A DNA stretch of 64,000 nt. It comes from Oceanospirillaceae bacterium (GTDB taxonomy: Bacteria > Pseudomonadota > Gammaproteobacteria > Pseudomonadales > Balneatricaceae). A model generated the notes under the pieces. That model saw only the letters and a list, made by a program, of their open reading frames with translations. It was not told where the DNA came from and searched no databases. Both the position numbers and the translations under genes were made by a program. The stretch lies in the NCBI GenBank assembly GCA_024640955.1, contig JAHEDZ010000010.1:1-64000 (forward strand). The letters are read 5' to 3'. Of the stretch, positions 1 through 64,000 are shown one piece after another (position 1 is the first letter of the stretch; every line of letters starts with the position of its first letter).

Positions 1-89
1 GGACACACACGTACAAGCGCCTCTGCGAGTCCAAGCGACTGGTTCAGGTGGCCCGGTTTGCCATCGCTGATGATCCAGATGTCTGCCAA
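1..89 (-). CDS. ELM1/GtrOC1-like family protein, N-terminal fragment (runs off window)
   Basis: Minus-strand reading gives (M)ADIWIISDGKPGHLNQSLGLAEALVRVC from a TTG start with an AGGA-type SD upstream; not in the ORF track. The IISDGKPGHLNQSLGL motif recalls the ELM1/DUF1022 family. Confidence 0.6.
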   Translation of the reverse strand, partial: MADIWIISDGKPGHLNQSLGLAEALVRVC

Positions 90-286
90 AAGTGATCCTG
101 CTTTTTGTTGTTTGAAACAGGATAAAGGATAAAGAAAAATCGGCGCTGAAGCAGCTAAAACCGGTTATTTGATGAAATTTCGATTCCATTTTTCTACCAG
201 TTGCATACAATTTGGCGATTAACTTTTAAGCAGTTCGTCGCATTGATACGCGATCTGTTCACAGAATCACTCAGAGTGAGTTTTAA

Positions 287-1282
287 ATGGCGGCTTTTGG
301 TTCCCTTTTCATGCCGGAGATGACCATCTCCTATTCCGACGGTGAGAGCTGGAGTGCAACTGAGATTGTACCGAGCGATAAGCTGACCCTGCATCCGGGT
401 GCGCACGTGCTGCACTATTCGAGCACCTGTTTCGAGGGCCTCAAGGCCTTCCGTCACGCGGATGGCTCGGTCAAAATTTTCCGCATGGATAAGAACATTG
501 ATCGCTTTGCGCAGAGCAGCCACTTACTGGGCCTGCCCGAGATAGACAAAGCTCAGACCCAAGAGATGATCGAAACCATCGTGCGTCGTTTCATCTCTGA
601 GGTACCTGAGCCTCCAGGCTCAATGTACATTCGCCCGACTCACGTAGGTACGGAACCGGCGATTGGTAAAGCGGCTGTACCTTCAATCACCTCGTGCCAG
701 TACATCCTGCTGTCACCCGTAGGTGACTACTTTGCCGGTGGCGATAAAGCGCTGCGCTTGCTGGTAGATGATCACGCGATGCGCTGCCCGCCACATATGG
801 GCATGATCAAGTCCGGCGGTAACTACGCAGCTGCGATGGGCCCTATTCTTAAGGCAAAAGCAGAAGTTCAGGCTGATCAGGTGCTCTTTTGCCCAAGCGG
901 TGATGTACAGGAGACAGGCGCTGCCAACTTCCTACTGATCGACGGCAACACCATCGTTACCAAGGCGTTGGATGAGAGCTTCCTGCACGGCGTCACTCGC
1001 GACTCTATTCTCACACTCGCGCGCGATATGGGCATGGACGTACAAGAGCGTGAACTGAGTGTTGAAGAACTATTCGAGCGCGCGGCTAAGCCAGGTTGTG
1101 AAGCAGCGCTGTCGGGCACTGCTGCTGTACTAGCACCGGTAGGCACACTGATCTACAACGGGGAAGAGTTCAACGTCGGCAACGGGGGCATCGGTGAAAC
1201 CACCCTCAAACTGCGCAGCGCACTAAACGATATCCAGTGGGGCAAGGCCGAAGATCGGCATGGCTGGCTGACTCACATGTAA
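287..1282 (+). CDS. ilvE: branched-chain amino acid aminotransferase
   Basis: 331 aa ORF; class IV aminotransferase motifs (YSSTCFEGLKAFR, KSGGNYAAAM, GDVQETGAANFLLI). Confidence 0.9.
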   Translation: MAAFGSLFMPEMTISYSDGESWSATEIVPSDKLTLHPGAHVLHYSSTCFEGLKAFRHADGSVKIFRMDKNIDRFAQSSHLLGLPEIDKAQTQEMIETIVRRFISEVPEPPGSMYIRPTHVGTEPAIGKAAVPSITSCQYILLSPVGDYFAGGDKALRLLVDDHAMRCPPHMGMIKSGGNYAAAMGPILKAKAEVQADQVLFCPSGDVQETGAANFLLIDGNTIVTKALDESFLHGVTRDSILTLARDMGMDVQERELSVEELFERAAKPGCEAALSGTAAVLAPVGTLIYNGEEFNVGNGGIGETTLKLRSALNDIQWGKAEDRHGWLTHM

Positions 1283-1296
1283 CTGAGCCCACCGCT

Positions 1297-1327
1297 CTCA
1301 AAAAAGCACCTTCAGGTGCTTTTTTTG
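1297..1327. terminator. bidirectional Rho-independent terminator between convergent ilvE and glnE
   Basis: AAAAAAGCACC TTCA GGTGCTTTTTTT stem-loop with flanking A/T tracts. Confidence 0.85.
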
Positions 1328-1417
1328 TGTTCTAAGTACTCGGTGATTTCCTTCAGAGTGTCGGGCGTGCTGGAGGTTATATCGCTAGCGCGCTCTCTAA
1401 GTACAGGGTATTCGCTC

Positions 1418-4297
1418 TCAGGACGCGAAGATCTCACCCCAAATGCCGGTAACAACTCTTCGCATCTCAGCAATCTCAGCCTCTGAAACCAACCCCTTCT
1501 TCTCTTCCAGACTCTGCCGATGCCCAATAGATCGATAGGTCTTATAGCCCTCACGCAAAGCCTCTGCAGAGCGCTCACTCAAATACCCACTCGACTCAAG
1601 CGCATCGAGTATCCGAATATTATCGGTAAACTCATACAACCCAGTAGACTCAGCAGCATATCTGAGCACCAGATACTGCACACTGAACTCAATATCAACG
1701 ATACCCCCAGCATCCTGCTTCAGATCCACACCCTCAGTAGTCTCACCCGATCCCAAATGCTTGCGCATCTTTTCGCGCATATCGATAACCTCTTGGCGCA
1801 GTACTGCCGGGTCGCGGTTCTGACCCAGAATCTCTCCGCGTACAGCCATAAAGGCCTCTGCCAATCTCGCACTACCGGCAACCGTGCGAGCTCTTACCAG
1901 CGCTTGATGCTCCCAGGTCCAAGCCTCTTTGAGCTGATACTGTCTGAACGCTTCGAGGGACGTGACCAACAAGCCCGAGTTGCCAGACGGGCGCAAGCGC
2001 ATATCAACCTCATAGAGCTGCCCCGAAGGTGTGAAGGTGTTCAGAATATGAATGATACGCTGCCCCAGTCGGGTGAAGAATACAGTGTTCGCAATCTCCC
2101 GCGGTCCGCCGGCAGTGAACAGATCGCCGGGCAGGTCATGCAGGAAGACCAAATCCAGATCCGAGCCATATGAAAGCTCAATGCCGCCGAGCTTGCCATA
2201 ACCTACCACGACAAAGTCGAGCTCGGCGGCCTCACCCTGGGCGCGCTGCGGCGTGCCATATTTCGACTGCATTTCGCGCCAGGCGATCTCTAATACAGCC
2301 TGCAAAATCGCTTCTGCCAACCAAGTTAAGTAATCGCTCACTTTCATCAGAGGTAGTGCACCTGTGATATCCGCTGCCGCAACCCTCAAAATGTGAGCGT
2401 TGCGGAAATAGCGCAGCGCCTCCATCAGTTGTTCGATATCATCCTCAGGAATACGCAATAGATGCTGGCGCAATTCGATACCCAACTCCGCCGCTGCAGG
2501 CGGGTTAAACAGCGCCTGTGAATCGATCAATTCATCAAGCAGAACGGGCTGATTCGCCAACTTTTCCGCAAACCAGGGGCTGGCGCTACACAGACGCACC
2601 AACTGTTTCAGCGCACCGGGATTCTCACTGAGTAACACCAGATAGGCTGAACGACGCAGCACCGCCTGGATAAGTTGCAGTACCCGTTCAAGCGTCTGCT
2701 CCGGTTGTGGACAGTTCACTAACTCGTTAAGCAGCCGAGGTAGGAGTGCCAGCAAGCGCTCTTGACCAATACTCTGTAGCACCTGAGCCGTGCGCAGGTT
2801 TCGGAACTCAATCAGGGTTTTGCTCGCGCGCTCAACATCAGCAAAACCCACGCCACCCAAGTGTGCTTGCAGTGCATCAACGTCTTCGAAACCTTGATCC
2901 CAAAGCTGAGCCAGCTCCCGATCGGTTTCAATCGTCTCATCTGCGCCATACTCTTCAGCCGGCGAGATTACATCAGCAAAGTGCCGACTCACGCTCTCAC
3001 GCGCCCGAATTAACTGCTGCTCCAGGTCACTCCAACTCAGGCCACCCAGGTTCCACGCAATACGTTCGAGCGATAACTCATCTGTTGGCAGCTCTTGTGT
3101 CTGCTTATCGGCCAGTGCTTGAATTGCGTGCTCAACATTTCGAAGCAGCACATAGGCCTCTCGTAGCTCTGTCACAAGCGCTTCAGGGACACCCACCGCT
3201 TCAGGTAAAAGTGGCAAAATACTCATCAACTCGCGATGCTGCAGTTGCCGATCACGACCACCACGTATCAGCTGAAAAGCCTGAGCAATAAACTCGACTT
3301 CACGAATACCACCGGCACCCAATTTGATGTTGTTGTGCCGACCCTTAATACGGTTCTCGCGGCTGATCATCTGTTTCATATCGCGCAATGATTCAAAGGC
3401 GCTGTAGTCGATGTAGCGGCGATAAATAAACGGGGTAAGGGTCTTTAGAAGCTCCTCTCCGCCCTCCATATCACCGGCAACAATTCTCGCCTTAATCAGC
3501 GCATATCGCTCCCAGTCTCGACCCTGAGTCTGATAGTAGTGCTCCATTGCGCCAAAGCTGGCCACCAAAGGCCCTGAGGCACCAAAGGGTCTTAAACGCA
3601 TATCTACTCGGAACACAAAGCCATCGGCCGTCTGAGTATCAAGCACCTTGATCAGGCGTTTACCGAGGCGATTAAAGAATTCAGCGTTTTCCAGAGAGCG
3701 TCGCCCACCTTGAGTCTCACCGTGCTCTGCGAAGGAGAAGATCAGATCAATATCAGAGGAGAGGTTGAGCTCTTGAGCGCCATGTTTGCCCATACCGATT
3801 ACAACCAAACGCTGCTCGACTCCCTCGTCATCGACAGGAGTTCCGAAATCGCGCTTCAGATCTTCATGCAGCCATTGAAGGGCCTGATCACAACAGGCAT
3901 CAGCAAGGTCGGAAAGAGCCCGAGTAGTTTCCTGCAAATCAGCCAAACGGTTCAGATCACGCCAAATAATGCGCAACATTTCGCGCTGGCGAAGTCTACG
4001 TAGCGCATGCATCAACGCCTCTTCAGACTCTATACCCTCCAATGCCGCACGAACGCGTTCAGCCATCTGGCCTGCGCGATAGGGGTCTGCGGCAGAAGAG
4101 AGAGTCTCGCTCAATAGCTCAGGGTGTCGGACGATTTGATCACGCACATAGTCTGAACCAATTAAAACGCGGTGCAGCTGTTGTGACTGCTCCTCTGTAA
4201 GACTAACCCCTTCTAGGCTGCCAGCTACGCGATCTAGCTGCTGTTCCAATAGCTGCTCTAATGATGGCTCTAGTTTACGTGAAGCTTCCTGTTGCAT
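1418..4297 (-). CDS. glnE: bifunctional glutamine synthetase adenylyltransferase/deadenylyltransferase
   Basis: 960 aa from the internal Met; two nucleotidyltransferase repeats (GMGKHGAQELNLSSDIDLIF and GYGKLGGIELSYGSDLDLVFL). Confidence 0.95.
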   Translation of the reverse strand: MQQEASRKLEPSLEQLLEQQLDRVAGSLEGVSLTEEQSQQLHRVLIGSDYVRDQIVRHPELLSETLSSAADPYRAGQMAERVRAALEGIESEEALMHALRRLRQREMLRIIWRDLNRLADLQETTRALSDLADACCDQALQWLHEDLKRDFGTPVDDEGVEQRLVVIGMGKHGAQELNLSSDIDLIFSFAEHGETQGGRRSLENAEFFNRLGKRLIKVLDTQTADGFVFRVDMRLRPFGASGPLVASFGAMEHYYQTQGRDWERYALIKARIVAGDMEGGEELLKTLTPFIYRRYIDYSAFESLRDMKQMISRENRIKGRHNNIKLGAGGIREVEFIAQAFQLIRGGRDRQLQHRELMSILPLLPEAVGVPEALVTELREAYVLLRNVEHAIQALADKQTQELPTDELSLERIAWNLGGLSWSDLEQQLIRARESVSRHFADVISPAEEYGADETIETDRELAQLWDQGFEDVDALQAHLGGVGFADVERASKTLIEFRNLRTAQVLQSIGQERLLALLPRLLNELVNCPQPEQTLERVLQLIQAVLRRSAYLVLLSENPGALKQLVRLCSASPWFAEKLANQPVLLDELIDSQALFNPPAAAELGIELRQHLLRIPEDDIEQLMEALRYFRNAHILRVAAADITGALPLMKVSDYLTWLAEAILQAVLEIAWREMQSKYGTPQRAQGEAAELDFVVVGYGKLGGIELSYGSDLDLVFLHDLPGDLFTAGGPREIANTVFFTRLGQRIIHILNTFTPSGQLYEVDMRLRPSGNSGLLVTSLEAFRQYQLKEAWTWEHQALVRARTVAGSARLAEAFMAVRGEILGQNRDPAVLRQEVIDMREKMRKHLGSGETTEGVDLKQDAGGIVDIEFSVQYLVLRYAAESTGLYEFTDNIRILDALESSGYLSERSAEALREGYKTYRSIGHRQSLEEKKGLVSEAEIAEMRRVVTGIWGEIFAS

Positions 4298-4417
4298 TGC
4301 ATCTCCGAAAATTGGTCTATCCTGCCTGTCACGCAAAGATTTTCTGATTTAACTGATTGGACTGACCATTGCTTTGTTAGGTGTATTAGCACATTAGCAG
4401 TGCAACCCATTTCAAAT

Positions 4418-4434
4418 TGCATGATTTAGGTGCA
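4418..4434. promoter_or_regulatory. candidate NtrC-type dyad
   Basis: TGCATGATTTAGGTGCA, 17 bp with TGCA half-site ends, similar to the NtrC consensus TGCACCATAWTGGTGCA. Confidence 0.4.
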
Positions 4435-4595
4435 TATGAGCATTGACCTTAGCATTAGATTAGAACAATCTACGCCTACTAGTCCTTGCGCTGACGCAAT
4501 AAATTCGCAGGTGCGATTGATCGAAAGGCCAGAGCTGGCGTAAAGCCTCGGCAGTACAGCGTCTCTAAACATCATTCGCGGTTAAATTTGCAGCC

Positions 4596-4612
4596 TTGGC
4601 ACACTAGTTGCT
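4596..4612 (+). promoter_or_regulatory. candidate sigma54 (-24/-12) promoter for the aap operon
   Basis: TTGGCACACTAGTTGCT matches TGGCAC-N5-TTGCW; located 44 bp upstream of the aapJ start codon. Confidence 0.65.
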
Positions 4613-4656
4613 GACTTACTACAACAAGAAACATCTCAATTTAGAGGAAATGATAA

Positions 4657-5679
4657 ATGGCTAAGAAAGCACTTTTCACCGCAACAACACTCGCTACTGC
4701 CCTGGTAGCTTCTGCAACAACCGTTCAGGCGGCAACTCTCGATGACGTCAAAGCACGTGGCACACTCACTTGTGGTGTCTCTACGGGCCTGGCTGGCTTC
4801 TCTGAGAAAGACGCTAACGGTAACTGGAGCGGTCTAGACGTTGACGTATGTCGCGCTGTAGCAGCTGCGGTACTCGGTGGTGCTGACAAAGTTCAGTACA
4901 AGCCACTGACTGCAAAAGAGCGTTTCACTGCACTGGCTTCAGGTGAGATCGACATGCTGTCGCGTAACACGACCTGGACTCACACCCGTGATACTTCACT
5001 GGGTATCAACTTTGCCGGTACGAACTACTATGACGGCGCGTCTTTCATGATTATGAAAGATCTGGGCGTCTCTTCTGCAACCGAACTGGACGGTGCAAAC
5101 GCATGTATCCAGGCTGGTACCTCAACTGAGCTGGCGATTGCTGACTACTTCCGTGAAAACGGCATGTCTTACAAAGCGGTAACGTTCGATACCTCTGACC
5201 AGACTCGTCAGGGCTTTGAATCGGGACGTTGTGACTTCCTGACTTCAGACGGCTCACAGCTGGCTGCACTGCGTATCGGTCTGGCAAACCCAGGCAACGC
5301 AATCATCCTGCCAGAGGTTATCTCTAAAGAGCCACTGGGCCCAGTTGTTCGTCAGGGTGACGATCAATGGTTCAACATCGTTAAGTGGTCTTTGAACGCG
5401 ATGATCGAAGCCGAAGAGCAGGGCGTTACTTCAATGAACGCTGGCGATATGATGAAGAACGGCAACCCAGCTAACAAGCGCCTCCTCGGTGCTGAAGGTG
5501 AACTGGGTGCTAACCTCGGTCTGGACGCTGAGTGGGCTTACCGCATCGTAACTCAGGTAGGTAACTACGCTGAGTCATTCGAGCGTAACGTCGGTATGGG
5601 CTCTCCGCTGAAGCTGGAGCGTGGTCTGAACGCTTCTTGGCGTGACGGCGGTATCCTGTACGCACCAGCAATGCGCTAA
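4657..5679 (+). CDS. aapJ: polar/general L-amino acid ABC transporter substrate-binding protein (AapJ-like)
   Basis: 340 aa with signal peptide; SBP_bac_3 type sequence (VKARGTLTCGVSTGLAGFSEKDANGNWSGLDVDVCRAVAAAV). Confidence 0.85.
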   Translation: MAKKALFTATTLATALVASATTVQAATLDDVKARGTLTCGVSTGLAGFSEKDANGNWSGLDVDVCRAVAAAVLGGADKVQYKPLTAKERFTALASGEIDMLSRNTTWTHTRDTSLGINFAGTNYYDGASFMIMKDLGVSSATELDGANACIQAGTSTELAIADYFRENGMSYKAVTFDTSDQTRQGFESGRCDFLTSDGSQLAALRIGLANPGNAIILPEVISKEPLGPVVRQGDDQWFNIVKWSLNAMIEAEEQGVTSMNAGDMMKNGNPANKRLLGAEGELGANLGLDAEWAYRIVTQVGNYAESFERNVGMGSPLKLERGLNASWRDGGILYAPAMR

Positions 5680-5694
5680 TCCAGCCTTGCTATC

Positions 5695-5718
5695 GAGAGG
5701 GGCGCAAGCCCCTCTTTT
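5695..5718 (+). terminator. stem-loop between aapJ and aapQ (attenuator-like)
   Basis: GAGGGG CGCAAG CCCCTC followed by TTTT, 16 bp after the aapJ stop. Confidence 0.6.
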
Positions 5719-5752
5719 GTACCTGTTTTTTACGATTTTTCAGGTCACGTGA

Positions 5753-6970
5753 ATGTTCAAACAGAAAACCATTGAAGAGGCCAAAGCGTCTGCGCGACGC
5801 TCGAGTGGAAACTCGTCGGCTGCCTTCTACAACAACCCCAACGTACGAGCGATCTTCTACCAGATTCTATTGGTATTCGGGTTGGGCTACTTTTTCTACT
5901 CCATCATCAGCAATGTTCTGGCCAATATGGAAGCGACCGGTATCAAAACCGGTTTCAGTTTTTTAGGCGCTTCTGCAGGCTATGACGTATTGATGACGTT
6001 GATCTCCTTCGAATCAACCGACACCTACGGCAAGATCTTCATAGTTGGCTTCCTAAATACCTTACTGGTATCTGCCATCGGTATCGTCTTTGCCACGATT
6101 CTTGGCTTTATCTTTGGTGTAGCGGCCTTCTCCCAGAACTTACTGATCCGCAAAGCGGCGCTGGTTTACGTTGAGATATTCCGCAACATCCCGCTGTTGC
6201 TGCAGGTATTCTTCTGGTACTTCGCCGTGCTATCTGCACTGCCAGGCGCCCGTCAGAGCCTGAGCCTTGGCGAAGCAATTTTTCTGAACGTACGCGGTCT
6301 CTATCTGCCCAAAATGGTTGGCAGTGATCTCTTCTGGGTCGCCGAGGCTGCGCTGGGCCTTGCCATTGTTGGCATCTTCGTGCTGCGCCGTTGGGCGAAG
6401 ACACGTCAGGATGAGACAGGCCAGCAGTTCCCCGTACTGAATACCTCGATTGCGATGGTAATCGGCTTGCCGCTTCTAGCGCTGATTGTGACCGGATTCC
6501 CATTTACTATGGAGTATCCAGCACTCAAGGGCTTCAACTACTTCGGTGGTATTACTGTTATCCCTGAGCTAATGGCTCTGGCTATCGCGCTATCGGTCTA
6601 CACTGGCGCATTTATCGCCGAGGCCGTGCGCGCAGGTGTACAAGCGATCCCTCATGGCCAGACTGAAGCTGCACGCAGTATCGGCTTGAAAGAGAAGAAG
6701 ATCATGCAACTGATCATTGTCCCTCAGGCGATGCGTGTGATCGTGCCACTACTCAACTCTGAGTATCAGTCGCTAGTTAAAAACTCGACACTGGCCGCTG
6801 CGATCGGTTACCCCGATCTATTTAACGTCTTTGTCGGAACTGCACTGAACCAGACCGGCCAGGCCATTGAGACCATATTTATGACGATCATTGTCTACTT
6901 CGTCGTGAACATGGTGATCTCGTTCCTAATGAACCGTTTCAACAACGCTGTTGCGTTGGTATCTCGCTGA
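5753..6970 (+). CDS. aapQ: amino acid ABC transporter permease (AapQ-like)
   Basis: 405 aa, multiple TM segments, EAA motif region EAVRAGVQAIPHGQTEAARSIGL. Confidence 0.85.
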   Translation: MFKQKTIEEAKASARRSSGNSSAAFYNNPNVRAIFYQILLVFGLGYFFYSIISNVLANMEATGIKTGFSFLGASAGYDVLMTLISFESTDTYGKIFIVGFLNTLLVSAIGIVFATILGFIFGVAAFSQNLLIRKAALVYVEIFRNIPLLLQVFFWYFAVLSALPGARQSLSLGEAIFLNVRGLYLPKMVGSDLFWVAEAALGLAIVGIFVLRRWAKTRQDETGQQFPVLNTSIAMVIGLPLLALIVTGFPFTMEYPALKGFNYFGGITVIPELMALAIALSVYTGAFIAEAVRAGVQAIPHGQTEAARSIGLKEKKIMQLIIVPQAMRVIVPLLNSEYQSLVKNSTLAAAIGYPDLFNVFVGTALNQTGQAIETIFMTIIVYFVVNMVISFLMNRFNNAVALVSR

Positions 6971-6980
6971 GGAGGCTGTG

Positions 6981-8099
6981 ATGAAACCGTCGGGACCCAT
7001 TGACACGTTTCAACCCATTGCAGATCGTCCAGCTCCGGTACAGACGGTCGGCCCTGTTGCATGGATGCGTGAGAATCTTTTCTCGGGTATTGGCAACAGT
7101 CTCGTAACACTGGGGATCATCGCATTCCTGGTTTACTACATCCCGCCTATCCTAGACTGGGCGTTCTTCTCCGCTAACTGGAGCGGCACCACAGAAGATG
7201 CCTGTGTTAAAGATGGCGCCTGCTGGGTGTTCATTAATGCCTGGTCTTATCAGTTCTTCTACGGCACATACCCGCTTGAAGAGGTGTGGCGCATCAACTT
7301 GATGCTCGTGCTGCTGCTGATCGTGATCGCGATGTCGTTCACGCTGCCTAAGCACTACCGCATGAAAGCCTCTATCGCTGCGTGGTTGGCACTGCCGCTA
7401 GTCGGTATGGCCATACTCTACGGAGGCTGGGGTGGCCTTGAAGTAGTCAGCACTGATCTCTGGGGTGGCTTTACGCTTAACGTCTTTATGGCGGCCGCGA
7501 GTATTATTGTCGCTTTCCCGTTCAGCTTCCTGTGGGCGCTGGGCCGACGTTCGCAAATGCCATTTATCCGTTCGGTATCGGTGATCTTTATCGAGTTCTT
7601 CCGTGGCGTGCCTGTGCTGTCGCTCTTCTTTATGGGCTCGGTGATGCTGCCGCTCTTCTTTGCTGAAGGGACCAACGTCGACAAGCTGATTCGAGTCTGG
7701 CTTGTACTGATCTTCTTTATGTCGGGCTACATGGCCGAGGTGTTCCGCGGCGGCTTCGCTGCCGTACCATCAGGCCAGTATGAAGCAGCAGACTCAGTTG
7801 GCTTAAGCTACTGGCAGAAGATCCTGCTGATTATCCTTCCACAGGTGATCAAGATTTCCATGCCAAACATTTTGGCGACCTTCGTCATGCTGTTTAAGAA
7901 CACTACCTTCTTGCTGATCATCGGTATCCCTGAAGTGGTGCAGACCCTACAAACAGCACTGGCTAACTCATACTGGCTAGGTGGCCACGCGCTTGAAGGC
8001 TACCTGTTCGTATTCCTCGTGTTCTGGGCCAGCTGTTTTGGTATGTCCGTACTATCGCGCCGAATCGAACGCACATTGAATACAGATAAGAGAGATTAA
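6981..8099 (+). CDS. aapM: amino acid ABC transporter permease (AapM-like)
   Basis: 373 aa from ATG at 6981 (GGAGG SD); [25 protein letters not shown] motif. Confidence 0.85.
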
Positions 8100-8101
8100 C
8101 T

Positions 8102-8866
8102 ATGACTGCAGTTAAATCTTCCGCAGAAGCTCAAGACATCATCGTTATTGAGAACCTGAACAAGTGGTACGGCAACTTCCACGTACTTAAAGATATCAAC
8201 CTGCGCGTGAAAAAGGGTGAGCGGATCGTTATCTGTGGCCCTTCCGGCTCAGGTAAATCGACCACCATCCGCTGTATCAACCGCCTAGAGGAGTTCCAAG
8301 AGGGCTCATTGCGTGTTGACGGTGTTGAGATGATCGATGACGTGAAGAACATCGAAACGATTCGTAAAGACGTGGGTATGGTGTTTCAGCACTTTAACCT
8401 CTTCCCGCATCTGACAATTCTGGAGAATCTGACGCTGGGGCCTATTTGGGTGCAGAAGAAGCCCAAATCAGAAGCCGAAGAGATTGCGATGAAGTACCTT
8501 GAGCGCGTTAAGATCCCTGATCAGGCACTCAAGTACCCGGGCCAGCTCTCCGGTGGTCAGCAGCAGCGTGTAGCAATCGCCCGCTCGCTCTGTATGAACC
8601 CCAACATCATGCTGTTTGATGAGCCTACATCAGCACTTGATCCTGAGATGATCAAAGAGGTGCTCGACGTTATGGTCGAGCTGGCTGAAGAGGGTATGAC
8701 CATGCTCTGTGTAACCCACGAGATGGGCTTCGCGAAGAAGGTCGCCGACCGCGTAATCTTCATGGATGGCGGCCAGATCGTGGAGGAGAACAACCCTGAG
8801 GAGTTCTTCAACAACCCACAGAATGAGCGTACTCAGCTGTTCCTTAGCCAGATCCTCGGTCACTAA
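8102..8866 (+). CDS. aapP: amino acid ABC transporter ATP-binding protein (AapP-like)
   Basis: 254 aa; Walker [10 protein letters not shown], signature LSGGQQQR, Walker [15 protein letters not shown]. Confidence 0.92.
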
Positions 8867-8878
8867 GCCGCAAAACAG

Positions 8879-9880
8879 CTACCGGACGGTAAACTCCCCA
8901 CAGAGCGGTTGTGGCCAAGCGGCTACAACCGCTTTTTTGTTTTCACAAACTGCCAACAGATAGTGCATCCGGGCAAAGGCGGCCTCTGGTGTTAGATCAT
9001 AACCATCCAGCGCGCCAAGGCGCTGCAACTCAGAGCCCGCTTCATAAACGCCCTGCTCCACAAAGCCAGTCGCGCACTGAGTAAGGTTAACCAAAAGCAC
9101 ACCAGCCTCAACCGCGCGCTCCAGTGCTCCCATCAACAAACGATCATCAGCCGGCAAATTCCCACTGCCGTAGCTCAGTAGGATCAGCGCTTCACAGCCT
9201 GCGCTAGTCAAAGCCTCTACCAAAGCGGCAGGCATGCCGGGATACACCAGCAAAGTCGCCACCGATTCGTCACTGAGCTCCAACGCGCCCTCAAATGTCC
9301 GACCCATGAACGGCGCCGCACCCTCAGCCATGAAAAGCGAAGGTTCAGAAAGCCCCAGTCGCGCCGCGTTCGGGGAGTCGAAGCCCTGATAAGACTGGAC
9401 CGATATCTTACGCACTCGATTGCCTTGCAGCACGTAACCGCCAAAGCAGACGTATACACCGGCCAAGGGGACACTCGCGAGCAGTTCAAAGCTAGCGGTA
9501 ATATTGGCTTGAGCATCGCTACCAGAGTGCTCTAACGGCTTTTGGGAGCCGGTCAAAACGATCGGTAGATTCAGAGCCCCACAGGTAAAACTGAGCGCGC
9601 TGGCGCTGTATGCCAGCGTATCGGTCCCGTGAATAACGATAACGCCTGTGTAATCTTGACCATGCTGCGCAACAGCTTCGGTGATTCTCAGCCAATGGCT
9701 CGGCAGAAGGTTTGAGCTATCGATCAGTGGCTCAAGTTCTATCAGGTCGAAGCGATCCAAAAACTCGGGCAGTTGTTGCTCAATCCTAACCTTTAGCCCC
9801 GCAGCTGGTACAAGGCCAGCGGGCCCATCCACCATACCGAAAGTACCGCCGGTGTTGATGACAAGTATTTTTTCACTCAT
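8879..9880 (-). CDS. asparaginase
   Basis: 333 aa; VINTGGTFGM and VIVIHGTDTLAYSASALSF active-site motifs. Confidence 0.85.
   Translation of the reverse strand: MSEKILVINTGGTFGMVDGPAGLVPAAGLKVRIEQQLPEFLDRFDLIELEPLIDSSNLLPSHWLRITEAVAQHGQDYTGVIVIHGTDTLAYSASALSFTCGALNLPIVLTGSQKPLEHSGSDAQANITASFELLASVPLAGVYVCFGGYVLQGNRVRKISVQSYQGFDSPNAARLGLSEPSLFMAEGAAPFMGRTFEGALELSDESVATLLVYPGMPAALVEALTSAGCEALILLSYGSGNLPADDRLLMGALERAVEAGVLLVNLTQCATGFVEQGVYEAGSELQRLGALDGYDLTPEAAFARMHYLLAVCENKKAVVAAWPQPLCGEFTVR
8904..8938. terminator. Rho-independent terminator for the aap operon, overlapping the 3' coding end of the asparaginase gene
   Basis: AGCGGTTGT-N12-ACAACCGCTTTTTT: 9-bp perfect stem and T tract, downstream of the aapP stop. 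Confidence 0.75.
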
Positions 9881-10476
9881 AGGTTTGACTCCAGAAGACG
9901 CTGTGCTCGCTCTGCCTTTGAGACGGTAGAGATCTGCAGATCGATCTCGCCCTTCAGCAACTCTGCAAGTGCCAGCAAGCCGCTCGTAGCTCCGGACTTG
10001 AGTTCTAACTCCACTTCAGAGATCGGCATACGCTTGGGTGCCGCAAATATCTCACCCTGATCGAGCGCCACCTCGACACAAGCCCCCTGATAATCGATCA
10101 GCCAGGCTGTACGCTTAAAGTCGGTGGTGAACAGTGGCTTGAGTGCAGCCCCGTTAATCTGTGAAGGAAGCTGCTCTCGCGCCAAATCGATATTCAACTC
10201 ACTACTCGGAAGCTCCCACTCCCACTCACCACGGGTACTAATTCCGTTCGAATCCACCACTCCCGCACTCTTCAAGGTCTGAATCCACTGATTGCCGGCG
10301 CGGCGGACACGCAGGGCAACACGCGCCTGCTTTAACTCTTGCTGCGGCGTATCGTAGTAGCAGTTTGCCAACATCAAAGAGCTTGCGGGCTCCCAGCCCT
10401 TCGAATGCATCACTGCTATAAATTTGGAGCTATCCTCTGGGGCAATCTCCATTTTCAACTCTAGCTCTGCCGCCAT
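9877..10476 (-). CDS. CYTH domain-containing protein (inorganic triphosphatase-like)
   Basis: 199 aa; ELELKMEI N-terminus typical of CYTH ExExK, conserved VALRVRRAGNQWIQTLKS; overlaps the asparaginase start. Confidence 0.8.
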   Translation of the reverse strand: MAAELELKMEIAPEDSSKFIAVMHSKGWEPASSLMLANCYYDTPQQELKQARVALRVRRAGNQWIQTLKSAGVVDSNGISTRGEWEWELPSSELNIDLAREQLPSQINGAALKPLFTTDFKRTAWLIDYQGACVEVALDQGEIFAAPKRMPISEVELELKSGATSGLLALAELLKGEIDLQISTVSKAERAQRLLESNL

Positions 10477-10650
10477 TACCTTTCCTAGTTCAGAACTTCA
10501 ATCAACCACAAGGTATTAAGCATATCATCAAGCGCTGTAATCCTGCTCGGGCAGCAGACTGAATAGCTGAGCTCTGCCCATGAACTCTGCCCGTGTAGCA
10601 ACTCTGCGACCCTTTTGGCATTATGCGGTTATATTCAGTTGGATTCTCCT

Positions 10651-11799
10651 ATGGCACAGCTACCTAACACGATCGATAAAATCAGGGCTCTGATCGGTTC
10701 TCCGTCCATCAGCTCGACCTCTCCTAAGTGGGATAGCTCGAACCTCGGCGTGATCGAGACCCTGCACGCCTGGCTCGAAGAGCTCGGGTTCAGTTGTGAA
10801 GTGATGCCTATTACAGGCGAACCGACAAAAGCGAATTTGATTGCGACTCTCGGGTCCGGTCCGGGCGGCCTAGTCCTATCTGGGCACACAGACACGGTGC
10901 CCTGTGACCCAGAGCTATGGAAATCCGATCCGTTCAAATTGAACGAGCGCGACAACAGGCTCTACGGCTTGGGCAGCTGCGATATGAAAGGCTTTATCGC
11001 ACTGGCAATCGAGGCGGCAAGCGCCTTTAAAGATACTCAACTCAAAGCGCCCCTTATCATCCTTGCCACGGCTGATGAAGAGTCATCGATGTCAGGTGCT
11101 CGCGCGCTGGTCGATGCTGGCAAACCTAAAGCGCGCGCTGCTGTTATTGGAGAGCCAACGGGGCTCAAACCGATCCGCATGCACAAAGGGATGATGATGG
11201 AAGCGGTGCGTATTGAGGGCCAAGCCGGTCACTCATCCGACCCGTCACTCGGCGCGAACGCGCTAGAGGCGATGCATGGAGTGATGAGCGAACTGCTAAG
11301 CATCCGCAATGAGCTGCAGAGCAACTACCAGAACGCCGGCTTCAAGGTCAACGTACCGACGATGAACTTTGGCTGCATCCACGGTGGCGATAACCCCAAC
11401 CGTATCTGCGGTCGCTGTGAGATGGAGTTTGATCTTCGGCCACTACCTGGCATGTCGATGGATAGCTTGCGCAATATGATTAGTGAGCGCTTACACCCAA
11501 TTGAAGCCAAGCATAACGTGCAGCTAACGACTCGGTCGCTCTTTCCGGGCATTCCACCCTATGAACAGATCGAAGCATCTGAACTGATTCGACAAGTGGA
11601 GAAGCTGACAGGGCATAGCGCAAACTCGGTCGCCTTTGGTACAGAAGCACCCTTCCTGCAGTCGCTTGGGATGGAGACCGTAGTACTGGGGCCCGGTTCG
11701 ATTGATCAAGCACATCAGCCCGATGAATTTCTGGCGCTGGATCAGATCAAGCCCACGCTTGAGCTGCTGCAGAACCTAATTAAACACTACTGCCTCTGA
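10651..11799 (+). CDS. argE: acetylornithine deacetylase
   Basis: 383 aa from ATG at 10651; M20 peptidase motifs GHTDTVP, GSCDMKGFIA, ADEESSMSGAR. Confidence 0.92.
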   Translation: MAQLPNTIDKIRALIGSPSISSTSPKWDSSNLGVIETLHAWLEELGFSCEVMPITGEPTKANLIATLGSGPGGLVLSGHTDTVPCDPELWKSDPFKLNERDNRLYGLGSCDMKGFIALAIEAASAFKDTQLKAPLIILATADEESSMSGARALVDAGKPKARAAVIGEPTGLKPIRMHKGMMMEAVRIEGQAGHSSDPSLGANALEAMHGVMSELLSIRNELQSNYQNAGFKVNVPTMNFGCIHGGDNPNRICGRCEMEFDLRPLPGMSMDSLRNMISERLHPIEAKHNVQLTTRSLFPGIPPYEQIEASELIRQVEKLTGHSANSVAFGTEAPFLQSLGMETVVLGPGSIDQAHQPDEFLALDQIKPTLELLQNLIKHYCL

Positions 11800-11811
11800 G
11801 GAGAGCGCGAA

Positions 11812-13146
11812 ATGAGTGACCAATACAGCTTTATCGACTGGTTCCGCCACTCCTCTCCCTACATCCATGCGCACCGGGGTAAGACCTTTGTGCTGATGTT
11901 GGGGGGCGAGGCGATAGAGCATGCCAACTTCCGTAATATCATTCACGACATCGCGCTGCTCAACAGCCTAGATATTCGCCTAGTGCTAGTGCACGGCGCC
12001 CGCAGTCAGATTGATGCGCGCCTTTCCCAGGCCGGTATTGATGTGCATCTGCACCACGACCAGCGTGTTACTGATAGCGCCAGCCTAAACTGCGTCGTTG
12101 AAGCGGTTGGCAGTGTACGTACCTATATCGAAGCGCAACTCTCTATGGGGTTGGCAAATACGCCTATGCACGGTGCCGGAATCCGTGTGGCTAGTGGTAA
12201 TCACATTATCGCCAAGCCGCTTGGTGTGCTGGATGGTGTCGATATGGGTCACACAGGTGAGCTGCGCCGCGTTGATGCCGATGCGATCGAGCGCCAACTT
12301 CAACAGGACAATGTGGTGCTAATCTCCAACCTTGGCTACTCACCCACTGGAGAGATCTTCAACCTCCCATCTGAAGAGGTCGCTGTGGGCGTTGCCAACG
12401 CGATGAATGCAGACAAGCTAATTCTATTTGGCGCTCAAGAGGGGATCACCGACAGTCATGGCGAACTACGGACCGAACTCCTGGCAGCCACGGCCAAACG
12501 GTTAGTAAGTCATTACTTTTCCCGTCATGAAGACCCGTCTCAGCCATATACCGAGACGGCCTGTCTTCTTGCTGCGGCGGCCGATGCCTGTGACCTTGGA
12601 ATTCCGCGTTGTCATCTGGTTAGCTACAAAGAGGACGGCGCCCTTCTCACTGAGCTCTTCACCCGTGACGGTACCGGCACGATGATCAGTAAAGAGTCTT
12701 ATGAGCAGGTGCGGCCGGCTACAATAGAGGATGTAGGCGGCATTATTGAGGTGATTGCGCCGTTTGAGGAGCGCGGCGTTCTGGTACGCCGCTCGCGCGA
12801 GCTACTGGAGGCCGAAATAGAGCAGTTCTCGGTTGTTGAGCGTGACTCTGTCATCATCGGCTGTGCTGCACTCTACCCCTTTGCTGACGAGGCGGTTGGC
12901 GAGCTTGCCTGCGTTGCAATCGATGATGACTATCGAGGCGGAAACCGTGGTGAGCTGCTGCTGGCGCATGTCGAGCAGCGGGCCAACGAGCAGGGGCTAA
13001 AAAAGCTGTTTGTGCTAACAACGCGCACAGCGCACTGGTTCCAGGAGCGGGGATTCGCTGAGCAGTCCCTTGATTCGTTGCCAGGCCAGCGTAAAGCGCT
13101 CTACAACTTCCAACGCAACTCGAAGGTGTTCTTCAAACAGCTCTAA
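11812..13146 (+). CDS. argA: amino-acid N-acetyltransferase (N-acetylglutamate synthase)
   Basis: 444 aa; kinase-like domain plus C-terminal GNAT domain (ACVAIDDDYRGGNRGELLLAHVE). Confidence 0.93.
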   Translation: MSDQYSFIDWFRHSSPYIHAHRGKTFVLMLGGEAIEHANFRNIIHDIALLNSLDIRLVLVHGARSQIDARLSQAGIDVHLHHDQRVTDSASLNCVVEAVGSVRTYIEAQLSMGLANTPMHGAGIRVASGNHIIAKPLGVLDGVDMGHTGELRRVDADAIERQLQQDNVVLISNLGYSPTGEIFNLPSEEVAVGVANAMNADKLILFGAQEGITDSHGELRTELLAATAKRLVSHYFSRHEDPSQPYTETACLLAAAADACDLGIPRCHLVSYKEDGALLTELFTRDGTGTMISKESYEQVRPATIEDVGGIIEVIAPFEERGVLVRRSRELLEAEIEQFSVVERDSVIIGCAALYPFADEAVGELACVAIDDDYRGGNRGELLLAHVEQRANEQGLKKLFVLTTRTAHWFQERGFAEQSLDSLPGQRKALYNFQRNSKVFFKQL

Positions 13147-13163
13147 CTCGATGCTCTGAGAGA

Positions 13164-14549
13164 CTAGGGGAGCAGCACACGGAACTCAGCGCCGCCAAGC
13201 GTCGAGGTTCCGACTTCGAGTGCACCCTTGTAACTACTGAGGATATCGGCACAGACAGCTAGCCCGATTCCCTGCCCCGGTGTGGAGGTATCGAGACGCG
13301 CGCCCCGCTCGAGGATTGTAAGACGCTCTGCGCTACCAACACCGGGCCCATCATCGCCAATCAGCAGCAACAGACCGTTGTCATCCTCATAAGCCGCGAT
13401 CGAGACGCGAGATTTACCGTATTTGAAAGCGTTCTCTAATAGGTTACCTAGCAACTCCATCAGATCACGCTCGTCCCCGGGGAAGCTCTTTTCGGTTAGG
13501 CCCTCAATCTCAACCTCTATGCCTTTTGAGCCATAGACCTTAGAGAGCGCGCCACAGATGCGCTCTACCGCAGCAGCGATCGGCACGGTATTAGCTAAGC
13601 GACTATCTTTGCTCTTCACAGCACGACTGAGCTGATACTGCACAATCTGCGACATACGATCCGCCTGCTCATCAATCAAGCGCTCATAAGTCTCTAAGGT
13701 GTGCTGCTCACTCGCCGCGCCTTTAATCACGGCAATCGGGGTTTTAAGGCTGTGTGCCAAATCCGCCAGCGTATTGCGATAGCGCTCACGCTGCAGACGC
13801 TCGGTATCGATAAGACGATTGAGGTTGCGCGTAACCGGCTCCACTTCCTTCGGGTAACTCCCCTTTAGTGCCTCTGCGTCACCCTTCTCGATACCTGAGA
13901 TCTCATCCGCCAGCCCCTTGAGCGGCTTCAGGCCCCAGCGCAGAATCAAATACTGCAACACCAGCGCTAGGAGATAGACAGCGAAAAGCCAACCCCAGAG
14001 CTGCGTCTGGAAGGTGATCAGCTCCTCCATTGCTCGGTTATCACTATTGAGTATTGCGATTAAGTACTTATATTCCGAACCATCAATATCCCATATCAAT
14101 GGGTAGACATAGAGGAATGTATTTTCATTTTTGCGGTGCGTAAAGCGGCTTGTGCCCGGTTCTGGTTGAATCTCTGCAATCTGGGCGATCAGATCATCTT
14201 CTATCAGTGTGCTCGATTCAGAACGCCACTTGAGCTCGCCGGCAGCGTCAAATACCATCGCAGAGAGCCCAGACTGCACCTGTGAGAAGCGCGGCTCTTG
14301 CAGCGTGCGGGGCAGTACCAACTCGCTCTCAATAAACTCAGCTGAACCCAGCAGAGCATAGGTGTGCAGGCGTGCTTGAGACTCCTCAGAGGTCAGTAGC
14401 GTCGTTTCAAAGGCGCGCTGCAGAGCTGCACCAGCAAAAATGGTCAGGATCGGTAGCAGTATCATCGAAGCCCAGAGCAGACGACCTCTAAGCGATCCTG
14501 GCACCGGCAGCAGAGAGACCAGTCGTTTAGTGAGTTGCTTCCAGCGCAA
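13164..14549 (-). CDS. PhoQ-like sensor histidine kinase
   Basis: 461 aa; two TM segments, DLAHSLKTPIAVIKG H-box, LGNLLENAFKYGKS, GDDGPGVG, GQGIGLAV. Confidence 0.88.
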   Translation of the reverse strand: MRWKQLTKRLVSLLPVPGSLRGRLLWASMILLPILTIFAGAALQRAFETTLLTSEESQARLHTYALLGSAEFIESELVLPRTLQEPRFSQVQSGLSAMVFDAAGELKWRSESSTLIEDDLIAQIAEIQPEPGTSRFTHRKNENTFLYVYPLIWDIDGSEYKYLIAILNSDNRAMEELITFQTQLWGWLFAVYLLALVLQYLILRWGLKPLKGLADEISGIEKGDAEALKGSYPKEVEPVTRNLNRLIDTERLQRERYRNTLADLAHSLKTPIAVIKGAASEQHTLETYERLIDEQADRMSQIVQYQLSRAVKSKDSRLANTVPIAAAVERICGALSKVYGSKGIEVEIEGLTEKSFPGDERDLMELLGNLLENAFKYGKSRVSIAAYEDDNGLLLLIGDDGPGVGSAERLTILERGARLDTSTPGQGIGLAVCADILSSYKGALEVGTSTLGGAEFRVLLP

Positions 14550-15207
14550 AGCGGTATCCCAAGCCTCTGACCGTCAATATAGGGTTTAGAGTCTGATCCG
14601 GGTCGAGTTTCTGACGTAGTCGGCGGATAAACACCTCCAGTACGTTAGAGTCGCGATCATAATCCTGGTGATAGAGGTGCTCTGTCAGCTCCGATTTGGA
14701 GATAGTTTGGCCGGCGTGCAGCATCAGATACTCGAGCGTGCGGTATTCGTAGCTAGTCAGCTTGATCTCAGAGTCGTTGACTGAGACCGAACGAGCTGTG
14801 GTATCGAGGGTGACCGGGCCAAAGCTCATCTGTGGCTTGGCGTGACCCGCAGCGCGACGCAGCAGAGCATTAACTCGGGCGGTTAGCTCTTCGATGTGGA
14901 AAGGTTTAACCAGATAATCATCAGCACCTGCCTCGAGCCCCTCAACCTTATCCTGCCAGTCACCGCGGGCAGTTAGTATCAATACCGGCAAATCGCGCTG
15001 AGCGCTACGCCAAGCTCGAATCACTTCAAGCCCTGAACGCCCGGGCAACCCTATATCCACGATCGCCAGATCAAACTCATACTCAGTGCCAAGGTAAACA
15101 GCCTCATCACCATCGCCACACTCCTCAACGGTGTAGCTACGGCTGTGTAAGTTAGCTACGAGTTGACGGCGCAGATCAGGATCGTCTTCAACGATTAGAA
15201 TTTTCAC
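14527..15207 (-). CDS. PhoP-like OmpR-family response regulator
   Basis: 226 aa; receiver plus winged-helix DNA-binding domain; overlaps the kinase gene. Confidence 0.9.
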   Translation of the reverse strand: MKILIVEDDPDLRRQLVANLHSRSYTVEECGDGDEAVYLGTEYEFDLAIVDIGLPGRSGLEVIRAWRSAQRDLPVLILTARGDWQDKVEGLEAGADDYLVKPFHIEELTARVNALLRRAAGHAKPQMSFGPVTLDTTARSVSVNDSEIKLTSYEYRTLEYLMLHAGQTISKSELTEHLYHQDYDRDSNVLEVFIRRLRQKLDPDQTLNPILTVRGLGYRFALEATH

Positions 15208-15806
15208 TCGACCGCCTCCTTCGCTGCTTCTTGTTTGGCAGGCAAGACAGGCGCATCGGCAAGGGGTTCAGTCTCTGACTCTGAGGCTGGCTCAGATGCA
15301 GTGACTGTTTCAGCCGGCCCTGTCACAGCGTCCACAGCCTCAGTTTCATTGGCCGTCGCAGCGACTTGAGCTTCAATCGGCTTGATAATTTCACCGTTGG
15401 CAGCATCGATCACCACATCTCTTACCCGGCCATCATTAACAACACGGATATGGAAATGGATACCCATCTCATCCTCAACCTGCTCCGCCTTTAGCACTTC
15501 GCCGCCAAAGGCTGCCACAGCAATATCGGCTGCCGCTTTGATGTCGAAAGGTAGTTGGGTCGCAGCGGGCGCCTCCTCTTCAGAGATAACTGAAGCATCA
15601 ACACCTTCAGCAGCCTCCTCTAGAGGAACCTCCTCCTTGGGGGCCTCAGCCTCCTCAGACTGCATCGCTTGCGCGCTGTTTTGGGATACCGGCTCAACGG
15701 CCGCACTCTCCTGCACCGTCGCCTTATCTACGTCGGCAGCATAACTCACAGGTACGAGTGCCAGAGTAATCAGCGCAATTAGGGCTGCGCGTTGGGAATC
15801 AATCAA
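15204..15806 (-). CDS. PepSY domain-containing exported protein, TTG start
   Basis: 200 aa; signal peptide, FDIKAAADIAVAAFGGEVLKAEQVEDEMGIHFHIRVVNDGRVRDVVIDAANGEII; start codon TTG preceded by GGAGGA. Confidence 0.75.
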   Translation of the reverse strand: MIDSQRAALIALITLALVPVSYAADVDKATVQESAAVEPVSQNSAQAMQSEEAEAPKEEVPLEEAAEGVDASVISEEEAPAATQLPFDIKAAADIAVAAFGGEVLKAEQVEDEMGIHFHIRVVNDGRVRDVVIDAANGEIIKPIEAQVAATANETEAVDAVTGPAETVTASEPASESETEPLADAPVLPAKQEAAKEAVE

Positions 15807-16011
15807 CCCGTCCTCCGGACAAAAAACTATGTATATCCTGCAAGATTAAACTAACGCAAATGAATTGGAAATTAACCACCCCGGATAATGAAATGACCAA
15901 CCAGGTTCAACGCCGTGCGCCCTCCCTTCGAGTCGAACTCTTCTGATATACTCTCACGACTAAAGTTTGCATTGATGCTCACGTATGGGCGGACAATTAG
16001 AGAGAAATAAC

Positions 16012-17844
16012 ATGCCACAATATCGCTCAAAGACCTCAACTGCGGGTCGTAATATGGCTGGTGCACGTGCCCTGTGGCGTGCAACCGGCATGAAGGATGA
16101 TGATTTTCATAAGCCAATTATCGCTGTTTCAAATTCGTTCACCCAGTTTGTACCCGGTCATGTGCACCTCAAAGACATGGGCCAGCTGGTTGCACGTGAG
16201 ATCGAACGTGCAGGCGGTGTAGCCAAAGAGTTCAACACCATCGCGGTCGATGACGGTATCGCAATGGGCCACGACGGCATGCTCTACTCATTGCCGAGCC
16301 GCGACATCATCGCTGACTCGGTTGAGTACATGGTTAACGCGCACTGTGCCGATGCCATCGTCTGTATCTCCAACTGTGACAAGATCACACCAGGAATGCT
16401 AATGGCCTCAATGCGCCTCAACATCCCTGTCATCTTCGTGACTGGCGGCCCAATGGAAGCGGGTAAGACCAAACTGGCCGAGCATAAGCTCGACCTAGTC
16501 GATGCTATGGTTATGGCTGCAGATCCGAACGCAACCGACGAGCAAGTTGACGCAGTAGAGCGTTCAGCCTGCCCTACCTGTGGTTCATGTTCGGGTATGT
16601 TCACTGCCAACTCAATGAACTGTCTGGCAGAGGCGTTGGGTCTGGCACTTCCGGGTAACGGTACTGTGGTTGCAACTCACGCAGACCGTGAAGGCCTGTT
16701 CCTCGAAGCCGGTCGTCGCATCGTCGAGATGGCGAAGGACTACTACGAGAACGACAACGAAATGATCCTGCCACGCAGCGTCGGCTTCAAAGCGTTCGAA
16801 AATGCTATCACCCTCGATATCGCAATGGGCGGCTCAACCAACACTATCCTGCACCTACTGGCAATCGCTCAGGAAGCAGAGATCGACTTCACGCTGGCTG
16901 ATATCGACCGCATGTCACGCGAAGTACCGCAACTGTGTAAAGTGGCGCCAAATACTCCGAAATACCATATTGAAGATGTGCACCGAGCCGGCGGCATCAT
17001 GGCGATTCTAGGCGAGCTCGACCGTGCGGGTAAGCTTCACACCGACGTACCTTCAGTCGCGGGTGCCAACATGGGCGAAGTCCTGGATAAGTGGGACATC
17101 ATGCGTAACCCATCGCCTGAAGTGGTGGAGTTCTACAAAGCAGGTCCTGCCGGTATTCCAACACAGATCGCGTTCAGCCAGTCAACGCGTTGGCCATCAC
17201 TCGATGGTGACCGCGAGAACGGCTGTATCCGCTCTATCGAGCACGCTTTCTCACTCGAAGGTGGTCTAGCTGTACTGTTTGGCAACCTGGCTGAAGATGG
17301 CTGTGTTGTTAAAACAGCGGGGGTAGATGAATCGATCCTCGTATTTGAGGGCCCTGCACACGTAACCGAGTCACAAGATGAAGCGGTTGATCACATCCTT
17401 AATGATCAGGTGAAGGCTGGCGACGTTGTGATCGTGCGCTACGAAGGCCCGAAAGGCGGTCCGGGTATGCAGGAGATGCTCTACCCGACGTCTTACATCA
17501 AGTCTAAAGGCCTAGGTAAATCCTGTGCGCTGCTGACCGACGGTCGCTTCTCTGGTGGTACCTCTGGCCTCTCAATCGGCCACGCCTCTCCAGAAGCAGC
17601 CGGCGGCGGTAACATCGGCCTCGTGCGCGATGGCGATTTGATTCGTATCGATATTCCGGCGCGCAAGATTGATGTACTGCTATCAGACGAAGAGCTAGCT
17701 GCTCGTCGTGCAGAGCAAGACAAGATTGGTTGGAAACCTGCTAAAGAGCGTCCACGCAAGGTCTCTGCCGCACTCAAAGCCTATGCGAAGCTGACTACTG
17801 CCGCAGACAAAGGCGCCGTACGCGATCTGTCACAACTAGATTAA
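16012..17844 (+). CDS. ilvD: dihydroxy-acid dehydratase
   Basis: 611 aa from ATG at 16012; [18 protein letters not shown] and [19 protein letters not shown] motifs. Confidence 0.97.
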
Positions 17845-17893
17845 TCCGGTACAAGGCATCTACGCAAAGCGTATGTTGCCGAATAACACCACC

Positions 17894-17922
17894 AAAGCCC
17901 TGCCATCGTGCAGGGCTTTTTG
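17894..17922 (+). terminator. Rho-independent terminator after ilvD
   Basis: AAAGCCCTGC CATC GTGCAGGGCTTTTT. Confidence 0.85.
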
Positions 17923-17930
17923 TTTGGGGC

Positions 17931-19295
17931 TCAGTTAAGAATCGGCAGACTAAGCGTAATACTTGCGCCCTCGGCAACCTCGTCAATTTTCACCGAGCCA
18001 CCATTTTTTTCTGCTGCACTGACAGCAATAGAGAGGCCCAATCCACTCCCGGCAGCCGGCTGTAACTGCCCAAATCGACTGAAGACTCTCTCTGCATCCT
18101 TTGGTGTTAAAGAGGCACCATTATCTTTGACTCGCAGGCAGACCAGCTCCTGATGTTGAAAGGTCTCGACCGATACACGAGAAAGGTTCTCCCCCCCATG
18201 CTTACAAGCGTTATCAATAAGGTTGCGCAACGCCTCACCAATAGCGACTTGATCGACAAAACAGAAGAGCGGCTTCTGCGACTGAATAAACTCGAAATCG
18301 ACGCCTTCTTTCATGATATCCGGCGCCATATCCTGACACACTGAAAAAACTATTTCGTTGAGATCAACACGCTCTGCTCGCTCTAGCGCTCCCAAGCTAT
18401 CAATACGTTCTAGCGATAAAAGTTGTTGTGATACACGTAAACCCTGACGCGCGGCTTTTCTAAGCTCTTTCAGTCTGACCCTACGATCATCTTCTGTCCG
18501 AGCCTCAGCTAAGGTGCTGACCAACGCATGGACTGCTGCCGCTGGATTTCTCAACTGATGAGCGGCATCTGATACGAAGATATGTTGTTGTTCCAGACTC
18601 TGTTCCAGCTGCAACAAGAGGTCGTTCAATAGGCGTATAGTCTCATCAAGCTCAGCAGGCACCGTTGCTGTTATTGGTGTGAGATCGTTGGCAGATCTCC
18701 TTGAGAGCTCTCGTTCAATTTTGATCAGAGGCCGAAGCCCTCGCCTCACTGCAAACCATACAACTATCCCAAGCACAGATATTAAGACGAAAAAGAGCGC
18801 AATCGTGCGCAGTGCCAATTCGGTTTGAAGAGCGCTCCGTGACTCCATACTTTGCCACACAGTGACTATATAAGACTGCCGTCGACCGTCGAACAACGCA
18901 CTGCTTTTGAGGGCTACAACCCTCACAGCCTCGCCACGATACTGAGCCTGTGCATAGATCGGTTCGCCCTGTTCTAACGCACCGTAGTCAAGATCAGCTG
19001 GCGGATAGGCATACCCAGTAAGATGAGCGCCGCCTGCCTCCGCGACATGGTAAAAAACCTCTCCGCCTACCGCATTGGTGATTATATCTCTGGTGGCTTC
19101 CGAGATGAAATCACCAGACAGTGTGGCGGTGTCTCTGCTAATAGCTATCGCTGTAGAGAATAGCGTACGGTCCGAGAGAGTTTTTGCAGTGTCGCTATCA
19201 TACTGGTAACGCCATACGCCTAGCGCTACAGAAAGCAAAGTGAGCGGCAGAGTAATCATAACCACAAGGCGTGATCGCAACGAGGTAAGCCGCAT
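17931..19295 (-). CDS. tctE: TctE-like sensor histidine kinase
   Basis: 454 aa; SDAAHQLRNPAAAVHALVSTLAEA H-box, N-terminal TctE-like sensor; next to a TctC/TctA locus. Confidence 0.8.
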   Translation of the reverse strand: MRLTSLRSRLVVMITLPLTLLSVALGVWRYQYDSDTAKTLSDRTLFSTAIAISRDTATLSGDFISEATRDIITNAVGGEVFYHVAEAGGAHLTGYAYPPADLDYGALEQGEPIYAQAQYRGEAVRVVALKSSALFDGRRQSYIVTVWQSMESRSALQTELALRTIALFFVLISVLGIVVWFAVRRGLRPLIKIERELSRRSANDLTPITATVPAELDETIRLLNDLLLQLEQSLEQQHIFVSDAAHQLRNPAAAVHALVSTLAEARTEDDRRVRLKELRKAARQGLRVSQQLLSLERIDSLGALERAERVDLNEIVFSVCQDMAPDIMKEGVDFEFIQSQKPLFCFVDQVAIGEALRNLIDNACKHGGENLSRVSVETFQHQELVCLRVKDNGASLTPKDAERVFSRFGQLQPAAGSGLGLSIAVSAAEKNGGSVKIDEVAEGASITLSLPILN

Positions 19296-19976
19296 CTAAG
19301 TTTCGAGCTCCAGCATATACCCCAAACCCCTGGCCGTGCGAATCAGAACACCGCTCCCTTTCAGCCGAGCTCGTAGCCGGGAGACAAAGGGCTCAATGGC
19401 GTTATCCTCAACATCAGCACCGACACCATATATATGGTCGATTAATTGACCTTTAGAAACGAGTCGGCCGCGCGAATCAAGCAAGCATTCGAGCAACGCG
19501 GTCTCTTTTCGAGGAACGTCTAGTAGCTGCTGATCGATATAAACCTGGCGGCTCCCTTTATCAAATGTGAGCCTGCCATACTCCTCACGAGGGACGAGGA
19601 TCTGGCGCTGTCGACGCAGGAGTGCGCGAATACGAGCTTCGAGCTCGTCCATTTCAAAAGGTTTAGTTAGATAGTCGTCTGCGCCTCGATCCAGCCCGAA
19701 AATTCTGTCAGACATATCGGCTCGTGCTGTTACCATAATCACAGGTGCGGTGATGCCCTTTGATCTCAAACTACTTAAAACGTCAAAGCCGTTCTTACCC
19801 GGTAGATTGGCGTCCAGCACAATAAGATCGCTGCCCTCACGCAAAATAAATGCCTCCGCGACGCTTCCATCCGGAAGCAAATCAACTGCATGACCGCGGT
19901 CACGAAGCCGAAAAGCGATTGCATTGGCTAGAGCCTCGTTGTCTTCAACTACTGAAATTCGCATGTAATCTCGCAA
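19296..19976 (-). CDS. tctD: TctD-like response regulator
   Basis: 226 aa; receiver and OmpR winged helix (MRISVVEDNEALANAIAFRLRDRGHAVDLL). Confidence 0.8.
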   Translation of the reverse strand: MRDYMRISVVEDNEALANAIAFRLRDRGHAVDLLPDGSVAEAFILREGSDLIVLDANLPGKNGFDVLSSLRSKGITAPVIMVTARADMSDRIFGLDRGADDYLTKPFEMDELEARIRALLRRQRQILVPREEYGRLTFDKGSRQVYIDQQLLDVPRKETALLECLLDSRGRLVSKGQLIDHIYGVGADVEDNAIEPFVSRLRARLKGSGVLIRTARGLGYMLELET

Positions 19977-20066
19977 GCTTTACGCAAGGTTTTGTCTTTA
20001 GTATCCGGAAGTGTAAGCAAGTTTATGCAGACAACTCACATAAAGATAATACTAGGAGTATCTATC

Positions 20067-21152
20067 ATGAAGCTATCCAAGCTTAAAGTTGCACTCACAG
20101 CGGGTATCGCCGCGGCAGCAATCTCAACCTCAGCAGCAGCTGTCGATTTCAGCGGTAAAACGATCGAGTGGATCATTCCATTTTCGGAAACTGGCGGCTC
20201 AGCGAAGTGGGCTAACTTCTTTGCACCACTACTCGCCGATGAACTCCCCGGTAACCCTACCGTGGTTGTTAAGTTTATGCCTGGCGCTGGTTCCACAAAA
20301 GGTGCGAACTGGTTCCAAGACCAGAAGCACAATGACGGCACCCTGCTGTTCGGTACTTCAGGATCAACGCAGTTCCCATACTTGCTAGACGATCCTCGAG
20401 TACGCTACGAATACAACGATTGGACGCCAGTAATGGCTTCAGGTACCGGTGGCGTAGCCTACCTAAATGCCGAAGACGGTAAAAAGTTTGACGGCTCAGC
20501 AAATAACCTACAGGGGGCTGAGTTCATCTATGGCAGCCAAGGCGCGACGCGTCTGGACTTGGTACCGCTGCTTGCTTGGAAAATGCTTGGCTTAAACGTT
20601 GAGCCTGTTTTTGGTATCAAAGGTCGTGGCGATGGTCGCCTTATGTTCGAGCGTGGCGAAGCAACAATTGACTACCAGACCTCCTCATCTTACCTCAAAG
20701 GTTCTGCGCCATTAGTTGAGGCAGGTACAGCCGTACCGATGATGTCATGGGGCGCGCTCAATGCAAACGGAGAGATCGTTCGTGATCCAACCTTCCCAGA
20801 TATGCCGACATTCAAAGAAGTCTGTGAGGCTACAAACGGTTGCGAAACATCCGGCGATACTTGGGACGCGTGGAAAGCGTTTTTCGTTTCTGGTTTCCCA
20901 GTGCAGAAACTTGCTTTCCTGCCCACTGGAACTCCGCAGGACGTAGTGGATGCATATTCGAAAGCTTTCGATGCAGTGCGCTCACGTGCTGACTTCCCTG
21001 AAATTGCAGCTGCCCGAGTTGGCAAATACGATGTCTTCGTTGGTGCCGGTGCTACGACAGCGCTGAAAACAGCAACCTCGGTACCGGAGTCTGCTAAGTC
21101 ATTCGTGAAGAACTGGCTGAAAGAAGATTACGGCGTAGACCTGTCTCAGTAA
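20067..21152 (+). CDS. TctC-like tripartite tricarboxylate transporter substrate-binding protein
   Basis: 362 aa from ATG at 20067 (AGGAG SD); signal peptide and Bug/TctC-like fold (GKTIEWIIPFSETGGSAKWANFFAPLLADELPGNPTVVVKFMPGAGS). Confidence 0.85.
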   Translation: MKLSKLKVALTAGIAAAAISTSAAAVDFSGKTIEWIIPFSETGGSAKWANFFAPLLADELPGNPTVVVKFMPGAGSTKGANWFQDQKHNDGTLLFGTSGSTQFPYLLDDPRVRYEYNDWTPVMASGTGGVAYLNAEDGKKFDGSANNLQGAEFIYGSQGATRLDLVPLLAWKMLGLNVEPVFGIKGRGDGRLMFERGEATIDYQTSSSYLKGSAPLVEAGTAVPMMSWGALNANGEIVRDPTFPDMPTFKEVCEATNGCETSGDTWDAWKAFFVSGFPVQKLAFLPTGTPQDVVDAYSKAFDAVRSRADFPEIAAARVGKYDVFVGAGATTALKTATSVPESAKSFVKNWLKEDYGVDLSQ

Positions 21153-21230
21153 TCAGGTAGCACGCTCGATACATGAACCCCGCCCACATTTGTGTGCGGG
21201 GTTGCGGTTACAAACAATTCAGGAAGTATC

Positions 21231-23261
21231 ATGGAAACATTTACTGGAGCGCTGCCTGCGCTGGCCGAAGCATGGGTGTTAATCCTGCAGCCAGCAGTGA
21301 TCGGCTACCTCTTCCTTGGGGTATTAATGGGCCTATGCGTGGGGGTTTTCCCGGGGCTTGGCGGTATTGCGGGCCTATCACTGGTGCTTCCATTTATGTT
21401 TGGTATGGAGCCTGTCTATGGACTGGCGTTGATGATCGGTATGCTGGCCGTGGTTCCTACCTCTGACACCTTTGCCTCAGTTCTCATGGGGATACCTGGA
21501 AGCTCTGCATCACAGGCTACAGTACTTGACGGGTTTCCTTTAGCCAAAAAAGGCGAAGCTGCTCGCGCGCTTTCGGCCGCTTTTGCCTCGTCAATGTTTG
21601 GCGGGATAGTCGGGGCATGCTTTCTCACCCTGTTTATACTCGTTGCTCGTCCAATCGTGCTTGCATTCGGCCTTCCAGAGATGCTGATGATCACAGTTCT
21701 GGGGCTCTCAATGGTCGCGGTACTCGCTGGACGTTATGCACTCAAAGGCTTGGCTGCCGCGGGCCTCGGAATGATGATTGGCACTATCGGTGAGGCTGAT
21801 GCGGGTGGCAGCTTGCGCATGGCAACCTATGACGTACCCTACCTCACCGACGGCCTTAAACTGGTCATTGTTGGGTTGGGAGTCTTCGCAATTCCGGAGA
21901 TAGTCTCGCTGCTCCGCCAGGACCGTTCAATCTCAAAAGACGCAAGGCTGGGATCCGGTTGGGCAGAAGGTGTGAAGGACTGGTTCCGCAACAAGTGGCT
22001 TTCGGTTCGTTGCTCCGTTATTGGCGTAATAGTAGGAGTAATACCAGGTTTGGGTGGCTCCGTTGTTGATTGGATCGCTTATGGGCACACAGTCCAAACC
22101 ACAAAGGACAAGTCCAAATTTGGTAAAGGTGAAATCCGTGGCGTAATCGGCCCCGAAAGTTCCAACAATGCTAAAGAGGGTGGCGGACTTGTTCCAACTC
22201 TCCTTTTTGGTATCCCCGGCTCTGGCTCAATGGCTATCTTTATCGGTGCAGTAGCGCTGCTCGGTAGCGGATCCATCGAGGTGGGTCCACAGATGCTCAA
22301 AAGTAACCTAGACATTACATATTCAATCGTGTGGTTACTCGCACTCGCCAACGTGTTAGGTACTTTACTCTGCATCGCTGCCTCAGGCGGAATTGCTAAA
22401 CTCACCACTATTCGATTTACATATCTTGCCCCCTTCCTGTTCATGCTGATCAGTTTTGCAGCGTTCCAATCTGGGCAGAATTTTGAAGATCTTTTAGCCT
22501 TATTTGCAATAGGTTTAATCGGTATATTCCTGCGTCGCTTTGACTGGTCGCGCCCCGCTTTTTTGATCGGTTTTGTGCTATCAAACCCGGTCGAAAAGTT
22601 CACAAACCAGGCTTTTCAGGTTGCGAGCTTTCGCTTCCGTAAGAGCTTTGAAGAGGGAATGGATTATGTTTTCAGCCCGATTGTAATCGTTCTAATTGTT
22701 GTCACAGTAGTCTCTGTGATCGTTGGTATGCGACAAGCAAAAAAAATCATGTCCGAAGGCGAATCTGTTGCAGGCACTAAACGCGCCCCACTAATTTTTC
22801 TCTTCTTTGTAGCCGCATACTTGGTATCCTCGTTAATCAACGCGAGTCTAATTCCAGACTACAATATGACCGACAAAATTGTCCCCTTGGTTATTGGTGG
22901 TCTCGCCTTACTGTGTTGCTTAATCCTTTTTGCTCAAATGGTGATTCGTCCCGAAGGGGACGCCATCTTTGCAGACAAAGAGATAGCAGGCGAAGATGGC
23001 GATGCGCCACATGGACTATGGGCGACCTTAAGCTGGCTTGCCAGCTTGATTATCGCCACGTATTTCCTAGGCTTTATTCTCGCTCTTATTGGATTCTTAT
23101 TGAGCTTCTTCAGGATTCGTGCAGAGGCAAACTGGGGGAAAACTCTGGTGCTGACTGCGGGGGGCGTAGCCTTCATGTGCCTGATGGCTGGCGCACTAAA
23201 TCGTGATTTCCCACCCGGACTACTACAAGGAGCGGTTGACCTACCATGGCCTCTGAGATGA
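21231..23261 (+). CDS. TTT permease, TctA large subunit fused to a C-terminal TctB-like domain
   Basis: 677 aa; TctA motifs (GVFPGLGGIAGLSLVLPFMFGM, GVIPGLGGSVVDWIAYG, FGIPGSGSMAIF) followed by a ~150-aa TM segment resembling TctB. Confidence 0.85.
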   Translation: METFTGALPALAEAWVLILQPAVIGYLFLGVLMGLCVGVFPGLGGIAGLSLVLPFMFGMEPVYGLALMIGMLAVVPTSDTFASVLMGIPGSSASQATVLDGFPLAKKGEAARALSAAFASSMFGGIVGACFLTLFILVARPIVLAFGLPEMLMITVLGLSMVAVLAGRYALKGLAAAGLGMMIGTIGEADAGGSLRMATYDVPYLTDGLKLVIVGLGVFAIPEIVSLLRQDRSISKDARLGSGWAEGVKDWFRNKWLSVRCSVIGVIVGVIPGLGGSVVDWIAYGHTVQTTKDKSKFGKGEIRGVIGPESSNNAKEGGGLVPTLLFGIPGSGSMAIFIGAVALLGSGSIEVGPQMLKSNLDITYSIVWLLALANVLGTLLCIAASGGIAKLTTIRFTYLAPFLFMLISFAAFQSGQNFEDLLALFAIGLIGIFLRRFDWSRPAFLIGFVLSNPVEKFTNQAFQVASFRFRKSFEEGMDYVFSPIVIVLIVVTVVSVIVGMRQAKKIMSEGESVAGTKRAPLIFLFFVAAYLVSSLINASLIPDYNMTDKIVPLVIGGLALLCCLILFAQMVIRPEGDAIFADKEIAGEDGDAPHGLWATLSWLASLIIATYFLGFILALIGFLLSFFRIRAEANWGKTLVLTAGGVAFMCLMAGALNRDFPPGLLQGAVDLPWPLR

Positions 23262-24343
23262 CACAGACTCCTATCTCTTACCTGTTCATGCGAGGCGGTA
23301 CGTCTCGTGGCCCATACTTTAAGCGCTCTGATCTGCCTGAGGATCTCGACACCTTAGCGCAGGTACTTATCGCCGCCACAGGTTCTGGCCACGCCATTAA
23401 TATCGATGGTATTGGCGGCGGGACTGCGGTAACCACCAAGGTGGCGATGTTGTCTATATCTGACGATGAGTGGGCCGATATCGATTACTTTTTTGCTCAG
23501 GTTAGTGTCGAAGAGCAGCTAGTCGACTTTAAACCGACCTGCGGTAACATGCTCTCCGCCGTGGGACCGGCGGCAATCGAAATGGGTTTAATCGAGGCTA
23601 CAGACCCGATTACGACCATCAAGATCCGCGCGGTCAACACAGGCGCGAGGGTTACCGCACGTGTTCGAACAGCCGACGGCCAAGTGATCTACGGTGGAGA
23701 CACTGCGATAGATGGTGTTCCCGGCACCGCAGCACCTATTGAGCTGACTTTTTTAGATGTGGCAGGAGGTGCTACCGGAGCATTCCTACCGACCGGCAAC
23801 ACACGAGACTTGATCGACGGAGTCGAAGTTACCTGCATGGATGTCGCGATGCCCTGCGCCATTGCTCGCGCTGAGGATCTGGGCATCACAGGTTACGAAA
23901 GCTTGGAGGAGCTGGACAAGAACTCTGAGTTTTTTGCTCGCTTCGAGGCGATTCGTATCAAAGCGGGTGCGCTGATGGGTTTAGGTGACGTGACAGAATC
24001 CGTTGTTCCAAAATTCGCTGTTCTTGCCCCCGCGAAGCAGGACGGAACGATAGCAACACGGTATTTTATGCCTTGGAAAACACACCCAACCATGGCAGTG
24101 ACAGGTGGTCAATGTATTGCAGCCTGCACGTTAACGCCCGGTAGCGTCGCGGATGGAATGCTTGTGAGGCCAACTGAGAGCCCAACGAATGTGAGGCTGG
24201 AACACCCCAGCGGATCTATGGACGTATTAGTTGAGTTCAGCACCGAAGGTGGCTTTGATTTCGAAGCCGCTGGACTAGTGCGAACGGCACGTAAGCTTGC
24301 CGACGGGAATATCTACATCCCAGCAAGGATATGGAAGCCCTGA
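23246..24343 (+). CDS. PrpF-family (4-oxalomesaconate tautomerase / methylaconitate isomerase-like) protein
   Basis: 365 aa; MRGGTSRGPYFKRSDLP, SGHAINIDGIGGGTAVTTKVA, CGNMLSAVGPAAIE motifs of PrpF. Confidence 0.85.
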   Translation: MASEMTQTPISYLFMRGGTSRGPYFKRSDLPEDLDTLAQVLIAATGSGHAINIDGIGGGTAVTTKVAMLSISDDEWADIDYFFAQVSVEEQLVDFKPTCGNMLSAVGPAAIEMGLIEATDPITTIKIRAVNTGARVTARVRTADGQVIYGGDTAIDGVPGTAAPIELTFLDVAGGATGAFLPTGNTRDLIDGVEVTCMDVAMPCAIARAEDLGITGYESLEELDKNSEFFARFEAIRIKAGALMGLGDVTESVVPKFAVLAPAKQDGTIATRYFMPWKTHPTMAVTGGQCIAACTLTPGSVADGMLVRPTESPTNVRLEHPSGSMDVLVEFSTEGGFDFEAAGLVRTARKLADGNIYIPARIWKP

Positions 24344-24410
24344 GTACGCACTCAAAGAGACAGCTTTACTAAACAATTTCCAGATACATTTAGTGCTTTG
24401 GAGTTTACGC

Positions 24411-25391
24411 ATGAAAGTTCACATCCTTGATGACTGGTTTGATACGCTACGAACCCTACCCTGCTTTGCTAAACTCGACGGCCATGACGTTACCGTCTGG
24501 ACAGATCATGTCGAAGACCCTAACGCCCTAGCGACACGGCTGAGAGATGCGGACGCAGTGGTGCTTTTTCGTGAGCGGACGGCAGTTACCAGAGCGCTGG
24601 TTGAACAGCTGCCAAATCTAAAGCTCATTAGTCAGCGCGGTGTCTTTCCGCACGTTGATGTCCAAGCCTGCACAGACAATGATGTGCTGCTCTGCTCAAA
24701 ACTGCCGAAGGGAGGCGCTCCTAACTATGCTGCTGCAGAACTGACTTGGGGCCTGATACTTGCAGCCATGCGACAAATCCCCCAGCAGATGCAGTCTCTC
24801 AAATCAGGCGACTGGCAAATGGGCGTCGGCAAGAGCCTACGTGGACGTACACTTGGTCTCTATGGTTATGGCCGCATAGGGCAAGCAGTGGCCGAGGTCG
24901 GTAAAGCCTTTGGAATGAAAGTGCAGTGGTGGGGCTCCGAAGAGGGCCGCACCCGGGCTTTTTCGGACGGCGAGACTGTTCCAGATAGCCGCGAAGCCTT
25001 TTTCGCGAGTAGTGACGTAGTCTCCCTTCACTTACGCCTAGTACCTGAGACACGTGGGCTAATCACGCTCAAAGATTTGCAGTCAATGCGCTCCGATGCG
25101 GTGCTAGTGAACACCTCACGTGCTGGCCTAATAGCTCCGGGGGCTTTGCTTGAGGCACTCAATACCAACGAGATCGCGACTGCCGCTGTCGATGTATTTG
25201 ATACAGAGCCATTGACGGATGCTAGCGACGCCTTACTCAGTCACCCTCGACTAATCGGAACACCCCATATTGGTTTCGTAACTCAGGATGAGTTTAACAA
25301 ACAGTTCGGCGACGCTTTTGACCAGATCAATGCCTTCGCCGCAGACGAACCGATCAATATGATTAATCCCGAGGTTTGGAAAAGTAGTTGA
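24411..25391 (+). CDS. D-2-hydroxyacid dehydrogenase family protein
   Basis: 327 aa from ATG at 24411; GRTLGLYGYGRIGQAVA NAD-binding motif; DAVLVNTSRAGLI; HIGFVT. Confidence 0.85.
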   Translation: MKVHILDDWFDTLRTLPCFAKLDGHDVTVWTDHVEDPNALATRLRDADAVVLFRERTAVTRALVEQLPNLKLISQRGVFPHVDVQACTDNDVLLCSKLPKGGAPNYAAAELTWGLILAAMRQIPQQMQSLKSGDWQMGVGKSLRGRTLGLYGYGRIGQAVAEVGKAFGMKVQWWGSEEGRTRAFSDGETVPDSREAFFASSDVVSLHLRLVPETRGLITLKDLQSMRSDAVLVNTSRAGLIAPGALLEALNTNEIATAAVDVFDTEPLTDASDALLSHPRLIGTPHIGFVTQDEFNKQFGDAFDQINAFAADEPINMINPEVWKSS

Positions 25392-26446
25392 TGCTTAACC
25401 GCCATATTACGGCACAGCGTACTCGGCTAACAACACTGCTATCTGCGCTCCTGGGTGTCGCCGTTTTTAAGTGGTTTTCATTCCCTCTCCCTTTCCTTTT
25501 CGGACCGCTGTTCGCATGTTTAGCGGCAGCGCTTCTCGGCGCGAAGCTACAGGGTTTTGGGGTTGTATCAAAACTGGGCCGCGTTGTGCTTGGTGTCGCG
25601 ATTGGCTCGTCTTTAACTCCGGCTCTTGCCCAAGCTCTACCGAGCATCGCCTTATCGGTTGCTTTCATACCTGTTTATGTGCTGATTATCTGCCTTATCG
25701 GTGTTCCACTATTCGAGCGTGTCGGGGGTTTAGATCGACAAACAGCCTATTACGCTGCAATGCCGGGGGGACTCCAAGACATGGTTGTTTTCGGTATCGA
25801 GGCAGGGGCTGAGCCTAAGGCACTTTCACTGATACACGCGACGCGGGTTTTGATTGTCGTCATCGTGGCTCCGATTCTGGTGACGCAACTATTCGGGGCC
25901 TCTTTAGATCTGCCTATCGGAGAACCCGCTGCGACTATCCCAAACTCTGAGCTGTTGTTGCTTGCACTGGCCGGATTAATTGGATGGAAGGGTGCAGAGC
26001 GTTTGAAACTCTTCGGTGCGACCATTCTCGGTCCCATGCTTATTACCGCCCCATTATCCCTCTCTGGTGCAATCGAGAGTCGTCCACCAGAAGAGGCATT
26101 GATTTTCGCTCAATTTTTTATCGGCTTGGGTATTGGCGTACATTACACCGGTGTAAAACTTAAAGAGGTCGCAGGTCTTTTAGCGCTTGCGACGCTCTTT
26201 GTTCTCATATTGGCTGCTTTAGCTGCCCTGTTTACACTAGGTATTGCTGCCATCGATTTAGGCCATACACCGATGGATATCTTCTTAGCCTATGCACCAG
26301 GTGGACAAGCCGAAATGACGCTGCTGGCGATAATCAGCGGTGCTGATCTAGGTTTCATTATAGTTCACCATCTAACTCGAATGATCTTAGTTATACTCGG
26401 GGCACCCTTCGCTGCGCGCTTCTTTGTGGCCAAGCGGAACTCCTAG
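25388..26446 (+). CDS. AbrB-family membrane protein (COG3180-like)
   Basis: 352 aa, two repeats of polytopic AbrB-duplication type (YYAAMPGGLQDMVVFGIEAGA; FLAYAPGGQAEMTLLAIISGA). Confidence 0.75.
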   Translation: MMLNRHITAQRTRLTTLLSALLGVAVFKWFSFPLPFLFGPLFACLAAALLGAKLQGFGVVSKLGRVVLGVAIGSSLTPALAQALPSIALSVAFIPVYVLIICLIGVPLFERVGGLDRQTAYYAAMPGGLQDMVVFGIEAGAEPKALSLIHATRVLIVVIVAPILVTQLFGASLDLPIGEPAATIPNSELLLLALAGLIGWKGAERLKLFGATILGPMLITAPLSLSGAIESRPPEEALIFAQFFIGLGIGVHYTGVKLKEVAGLLALATLFVLILAALAALFTLGIAAIDLGHTPMDIFLAYAPGGQAEMTLLAIISGADLGFIIVHHLTRMILVILGAPFAARFFVAKRNS

Positions 26447-27594
26447 CCGAGGTTTTTTACCTTTATCATATCTGGATCTGGCTCAACGACACCGACCACG
26501 GCTTGATGTTTCTGCTGTTCTACAGCAAAAGCAACCAGCGCGATCAAACGGTAGAAGCCATGGATAAACTTACCGTAAGGCATAGATAAAAAGAGCGCCA
26601 TAACGAAGCCTAGATGGAGGCACAGGGCGGGACCAACCCAACTACTTTGACTCAACAGCATCAGGAGAAGACCTGTCAAACTAGTTCCAAAAAGTAGGAC
26701 CAGAAAGCTCGTGTCCATACCGCCATTCGACCGACCTTTGATAGCAGGGTCAGCCTGAAGCTTTAGCATCATCAGACCAATCGGTCCCACCAAAAGACCC
26801 AATCCACCCAGTATTCCAAGGAATTTAGGTAAGGAGATATACCCATAGGGAGCCGGTAGATCGAAACCGTAATGCATGACTGTAGCAGTCGAGGTTGCTG
26901 CAAAACAGAGCATGAAACCCCAAAAAGTTGCCTGATGAAACCAACGTCGTAGCATAGATGGTTTTTCAGTCGGGTAGGAGCAACCCTGTCCGTTTCCCCC
27001 GTCTAAATACTTGAGACTCAGTGCCGCTTTGATTCCAGTCCAAACGTTGAGCCAATCTAAACTTAAAGGACTTGGTAGACTCATAGCACGCCAGAACTTG
27101 CGAATAGAGAGGCTCAAAGCTATGAATACAAAAATACCGACACTACCAAAGAGTGTGACAAGTACATTATGCGAAATTACACCGTAAAACTGGTTCGGGT
27201 GGGCTGCAAAGAAGTCTGCGCCTGTTAATATTGCACCGCCTGCCATAAATAGGCCGAGCATGATTGCTGTGAGTATTGAAACCCAGAGCCCGTTCTGCGA
27301 AAACAGTCGCCCCAGCGGGGCCGGCCACGCGTAAACCGCGTAATTCTCCTGGCGTAGATCAGCAAAAACGGCGGCCACGTTCAGATTAAACTGATGCGGG
27401 GGCGCGTATTGGCAATTGTGAAAGCAGGAGCCACAGTTATGGCAAAGGTTAGCCAGGTAATCTAAGTTCTCAGTATTAAATTCCAAGCGCAGCTCCATCG
27501 CCTGGAACACGGCACAGTGCCCCTCACAGTAGCGACAAGCGTTACAGATTGTCATCACGCGAGCAGCTTCGTCGATATTAGTTGTTGAGCGCAT
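26443..27594 (-). CDS. TcuB-like tricarballylate utilization 4Fe-4S membrane protein
   Basis: N-terminal CNACRYCEGHC and CHNCGSCFHNC clusters followed by multiple TM segments; directly downstream of a TcuA-like gene. Confidence 0.82.
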   Translation of the reverse strand: MRSTTNIDEAARVMTICNACRYCEGHCAVFQAMELRLEFNTENLDYLANLCHNCGSCFHNCQYAPPHQFNLNVAAVFADLRQENYAVYAWPAPLGRLFSQNGLWVSILTAIMLGLFMAGGAILTGADFFAAHPNQFYGVISHNVLVTLFGSVGIFVFIALSLSIRKFWRAMSLPSPLSLDWLNVWTGIKAALSLKYLDGGNGQGCSYPTEKPSMLRRWFHQATFWGFMLCFAATSTATVMHYGFDLPAPYGYISLPKFLGILGGLGLLVGPIGLMMLKLQADPAIKGRSNGGMDTSFLVLLFGTSLTGLLLMLLSQSSWVGPALCLHLGFVMALFLSMPYGKFIHGFYRLIALVAFAVEQQKHQAVVGVVEPDPDMIKVKNLG

Positions 27595-28966
27595 ACTTCG
27601 CAGCCTCCCGTCCAGCAATCTGTCCGAATACGTTTCCGATTGTCATTCCTATGCCCGCCAGATAGCCTTCACCGAGCACGTTTCCGGCCATGATTTCGCC
27701 GGCAGCAAAAATGTTTTCACTGAGTGTATCGTCGCTCATCAACATCCTCGCAGATTGGTCTACGCCAACACCTAGGTAAGTAAAAGTTATACCCGGCTTT
27801 AAACTGTAAGCGCTGTAAGGCGGCGAATCTATCGGTCTGGCCCAGTTGGTTTTGTTGACCTCAAGTCCAGCCGTCGCTAATCCATCAAGCTCTGTATGAT
27901 CAAACTTACCTGGCTGAACTGCGGCGTTAAACTGGTCAACCGTCTCTCTCAAGGTCTGGGGGTCGAGACCGATCTTGATTGCCAGCTCTTCGATCGTACT
28001 CGCTGTTTCAGCTGGAAAAACGGGCGGCATGAAGGCGCCTTTAGATTTTGTATCGATGATTACGTGACCAATTTGATCAGGTTGTTTTGCTACTAGTCGG
28101 CCCCAAATTGCATAACGCTTCGGCCAGAAGTCCTCACCCTCATCATAGAAGCGCTTCGCATCTTTATTGACGACTATCCCAAGAGATACGCAGTCGACCC
28201 GCGTACAAATACCACCATCAAACTTAGGGGCGCGGCCATCAATGGCAACGGCATGACATTGATCAGGCTCACCAATTTGCATAGCGCCTTTGTCTAATAA
28301 AAGCTTCAGCAATTCGCCGCGGTTATAGGGCGTACCTCGGATAAGAAAGTTATCGGCAACCGGGCCCCAAGCCTCTCGCAACCACTCAACATTAGCTTCG
28401 AAACCACCAGCGGCAGCCACGAATGTTTTACCCTTGATCCATTCATCGCCAACATAAGCGCCAAGAAACCGGTTGTTTTCAAAAGCTATATCCGTGACCT
28501 TGGCATCGTATCGAATCTCAATACTCAGCCCTTCAGCCCAGCGGTAAAGAGCATTTACTAGTTGCTTACCGCCACCCATGAAAAAAGCATTTGTCCGTCC
28601 CAAATGTAGCGTACCGCCCAGGGGCGGTTGAAACTGAACACCCCGCTTCTCTAACCAGTCAACACAGCCTGCCGACTCACGCAGCATCATTCGCGCCATT
28701 GGCTCGTTAGTCTTTCCCTTAGTGACACGCAAGAGATCGTCCCAATACTCCTCCTCATCGTAGACGCCACTCAGCACAGAAAGTGGCCCTTCATGCATTG
28801 GACGAAGATTTCTAGTGTGCCGAGTGTTACCTCCTCTGTAGCTCTTTGGTGCGCCCTCGAGAAGGCAAACTGTAGCTCCAGCCTCTGCAGCAACTATCGC
28901 AGCGATCAAACCGGCTTGGCCGCCACCGGCCACAACAACATCAAAACACTGGGACGAAATGTTCAT
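27578..28966 (-). CDS. TcuA-like FAD-dependent tricarballylate dehydrogenase
   Basis: FAD-binding VVVAGGGQAGLIAAIVAAEAGATVCLLEGAPKSYRGGNTRHTRNLR; C-terminal GEIMAGNVLGEGYLAGIGMTIGNVFGQIAGREAA. Confidence 0.82.
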   Translation of the reverse strand: MNISSQCFDVVVAGGGQAGLIAAIVAAEAGATVCLLEGAPKSYRGGNTRHTRNLRPMHEGPLSVLSGVYDEEEYWDDLLRVTKGKTNEPMARMMLRESAGCVDWLEKRGVQFQPPLGGTLHLGRTNAFFMGGGKQLVNALYRWAEGLSIEIRYDAKVTDIAFENNRFLGAYVGDEWIKGKTFVAAAGGFEANVEWLREAWGPVADNFLIRGTPYNRGELLKLLLDKGAMQIGEPDQCHAVAIDGRAPKFDGGICTRVDCVSLGIVVNKDAKRFYDEGEDFWPKRYAIWGRLVAKQPDQIGHVIIDTKSKGAFMPPVFPAETASTIEELAIKIGLDPQTLRETVDQFNAAVQPGKFDHTELDGLATAGLEVNKTNWARPIDSPPYSAYSLKPGITFTYLGVGVDQSARMLMSDDTLSENIFAAGEIMAGNVLGEGYLAGIGMTIGNVFGQIAGREAAKYALNN

Positions 28967-28975
28967 ATCAAGCTC

Positions 28976-28995
28976 TTGTATACATTTGTATGCAA
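28976..28995. promoter_or_regulatory. candidate GntR operator in the tcuA/gntR divergent intergenic region
   Basis: TTGTATACAttTGTATGCAA, near-palindromic 20 bp. Confidence 0.4.
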
Positions 28996-29053
28996 TTATC
29001 ACAGCCTTCTGTTAATCTGTCAAAAAGTAACTAGGTATTCATGGAGACTTCGC

Positions 29054-29728
29054 GTGGGATCGGAGCAAAGAGATGAACGGTCACGAGTAGAAATAGCCTA
29101 CGAACGGCTTCTGACGGCGATACAGACAGGGGAACTCAAGCCCGGAGCGCGGATACGCGAAGTCGATCTCGCCGAGCAGTTTGGAATAAGCCGAACACCA
29201 ATCCGTGACGCCATTCTAAAACTGGAGGCTGACGGTTTACTGATGCACGAGCCTCGCAAAGGGGCAGTCATAAAAAGTCTAAGCCATCGCGAAATCATTG
29301 AGCTGTACGCCATGCGTGAGGTCCTCGAAGGAACCGCAGCGCGCTATGCCGCGCAACATGCCTCTGTTGAGGAGGTAGGTGAGCTCAGCGCGCTGAATGA
29401 ATTGATGCGTTCACACTCAAAACAGCCCGAACTAGTAGTCAGCATCAATCGCCAGTTTCACACACTTCTCTATAACTGTGGCAATAACCGCTATCTCCTA
29501 GATGCTCTCAGGAGCCTATCTAATGCAATGGCTCTGCTCGGAAAAACAACCTTGGCAGCGCAAGCCCGCACCGAGGAGGCTTTCAACGAGCATATCGCCA
29601 TAATTCACGCCATATCAAAACGAGATGGTGACGCAGCAGAGAGCGCAGCAAGGCTTCATATACGTAAAGCAAAAGCCGAGCGGCTGAAACAACTCAGAGA
29701 TATCTTTCCCGAGGAGAACAGCCAGTGA
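29054..29728 (+). CDS. GntR-family (FCD) transcriptional regulator, probable GTG start
   Basis: wHTH AYERLLTAIQTGELKPGARIREVDLAEQFGISRTPIRDAILKLEADGLL and FCD domain; in-frame GTG at 29054 with GGAG upstream. The ORF-track start at 28793 overlaps tcuA. Confidence 0.85.
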   Translation: MGSEQRDERSRVEIAYERLLTAIQTGELKPGARIREVDLAEQFGISRTPIRDAILKLEADGLLMHEPRKGAVIKSLSHREIIELYAMREVLEGTAARYAAQHASVEEVGELSALNELMRSHSKQPELVVSINRQFHTLLYNCGNNRYLLDALRSLSNAMALLGKTTLAAQARTEEAFNEHIAIIHAISKRDGDAAESAARLHIRKAKAERLKQLRDIFPEENSQ

Positions 29729-30789
29729 CACAAATTCTTCTACTACCCGGCGATGGTATCGGTCCTGAAATCGTTGAAGCTAGCCATCAAGTATTGCAAC
29801 GAGTCTCAGCGCTCTACGATCTAAAACTCCGGTATCGCTGGGAGGTGATCGGTTTTCAGTCTCTCGAGGAACACGGCACTACTCTGACTGAAGAGACACT
29901 GCAGGCTGCTCGCTCCGCCGATGGAACCATACTAGGTCCGGTTTCTCACAACGAGTACCCGCCGCGCGCGCAAGGTGGTCTGAACCCGTCGGCAGAATTG
30001 CGGAAGGGATTAGATCTTTACGCTAATGTTAGGCCAGCGGCAACACCAGTGGGCCTCAAAGGGCCAACCGGTAGACCAATGGATCTGGTGGTCGTACGCG
30101 AGAACACAGAGGGTTTTTATGCCGATCGAAATATGCTGAGCGGGCCTGCCGAGCATCTCGTAACCAATGACGTAGCTATTGCCTTACGACGTATCACACG
30201 TAATGCTTCATTGAGAATCGCAGAGTCAGCTTTTAACCTCGCTCAGACAAGGCGAGGAAAAGTTACAGCTGTGCACAAAGCAAACGTGCTTCGCACGAGC
30301 TGCGGACTTTTTTTGGAGTGCTGCCGTTCGGTCGCAGCTCGGTATCCGGATATTGAGTATGAGGAGCAACTAGTTGACTCAATGGCCGCAATGCTGGTCA
30401 GGCAACCGGAGGCTTATGATGTCATCGTAACGACTAATATGTTCGGTGACATACTATCCGACCTCGCAAGCGAGCTCGCAGGCAGCCTTGGCATGGCACC
30501 GTCACTTAATTCCAGCAATAGGCACGCAATGGCCCAAGCGCAACATGGTTCAGCACCACAAATAGCGGGGAAAAATCTCGCTAACCCCATATCACTGATC
30601 AGCTCTGCTAGTATGCTCCTAGCCTGGCTTGCAAGACAAAAAGGTCAACCCGAATTTATAAGAGCTTCTCAGAGTATTGATGCTGCCGTAGCTAACGCAC
30701 TCACAGCGCCAGAGAAACGTACTGCGGATCTCGGTGGGCGCGCAACAACGTCGGAATTCACAGACTATCTGTTATCTATGTTGAACTAA
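29725..30789 (+). CDS. isocitrate/isopropylmalate dehydrogenase family protein
   Basis: 354 aa; LLPGDGIGPEIVEASHQVL, VVRENTEGFYADR, VTAVHKANVLRTS, TTNMFGDILSDLASELAGSLGMAPS. Confidence 0.88.
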   Translation: MTQILLLPGDGIGPEIVEASHQVLQRVSALYDLKLRYRWEVIGFQSLEEHGTTLTEETLQAARSADGTILGPVSHNEYPPRAQGGLNPSAELRKGLDLYANVRPAATPVGLKGPTGRPMDLVVVRENTEGFYADRNMLSGPAEHLVTNDVAIALRRITRNASLRIAESAFNLAQTRRGKVTAVHKANVLRTSCGLFLECCRSVAARYPDIEYEEQLVDSMAAMLVRQPEAYDVIVTTNMFGDILSDLASELAGSLGMAPSLNSSNRHAMAQAQHGSAPQIAGKNLANPISLISSASMLLAWLARQKGQPEFIRASQSIDAAVANALTAPEKRTADLGGRATTSEFTDYLLSMLN

Positions 30790-30792
30790 GGG

Positions 30793-32040
30793 TTATTTCT
30801 CTTCTTGCATCTGGGTCAGCACCTGCAGCGCCCAGCTGATACTGTGGCGGTAAGCCACCTCGAGGTAAGGCTTTTCGATCGGTAGGCGAAGATGAGCAAA
30901 GTTGCCACGCTCGTAGAATTCGATATTCTGAAGAACCTCCCCTTCAGAGTCCCTGTACTCGAGAATAGCCGCTTTCAGATGATGATCGAGTGGCACTTGG
31001 GCCATCAGCTCATCCATCGGGATCTCCATCAAGGCATCAAGTTGCGACAGCAAGCCAACGAAGAAGTGATTCATCGGATTTTCACGTTCAAGCATCTCAG
31101 CGGTCACTTCGCACATCCGGCCCCGCTGCAGCATGGCTCGGGTCATCTCTTGTGGCTGGCCCTCCTCGGCGGCTGACAGAAACAGCATCACCCAGCGGCG
31201 GATCTGGTCCAAACCCAAAAGTGAGATCGCGTGAGCCAGGCTTGAGACTTCGCGCCTTAAGCTGAAAGCAGCAGAGTTAATGACGCGAAGGATTTTATAA
31301 ACAAGTTCAGGATCGCGCAGTGCGAGCGCCTCAATCGACTGCGAGGTCGCTTTAGGATTGTTGAGCTCTGTTAGAATTTGCAACAGAACCAACTTATTGC
31401 CCTTCACACTTCGCCCGCGCACCAATTGCGGCTTGCTGAGAACGTACCCCATAAATAGGTCGAAGCCCATCCGCTGGCACGCCTGAAACTCATCAACGGT
31501 CTCAACCTTATCAGCGAGCAGTTCTACACCCTTACGCCGCAGTCGACGCACGATGTTAAGAAGCTCTTCGAGCTCAAATTTGCGCAGGTCGAGCTTAACA
31601 ATTTGAGCCAGGTTAAGCAGAGCATTAAAACGGGGGTCCCTAGGGTCATAATCCGCTAGTGCGATCTTGAACCCCTCCTTTACCAGAAAATCGATCCGCT
31701 CAATCAGTTTAGGTGTAATAGCCGTGCTACCAATCACTTCAAGCACAAAGCTCTCACGTGGAATTTCCGGGATATCATGTTCCAGCAGAAAGGTATCATT
31801 CACCTTTAGGAACAGCGGTGCCTGACGTACAGAGCTCTTATCCTGAACACTTGAATAAGTGTTCAGGAGGACATTAAGCGTCGCCTCATCATCCTTGAGG
31901 TCCTTAACAAAGTTTCCAGATTCATCCCGAAACAGAAGCTCAAATGCCACCACCTCTTTCGACTTTGTGTAGATCGGCTGACGCGCCATCAGCACTTGAA
32001 GTTGCTGTTCGTCGACGGTTGATAGCGAGTTCATGGGCAT
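30793..32040 (-). CDS. HDOD domain protein with degenerate EAL-like N-terminus (YuxH/CdgJ-type)
   Basis: ARQPIYTKSKEVVAFELLFRD N-terminus and HDOD domain; ATG at 32040. Confidence 0.8.
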   Translation of the reverse strand: MPMNSLSTVDEQQLQVLMARQPIYTKSKEVVAFELLFRDESGNFVKDLKDDEATLNVLLNTYSSVQDKSSVRQAPLFLKVNDTFLLEHDIPEIPRESFVLEVIGSTAITPKLIERIDFLVKEGFKIALADYDPRDPRFNALLNLAQIVKLDLRKFELEELLNIVRRLRRKGVELLADKVETVDEFQACQRMGFDLFMGYVLSKPQLVRGRSVKGNKLVLLQILTELNNPKATSQSIEALALRDPELVYKILRVINSAAFSLRREVSSLAHAISLLGLDQIRRWVMLFLSAAEEGQPQEMTRAMLQRGRMCEVTAEMLERENPMNHFFVGLLSQLDALMEIPMDELMAQVPLDHHLKAAILEYRDSEGEVLQNIEFYERGNFAHLRLPIEKPYLEVAYRHSISWALQVLTQMQEEK

Positions 32041-32062
32041 CCTTAGTTCGGTTGAGCTTCTA

Positions 32063-32566
32063 TCAGTGTAGCTGTGAATCTTTAGTCTCGGTGGTTTGCG
32101 ACAGTGGCGCAAGCCAATCGGGCCACTTCTCGCAGCTCCACTCTGCTCTGCGATAGAGCTCACGCAGAATACTCAGCCATTGGCGCAGCGCTGTGCGCGG
32201 AATCTCCAAGCGGGCAGACTCGCTCTGATTGTCACTAAAGACTAAAGTGATCGACTTAGGGCGCGGAGTCAGATCAACGCGCCTTACGAGCCAGGCGTGC
32301 TCTGCAGCAGCAATTGGAGCCTCTTGTTCGATCTCGCGCTGCGCTTTTTGTTGAGTGAACGCTTGTAGATCCCTCGCTTGAGGACTCCCACTGGTCTCCT
32401 CTTCCAACACTTTAACCAGCGCAGGTATCACGCGATTAAGCAGTCGTTGAGTCAGCCATAGGGTGGTGAGCTTTTGCATAGGATCCTCCAGATTGAGCCG
32501 GATACGATCCTCTTCCTGCACGTACTCGGTCGTGAGGCGTTCGATCTTAAATTCTTGATCAGCCAT
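32063..32566 (-). CDS. uncharacterised protein
   Basis: 167 aa from ATG at 32566; no family recognised from sequence alone; co-oriented with flanking genes, start overlaps the upstream short ORF as TGATG. Confidence 0.6.
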   Translation of the reverse strand: MADQEFKIERLTTEYVQEEDRIRLNLEDPMQKLTTLWLTQRLLNRVIPALVKVLEEETSGSPQARDLQAFTQQKAQREIEQEAPIAAAEHAWLVRRVDLTPRPKSITLVFSDNQSESARLEIPRTALRQWLSILRELYRRAEWSCEKWPDWLAPLSQTTETKDSQLH

Positions 32567-32643
32567 CAAATAAATGGAACAAATGGGACACAGCCGTTTA
32601 ATGCCAGAAGCGCCGCCGCGGTGACCAATAGTTTAATTTTCAT
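32566..32643 (-). CDS. 25-aa putative lipoprotein (MKIKLLVTAAALLALNGCVPFVPFI)
   Basis: Manual reading, not in ORF track: ATG with GGAG SD, charged N-terminus, hydrophobic core, LNGC lipobox-like site, stop overlapping the next start as TGATG. Confidence 0.6.
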   Translation of the reverse strand: MKIKLLVTAAALLALNGCVPFVPFI

Positions 32644-32714
32644 ACATTAACTCCATGTAAATCGCCGCTCTCGCGCATCCATGCGCACGCGGCATACATT
32701 ACGTCCATGTAAAT
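32641..32714. repeat. 22-bp direct repeat (20/22 identical), copies at 32641..32662 and 32693..32714, flanking a hairpin
   Basis: CATACATTAACTCCATGTAAAT and CATACATTACGTCCATGTAAAT, 52 bp apart; between them GCCGC-N4-GCGCAT-CC-ATGCGC-AC-GCGGC. Confidence 0.8.
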
Positions 32715-32742
32715 AAAAAGGCAGCCGAAGCTGCCTTTTTTG
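32714..32742. terminator. Rho-independent terminator downstream of atpC
   Basis: AAAAAGGCAGC CGAA GCTGCCTTTTTT. Confidence 0.85.
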
Positions 32743-32756
32743 GTTTTGCACTTAGC

Positions 32757-33182
32757 TTACTTGCCAAGTTTGCGGCGAATCTGCTCGATCGCACGCAGCT
32801 GTGCGGTTGCTTCTGCAAGCTGTGCTGCAGCAGTTGAGTATTCGAACTCACCCTGCTTATCAGCCATCGCCTGCTCAGCAGCCTTCTGCGCTTCAAGAGC
32901 TGTCGCTTCATCAAGATCGTGCGCACGAGACGCAGTGTCAGCCAGGATAGTCACCTTGGTTGGCTGGACCTCTAAGAAACCACCGGACACGTAAATCACG
33001 TCCTCTTCACCGCCCTGCTTGCGAAGCTCGACAGGGCCTGGGTTGATTTCCGACAACAGCGGAGTGTGACCCGGGTAAACACCCAGCTCACCCAGGCTAC
33101 CCCTCACTGAGATGAACTCGACAAGGCCTGAGAAGATCTCTTCTTCAGCACTTACGATGTCGCAATGAACAGTCATAGCCAT
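32757..33182 (-). CDS. atpC: F0F1 ATP synthase subunit epsilon
   Basis: 141 aa; [42 protein letters not shown]. Confidence 0.95.
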
Positions 33183-33216
33183 TTCCTTTACCTCTTCAGG
33201 TTCCGCTCAAAGGCGA

Positions 33217-34626
<1,410 letters not shown>

Positions 34627-34651
34627 TTAACTTATTGACCTGTTCACTGCT

Positions 34652-35515
34652 CTAAACAGCTGCAGCACCACCAACGATCTCAGAAATTTCCTGAGTGATC
34701 GCGGCCTGACGAGCCTTGTTGTAAACCAACTGAAGCTCATCGATGAGGTTTCCAGCGTTGTCTGTTGCGTTTTTCATCGCCAACATACGCGCTGCCTGCT
34801 CACAGGCGTTGTTCTCAACCACAGCCTGGTACACACACGATTCAATGTAACGCGTCAGAAGTCCCTCAAGGAGCTCTTTCGCTTCTGGCTCGTAAATGTA
34901 GTCCCAGTGATGGTTCAGACCTTCATCGTCTTCCTCAGCTCGCAATGGCAGCAGCTGGTCTACTGTTGGCTTCTGAGTCATGGTATTCACGAACCCGTTT
35001 GATACGACGTAAAGTCGATCAATTTTGCCTTCAGAGTATGCGTCCAGCATTACTTTCACTGCACCAACCAACTGCTCCGCTTCCGGTGCATCGCCGAGGC
35101 CGCCTTTCGCTGCCACAACGTTACCCCCGTAGTTACGGAAGAAGCTGATCGCCTTAGAGCCCAACGCACAGATATCCATCTCGATATTCTGGTCGTGGAA
35201 CTCCTTCATCTTGCTCACGGTCGCCTTGAACAGGTTAATGTTCAGACCACCACAGAGTCCGCGGTCAGAGGCAACGATAATGAAGCCAACACGCTTCACT
35301 TCGCCGCTCTGCATGTATAGGTGCGTGTATTCAGGGTTGGCTTTCGCCAGGTGCTGAATCACACCGCGGATGCTGCGAGCATAAGGTCGGGAAGACTGCA
35401 TACGATCTTGAGCACGACGCATCTTAGATGCAGCAACCATTTCCATAGCGCTGGTAATCTTTCGAGTGCTCGTGATACTCGCGATCTGTGTCTTAATCTC
35501 TTTTCCGACTGCCAT
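34652..35515 (-). CDS. atpG: F0F1 ATP synthase subunit gamma
   Basis: 287 aa; [32 protein letters not shown]. Confidence 0.97.
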
Positions 35516-35588
35516 AGTTCCGCCTCTATCTCTGACTTAGTTTCGGCTGAGCAGCTTGCTCAGCCGCCATGCCCTTTATATTGAGCAA

Positions 35589-37133
35589 TTACCAAGTCTG
35601 GGTAGATTTGAACTTCTCGATGCCGGCTTTGAACTGAGCTGCGATCTCATCATTGTAATCGCCCTTCTCGTTCACCTGGCCCATCAGATCAGCGTGCTCG
35701 CTACTGAAGTAAGCGATCAGTGCTGATTCGAAATCACCGATTTTGTTCAGATCTACGTCTGCAAGGAAGCCTTCGTTCGCAGCGTACAGGCTCAGACCCA
35801 TCTCAGAAACTGACATAGGAGAGTACTGCTTCTGCTTCATCAGCTCAGTTACGCGCTGACCGTGCTCAAGCTGAGCGCGAGTAGCGTCGTCGAGGTCTGA
35901 AGCAAACTGTGAGAACGCTGCCAGCTCACGGTACTGCGCAAGCGCCAGACGTACACCACCACCCAATTTCTTGATGATCTTAGTCTGAGCCGCACCGCCT
36001 ACACGTGATACCGACAGACCTGCGTTGATTGCAGGACGGACACCCGAGTTGAACAGGCTAGTCTCAAGGAAAATCTGACCGTCTGTGATCGAGATAACGT
36101 TGGTTGGTACGAACGCCGAAACGTCACCACCCTGAGTCTCGATTACAGGCAGAGCTGTCAGAGAACCTGTTTGACCTTTAACTTCGCCATTAGTGAACGC
36201 TTCTACGTAGTCAGCGTTTACGCGAGCAGCACGCTCGAGCAGACGTGAGTGGAGGTAGAATACGTCACCTGGGTATGCTTCACGACCTGGTGGACGACGA
36301 AGAAGCAGAGAGATCTGACGGTATGCCCAAGCCTGCTTGGTCAAGTCATCATAGATGATCAGTGCATCTTCGCCGCGGTCACGGAAGTATTCACCCATTG
36401 CACAGCCAGCGTATGGTGCCAGGAACTGCATCGCTGCAGGATCGGCTGCACCAGCCGCAACAACGATGGTGTGATCCATCGCGCCGTGCTCTTCAAGCTT
36501 ACGTACTACGTTAGCGATAGTAGACTGTTTCTGGCCCACTGCTACGTAGATACATTTGATACCAGTACCTTTCTGGTTGATGATCGCGTCGATCGCAATT
36601 GCCGACTTACCGATCTGACGGTCACCGATGATCAGCTCGCGCTGGCCCCGGCCGATTGGTACCATTGCATCGATCGCTTTCAGACCAGTCTGAACTGGCT
36701 GGTCAACCGACTGACGAGCGATAACGCCAGGCGCTACCTTCTCTACTGCGTCGGTGACTTTGGCGTCGATAGCACCTTTACCGTCTACTGGGTTACCCAG
36801 TGCGTCTACAACGCGGCCGAGTAGCTCAGGACCTACAGGTACTTCAAGGATACGACCGGTACATTTAGCGGTCATACCTTCTTTCAAGTTCTGGTAATCA
36901 CCCAGTACTACGGAACCGACAGAGTCACGCTCAAGGTTAAGCGCCATACCGTAGACGCCACCAGGAAACTCGATCATTTCGCCGTACATTACGTCAGCGA
37001 GACCGTGGATCAGGATGATACCATCGGATACGCTAACGATTGTGCCCTCGTTACGGGCTTCAGAAGACACATCAAGGGATTCGATGCGCTTCTTGAGAAT
37101 CTCGCTGATCTCAGATGGATTCAGTTGCTGCAT
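35589..37133 (-). CDS. atpA: F0F1 ATP synthase subunit alpha
   Basis: 514 aa; [35 protein letters not shown]. Confidence 0.98.
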
Positions 37134-37148
37134 TTTTATTCCTCACAC

Positions 37149-37685
37149 TCAGGAATTCATCGCTTCGGCCAGTTTCGCCAGTCGTGCACGAACGGAACCG
37201 TCGATCACAAGGTCATCAGTACGAACAATCACACCACCCAGAATAGACTTATCTACCTGTGTAGTGACCTGTACGTCACGACCCAACTTAGTACTTAGCG
37301 CCTTGGCCAGTTTCTGCTGCTGTTCATCAGCCATCTCGAAGGCAGTTGTCAGATCCACTTCAATAGAAGCTTCCTGCGCTGCTTTCAGCTTTTTGAACTG
37401 AGTAGCGATCTCTGGCAGTAGAGCTAGGCGACCGTTCTCGGCCAGCAGGGCAATGAAATTTTTGCCTGACTGGTCTAGTTCGTCACCAAGAACCTCAACA
37501 AGAGTTGCGGCCTTTTGCTCTGACGTAAGTGCGGCACTTGATAGTACCTGGGCTACTGTCGCGTCAGCTACAACCGTAGCTGAAACGGAAAGCATGTTTG
37601 CCCATTGATCGAGGCTGCCCGCCGCTACCGCGTGTTCAAACGCAGCTTTGGTGTAGGGCCGAGCGACTGTATTGAGTTCAGCCAT
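37149..37685 (-). CDS. atpH: F0F1 ATP synthase subunit delta
   Basis: 178 aa; ARPYTKAAFEHAVAAGSLDQWANML; operon position. Confidence 0.95.
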   Translation of the reverse strand: MAELNTVARPYTKAAFEHAVAAGSLDQWANMLSVSATVVADATVAQVLSSAALTSEQKAATLVEVLGDELDQSGKNFIALLAENGRLALLPEIATQFKKLKAAQEASIEVDLTTAFEMADEQQQKLAKALSTKLGRDVQVTTQVDKSILGGVIVRTDDLVIDGSVRARLAKLAEAMNS

Positions 37686-37697
37686 CGTAAACCTCGC

Positions 37698-38168
37698 TTA
37701 CAGCTCAGCTGCTAGTTTATCAACCAGCTGCGCGTGCGCTTTCTCGTCAACAGCGGCTTCCAGAATTTTCTCAGCGCCAGCAATCGCTAGTGCTGCAACC
37801 TGTGCACGAAGGGCTTCCTTCGCTTGGTTGACTTGCTGTTCGACTTCAGCTTCTGCAGCAGCTTTAACGCGATTTGCTTCCTCGCGTGCCTGCCCTTTAG
37901 CTTCTTCGACAATCTGGTTAGCCCGCTTGTTGGCCTGTTCAATGATGGCGGCTGCTTCTTCTTTAGAAGCACGCATGTCATCTGCGGCTTTCTCTTGCGC
38001 AAGACGTAGATCACGTTCTGCACGTTCTGCCGCATCAAGACCCTCTGCGATCTTCTTCTTACGCTCGTCCAGCGCTGCAGTCAGCGGTGGCCAAACGTAC
38101 TTCATGCAGAAAAGCACGAAGAAGAAAAACGCAATGGCCTGACCAATGATGGTGAGATTGATATTCAC
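37698..38168 (-). CDS. atpF: F0F1 ATP synthase subunit B
   Basis: 156 aa; [44 protein letters not shown]. Confidence 0.96.
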
Positions 38169-38239
38169 GCCATTACCCTCGCGGTTGTTTGATTAAAAGT
38201 TTGTTTGTCCAAAGTGGACGCGCTTTTAGTCAAAGTATC

Positions 38240-38473
<234 letters not shown>

Positions 38474-38542
38474 TTACGTTTCAATGTTTATTGAGTTGTT
38501 ACAGTTTCTTACAAATAAAGCTTTGTAATTCGTTTTATCTCA

Positions 38543-39394
<852 letters not shown>

Positions 39395-39409
39395 CTATAA
39401 GTTCAAAGT

Positions 39410-39808
39410 TTACGAATTTCTCGCTCCACTGACTTGCATCACCAGGTTCATCACCTGCATCAGCAGCAGTGCAGCAAATAAGGAAAATCCACTCAATGGC
39501 TCAATCAGCACAAAACTCAGTGCAAAAAGCATGGCCATCAGTGCCATTTTCCATATTTGCCCAGCGTACAACTCGGCCAGAGCGCGGTTTGCCGTACCAG
39601 CAGCGCGGTTTTTAAAGTGCCTCCATGCGTGCCAAAGCTGCGGCACCAGGTAGATCAATCCACCGAGCAAAGCTGAGTAAGCGACAACGAAATCAAATGG
39701 AACCAGAAGAAGTGCAATTAGAGCTAGAACTGCGCCTTGATATTTCAGAGTTGTGAAATACCGCTGTTGCGCTCGATCGCCCCGTTTTTCCCACATCCCG
39801 GTCTGCAT
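39410..39808 (-). CDS. atpI: F0F1 ATP synthase subunit I
   Basis: 132 aa, small TM protein directly upstream of atpB. Confidence 0.85.
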   Translation of the reverse strand: MQTGMWEKRGDRAQQRYFTTLKYQGAVLALIALLLVPFDFVVAYSALLGGLIYLVPQLWHAWRHFKNRAAGTANRALAELYAGQIWKMALMAMLFALSFVLIEPLSGFSLFAALLLMQVMNLVMQVSGARNS

Positions 39809-39985
39809 TGATCACCCTCAGGCTTGTCTTCGGAAGGCTTTTAATCGGCTCTTATGACCCGCCTCTCCGATTTACACAGACAAAAGTCGGCTGGGATTAT
39901 AAGGAGAACATGTGCACTCATCAACTTAAACCTCAACCCATTGCACTAAGGTCGTGCAATGAATGTCAAAATGTCAGCTCGGTGC

Positions 39986-40864
39986 TCAGTCTTGGAGCTT
40001 AGAGAGGATCCCTTCAAGCTCAGCTGAGTCCTTGAAATTGATCGTGATTTTGCCACGCCCCTTGGCATTGCCCGACAGCGTCACCTTGGCGGCAAAGTGT
40101 TCAGACAACTGTTGAGCAATTTTAGAGAGGTGCTCATTAACCGACTCGGCCTGCTGCTGTTCTGTAACCGGTTGCTGCAGGCGACGCGCCAGCGTTTCGG
40201 CGTCACGAACAGAGAGCCCCTTAGCAACCACTTCACGCCCAGCCTCAATCTGTAGCTCCGCGCTCAAGGGCAGCAGGGCGCGTGCGTGACCCATCTCAAT
40301 ATCACCACGCTCTAAGAAGGTCTTCACCTCAGCGCTAAGATTTAACAATCGCAACAGATTGGCAACAGCGGAGCGAGATTTACCAACAGCTTCAGCTACC
40401 TCCTGCTGGGACAGCTCAAACTCCTGCTGCAGTCGTTTAAGCGCAACCGCCTCCTCAACTGGGTTGAGGTTTTCACGTTGGATGTTCTCGATTAAGGCCA
40501 TTGCAATAGCAGCCTCATCGGGTACATCTCGAATTACTGCTGGGATGGCGTCCAACCCGGCCATCTGCGCCGCACGCCAACGTCGTTCACCAGCGATAAT
40601 TTCATAGCCCGTCTCAATCGGACGAATGACGATAGGCTGCATCACACCCTGGGCGCGGATAGAGTTTGCTAACTCCTCTAGCGTACCACTGTCCATCTCA
40701 CGCCGTGGTTGATAACGACCACGGCAGATCTGATCGACCGGAATCTCGTTGAAGCCGGTGATCGTTGTCTCGGTGATACCTTCATTTACATCGTTGAAAG
40801 CTGCGGTGTCCACACCGGAGAGAAGGGCATCCAGCCCACGCTTTAGACCACGTTTCTTGCTCAT
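39986..40864 (-). CDS. parB: chromosome partitioning protein ParB
   Basis: 292 aa; RGRYQPRREMD, IIAGERRWRAAQMAGL, ENIQRENLNPVEEA. Confidence 0.95.
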   Translation of the reverse strand: MSKKRGLKRGLDALLSGVDTAAFNDVNEGITETTITGFNEIPVDQICRGRYQPRREMDSGTLEELANSIRAQGVMQPIVIRPIETGYEIIAGERRWRAAQMAGLDAIPAVIRDVPDEAAIAMALIENIQRENLNPVEEAVALKRLQQEFELSQQEVAEAVGKSRSAVANLLRLLNLSAEVKTFLERGDIEMGHARALLPLSAELQIEAGREVVAKGLSVRDAETLARRLQQPVTEQQQAESVNEHLSKIAQQLSEHFAAKVTLSGNAKGRGKITINFKDSAELEGILSKLQD

Positions 40865-41670
40865 ACTTCGCTCTCTTTAGCTTCCTTGGCTGGAGATGTT
40901 GTGCTCTGATCGTTACGTCGTATCAGTTCACCCGCCAAGGCTAGGTAAGCCAAGGCACCACGAGAATGTTTATCGTATTGAAGTGCCGCCAAACCATGAC
41001 TCGGCGCTTCTGCAAGGCGCACATTGCGCGGAATCACTGTACGGTAGACACGCTCACCAAAGTATTCGACCAGATGCTCAGATACATCCTTGGTCAGACT
41101 CATGCGTGGGTCGAACATGGTGCGCAGAATACCCTCAATTTTCAGTTTCGGGTTCAAGCGCTTCTGAATTCGATCGATAGTACCGACCAATGCACTGATA
41201 CCCTCAAGCGCATAGTATTCACACTGCATGGGGATAATCACACCATCAGAGCAGGCGAGTGCGTTGACCGTTAACAGATTAAGACTTGGGGGGTTATCAA
41301 TAAGGATGTAATCGTACTGATCAGCAATGGGCATCAGTGCCACTTTGAGGCGAAACTCTCGGCGCGGCAGCTCCAGTAGCTCAACCTCTGCAGCGGTCAG
41401 ATCACCGTTGGCACCGAGCAGATCAAAGCCTGTCTCCAAGTCGGCAATAATCGCATCTCTGGTTTCAGCCTGATCGGTTAGCACTTCGTAAATTGAGAGA
41501 GTGAGCTCTTGCTTCTCAACACCGCTACCCATGGTTGCATTACCCTGGGGATCTAGATCGATCAGCAGTACTCGCTTGTTCATCGCCGCGAGTGAGGCCG
41601 CTAGGTTCACACTTGTGGTGGTCTTACCTACACCGCCTTTCTGGTTGGTAACGGTCAGAATCTTAGCCAA
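40861..41670 (-). CDS. parA: chromosome partitioning ATPase ParA
   Basis: 269 aa; NQKGGVGKTTTSVNLAASLA, LLIDLDPQGNATMGSG. Confidence 0.96.
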   Translation of the reverse strand: MAKILTVTNQKGGVGKTTTSVNLAASLAAMNKRVLLIDLDPQGNATMGSGVEKQELTLSIYEVLTDQAETRDAIIADLETGFDLLGANGDLTAAEVELLELPRREFRLKVALMPIADQYDYILIDNPPSLNLLTVNALACSDGVIIPMQCEYYALEGISALVGTIDRIQKRLNPKLKIEGILRTMFDPRMSLTKDVSEHLVEYFGERVYRTVIPRNVRLAEAPSHGLAALQYDKHSRGALAYLALAGELIRRNDQSTTSPAKEAKESEV

Positions 41671-41672
41671 GC

Positions 41673-42296
41673 TTAGGCTCTCCCTAAAACCAGCAGATGC
41701 CGCTCCTCATCCAGACCGGGTACTTGGAGTTCATAGCTCTGCTGTAAAACATATTGCGGCGGTAACTCCGCCAGCTCCGCATCAGGATACCGACCTTTCA
41801 TCGCAAGAAAAACACCTTTCTCAGCGAGAAGTGCGTGACTCAACGTGACCATATCGACGATAGACGCGAATGCCCGCGATATTACTTGGCCAAACTGCCG
41901 ATCCTCGACCGCCTCAACACGCCCATGAATCACTTCAAGGTTGTTAAGTCCCAACTCGATACGCACCTGATTCTGGAAGCGGGTTTTTTTGGAGTTACTA
42001 TCCAACGTGGTTATCGCCTGCTCAGGGAAGAGAATCGCCAGAGGGATGCCGGGGAGACCACCACCACTGCCCACATCGATCAATTCGTCTGAATTAACAT
42101 GAGGCACTATCGCTACACTGTCTAGCAGATGGCGCACCAACATCTGCTGCGAATCGCGAATCGCGGTGAGGTTGTAGGCTTTGTTCCACTTTTGCATCAA
42201 ACCCAAGTAAGCCAACAGCTGTTCTTGCTGCCCCTCAGTCGCAACAACCCCTAACTCAGTTAATCCTTTGCTGAGCAGTTGTTCTAAGTCTGGCAT
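41673..42296 (-). CDS. rsmG: 16S rRNA (guanine527-N7)-methyltransferase
   Basis: 207 aa; KWNKAYNLTAIRDSQQMLVRHLLDSVAIVPH, LIDVGSGGGLPGIPLAI. Confidence 0.95.
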   Translation of the reverse strand: MPDLEQLLSKGLTELGVVATEGQQEQLLAYLGLMQKWNKAYNLTAIRDSQQMLVRHLLDSVAIVPHVNSDELIDVGSGGGLPGIPLAILFPEQAITTLDSNSKKTRFQNQVRIELGLNNLEVIHGRVEAVEDRQFGQVISRAFASIVDMVTLSHALLAEKGVFLAMKGRYPDAELAELPPQYVLQQSYELQVPGLDEERHLLVLGRA

Positions 42297-44185
42297 CAGC
42301 TAACAGCCTTAGCCTGTAACTGGCGTTTCTTCAGATGAATCAGCAGCAGCGATATCGCCGCGGGAGTCATACCTTGAATTCGGTTGGCCTGCGCAATGCT
42401 CACTGGGCGCACCGCTTCGAGTTTGAACTTGAGCTCGTTTGAGAGTCCGCCAACCTGAGAGTAGTCAAAGTCCTCTGGTAAGGTTGTATTCTCATGCTTT
42501 CGTAATTGCTCAATTTCATCACGTTGACGGTCGATATAACCGGCGTACTTGATATGGATCTCAACCTGCTCCGCCACATCCGCAGCTACATCGTCCTCAG
42601 CGGGCTTCACCTCAGCGAGGTCGGCATAGGTCATCTCAGGACGTTTCACCAGATCAGCTAAGTTGTATTCACGCGTGAGCGGCGTGGTCAGTTTCGGCGC
42701 TAAAACTTCAGCTTCGGCGGAGTTAGGCTGCACCCAAGTCGATTTCATCCGCGCCATCTCAGTTTCAATCGCTTCGCGCTTAGTACTGAAAGCGGCCCAG
42801 CGATCATCACCAACGACACCGAGCTTGCGACCTGTCTCGGTTAGACGTAGATCTGCATTATCTTCACGCAGAATTAGACGGTACTCGGCACGGCTAGTAA
42901 ACATGCGATAAGGCTCAGAAGTACCGTGAGTGATCAGATCATCAACCAACACGCCAATGTAAGCTTCATCACGACGTGGGTACCACTGCTCCTGCTCAAG
43001 TGCGCGAGCAGCAGCGTTCATTCCCGCCAATAAACCCTGGGCCGCCGCCTCCTCATAACCCGTCGTACCGTTGATCTGGCCAGCAAAGTAGAGGCCATCA
43101 ATGACACGTGTTTCGAGCGTGTGTTTAAGATCTTGCGGATTGAAAAAGTCATACTCAATCGCATAACCAGGGCGCGTGATATGCGCCTGCTCCATACCTT
43201 TCATAGAGCGCACAATCTGTAACTGCACATCAAACGGCAGACTGGTTGAGATACCGTTGGGATAAAGTTCGTGTGTCGTCAGACCCTCAGGCTCGATAAA
43301 GACCTGATGTTGGTCTTTATCTGCAAATCGGTGGATCTTGTCCTCGATGGACGGGCAGTAGCGCGGACCGATCCCCTCGATAACACCAGAATACATCGGT
43401 GAACGATCGAGATTCGCACGAATCAGGTCATGCGTCTGAGTGTTTGTATGGGTGATGTAACAGCTAATCTGCTCTGGATGCTCGCTTAGGCTACCCATAA
43501 ACGACATCACTGGTGTTGGTGTATCACCTGGCTGCTCCTGCATCTTGCTGAAATCAACACTACGCGCATCAATACGTGGAGGTGTGCCAGTCTTTAAACG
43601 TTCAACTCGCAGTGGCATTTCTCGCAAACGCTCGGCAAGACGCATAGCTGGTGGATCGCCAGCGCGTCCGCCGGCGTAATTCTGCATACCGATGTGAATT
43701 AATCCACCTAGGAAGGTACCGGCAGTCAATACAACTGATCGTCCGCGAAAGCGGATACCTGATTGGGTCACTACGCCCTTTACAGTGTCACCCTCAATAA
43801 TCAAATCATCAACAGCTTGCTGGAATATATCGAGGTTCGCTTGGTTTTCTAGGACTTCACGAACTGCTGCTTTGTAGAGAACGCGATCTGCTTGGGCACG
43901 GGTTGCACGCACGGCAGGCCCTTTACGTGCATTGAGAATACGGAACTGAATACCGCCACGGTCAGTGGCTCGAGCCATAGCACCATCAAGTGCGTCGATC
44001 TCTTTTACGAGATGGCTTTTACCAATACCACCGATTGCAGGGTTGCAGGACATCTGGCCAAGCGTTTCGATGTTGTGAGTTAGTAGCAGTGTCTTCGCAC
44101 CTCTGCGTGCAGATGCCAGTGCAGCCTCTGTACCGGCATGGCCACCGCCAATTACTAACACATCATATTGATCAGGATATTCCAC
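42296..44185 (-). CDS. mnmG: tRNA uridine-5-carboxymethylaminomethyl modification enzyme MnmG (probable GTG start)
   Basis: Start [32 protein letters not shown] extends in frame to 44227. Confidence 0.95.
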
Positions 44186-44271
44186 ACAAACCTCAATCGG
44201 ATCGATAACTTTGATCCGGTAACTCAAACAGGGCTAAAAAAAGAGGGGCGATTATACCTAGAGTCTAAGAC

Positions 44272-44745
44272 GGAGTGAATGGTTAAAATTTAGTCAATCT
44301 TTTTATCTATTTTTACCCTTTAACTTTTTAATCTGACTTTTGAAGATAGATATATAGAAAGAAGAAGAGATATATATAGTGTTTTTTATTGTTTCTATTA
44401 TATAGCAATGCGATTTCTGTGAATAAAGTGATTTTTTAAATATAAATCAGTGCTTTATAGCGTTAAAAACTTCTGTTTTAACTCTGAGTATTCCCTGTAA
44501 GAGTTGTTGATCACCTGTTGATAACATACCGATTTATCCACAACAGAAGTTATCCTCATAGTTCTCCTCAGGTTAATCTCAAAGAGTTATACACGTTTTC
44601 CACAACATCCTGTGAATAAATATAAGCTTTTGGGTTGTTTGTAAAAAACCTGTGGGTAAGAATCCATGATTTACCCACAGTTCCCGGGATGTATCGTTCC
44701 TGTATGTGGAAAACTTTTAGTTTGATTAGTTGTGGGTAAGTTTCA
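44272..44745. other. oriC: candidate replication origin (AT-rich region plus DnaA-box cluster)
   Basis: ~200 bp AT-rich stretch (44272-44470) followed by ten TTATNCACA-like boxes within 44516-44739, two of them exact (44534-44542 +, 44611-44619 -). Confidence 0.6.
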
Positions 44746-44768
44746 ATGGGCTGCAGAGGTAAATTCTC

Positions 44769-46136
44769 TCATTTACCAATACAGAAAGAGCCAAAGATCT
44801 TACCCAGTAGGTCATCAGCACTGATCCGGCCGGTAATCTCACCAAGAAGCTGTTGAGCCAGGCGTAGATCCTCTGCCAGCAGTTCACCCGCACCGTTAGA
44901 TTCCAACTGCCAAAGCCCGGTATTAAGCACCTCAGTGGCTTGTTCCAGCGCATCCAGATGACGCCGACGTGCCATAAAAGCTCCCTCACCGCTCCCCTGA
45001 TAGCCCATCACGGTTTTCAGGTGTTGTTGTAGCAGCTCGACGCCAATATTCTCTCGTGCGCTAAGACGGATCTGTGTAACGCCATCGATCTCGTCCAAGC
45101 TCGCTGCTTCGTTGACCAGATCGATCTTATTACGAATCAGAGTGATGTGGCGCAGATCATTAAGATGCTCACTGAGCTCCGGTATCAGCTCACGAGGGTC
45201 AGTTGACTCAGAGGTTTTTGCATCGGCCATGACTAGGATTCGATCGGCCTTGCGAATCTCCTCCCAAGCTCGGTTAATACCGATCTGTTCGACCTGGTCG
45301 GGCGCATCTCGCAGACCCGCCGTATCAATAATGTGTAGTGGCATCCCATCGATGTCGATCTGCTCACGTAGCAGGTCTCGAGTGGTGCCCGCTATATCAG
45401 TAACAATTGCAGTCTCTCGGCCGGAGAGAGCATTTAGAAGGCTCGATTTACCGGCATTGGGACGTCCAGCGATAACTACAGTCATCCCCTCTCGTAACAG
45501 GCTGCCTTGTTGGGCTTTGCTCTGTACCTCAGCAACTTGCGCAATGATTGCCTTTAAGTCAGTCAGTACTTTGCCATCACTGAGAAAATCGATCTCTTCA
45601 TCAGGAAAGTCGATGGCCGCCTCAACGTAGATTCTCAGGTTAGTGAGTAGTTCTACGAGCTGATTGATCTCGTCGGAGAATGCACCTTGAAGCGAACGTA
45701 GAGCGCAGCGTGCAGCTTGTTCGGACGAGCTCTCGATCAGATCGGCTATCGCTTCGGCTTGGGTCAAATCCATCTTATCGTTGAGGAAGGCCCGTTCCGA
45801 GAACTCTCCGGGCCGAGCCAGCCTGGCTCCGAGTGAGACCGCCTCTTTGACCAGCAGGTCTATAACGACGGGACCGCCGTGGCACTGGAGCTCGAATATA
45901 TCTTCGCCGGTGAAAGAGTTGGGACCTGGAAAGTAGAGCGCTATGCCCTCGTCGATCTGCTCTCCAGTTTGGCTAAAGAACGGCGTGTAGTGCGCATGTC
46001 GTGCCTTGGGTTCAAAACCGATAAAGGCTTTGGCTAGATCCATACTCTTCGGGCCTGAGAGGCGCACAATACCGACTCCGCCGCGTCCACTGGCTGTCGC
46101 TTGTGCCACGATAGTGTCTCGTTTTGTATCTAGCAT
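44769..46136 (-). CDS. mnmE: tRNA modification GTPase MnmE
   Basis: 455 aa; [32 protein letters not shown]-terminal FCIGK. Confidence 0.97.
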
Positions 46137-46167
46137 CTCTGCTCCTTTTAGCCCTCAGGTTCATACG

Positions 46168-46195
46168 AAAAAGGCCCCCAGTGGGAGCCTTTTAT
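46168..46195 (-). terminator. stem-loop between yidC and mnmE
   Basis: AAAAAGGCCCCCAGTGGGAGCCTTTTA, imperfect stem with flanking A/T tracts. Confidence 0.5.
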
Positions 46196-46254
46196 TCTAG
46201 CGCACAGCTCTGCATATTGGAGCTCTGCTTTTTATGCCTCTGCTATTAACACCC

Positions 46255-47916
46255 CTATTTGGAGTCGCCCGCTTCGATCTGCTTGTTGATGATGTACTGC
46301 TGTGTAATCGACAGTACGTTGTTCACCACCCAGTACAGAACCAGACCCGCTGGGAACCAGAGGAAGAAGAAGGTGAAGATGATCGGAAGCATCTTCATGA
46401 TCTTCGCCTGCATTGGGTCTGGCGGTGTCGGGTTAAGCAGCTGTTGGACGAACATCGATGCACCCATCAGCAACGGCAAGATGAAGTAGGGGTCCATCTG
46501 TGACAAGTCCTGGATGTAACCGTAGAAGGGTGCGTGACGCAGCTCTACAGATTCCAGCAGTACCCAGTAGAGCGCGATGAAGATTGGCATCTGTGCAACG
46601 ATTGGCAGACAGCCGCCCAAAGGATTGATCTTCTCTTTAGAATAGAGCTTCATCATCTCTTGCGACATCTTCTGACGGTCGTCACCGTAGAGCTCTTTTA
46701 GACGTGCCATTTCTGGGCCGAACTTGCGCATCTTCGCCATCGACTTGAACGCTTTTGCGTTGAGATGGAAGAGCGCCAGTTTAACAACTAGGGTTACACC
46801 CATAATCGCCAGACCCCAGTTACCGACAATGCTGTAGATCCACTTCAGTAGCATGTAGAGCGGGGAGGCGATAAACCAGAGTATGCCGTAGTCGATTGTC
46901 AGGTCCAGATCCGTCGCAACCTGCTCGAGCTGGTCCGTATCTTTAGGGCCGGCATACAGAGTAGACGACAATGTTGTCTGCTGACCTGGTGCCACATTGA
47001 TAGCCGGCGCTAGGTAGCCTGCGATGTAGAGGCCGTTCAGCACGCGTGTCTGGTAGGTGTAGGTCTGTCCCGGTTCTGGTACCCAAGCTGATAGGAAGTA
47101 GTGCTGCGACATAGCAACCCAGCCGTCAGCGCTGGTGGCACTGAAGCGCTTGTCATCCATATCGTCGTAATCGACCTTCTCATAGCTGTTCTCAGTGGTT
47201 GAGAAGACAGCACCGAGGTAGGACTGCATTCCCATATCTGTCTGCTGTGACGGGTCTGCAGTGCGATCACGTTTGAGCTGGCCGAACAGAACAGTCTCGA
47301 AGTTCTCAGCGCTCTGGTTGTCGATCAGGTATTCAACCTTGATCGCATTACTGCCGCGCGTAAAGGTGAATCGCTTTGTGATAGCAACACCGTTCTCATT
47401 CAGGTTGAGATCGACACTTAGCTGATCAGCTTCACCCAGTTCAAAACTGCGTGCCTCAGCGTTGTACAGTGGGCGGCCATCAGGATTTGCATCAGGGCCG
47501 TTTTTGCCGACCAGACCACTCTGTGCAACGTAGGTTCGTGTTGCATTTTGTTCTAGCAGTGTCAGTGGTTCGCTTTCACTGAGTACAGCGAGATGCTGTG
47601 GCAGCTTGGCTTCAATCACATCACCGCCGCGCGGGTCGATTAGCAGCTCTAGCGTGTCGGTTTTCACTGAGATCAGTCTAGCATCCGTAGCTGCCGCAAC
47701 AGGCTCGGCCGCCGCTGTTGCTGTTGCCGGTACATCTGCAGACGCATTTGAGTTTGCCGTTGGTAGATCACCCGCGACAGGCTCGTAAGCTGAGACACTA
47801 GAGGTGGCCACAGTTGGCTCGGCGACAGGTGTGTTGTAATCCTGGTTCCACTGCAGCATTAGCATGTAAGACATCAGTGCTAGTGCAGCAATAAGTATGA
47901 CTCGCTGTATATCCAT
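46255..47916 (-). CDS. yidC: membrane protein insertase YidC
   Basis: 553 aa; MDIQRVILIAALALMSYMLMLQWNQDY, periplasmic domain and C-terminal insertase TM core. Confidence 0.97.
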   Translation of the reverse strand: MDIQRVILIAALALMSYMLMLQWNQDYNTPVAEPTVATSSVSAYEPVAGDLPTANSNASADVPATATAAAEPVAAATDARLISVKTDTLELLIDPRGGDVIEAKLPQHLAVLSESEPLTLLEQNATRTYVAQSGLVGKNGPDANPDGRPLYNAEARSFELGEADQLSVDLNLNENGVAITKRFTFTRGSNAIKVEYLIDNQSAENFETVLFGQLKRDRTADPSQQTDMGMQSYLGAVFSTTENSYEKVDYDDMDDKRFSATSADGWVAMSQHYFLSAWVPEPGQTYTYQTRVLNGLYIAGYLAPAINVAPGQQTTLSSTLYAGPKDTDQLEQVATDLDLTIDYGILWFIASPLYMLLKWIYSIVGNWGLAIMGVTLVVKLALFHLNAKAFKSMAKMRKFGPEMARLKELYGDDRQKMSQEMMKLYSKEKINPLGGCLPIVAQMPIFIALYWVLLESVELRHAPFYGYIQDLSQMDPYFILPLLMGASMFVQQLLNPTPPDPMQAKIMKMLPIIFTFFFLWFPAGLVLYWVVNNVLSITQQYIINKQIEAGDSK

Positions 47917-47929
47917 GGCGTTCGGGTCG

Positions 47930-48310
47930 TTACTCTTTTGCAGTTGGTTGGGCTTTGTCAGCCTTTTTACTCAGTCTGCTCCACGACTTCGAAATCAGAC
48001 GATGAATCGCCTCATTATCGAGCTGATCTACCCCTTTTCGTGCCAGAATCACTAGGTCACAAGGAGGAAGTTTGTGTCGGTTCAGCCTGAAAGACTCGCG
48101 AATGATACGCTTAACGCGGTTTCGATTCACCGCTAGACGCACATTTTTTTTCGAAATAACAAAGCCAAGCCGGGGATGGCTGGTTTGACAGGGACGGGCA
48201 AGTATCAGTAGATGTTGATCACTGACCTTGTAAGTAGCTTTGTCGAATACCCTTTTGAAGTCAGCTCCGGTAAGGAGTCTCAGTTCGCGAGGGTATTCAA
48301 ACTCAGCCAT
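47930..48310 (-). CDS. rnpA: ribonuclease P protein component
   Basis: 126 aa; RLGFVISKKNVRLAVNRNRVKRIIRESFRLNRHKLPPCDLVILARKG. Confidence 0.95.
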   Translation of the reverse strand: MAEFEYPRELRLLTGADFKRVFDKATYKVSDQHLLILARPCQTSHPRLGFVISKKNVRLAVNRNRVKRIIRESFRLNRHKLPPCDLVILARKGVDQLDNEAIHRLISKSWSRLSKKADKAQPTAKE

Positions 48311-48336
48311 GAGGCATTCGTGTTGTCCGCTATGAC

Positions 48337-48471
48337 TTATGCAGACAGACGAGCGCGGCCACGAGCACGACGACGGTTCAGGACCTGACGACCGTTTTTA
48401 GTAGCCATACGAGCACGGAAACCGTGAGTACGTTTGCGCTTCAGTACGCTTGGTTGGAATGTTCTTTTCAT
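48337..48471 (-). CDS. rpmH: 50S ribosomal protein L34
   Basis: 44 aa read manually ([44 protein letters not shown]); absent from the ORF track because of length. Confidence 0.97.
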
Positions 48472-48640
48472 TGCCTTGTCCTGCTTTACTTCAGGTTAAC
48501 TGGTTGGAACCGGCCAGTGGGCCAGTACGCAAAATTCGAGACGCGACATTCTAGGGAAAAGGCCCCCTGCTTGCAAACCCTTTAGCGACCGAAACAGGCA
48601 AAAAAGTAAAAAAAGTCTGGTATGCCTAGCAGTATTCACA

Positions 48641-48669
48641 AAAAAACCAGCCCGAGGGCTGGTTTTTTA
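48641..48669. terminator. Rho-independent terminator downstream of dctP-like gene
   Basis: AAAAAACCAGCC CGAG GGCTGGTTTTTT. Confidence 0.85.
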
Positions 48670-48686
48670 TGGGTTTACAGCGATAT

Positions 48687-49763
48687 TTAGCGCATTTTAC
48701 GCTGCATGTAAGAGTCGAGTGGACCTTCAGACACGCTCATCCACTGGTTTTGGTCTTTCTGGAAAGATTTCATGCTGGCATAGATGCGTTTAAAGTCTTC
48801 GTTCTCAGCTGAAAGCTCTGCGTAAGTTTCCTGTGCAGCCTCCCAAGCAGCATCCATTACATCTTTCGGGAAGATCTTCATAGAGGTACCACCCGCAAGA
48901 ATAGTCTTCAATGCTTCTGGGTTCTTCGCGTCGTAGAATGCAGTGGTCTTTACGTTTGCACGCTCAGCTGCTGCTTCAACGATGTTCTTGTATTCAACTG
49001 GCAGAGAGTCGAACTTCTCTTTGTTGATGTAAACAGAGAGGTTTGGAGCCGCTTCCCACCAGCCTGGGGTGTAGTAGTAGGTAGCAACCTTGTTGAAGCC
49101 CATCTTCATATCATCAAATGGACCAACCCACTCAGCTGCGTCGATGGTGCCTTTTTCCAGAGATGGGAAGATATCGCCACCGGGGATTGACTGAGGTACA
49201 ACACCGAGTTTCTCGATGATTTTACCGCCCATACCACCGATACGCATCTTCAGGCCATCGAGGTCTGCCAGTGATTTGATCTCTTTGTTGTACCAACCAC
49301 CCATCTGTACGCCAGTGTTACCTGCTGGGAATGGCACGATGTTAGAGCCAGCGAACAGCTCTTTGATCATCTCACCGCCGCCACCGAAGTTGTACCATGC
49401 CTGGAACTGACGGTAGTTAAGACCGAACGGGATAGTAGTATCGAGCGCGAATGCTGGGTTCTTACCGTAGTAGTAGTAAGAGGCCGTGTGCCCCGCTTCG
49501 ATAGTGCCGTCAGAGACCGCATCAAAGATCTGCATGGTGCCAACGATTTCACCCGCTGGGAACACGCGGATTTTGAATTTACCGTTAGTCATCTTCTCAA
49601 CTTCTTCAGCGAAGAACACACCGCCCATGTAGAAGCCGATGCCTGGTGGTACAGCTGACTGTAGACGCCAGTTCAGTTCTGGAAGCTCAGCAGCTGATGC
49701 TGCAGTTGCTGTTGATACGGCTGCTGCAAGCAGGGCGCCTTTAAACAGATCTCTACGTTTCAT
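48687..49763 (-). CDS. TRAP transporter substrate-binding protein (DctP/TakP-like)
   Basis: 358 aa; Tat-like signal MKRRDLFKGALLAAAVSTATAASA and TRAP SBP sequence. Confidence 0.88.
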   Translation of the reverse strand: MKRRDLFKGALLAAAVSTATAASAAELPELNWRLQSAVPPGIGFYMGGVFFAEEVEKMTNGKFKIRVFPAGEIVGTMQIFDAVSDGTIEAGHTASYYYYGKNPAFALDTTIPFGLNYRQFQAWYNFGGGGEMIKELFAGSNIVPFPAGNTGVQMGGWYNKEIKSLADLDGLKMRIGGMGGKIIEKLGVVPQSIPGGDIFPSLEKGTIDAAEWVGPFDDMKMGFNKVATYYYTPGWWEAAPNLSVYINKEKFDSLPVEYKNIVEAAAERANVKTTAFYDAKNPEALKTILAGGTSMKIFPKDVMDAAWEAAQETYAELSAENEDFKRIYASMKSFQKDQNQWMSVSEGPLDSYMQRKMR

Positions 49764-49901
49764 GAGGAATCCTTTATCGTTATTGGTCTTTTATTGAACC
49801 GAGGGGAATCGCTCTGTGCGATTTCCCTTGATAGACAATTTAACTTCACCAGTTTGAATTACTACAGACAAAGCTAATACTTTAGTTTAAGGCCCCTCTA
49901 A

Positions 49902-49920
49902 TTACTGGTCCGACCAGTAA
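49902..49920. promoter_or_regulatory. perfect palindromic operator TTACTGGTC-C-GACCAGTAA (GntR/FadR-type TGGT-N3-ACCA)
   Basis: 9-1-9 inverted repeat in the divergent intergenic region between dctP- and dctQ-like genes. Confidence 0.65.
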
Positions 49921-50021
49921 AAAGCTAAGTTGTCTCGTTTTACTAAAGTCGGCACACTGCAAGCAGTCCGAATCTGGGGATACCCGATCGGTAGCATAAT
50001 AAGCTTCATGGAATTCGATAA

Positions 50022-50591
50022 ATGAACGCTCTCTTAAAATTCTCGGCGACCGTAGATGCCATTAATGGTTTCGTTGGGCGCAACGTAAAGTGGCTGATCC
50101 TAGCCGCGGTTCTGGTCAGTGCGGGTAACGCAACAACTCGTTACCTCTTTAATGTCGCATCAAACGCAATGTTGGAGCTACAGTGGTACTTCTACGCGGC
50201 AGTGTTCACCTTGGCGGCAGGCTATGTATTAAAGGTCAATGAGCATGTGCGCATCGACGTTATGAGCCAGCGGATGAGCCCGCGTACCCGCAACTGGGTC
50301 GACTTCTGGGGCTTTTTGTTGTTCGTGCTTCCAGTGACTCTCTACATTACCCTGCAGTCGATCCCAAATTTGATCGAGACCTATCAGAACCAAGAGGTGA
50401 GTCAGAACGCCGGTGGCCTAATTCGCTGGCCGGTTCGTCTTATGATTCCGGTGGGGTTTGGTCTGCTCTTTATCCAGGCCTGTTCTGAGTTGATCAAGCG
50501 CTGGGCGTTTTTGAAGGGGTTGATTGATGATCCGCTCGCCAGAGGTGGGCATGCAACAGTCGATATGGATGATGCTAAGGAGAGCGTGTAA
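50022..50591 (+). CDS. TRAP transporter small permease (DctQ-like)
   Basis: 189 aa, four TM segments, ELQWYFYAAVFTLAAGYVLKVNEHVRIDV. Confidence 0.85.
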   Translation: MNALLKFSATVDAINGFVGRNVKWLILAAVLVSAGNATTRYLFNVASNAMLELQWYFYAAVFTLAAGYVLKVNEHVRIDVMSQRMSPRTRNWVDFWGFLLFVLPVTLYITLQSIPNLIETYQNQEVSQNAGGLIRWPVRLMIPVGFGLLFIQACSELIKRWAFLKGLIDDPLARGGHATVDMDDAKESV

Positions 50592-52067
50592 ATGGAATTT
50601 CTGACCGATAACATCGCGCCGATTATGTTCGGCTCGTTGATCTTCTTTTTGCTCTCTGGCTTTCCTGTTGCGTTCAGCCTTGCTGCTAACGGCATCCTGT
50701 TCGCGCTGATTGGGCATGAGCTGGGTCTTCTTGACTGGGTTCTGTTACAAGCGATCCCCGAGCGTATTTACGGCATCATGCAGAATGACACGCTGCTGGC
50801 GATTCCCTTCTTCACCTTTATGGGCATTATTCTGCAGCGTTCCGGTATGGCTGAGGACCTGTTGGAGAGTGCCGGGCAGCTTTTTGGAGGTGTTCCAGGT
50901 GGTCTTGGCTACGCGGTCATTCTGGTTGGTGCACTGCTTGCCGCGACAACCGGCGTTGTAGCTGCATCAGTCATCTCAATGGGTCTTATCTCGCTGCCGG
51001 TAATGATGCGCTACCGCTATCACTACCCGACCGCAGCGGGCCTGTTAACAGGTGCCGGCTCTCTTGCGCAGATTATTCCACCGTCGTTGGTCTTGATCGT
51101 TCTGGCTGACGTTCTCTCTGTTTCAGTTAAAGATGCGTACACCGGCGCACTCTTCCCCGCGCTGATGGTTGTTGGCTTCCTTCTGCTGTATATGTTTGTC
51201 TTGGCGATCATTAAGCCGGAAATGGTTCCACCTTTGCCGGAAGAGGCACGCACGATGAAGGGCTCTGAGCTCTATATCTCGGTAGCAACATCGATGCTGC
51301 CACCGATTGTGCTGATCTTCCTTGTGCTTGGCACAATATTCATTGGTTGGGCGACCCCGACCGAGGGTGGTGCGATGGGTGCAGTGGGTGCACTACTACT
51401 TGCAATCGCTCGCCGTCGTCTGACAATGGAAGTAGTCAAAGGCGCGTTGGATTCGACTACGAAGCTGTCGACTTTCGTAATGTTCATTCTGGTAGGCTCA
51501 TCAATCTTTGCACTCTCGTTCCGCGCGGTGAATGGTGATATTTGGATTGAGCATCTATTCACCTTCATCCCAGGCGGCGAGCTCGGCTTTGTACTCTTTG
51601 TCAGCTTGCTGGTGTTTGTACTTGGGTTCTTTATCGACTTCTTTGAGATTGCCTTTATCTTGATGCCGTTGATCGGCCCAGTTGCTGTCAGCATGGATAT
51701 CAACATGATTTGGTTCCTGGTACTGGTAGGTCTGAACATGTCCATGTCATTCCTGACGCCACCCTTCGGTTTCGCGCTCTTTTACTTGCGAAGTGTTGCA
51801 CCGAAAGAGGATTACAAGGATGAGATCACCGGCGGTTTGGTGCGGGGTATGCGCACTCAAGAGATCTACAAGGGTGCGATTCCATTCATTCTGATTATGC
51901 TGCTGTCGCTGACCTTGGTCATCATCTTCCCAGAGATTGTGACCTATAACTTGGACGCGCCACTTGATGTAGACCTGGACACCATCAATATTCAGCTGGA
52001 TACCGGAGGTGACTTGGGTGGTGATGATCCTTGGGGCAGTGAAGCGAACGACCCATGGGCTAACTAA
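50592..52067 (+). CDS. TRAP transporter large permease (DctM-like)
   Basis: 491 aa; multi-TM; FGGVPGGLGYAVILVGALLAATTGVVAASVISMGLISLPVM; acidic C-terminal tail. Confidence 0.9.
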   Translation: MEFLTDNIAPIMFGSLIFFLLSGFPVAFSLAANGILFALIGHELGLLDWVLLQAIPERIYGIMQNDTLLAIPFFTFMGIILQRSGMAEDLLESAGQLFGGVPGGLGYAVILVGALLAATTGVVAASVISMGLISLPVMMRYRYHYPTAAGLLTGAGSLAQIIPPSLVLIVLADVLSVSVKDAYTGALFPALMVVGFLLLYMFVLAIIKPEMVPPLPEEARTMKGSELYISVATSMLPPIVLIFLVLGTIFIGWATPTEGGAMGAVGALLLAIARRRLTMEVVKGALDSTTKLSTFVMFILVGSSIFALSFRAVNGDIWIEHLFTFIPGGELGFVLFVSLLVFVLGFFIDFFEIAFILMPLIGPVAVSMDINMIWFLVLVGLNMSMSFLTPPFGFALFYLRSVAPKEDYKDEITGGLVRGMRTQEIYKGAIPFILIMLLSLTLVIIFPEIVTYNLDAPLDVDLDTINIQLDTGGDLGGDDPWGSEANDPWAN

Positions 52068-52077
52068 TTACCAGCCC

Positions 52078-52280
52078 TGTGAATAAAAAGGCCGCGTAAG
52101 CGGTCTTTTTTGTGGATAAGTCTGGGGTTAAATTGTTGGTAGAATATGGATAACTTAATTTTATTTATGAAATACAACTAGTTGTTTGAAGTTTTTGAAG
52201 TGAATAAGTATTACGCAGGTTGCTCAAATGCTCGAATTTATTGTGGATAAGCACCTGTGATGCGAGTACACTTATCCCCA
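52078..52280. other. DnaA-box cluster upstream of dnaA
   Basis: TTATNCACA exact (minus strand) at 52078-52086, 52111-52119 and 52242-52250; one-mismatch boxes at 52145-52153 and 52272-52280. Confidence 0.65.
52084..52111. terminator. Rho-independent terminator after dctM-like gene
   Basis: AAAAAGGCCGC GTAA GCGGTCTTTTTT. Confidence 0.7.
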
Positions 52281-52310
52281 GTATTTAGATCTGCCCCACC
52301 GAGAATAATA

Positions 52311-53891
52311 ATGTCTGACGCTATCTGGTCCCACTGTTTGGAAAATCTGCGTGATGAGCTTCCATCGCAGCAGTTCCACATGTGGATAAGGCCACTGCGC
52401 TTAGAGAGTGAATCTGAGGCACAGATACATCTGATAGCGCCCAACCGTTTTGTTAAGGATTGGGTAAACGATAAGTTTCTAAAGCAGATCAATAATGCCC
52501 TTGAGACACTTACCGGTGGGATTCCGCCAGAGGTGAGTATCAGCATCGCTGGCCAAACCGACAGTGCGGTAAAGACGCGACCGAATCCTGGTACGCCCCG
52601 TTCACGACCAGCACCCATTCGGCGCAACCCAGATCGTCTTACAGACTCCGATTTGAGTGACTCGCAGCGCAGCTACGAGCCCAATACGATAGCATCGGCC
52701 GAAGTAATCACTAACAAGGGTGAAGGTAAGCATTCACTTGCCCCGCAAGGCCATGAAAACGGCGTTGATTCATCGCTTCTAATCCCTTCTCAGATGCGCT
52801 CGACGATAGTCGATCTGGTTGATCAATCCGAGATTGAGCGTGAGGTACAAGTTGAAGGTGGTTTGCGTCACCAGTCTAATTTGAATCCCGAATTTACTTT
52901 CGAGTCTTTTGTTCAGGGTAAGTCGAATCAGCTTGCGTTGGCAGCCGCGCGTCAGGTGGCGGATAACCCCGGTGCCGGTTACAACCCGCTCTTTATATAC
53001 GGTGGAGTTGGCTTGGGTAAGACGCACTTGATGCATGCAGTCGGTATGGAGATGCGCAAACGTAACCCCAACGCCAAGATTGTCTACCTGCACTCGGAGC
53101 GCTTCGTAGCTGACATGGTTAAAGCGCTGCAACTCAATGCAATTAATGATTTCAAACGGTTCTACCGCTCGGTAGATGCGCTGCTGATTGATGATATTCA
53201 GTTCTTCGGTGGTAAGGAGCGCTCACAGGAGGAGTTTTTCCACACCTTCAACGCCCTGTTAGAGGGCGGCCAGCAGATGATTCTGACCAGTGACCGGTAC
53301 CCGCGTGAGATTAAAGGGGTCGAGGAGCGCTTAAAATCCCGCTTTGGCTGGGGCCTGACGGTGGCGATTGAGCCGCCAGAGCTTGAGACGCGTGTAGCGA
53401 TACTAATGCGCAAGGCGTCCGAGGCTAAGGTTAGGCTTCCTGAAGATGCAGCTTTCTTCTTGGCTCAGAACCTAAGATCGAATGTCCGCGAGTTGGAAGG
53501 AGCCCTTAAACGGGTAATTGCACACGCTCATTTTCATGGCGTACCGTTAAATATCCCGACAATCAAAGAAGCATTAAAAGACCTGCTGGCATTACAGGAT
53601 AAACAGGTTAGTATTGAAAATATTCAGAAGGTTGTGGCGGAATATTACAGAATCAAAGTAGCTGATCTGTACTCCAAAAGACGCAGTCGCTCGGTGGCGC
53701 GTCCAAGGCAGGTTGCCATGACCCTCGTAAAAGAACTGACCAACCACAGTTTGCCGGAGATCGGTAACGCTTTTGGCGGTCGAGACCATACCACGGTACT
53801 GCACGCAAACCGCAAGGTTACGGAGTTGCGTGAGACCGATTCTGATATGGCTGAAGATTACAAAAACCTCCTTCGTCTGCTGACGAGCTAA
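52311..53891 (+). CDS. dnaA: chromosomal replication initiator protein DnaA
   Basis: Start at [45 protein letters not shown]-terminal [15 protein letters not shown]. Confidence 0.98.
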
Positions 53892-53915
53892 GTTGGAACT
53901 GGGATAGGAAACCAC

Positions 53916-55019
53916 ATGAGATTTGTTATCACCCGAGAAGCCCTGATTAAGCCGCTACAGTTGGTAGCGGGTGTAGTCGAGCGTCGTCAGACCTTGCCGG
54001 TACTGTCAAACATATTGATGGTGGCAGAGGGCGATCAGCTGTCCTTAACCGGTACTGACCTTGAGGTTGAGCTGGTTGGTCGTGTGCAACTAGATGAGCT
54101 TACGCAGGCAGGTTCGGTGACCGTTCCTGCTCGTAAACTGATGGATATCTGTAAATCACTTGCTGATGACTCTCGCATTGAGATGGAAGTAGTTGGACAG
54201 AAGATGGTGATTAAATCGGGTCGCTCTAAGTTCTCTCTGTCTACTTTAGCAGCGTCTGAGTTTCCAAACGTGGAGGACAGCCCGCAAACGTTGGAACTGA
54301 GCCTACCACAAGCAGAGCTGCGTCAGCTGATCGATAAGACCGGCTTCTCTATGGCACAACAGGATGTACGGTACTACCTAAATGGTATGCTCCTGGAGGT
54401 AAGTGAAGACTCACTTCGAGCGGTAGCAACTGATGGTCACCGCCTTGCTACATCGCTAAGTGATGCAGAGGTCCCAGCTGGCACTCAGCACCAGATCATT
54501 GTTCCACGTAAGGGTATTTTGGAATTGGCCCGTCTGCTGCAGGGCGGCGATGCTGCGGTGACCCTAGTAATCGGTGCTTCGCACATTCGTGCGAATGTTG
54601 GCGACTACACCTTCACCTCTAAACTGGTAGACGGTAAGTTTCCTGATTACCAGCGAGTGATTCCCAAGAATGGCGATAAGATCTTGCTGGGAGATCGCCA
54701 GGAGCTGCGTCAGGTATTCCATCGTATCTCAATCCTATCGAACGAAAAATATCGTGGTGTTCGTCTGACGCTCTCTGACGGCTACTTGCAGGTGATGGCT
54801 AACAACCCAGAACAGGAAGAGGCGGAAGAGACTGTTGCCGTAGATTACGAAGGGCCAACTATCGATATTGGCTTCAACGTTAACTACCTCATGGATGTGC
54901 TTTCGATTCTGCACTCTGATGTCGTTAAGTTCACTTTGGCTGACGCCAACTCCAGTGCGCTGGTTGAAGGGTTTGATGACCCCAATTCAACGTACGTTAT
55001 CATGCCAATGCGTATGTAA
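53916..55019 (+). CDS. dnaN: DNA polymerase III subunit beta
   Basis: 367 aa; MRFVITREALIKPLQLVAGVVERRQTLPVLSNIL; C-terminal YVIMPMRM. Confidence 0.98.
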   Translation: MRFVITREALIKPLQLVAGVVERRQTLPVLSNILMVAEGDQLSLTGTDLEVELVGRVQLDELTQAGSVTVPARKLMDICKSLADDSRIEMEVVGQKMVIKSGRSKFSLSTLAASEFPNVEDSPQTLELSLPQAELRQLIDKTGFSMAQQDVRYYLNGMLLEVSEDSLRAVATDGHRLATSLSDAEVPAGTQHQIIVPRKGILELARLLQGGDAAVTLVIGASHIRANVGDYTFTSKLVDGKFPDYQRVIPKNGDKILLGDRQELRQVFHRISILSNEKYRGVRLTLSDGYLQVMANNPEQEEAEETVAVDYEGPTIDIGFNVNYLMDVLSILHSDVVKFTLADANSSALVEGFDDPNSTYVIMPMRM

Positions 55020-55071
55020 ACTGCGATGGCTGGGTGCGGACTAAAATCGCCCAGCCTAGCTTACTCCCGCG

Positions 55072-58637
<3,566 letters not shown>

Positions 58638-58649
58638 ACTGACAGCAAG

Positions 58650-58663
58650 GTTTCACGTGAAAC
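58650..58663. promoter_or_regulatory. parS: parS site
   Basis: GTTTCACGTGAAAC perfect 14-bp palindrome (core of TGTTTCACGTGAAACA). Confidence 0.88.
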
Positions 58664-58695
58664 AAAAAAGGCGACCATTGGGTCGCCTTTTTTAT
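58664..58695. terminator. Rho-independent terminator between convergent gyrB and receiver-protein gene
   Basis: AAAAAAGGCGACC ATT GGGTCGCCTTTTTT. Confidence 0.85.
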
Positions 58696-58708
58696 TGTTC
58701 TTACAGAC

Positions 58709-59083
58709 TCAGGCATCTTGAATACCTACTGCTTTTCTAATTGCGCCGACAAGCACACTATCGCTAACGGGTTTCTGTAGCTTTAGGGTAACGTTGAACG
58801 CGTCAGCAAGATCAAGGAAGGTAGAGCCAGATGCGACGATGACAGGGATATTGCTGTCAATATCTCTTATTGCTTTGATTCCACTCATACCTTCATGGCT
58901 CGAATCCATCACTAAGTCTGTGATGATAAGGTCTGGAGCTACGCCGTGGTAAGTGCTCACCAGATCGCTGGAGTCTCGAAGTGGGAAAATCTGAGCATTC
59001 GGAAACGCTTGAGTAATTGCTCGCTCATAATCAATTTGAATAAGAAACTCATCTTCGACAATTATTATTCTGAAGTTCGACAC
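58709..59083 (-). CDS. single-domain response regulator receiver protein
   Basis: 124 aa; MSNFRIIIVEDEFLIQIDYERAI, DLIITDLVMD; no output domain. Confidence 0.8.
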   Translation of the reverse strand: MSNFRIIIVEDEFLIQIDYERAITQAFPNAQIFPLRDSSDLVSTYHGVAPDLIITDLVMDSSHEGMSGIKAIRDIDSNIPVIVASGSTFLDLADAFNVTLKLQKPVSDSVLVGAIRKAVGIQDA

Positions 59084-59174
59084 TACAGGAACCTGACTGA
59101 AACAAAGTTATGGGATAACTATAGACCATTATCTAAGATGTGATTGCTCGTTGTTGGATAAATTTGATCCTCGA

Positions 59175-59190
59175 TGTTTCACGTGAAACG
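59175..59190. promoter_or_regulatory. parS: parS site
   Basis: TGTTTCACGTGAAACG: 15/16 of TGTTTCACGTGAAACA with a perfect 14-bp palindrome core. Confidence 0.9.
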
Positions 59191-59231
59191 AATCTGCCGA
59201 GCCTTCGAGAAACCTAAGAAGCGGAAAGACA

Positions 59232-59262
59232 TAAAAAAGCCCAGCAGATGCCGGGCTTTTTG
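59232..59262 (-). terminator. Rho-independent terminator after glyS
   Basis: AAAAAAGCCC AGCAGATGCC GGGCTTTTT. Confidence 0.75.
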
Positions 59263-59279
59263 GTGTCTCTAGTTCCAGA

Positions 59280-61328
59280 CTAGGCAAGCTGAGAGATGTC
59301 AGCTATACCGATGAACTGTTGTCGAAGATTCGCAAGTATCGCTAGGCGGTTGGCTTTAATAGCTTCATCATCCGCCATCACACGTACCTCATCGAAGAAT
59401 CTATCGATCGGTGTGCGAAGATTAGAGAGTGCGTTAAGCGCGCCCTGGTAGTCGGCATCGGCGACTTTGGCTGCAACATCGCTGCTAAGTGCCGAAAGTG
59501 CACTGTACAGAGCTTTTTCAGCATCTTCCTGTAGCAGCGCTTCATTGACGCTAGAGTCAATATCGCCCTCAAGCTTGCTCAGGATGTTACCCACTCGCTT
59601 GTTACCAGCAATCAACGCGGCAGACGCCTCTTGTTCGGCAAAGCCTGCTACAGCGCGAGCGCGGCGCACGAAATCGAGCGGTACGCGCGGCTTAAGCGCA
59701 TGAACTGATAGGTAGACCTCGGCGCTGATCGACTCCTCTTCAAACCAGAAACGGAATCGTTCGAGCATGAATTCAAACACATCCTCTGCAGCGCTATCCA
59801 GGGCTGGTAACCCAGTATAATTCGCCGCAGCGACGCTAAGCAGGTTTGCAAGATCCAGTGGTAGCTCGTGCTCAACCAAAATGCGTAGAACACCCAGGGC
59901 AGCGCGGCGCAGTGCAAAGGGGTCTTTGGAGCCGGTAGGGGGCTGATTGATAGCAAATAGGCCGACCAGCGTATCCAAACGGTCAGCCAGCGCAACAGCA
60001 ATACCGCTTTTAGTCTGAGGCAGTTCATCACCGGCAAATTTCGGCAGGTACTGCTCCTGAATTGCCATGGAAACTTCATCCGCTTCGCCGTCATGCAGAG
60101 CAAGATGGTAGCCGATCAGACCCTGGAGTTCAGTGAACTCGTAAACCGTATCTGAGAGAAGATCACACTTTGCTAGTTGAGCAGCCCGTGCAGCGTACTC
60201 TGGATTACCATCAATTAGCTTGGCAATGTGTTTGGCTGTGGCTTCGATACGAGCTGCCTTATCGTATACGGTGCCCAGCTGATTCTGGAAGACAACGCTC
60301 TTAAGTTTCTCAAGGCGATCGATCAGAGGCTGTTTCTTATCAGTTTCAAAGAAGAAGGCGGCATCAGCTAGACGCGGGCGGATAACCTTTTCGTTACCGG
60401 CTATAACCTGCTGAGGGTCTTTCGACTGGATATTGGCGATGGTGATGAAGTAGGGCATCAAACCACCTTGCTCGTTTAAAAGGTGGAAGTACTTCTGGTT
60501 CTCTTTCATCGAAAGAATGAGTGCTTGCTCAGGCACTTCAAGGAAGCGCTCCTCAAAGCGCCCTGTTAACGCGACTGGCCACTCATTGAGTGCACAGACC
60601 TCATCAAGGAGGTCCTCGTCAAATTCAACGATCCCGCCGATCTTGGCAGCTTGCTCTAAAACCTGAGTACGGATCATCTCTCGACGTTCGGCGAAGTCAG
60701 TGACAACGTAGCCAGTGCTCCGCATAGTATGTGCGTACTCACTCGCATTGATGATCTCAATCTCATGGTTATAGTGGAAGCGGTGACCTCGGGTTTTGCG
60801 AGCCGCTTTGATATCAAGTAGTGTGCAATCAACGACCTCGTCGCCGAAGAGTGCAACAACCCATTTAACCGGGCGTACAAATTCGGTACGGCTTGCAGCC
60901 CAGCGCATGCGCTTAGGAATCGGCAACTGTTGCATGGCAGTCTGAAGCATCTCAGGGAGAAGGTCAGTTACAGGGCGACCTTTCTCTGTTCCGCGGTAAA
61001 CGTAGTACTCGCCTTTGTCAGTTGTTTCGATGCTGAGATCTGCCAGGGATACACCGCAAGAGCCGGCAAAGCCCATGGCTGCTTTCTCGGGCGCTTTGGC
61101 TGAAGGGCCGGTGCGTTCGATAGAGCGATCAGGTTGTTGTGCGCTCAACTGCTTAACTAAGAAGCCAAGTCGACGCGGCGCGGCGTAGAGATCGATAGCT
61201 TCAAAGCTCAGCTGTGCTGCCTTAAGCTGCGCCTCCATGGAGTTGCCTAGTGCGGTGGACAGCGTCTTCAGCGCGGTTGGTGGTAGCTCTTCAGTGCCGA
61301 GCTCAAATAGAAAATCACCTGTGCTCAT
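59280..61328 (-). CDS. glyS: glycine--tRNA ligase beta subunit
   Basis: 682 aa; DFLFELGTEELPPTALKTLSTALG. Confidence 0.97.
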   Translation of the reverse strand: MSTGDFLFELGTEELPPTALKTLSTALGNSMEAQLKAAQLSFEAIDLYAAPRRLGFLVKQLSAQQPDRSIERTGPSAKAPEKAAMGFAGSCGVSLADLSIETTDKGEYYVYRGTEKGRPVTDLLPEMLQTAMQQLPIPKRMRWAASRTEFVRPVKWVVALFGDEVVDCTLLDIKAARKTRGHRFHYNHEIEIINASEYAHTMRSTGYVVTDFAERREMIRTQVLEQAAKIGGIVEFDEDLLDEVCALNEWPVALTGRFEERFLEVPEQALILSMKENQKYFHLLNEQGGLMPYFITIANIQSKDPQQVIAGNEKVIRPRLADAAFFFETDKKQPLIDRLEKLKSVVFQNQLGTVYDKAARIEATAKHIAKLIDGNPEYAARAAQLAKCDLLSDTVYEFTELQGLIGYHLALHDGEADEVSMAIQEQYLPKFAGDELPQTKSGIAVALADRLDTLVGLFAINQPPTGSKDPFALRRAALGVLRILVEHELPLDLANLLSVAAANYTGLPALDSAAEDVFEFMLERFRFWFEEESISAEVYLSVHALKPRVPLDFVRRARAVAGFAEQEASAALIAGNKRVGNILSKLEGDIDSSVNEALLQEDAEKALYSALSALSSDVAAKVADADYQGALNALSNLRTPIDRFFDEVRVMADDEAIKANRLAILANLRQQFIGIADISQLA

Positions 61329-62281
61329 TACTCAGCTCCCTCTAGCGATGCCATAACTTCTTCTCGGATGCTCGCTTCAGCCAGCGGGAAGCCTGCTGAA
61401 CGACGTGAATCAAAGTAACCCTGAGCAACACCTCGAGCCAGTGTGCGCACACGGAGAATGTAACGTTGGCGCTCAGTCGCAGAGATTGCGTGGCGCGCAT
61501 CGAGTAGGTTGAAGGTATGTGATGCCTGCAGCACCATTTCGTAGGCTGGCAGTGGCAGACCTGCTTTGAGCAGTTTATTGCACTCACGTTCGTTGTGTTC
61601 AAAGTCCTCAAACAGTTTGGGTACATCGGCCTGCTCGAAATTGTAGGTCGACATCTCAACTTCGTTCTGATGGAAAACGTCGCCATAAGTTACGACGGTT
61701 CCGTTCGGACTCTTGCTCCAGACTAGGTCGTAGACGCTGTCGACTTCTTGGATGTACATAGCGAGACGTTCCAGACCGTAGGTGATTTCACCGGTAACCG
61801 GGTAACACTCTAGGCCGCCTGCCTGCTGGAAGTATGTAAACTGTGTCACCTCCATACCATTCAGCCAAATTTCCCAGCCCAGACCCCAGGCACCGAGCGT
61901 CGGTGACTCCCAGTTATCCTCTACGAAACGCACGTCGTGAGTCAGAAGGTCAAAGCCAAGATGTTCGAGTGAGCCTAGGTAGAGCTCCTGGAAGTTGTCG
62001 GGGTGCGGTTTCATCACAACCTGAAACTGGTAGTAGTGCTGCAGACGGTTAGGGTTCTCACCGTAGCGGCCATCAGTTGGACGGCGGCTAGGCTGTACGT
62101 ATGCAGAGTTCCAGTTCTCTGGGCCAATAGCACGCAGAAAGGTGGCGGGATGGAAGGTACCTGCTCCTACGTTCATATCAAGCGGTTGAACGATGACACA
62201 ACCCTTGTCTGCCCAGTACTGCTGCAGAGCAAGAATCAGTCCCTGAAAGGTCTTTACATCCGGTTTGGCGAAGTCAGTCAC
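61328..62281 (-). CDS. glyQ: glycine--tRNA ligase alpha subunit
   Basis: 317 aa; [71 protein letters not shown]. Confidence 0.98.
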
Positions 62282-62389
62282 GAGAGTGTCCCTCGGAGGT
62301 CAAAATAAATGCGCGATTTGCAAAAAAATTAGCGCCGTATTATACACGAAAAATCGCTAAAAGCGGCGCAGATCTGCGGAGATGGCGCC

Positions 62390-63838
62390 TCAACGGCGCC
62401 AAAAAGCGGGCGTAAGCAGTACGAGAAGGGTGAATACCTCAAGGCGACCGAGCAGCATCGCTAAAACGAGGATCCATTTTGCTGTCTCGTTGATGCTGCC
62501 GTAGTTCTCTGAAACGTCACCCAATCCGGGACCGAGATTGTTCAGAGTCGCACCTACAGCAGACCAGGCTGTTACCTGATCAAGTCCAGTAGCCATCAAT
62601 GCGATAAGCATCACCACAAAGACCATCAGGTAAACGGAGAAGAAGCCCCATACCGCTTCTAGTACCTTGCTCGAAATGGGTCTGCGGCCCAATTTTACCG
62701 GCATGATGGCGTTGGGGTGGATAAGTCGTACAATTTCTCGATACCCCTGTTTCAAGATCAGCAGGATGCGAATCACCTTCATACCGCCACCAGTCGAACC
62801 GGCGCAACCACCCGCGAATGCCGCGACAAATAGCATGAATGGCAGCATCGCTGGCCAGTGGGCGAAATCTGCGACGGCAAAGCCCGTTGTGGTTGCGATA
62901 GAGACCACCATGAATACTGATTTGCGTAGTGCTTCCAGTGGCGGATAGGTATCGGTGAAGTCGAGTACGAAAAGCGTCATCAGCGAGATGCTGATTAGAA
63001 TGAAGAGGTAAAACTTCAGCTCTGGGTCAGCTAGATAGTGACTCAGTGTCCGCTGCCTAAAGGCGGCGAAGTGCAAGCCAAAATTAATCCCCGACAGCAC
63101 CATAAACAGCACACAGATCGACTCGATGAGTGCACTGTCGAAGTAGCCGATACTCGCATCATGGGTTGAGAAACCACCAATGGCGACGGTTGCGAAGCTA
63201 TGGCTGATTGCGTCAAACGGGGTCATGCCGGCTGCCCAGAAGCCCAGCGCACAGGCTATCGTTAGTGTCAGGTAGATGTTCCATAGCGCTTTGGCTGTCT
63301 CAGTAATGCGTGGCGTCAGCTTGGAGTCTTTTACCGGTCCCGGTGTCTCCGCGCGGTAGAGCTGCATGCCCCCAATTCCCAGCATCGGCAGAATGGCGAC
63401 AGCCAGTACGATGATACCCATGCCGCCCAACCACTGAAGCTGTTGGCGGTAGTAGAGCAGGGATTTAGGTAACTCATCTAATCCTGTAATAACGGTTGCG
63501 CCCGTAGTGGTAAGGCCAGAAACAGCTTCGAAGATGGCGTCTGTAAAGCTCAACGCGAGGGCATCGGCAAAGTGCAGCGGCAAAGCACCAAAGAAGCTGA
63601 GTACGCTCCAGAAGAGAACCGTAATTAAGAACCCGTCACGGGTCCGTAACTCTTGGCGCACACGCATGACCGGTAGCCAGATAAAGAATCCAGTCAGCAG
63701 GGTAATCGCAAAGCCAGCGATGAAAGCGTTGAGGTTGCCGTCGTCGTAGTAGAGCGAAATCAGTGCAGGTGGCAGTTGAGTAATGCTGAAGATCATCAGC
63801 AGAATGCCCAGAATTCGAAGGATTACCCGAAAGTGCAT
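62390..63838 (-). CDS. trkH: potassium uptake protein TrkH
   Basis: From Met at 63838 (MHFRVILRILGILLMIFS); TTTGATVITGLDELP, GGCAGSTGGGMKVIRI selectivity motifs. Confidence 0.93.
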   Translation of the reverse strand: MHFRVILRILGILLMIFSITQLPPALISLYYDDGNLNAFIAGFAITLLTGFFIWLPVMRVRQELRTRDGFLITVLFWSVLSFFGALPLHFADALALSFTDAIFEAVSGLTTTGATVITGLDELPKSLLYYRQQLQWLGGMGIIVLAVAILPMLGIGGMQLYRAETPGPVKDSKLTPRITETAKALWNIYLTLTIACALGFWAAGMTPFDAISHSFATVAIGGFSTHDASIGYFDSALIESICVLFMVLSGINFGLHFAAFRQRTLSHYLADPELKFYLFILISISLMTLFVLDFTDTYPPLEALRKSVFMVVSIATTTGFAVADFAHWPAMLPFMLFVAAFAGGCAGSTGGGMKVIRILLILKQGYREIVRLIHPNAIMPVKLGRRPISSKVLEAVWGFFSVYLMVFVVMLIALMATGLDQVTAWSAVGATLNNLGPGLGDVSENYGSINETAKWILVLAMLLGRLEVFTLLVLLTPAFWRR

Positions 63839-63845
63839 ACGCGGC

Positions 63846-64000
63846 TCAGAAGAAGTGCAGGCCGACGGAGAAGAGTTTCTCGACCTCGGCGATCCGTCTG
63901 TTATCAACCAGGAAGAGGATAACGTGGTCACCATCTTCAATCACCACATCATCATGGGCGATCAGTACCTGATCGTTGCGCACCAGTGCACCAATGGTGG
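63846..64000 (-). CDS. trkA: Trk system potassium transporter TrkA, C-terminal fragment (runs off window)
   Basis: Minus strand reads TIGALVRNDQVLIAHDDVVIEDGDHVILFLVDNRRIAEVEKLFSVGLHFF*; not in ORF track. Confidence 0.85.
   Translation of the reverse strand, partial: TIGALVRNDQVLIAHDDVVIEDGDHVILFLVDNRRIAEVEKLFSVGLHFF

Follow-up and report, generated by a model that had tools for sequence, protein, structure and literature searches.

The window, which here means the whole stretch of 64,000 nucleotides that was analysed, contains on its minus strand an ORF of 25 codons that is very probably a genuine and conserved micro-lipoprotein gene. Comparison of related sequences shows strong purifying selection on the frame, on its start signals and most of all on the peptide at its C-terminus, whereas the sequence of the signal peptide, the DNA and the neighbouring genes can vary freely. 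The best explanation for the whole of the observations, to which we give a probability of about 55%, is an undescribed family of micro-lipoproteins in which the functional product would be the mature acylated octapeptide with a docking tail.

Reading frame and start signals

The preliminary description had proposed a 25-aa lipoprotein-like ORF with a GGAG Shine-Dalgarno (SD) sequence and a stop codon overlapping the next gene, and the translation, coordinates, strand and stop agree exactly with the sequence (Table 1). The GGAG is found as described, with an anti-SD duplex of -5.9 kcal/mol, and the sequence leading into the start reads ...TTTACATGGAGTTAATGT ATG AAA.... The stop codon TGA (32568–32566) shares bases with the ATG of the ORF at 32063–32566 on the same strand, giving TGATG. 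An LNGC lipobox-like site had also been proposed, and here the n-region charge, the hydrophobic core and a lipobox ending in Cys are all present, but the Asn at -2 is unusual and is not among the residues allowed by the PROSITE pattern PS00013. When the window was scanned for ORFs of this type (SD ≤ -5, charged n-region, uncharged core, L-x-[GAS]-C, tail ≤ 14) only the ORF at 32566–32643 was returned, compared with 0.08 on average over 25 dinucleotide-shuffled windows.

Table 1. Position and basis of the features at the micro-lipoprotein locus of the window.
Feature	Position	Strand	Basis
Micro-lipoprotein ORF, 25 aa, MKIKLLVTAAALLALNGCVPFVPFI, then stop	32566..32643	-	Translation; 6/6 genomes of the genus; pN = 0 after Cys
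Predicted type II signal peptide, residues 1–17 (2 Lys, hydrophobic core, LNG/C cleavage site)	32593..32643	-	Lipobox and charge counts
Predicted mature acyl-octapeptide CVPFVPFI	32569..32592	-	Synonymous and nonsynonymous pairwise differences after Cys, genus (65 and 0)
SD sequence GGAG, 7 nt 5' of ATG	32651..32654	-	Sequence; duplex energy
Repeat copy 2, TTTACATGGAGTTAATGTATG, holding SD and start codon of the micro-lipoprotein ORF	32641..32661	-	Sequence, genome search
Repeat copy 1, TTTACATGGACGTAATGTATG	32693..32713	-	Sequence, genome search
Bidirectional terminator-like hairpin after atpC	32715..32740	.	Sequence, terminator scan
atpC (ATP synthase epsilon), upstream neighbour in the window genome only	32757..33182	-	Profile match
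Probably coupled downstream gene, 167 aa, no SD, two predicted beta-beta-beta-alpha repeats	32063..32566	-	Start-site energies, structure model
EAL-HDOD protein gene, downstream of the pair, common to genus genome G005 only	30793..32040	-	Profile match, neighbourhood comparison

Conservation in the genus

When the 25 aa were used in a translated search that imposed neither the tail nor the stop codon, all five other genomes of the genus gave a match, so that the ORF is present in six of six with the window genome. Each match lies directly upstream of an orthologue (164–167 aa) of the 167-aa gene, located by an independent search, which is the arrangement in relatives that the preliminary description had proposed to look for. 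All six copies end exactly in ...GCVPFVPFI with the stop immediately after. In pairwise comparison the codons after the Cys show 65 synonymous and 0 nonsynonymous differences (pS 0.81, pN 0.00), whereas the 15 codons before it, in the signal peptide, have pS 0.70 and pN 0.43, and the conserved unit is therefore the peptide after the Cys, and neither the DNA nor the signal peptide. With homologues throughout the genus, an SD sequence and a tail with pN = 0, the ORF is a conserved coding frame with lipoprotein features, in line with the earlier suggestion of a real microprotein; the conserved C-terminal octapeptide and the spread across classes both go beyond that reading.

The downstream gene and translational coupling

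The start of the 167-aa gene lacks an SD in five of the six species (duplex ≥ +0.6 kcal/mol), and the gap from the micro-lipoprotein stop to the downstream ATG is -1, 3, 4, 4, 7 and 14 nt in the six genomes. An SD is found at the first start of 38 of the 48 long ORFs in the window, but the threshold of -3 kcal/mol is also reached by 41% of random 20-mers, and it is thus the absence of an SD that is informative. Since its own start lacks an SD in 5/6, translation of the 167-aa gene is likely to be coupled to the micro-lipoprotein ORF in this genus. A coupling leader had been suggested for the ORF, and the coupling stands as probable, but not as the purpose of the ORF: several genomes carry the same peptide with no gene coupled to it, and among the six genomes of the genus only the window genome has the TGATG overlap with the 167-aa gene.

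No Pfam, NCBIfam or PHROG family matched the 167-aa gene. The AF2 model of its product has two beta-beta-beta-alpha repeats at moderate confidence (pLDDT 72), and its best PDB match, PUR-alpha (E 7e-3, low TM-score), is suggestive at most. The 167-aa protein has no evident export signal, and a direct complex with the lipopeptide is therefore unlikely. In other genera, most homologues of the gene have an SD and lack an upstream lipopeptide; they lie in clusters that also encode SapC and giant repeat (adhesin-like) proteins.

Distribution of the family

The C(x)VPFVPFI micro-lipoproteins are defined here as ORFs of 23–27 aa with a lipobox and a mature part C(0–2 residues)[VI]P[FLI][VI]P[FLC][IVM], followed by a stop. 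The family so defined has 33 members, among them the window ORF. All are 23–27 aa long, 32 have an SD of ≤ -3 kcal/mol, and 31 agree with the PS00013 lipoprotein pattern. The mature parts contain no Lys or Arg, and their charge is limited to two Asp. Beyond the genus the carriers are three other Marinobacterium, a neighbouring genus, a deltaproteobacterium, a member of the Rickettsiales, Pseudoruegeria, and 18 genomes of another proteobacterial family, with tails of the form C(G/GG/SG/D)V/I-P-F-V-P-F/L-I-stop.

A permissive tail pattern (any of V/I/L/F/M at three positions), scanned against 84,980 species, gave 28 matches. Every [VI]PFVPFI match, including Marinobacterium of two genera, is a lipoprotein ORF of 23–26 aa, whereas the LPFLPFL-like matches have no comparable signal peptide. 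Among these ORFs are those of Pseudoruegeria (MKRAQTILLLISAALITGCVPFVPFI), of the Rickettsiales (MRIIILIACALAISACIPFVPFI) and of a deltaproteobacterial MAG (MIKMTALFIGLVFALSGCIPFVPFI), the last with the SD AGGAG and its own terminator-like hairpin after the gene. Within the bacterium's own family, [VI]PF[VI]P[FC][VI] with a stop occurs in 12 of 117 genomes, one in each, with 0 in the control, so that most sampled relatives lack the tested tails; a third genus has CGGVPFVPCI (after SapC) and CSGVPFVPFI (after thiC). The phylum search found CGVPFVPFI in a second proteobacterial family, probably Rhodobacteraceae, where a pattern that left open +2 and five hydrophobic positions matched 16 of 199 genomes, one in each (control 0). 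The residues used at these positions were G in 15/16, V in 16/16, V in 15/16 and a final I in 15/16 (I/V 16/16), and for V at +3 alone p = 2e-10 in this set. The patterns for the most distant members fixed both prolines and the stop, and the invariance of these across families is partly by construction; the unbiased set for them is the genus copies.

Two wider searches were set aside. A class profile search with the 12-member alignment gave, beyond its own genome, only generic lipoprotein signals (positions 1–16), and a relaxed tail without the extra residue returned from 399 phylum genomes the bacterium's own copy and three chance-like matches, with two in the control; the extra Gly is the element absent from that pattern. 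The distant members may have converged rather than be orthologous, 8–9 residues giving no proof, and convergent tails would be an argument for a common binding site.

The genes flanking members outside the genus are unrelated (gltD, thiC, SapC, KAS III, thymidine kinase, DUF3422, SPOUT methyltransferase, iPGM and others). No Pfam family adjoins more than two members, and almost all copies, one per genome, stand beside unrelated genes. Since neighbours almost never recur, it is the peptide and not a neighbour on which selection acts, and on the evidence of these neighbourhoods the micro-lipoprotein is encoded by a gene on its own, which moves without any partner operon.

Comparison with known families

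No Pfam, NCBIfam or PHROG family matched the micro-lipoprotein, and a phage or plasmid origin was rejected after searches of viral contigs, phages and plasmids had all given no match. It resembles LptM (YifL; PF13627, NF047847) in being a very small lipoprotein with a conserved part that starts at the lipobox, but LptM is about 6 kDa and has a conserved region of its own. The window ORF was rejected as an LptM, with 12.8 bits against NF047847 (cut-off 27.7) that came from the signal peptide only. PF13627 reaches only 13–14 bits (cut-off 27.3) in two relatives, and the true LptM of the window genome is encoded elsewhere (G000:C42:5457–5531) with 36.9 bits, above the cut-off. Entericidins A/B are likewise tiny and often overlooked proteobacterial lipoproteins, but of about 50 aa (52 aa for a member of the family in S. 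meliloti, PMC10117765) and with a longer mature part; the entericidin profile (Pfam) matched neither the window ORF nor any relative. Colicin lysis proteins and phage Rz1 are also small lipoproteins, but have longer mature parts and a phage or plasmid context of which the micro-lipoprotein has none. Small lipoproteins are thus known as a kind, and a conserved family with a mature part of 8–10 residues is new as far as could be tested. No paper with the tail sequences was found in the literature searched, which is no proof that nobody has noted the tail.

Proposed function

In the window genome the functional product would be acylated Cys-Val-Pro-Phe-Val-Pro-Phe-Ile-COOH. Following the lipoprotein pathway, the precursor would be translated, exported by Sec, diacylated at the Cys by Lgt, cut by LspA and N-acylated by Lnt, and with no Asp at +2 it should be transferred by Lol to the outer membrane, into its inner leaflet; the outer membrane is also the expected location of most members. 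Two members have an Asp in position +2, a residue that would hold a lipoprotein back in the inner membrane of E. coli. The octapeptide, uncharged and of only about 8 residues, would stay at or in the membrane and could serve as a ligand or subunit held by its lipid anchor. The PxxPx-I tail with its free carboxylate would then enter a hydrophobic pocket of an envelope protein, with beta-barrels of the outer membrane and PDZ-type proteases or sensors of the envelope as candidates. This docking is the least certain step and is put forward tentatively, by analogy. A precedent for a small lipoprotein that acts by docking is LptM on LptD, where it inserts beside the outer-membrane barrel of the LPS translocon (PMC10567701). 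In this genus the ribosomes of the ORF would also translate the SD-less 167-aa gene across the stop-start overlap or short gap.

The finished lipid-tagged octapeptide probably does a job that has not been described. Lipoproteins are usually seen as folded domains on a lipid anchor, and here selection is on a mature part of 8–10 residues, about the smallest possible for a gene-encoded lipoprotein. More speculatively, and with some doubt, lipoproteins that consist of a lipid and 8–10 residues in at least three major proteobacterial lineages might be endogenous ligands that serve an important envelope machine as structural subunit or activator; if so, annotation has overlooked the family because of the length of its genes. 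The members were found by their tail and not by their neighbours, and the length cut-offs of gene callers would drop such ORFs. Because the product is a defined lipopeptide and open to synthesis, photo-crosslinking in marine bacteria that are amenable to genetics allows a direct search for its partner.

Alternative explanations

A chance lipoprotein-like frame is hardly credible: the ORF has only 25 codons and its SD and start lie inside a short tandem repeat with two copies in the genome, as would suit a fortuitous frame, but 0.08 are expected per window, pN/pS is 0 in the tail and the matches across classes have a control of 0, and the conservation data already refute it. A leader that only delivers ribosomes to the SD-less 167-aa gene, its peptide being irrelevant, would account for the TGATG here, the gaps of 3–14 nt in the other five genomes, the absence of an SD downstream in 5/6, and the pair being kept together despite differing flanking genes. 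The geometry and the downstream start without an SD are those of leader peptides with stop-start overlap; the micro-lipoprotein, however, is kept residue by residue, with no replacement among the pairwise differences, although a leader needs no invariant octapeptide. Moreover, the tail exists without a coupled gene in M. mangrovicola, M. lutimaris, M. litorale, the deltaproteobacterium with its own hairpin, and others, and these stand-alone copies already disfavour the leader, which we consider improbable. A small lytic or lysis-type lipoprotein (bacteriocin-release, Rz1 or entericidin-like), one of the roles first suggested, would fit the small size and the lipoprotein signal, but is very improbable given that viral contigs, phages, plasmids and PHROG are all without a match, that no toxin/immunity or lysis gene lies near the members, and that the mature peptide, of only 8 residues, is far shorter than in those families.

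Two other readings give the peptide itself a role. It is unlikely, though conceivable, that the micro-lipoprotein is an envelope-stress reporter, in line with the other role first suggested: a PDZ-type protease or sensor, with a logic like that of DegS/Prc, would read the tail and its free carboxylate when the micro-lipoprotein is mislocalised, and the tail would so report how well lipoproteins are being transported. PDZ domains typically bind hydrophobic C-termini, the stop follows directly after Ile in the unbiased genus set, and the last residue is I/V in all 16 of the permissive set; the terminus is nevertheless P-F/L-I and not the YxF of DegS ligands, no stress gene lies nearby, and the reading is drawn from analogy. 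Also rather unlikely is a lipopeptide signal, released or presented between cells as the mature or a processed peptide. The peptide is hydrophobic and of pheromone size, single-copy and independent of its neighbours, and enterococcal sex pheromones are cut from lipoproteins; the known ones, however, derive from the signal peptide, here the variable part, while the conserved part should stay acylated and membrane-bound, and no receptor or importer gene was found to recur nearby.

Surroundings of the locus

The place upstream of the pair is taken by atpC in the window genome, by a sensor-kinase-like gene in G005 and, in the four others, by a divergent dienelactone-hydrolase-like gene, the last two labels coming from reading the sequences, with no profile match. 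The micro-lipoprotein starts 72 nt past the terminator-like hairpin after atpC, and a promoter scan found no sigma-70 promoter. An RNA element or riboswitch was rejected, the STnc40 Rfam match of 31.2 bits being below the gathering value of 45 and lying at 32673–32741 (plus strand) over the atpC terminator, with a fold z of -1.2. Two 21-bp copies of TTTACATGGA(CG/GT)TAATGTATG are located at 32641–32713 on the minus strand, with a spacing of 52 bp and a GC-rich palindrome between them, and are the only copies in the genome. The tandem repeat was rejected as a mobile or REP-like element, having two genome copies only and a ACATGGATGT core that is not enriched in the window. Copy 1 opens an ORF of 22 aa.

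In loci L138 and L140 (both 1501–1578) the CGGVPFVPCI variants, with a second Cys in the tail, directly follow the SapC gene, and a homologue of the 167-aa gene lies about 7–10 kb away on the same contigs. In L169 (1501–1575), from the second proteobacterial family, the micro-lipoprotein overlaps the next gene (ArsC/Spx-like) by TGATG, which is an independent recurrence of the geometry in the window.
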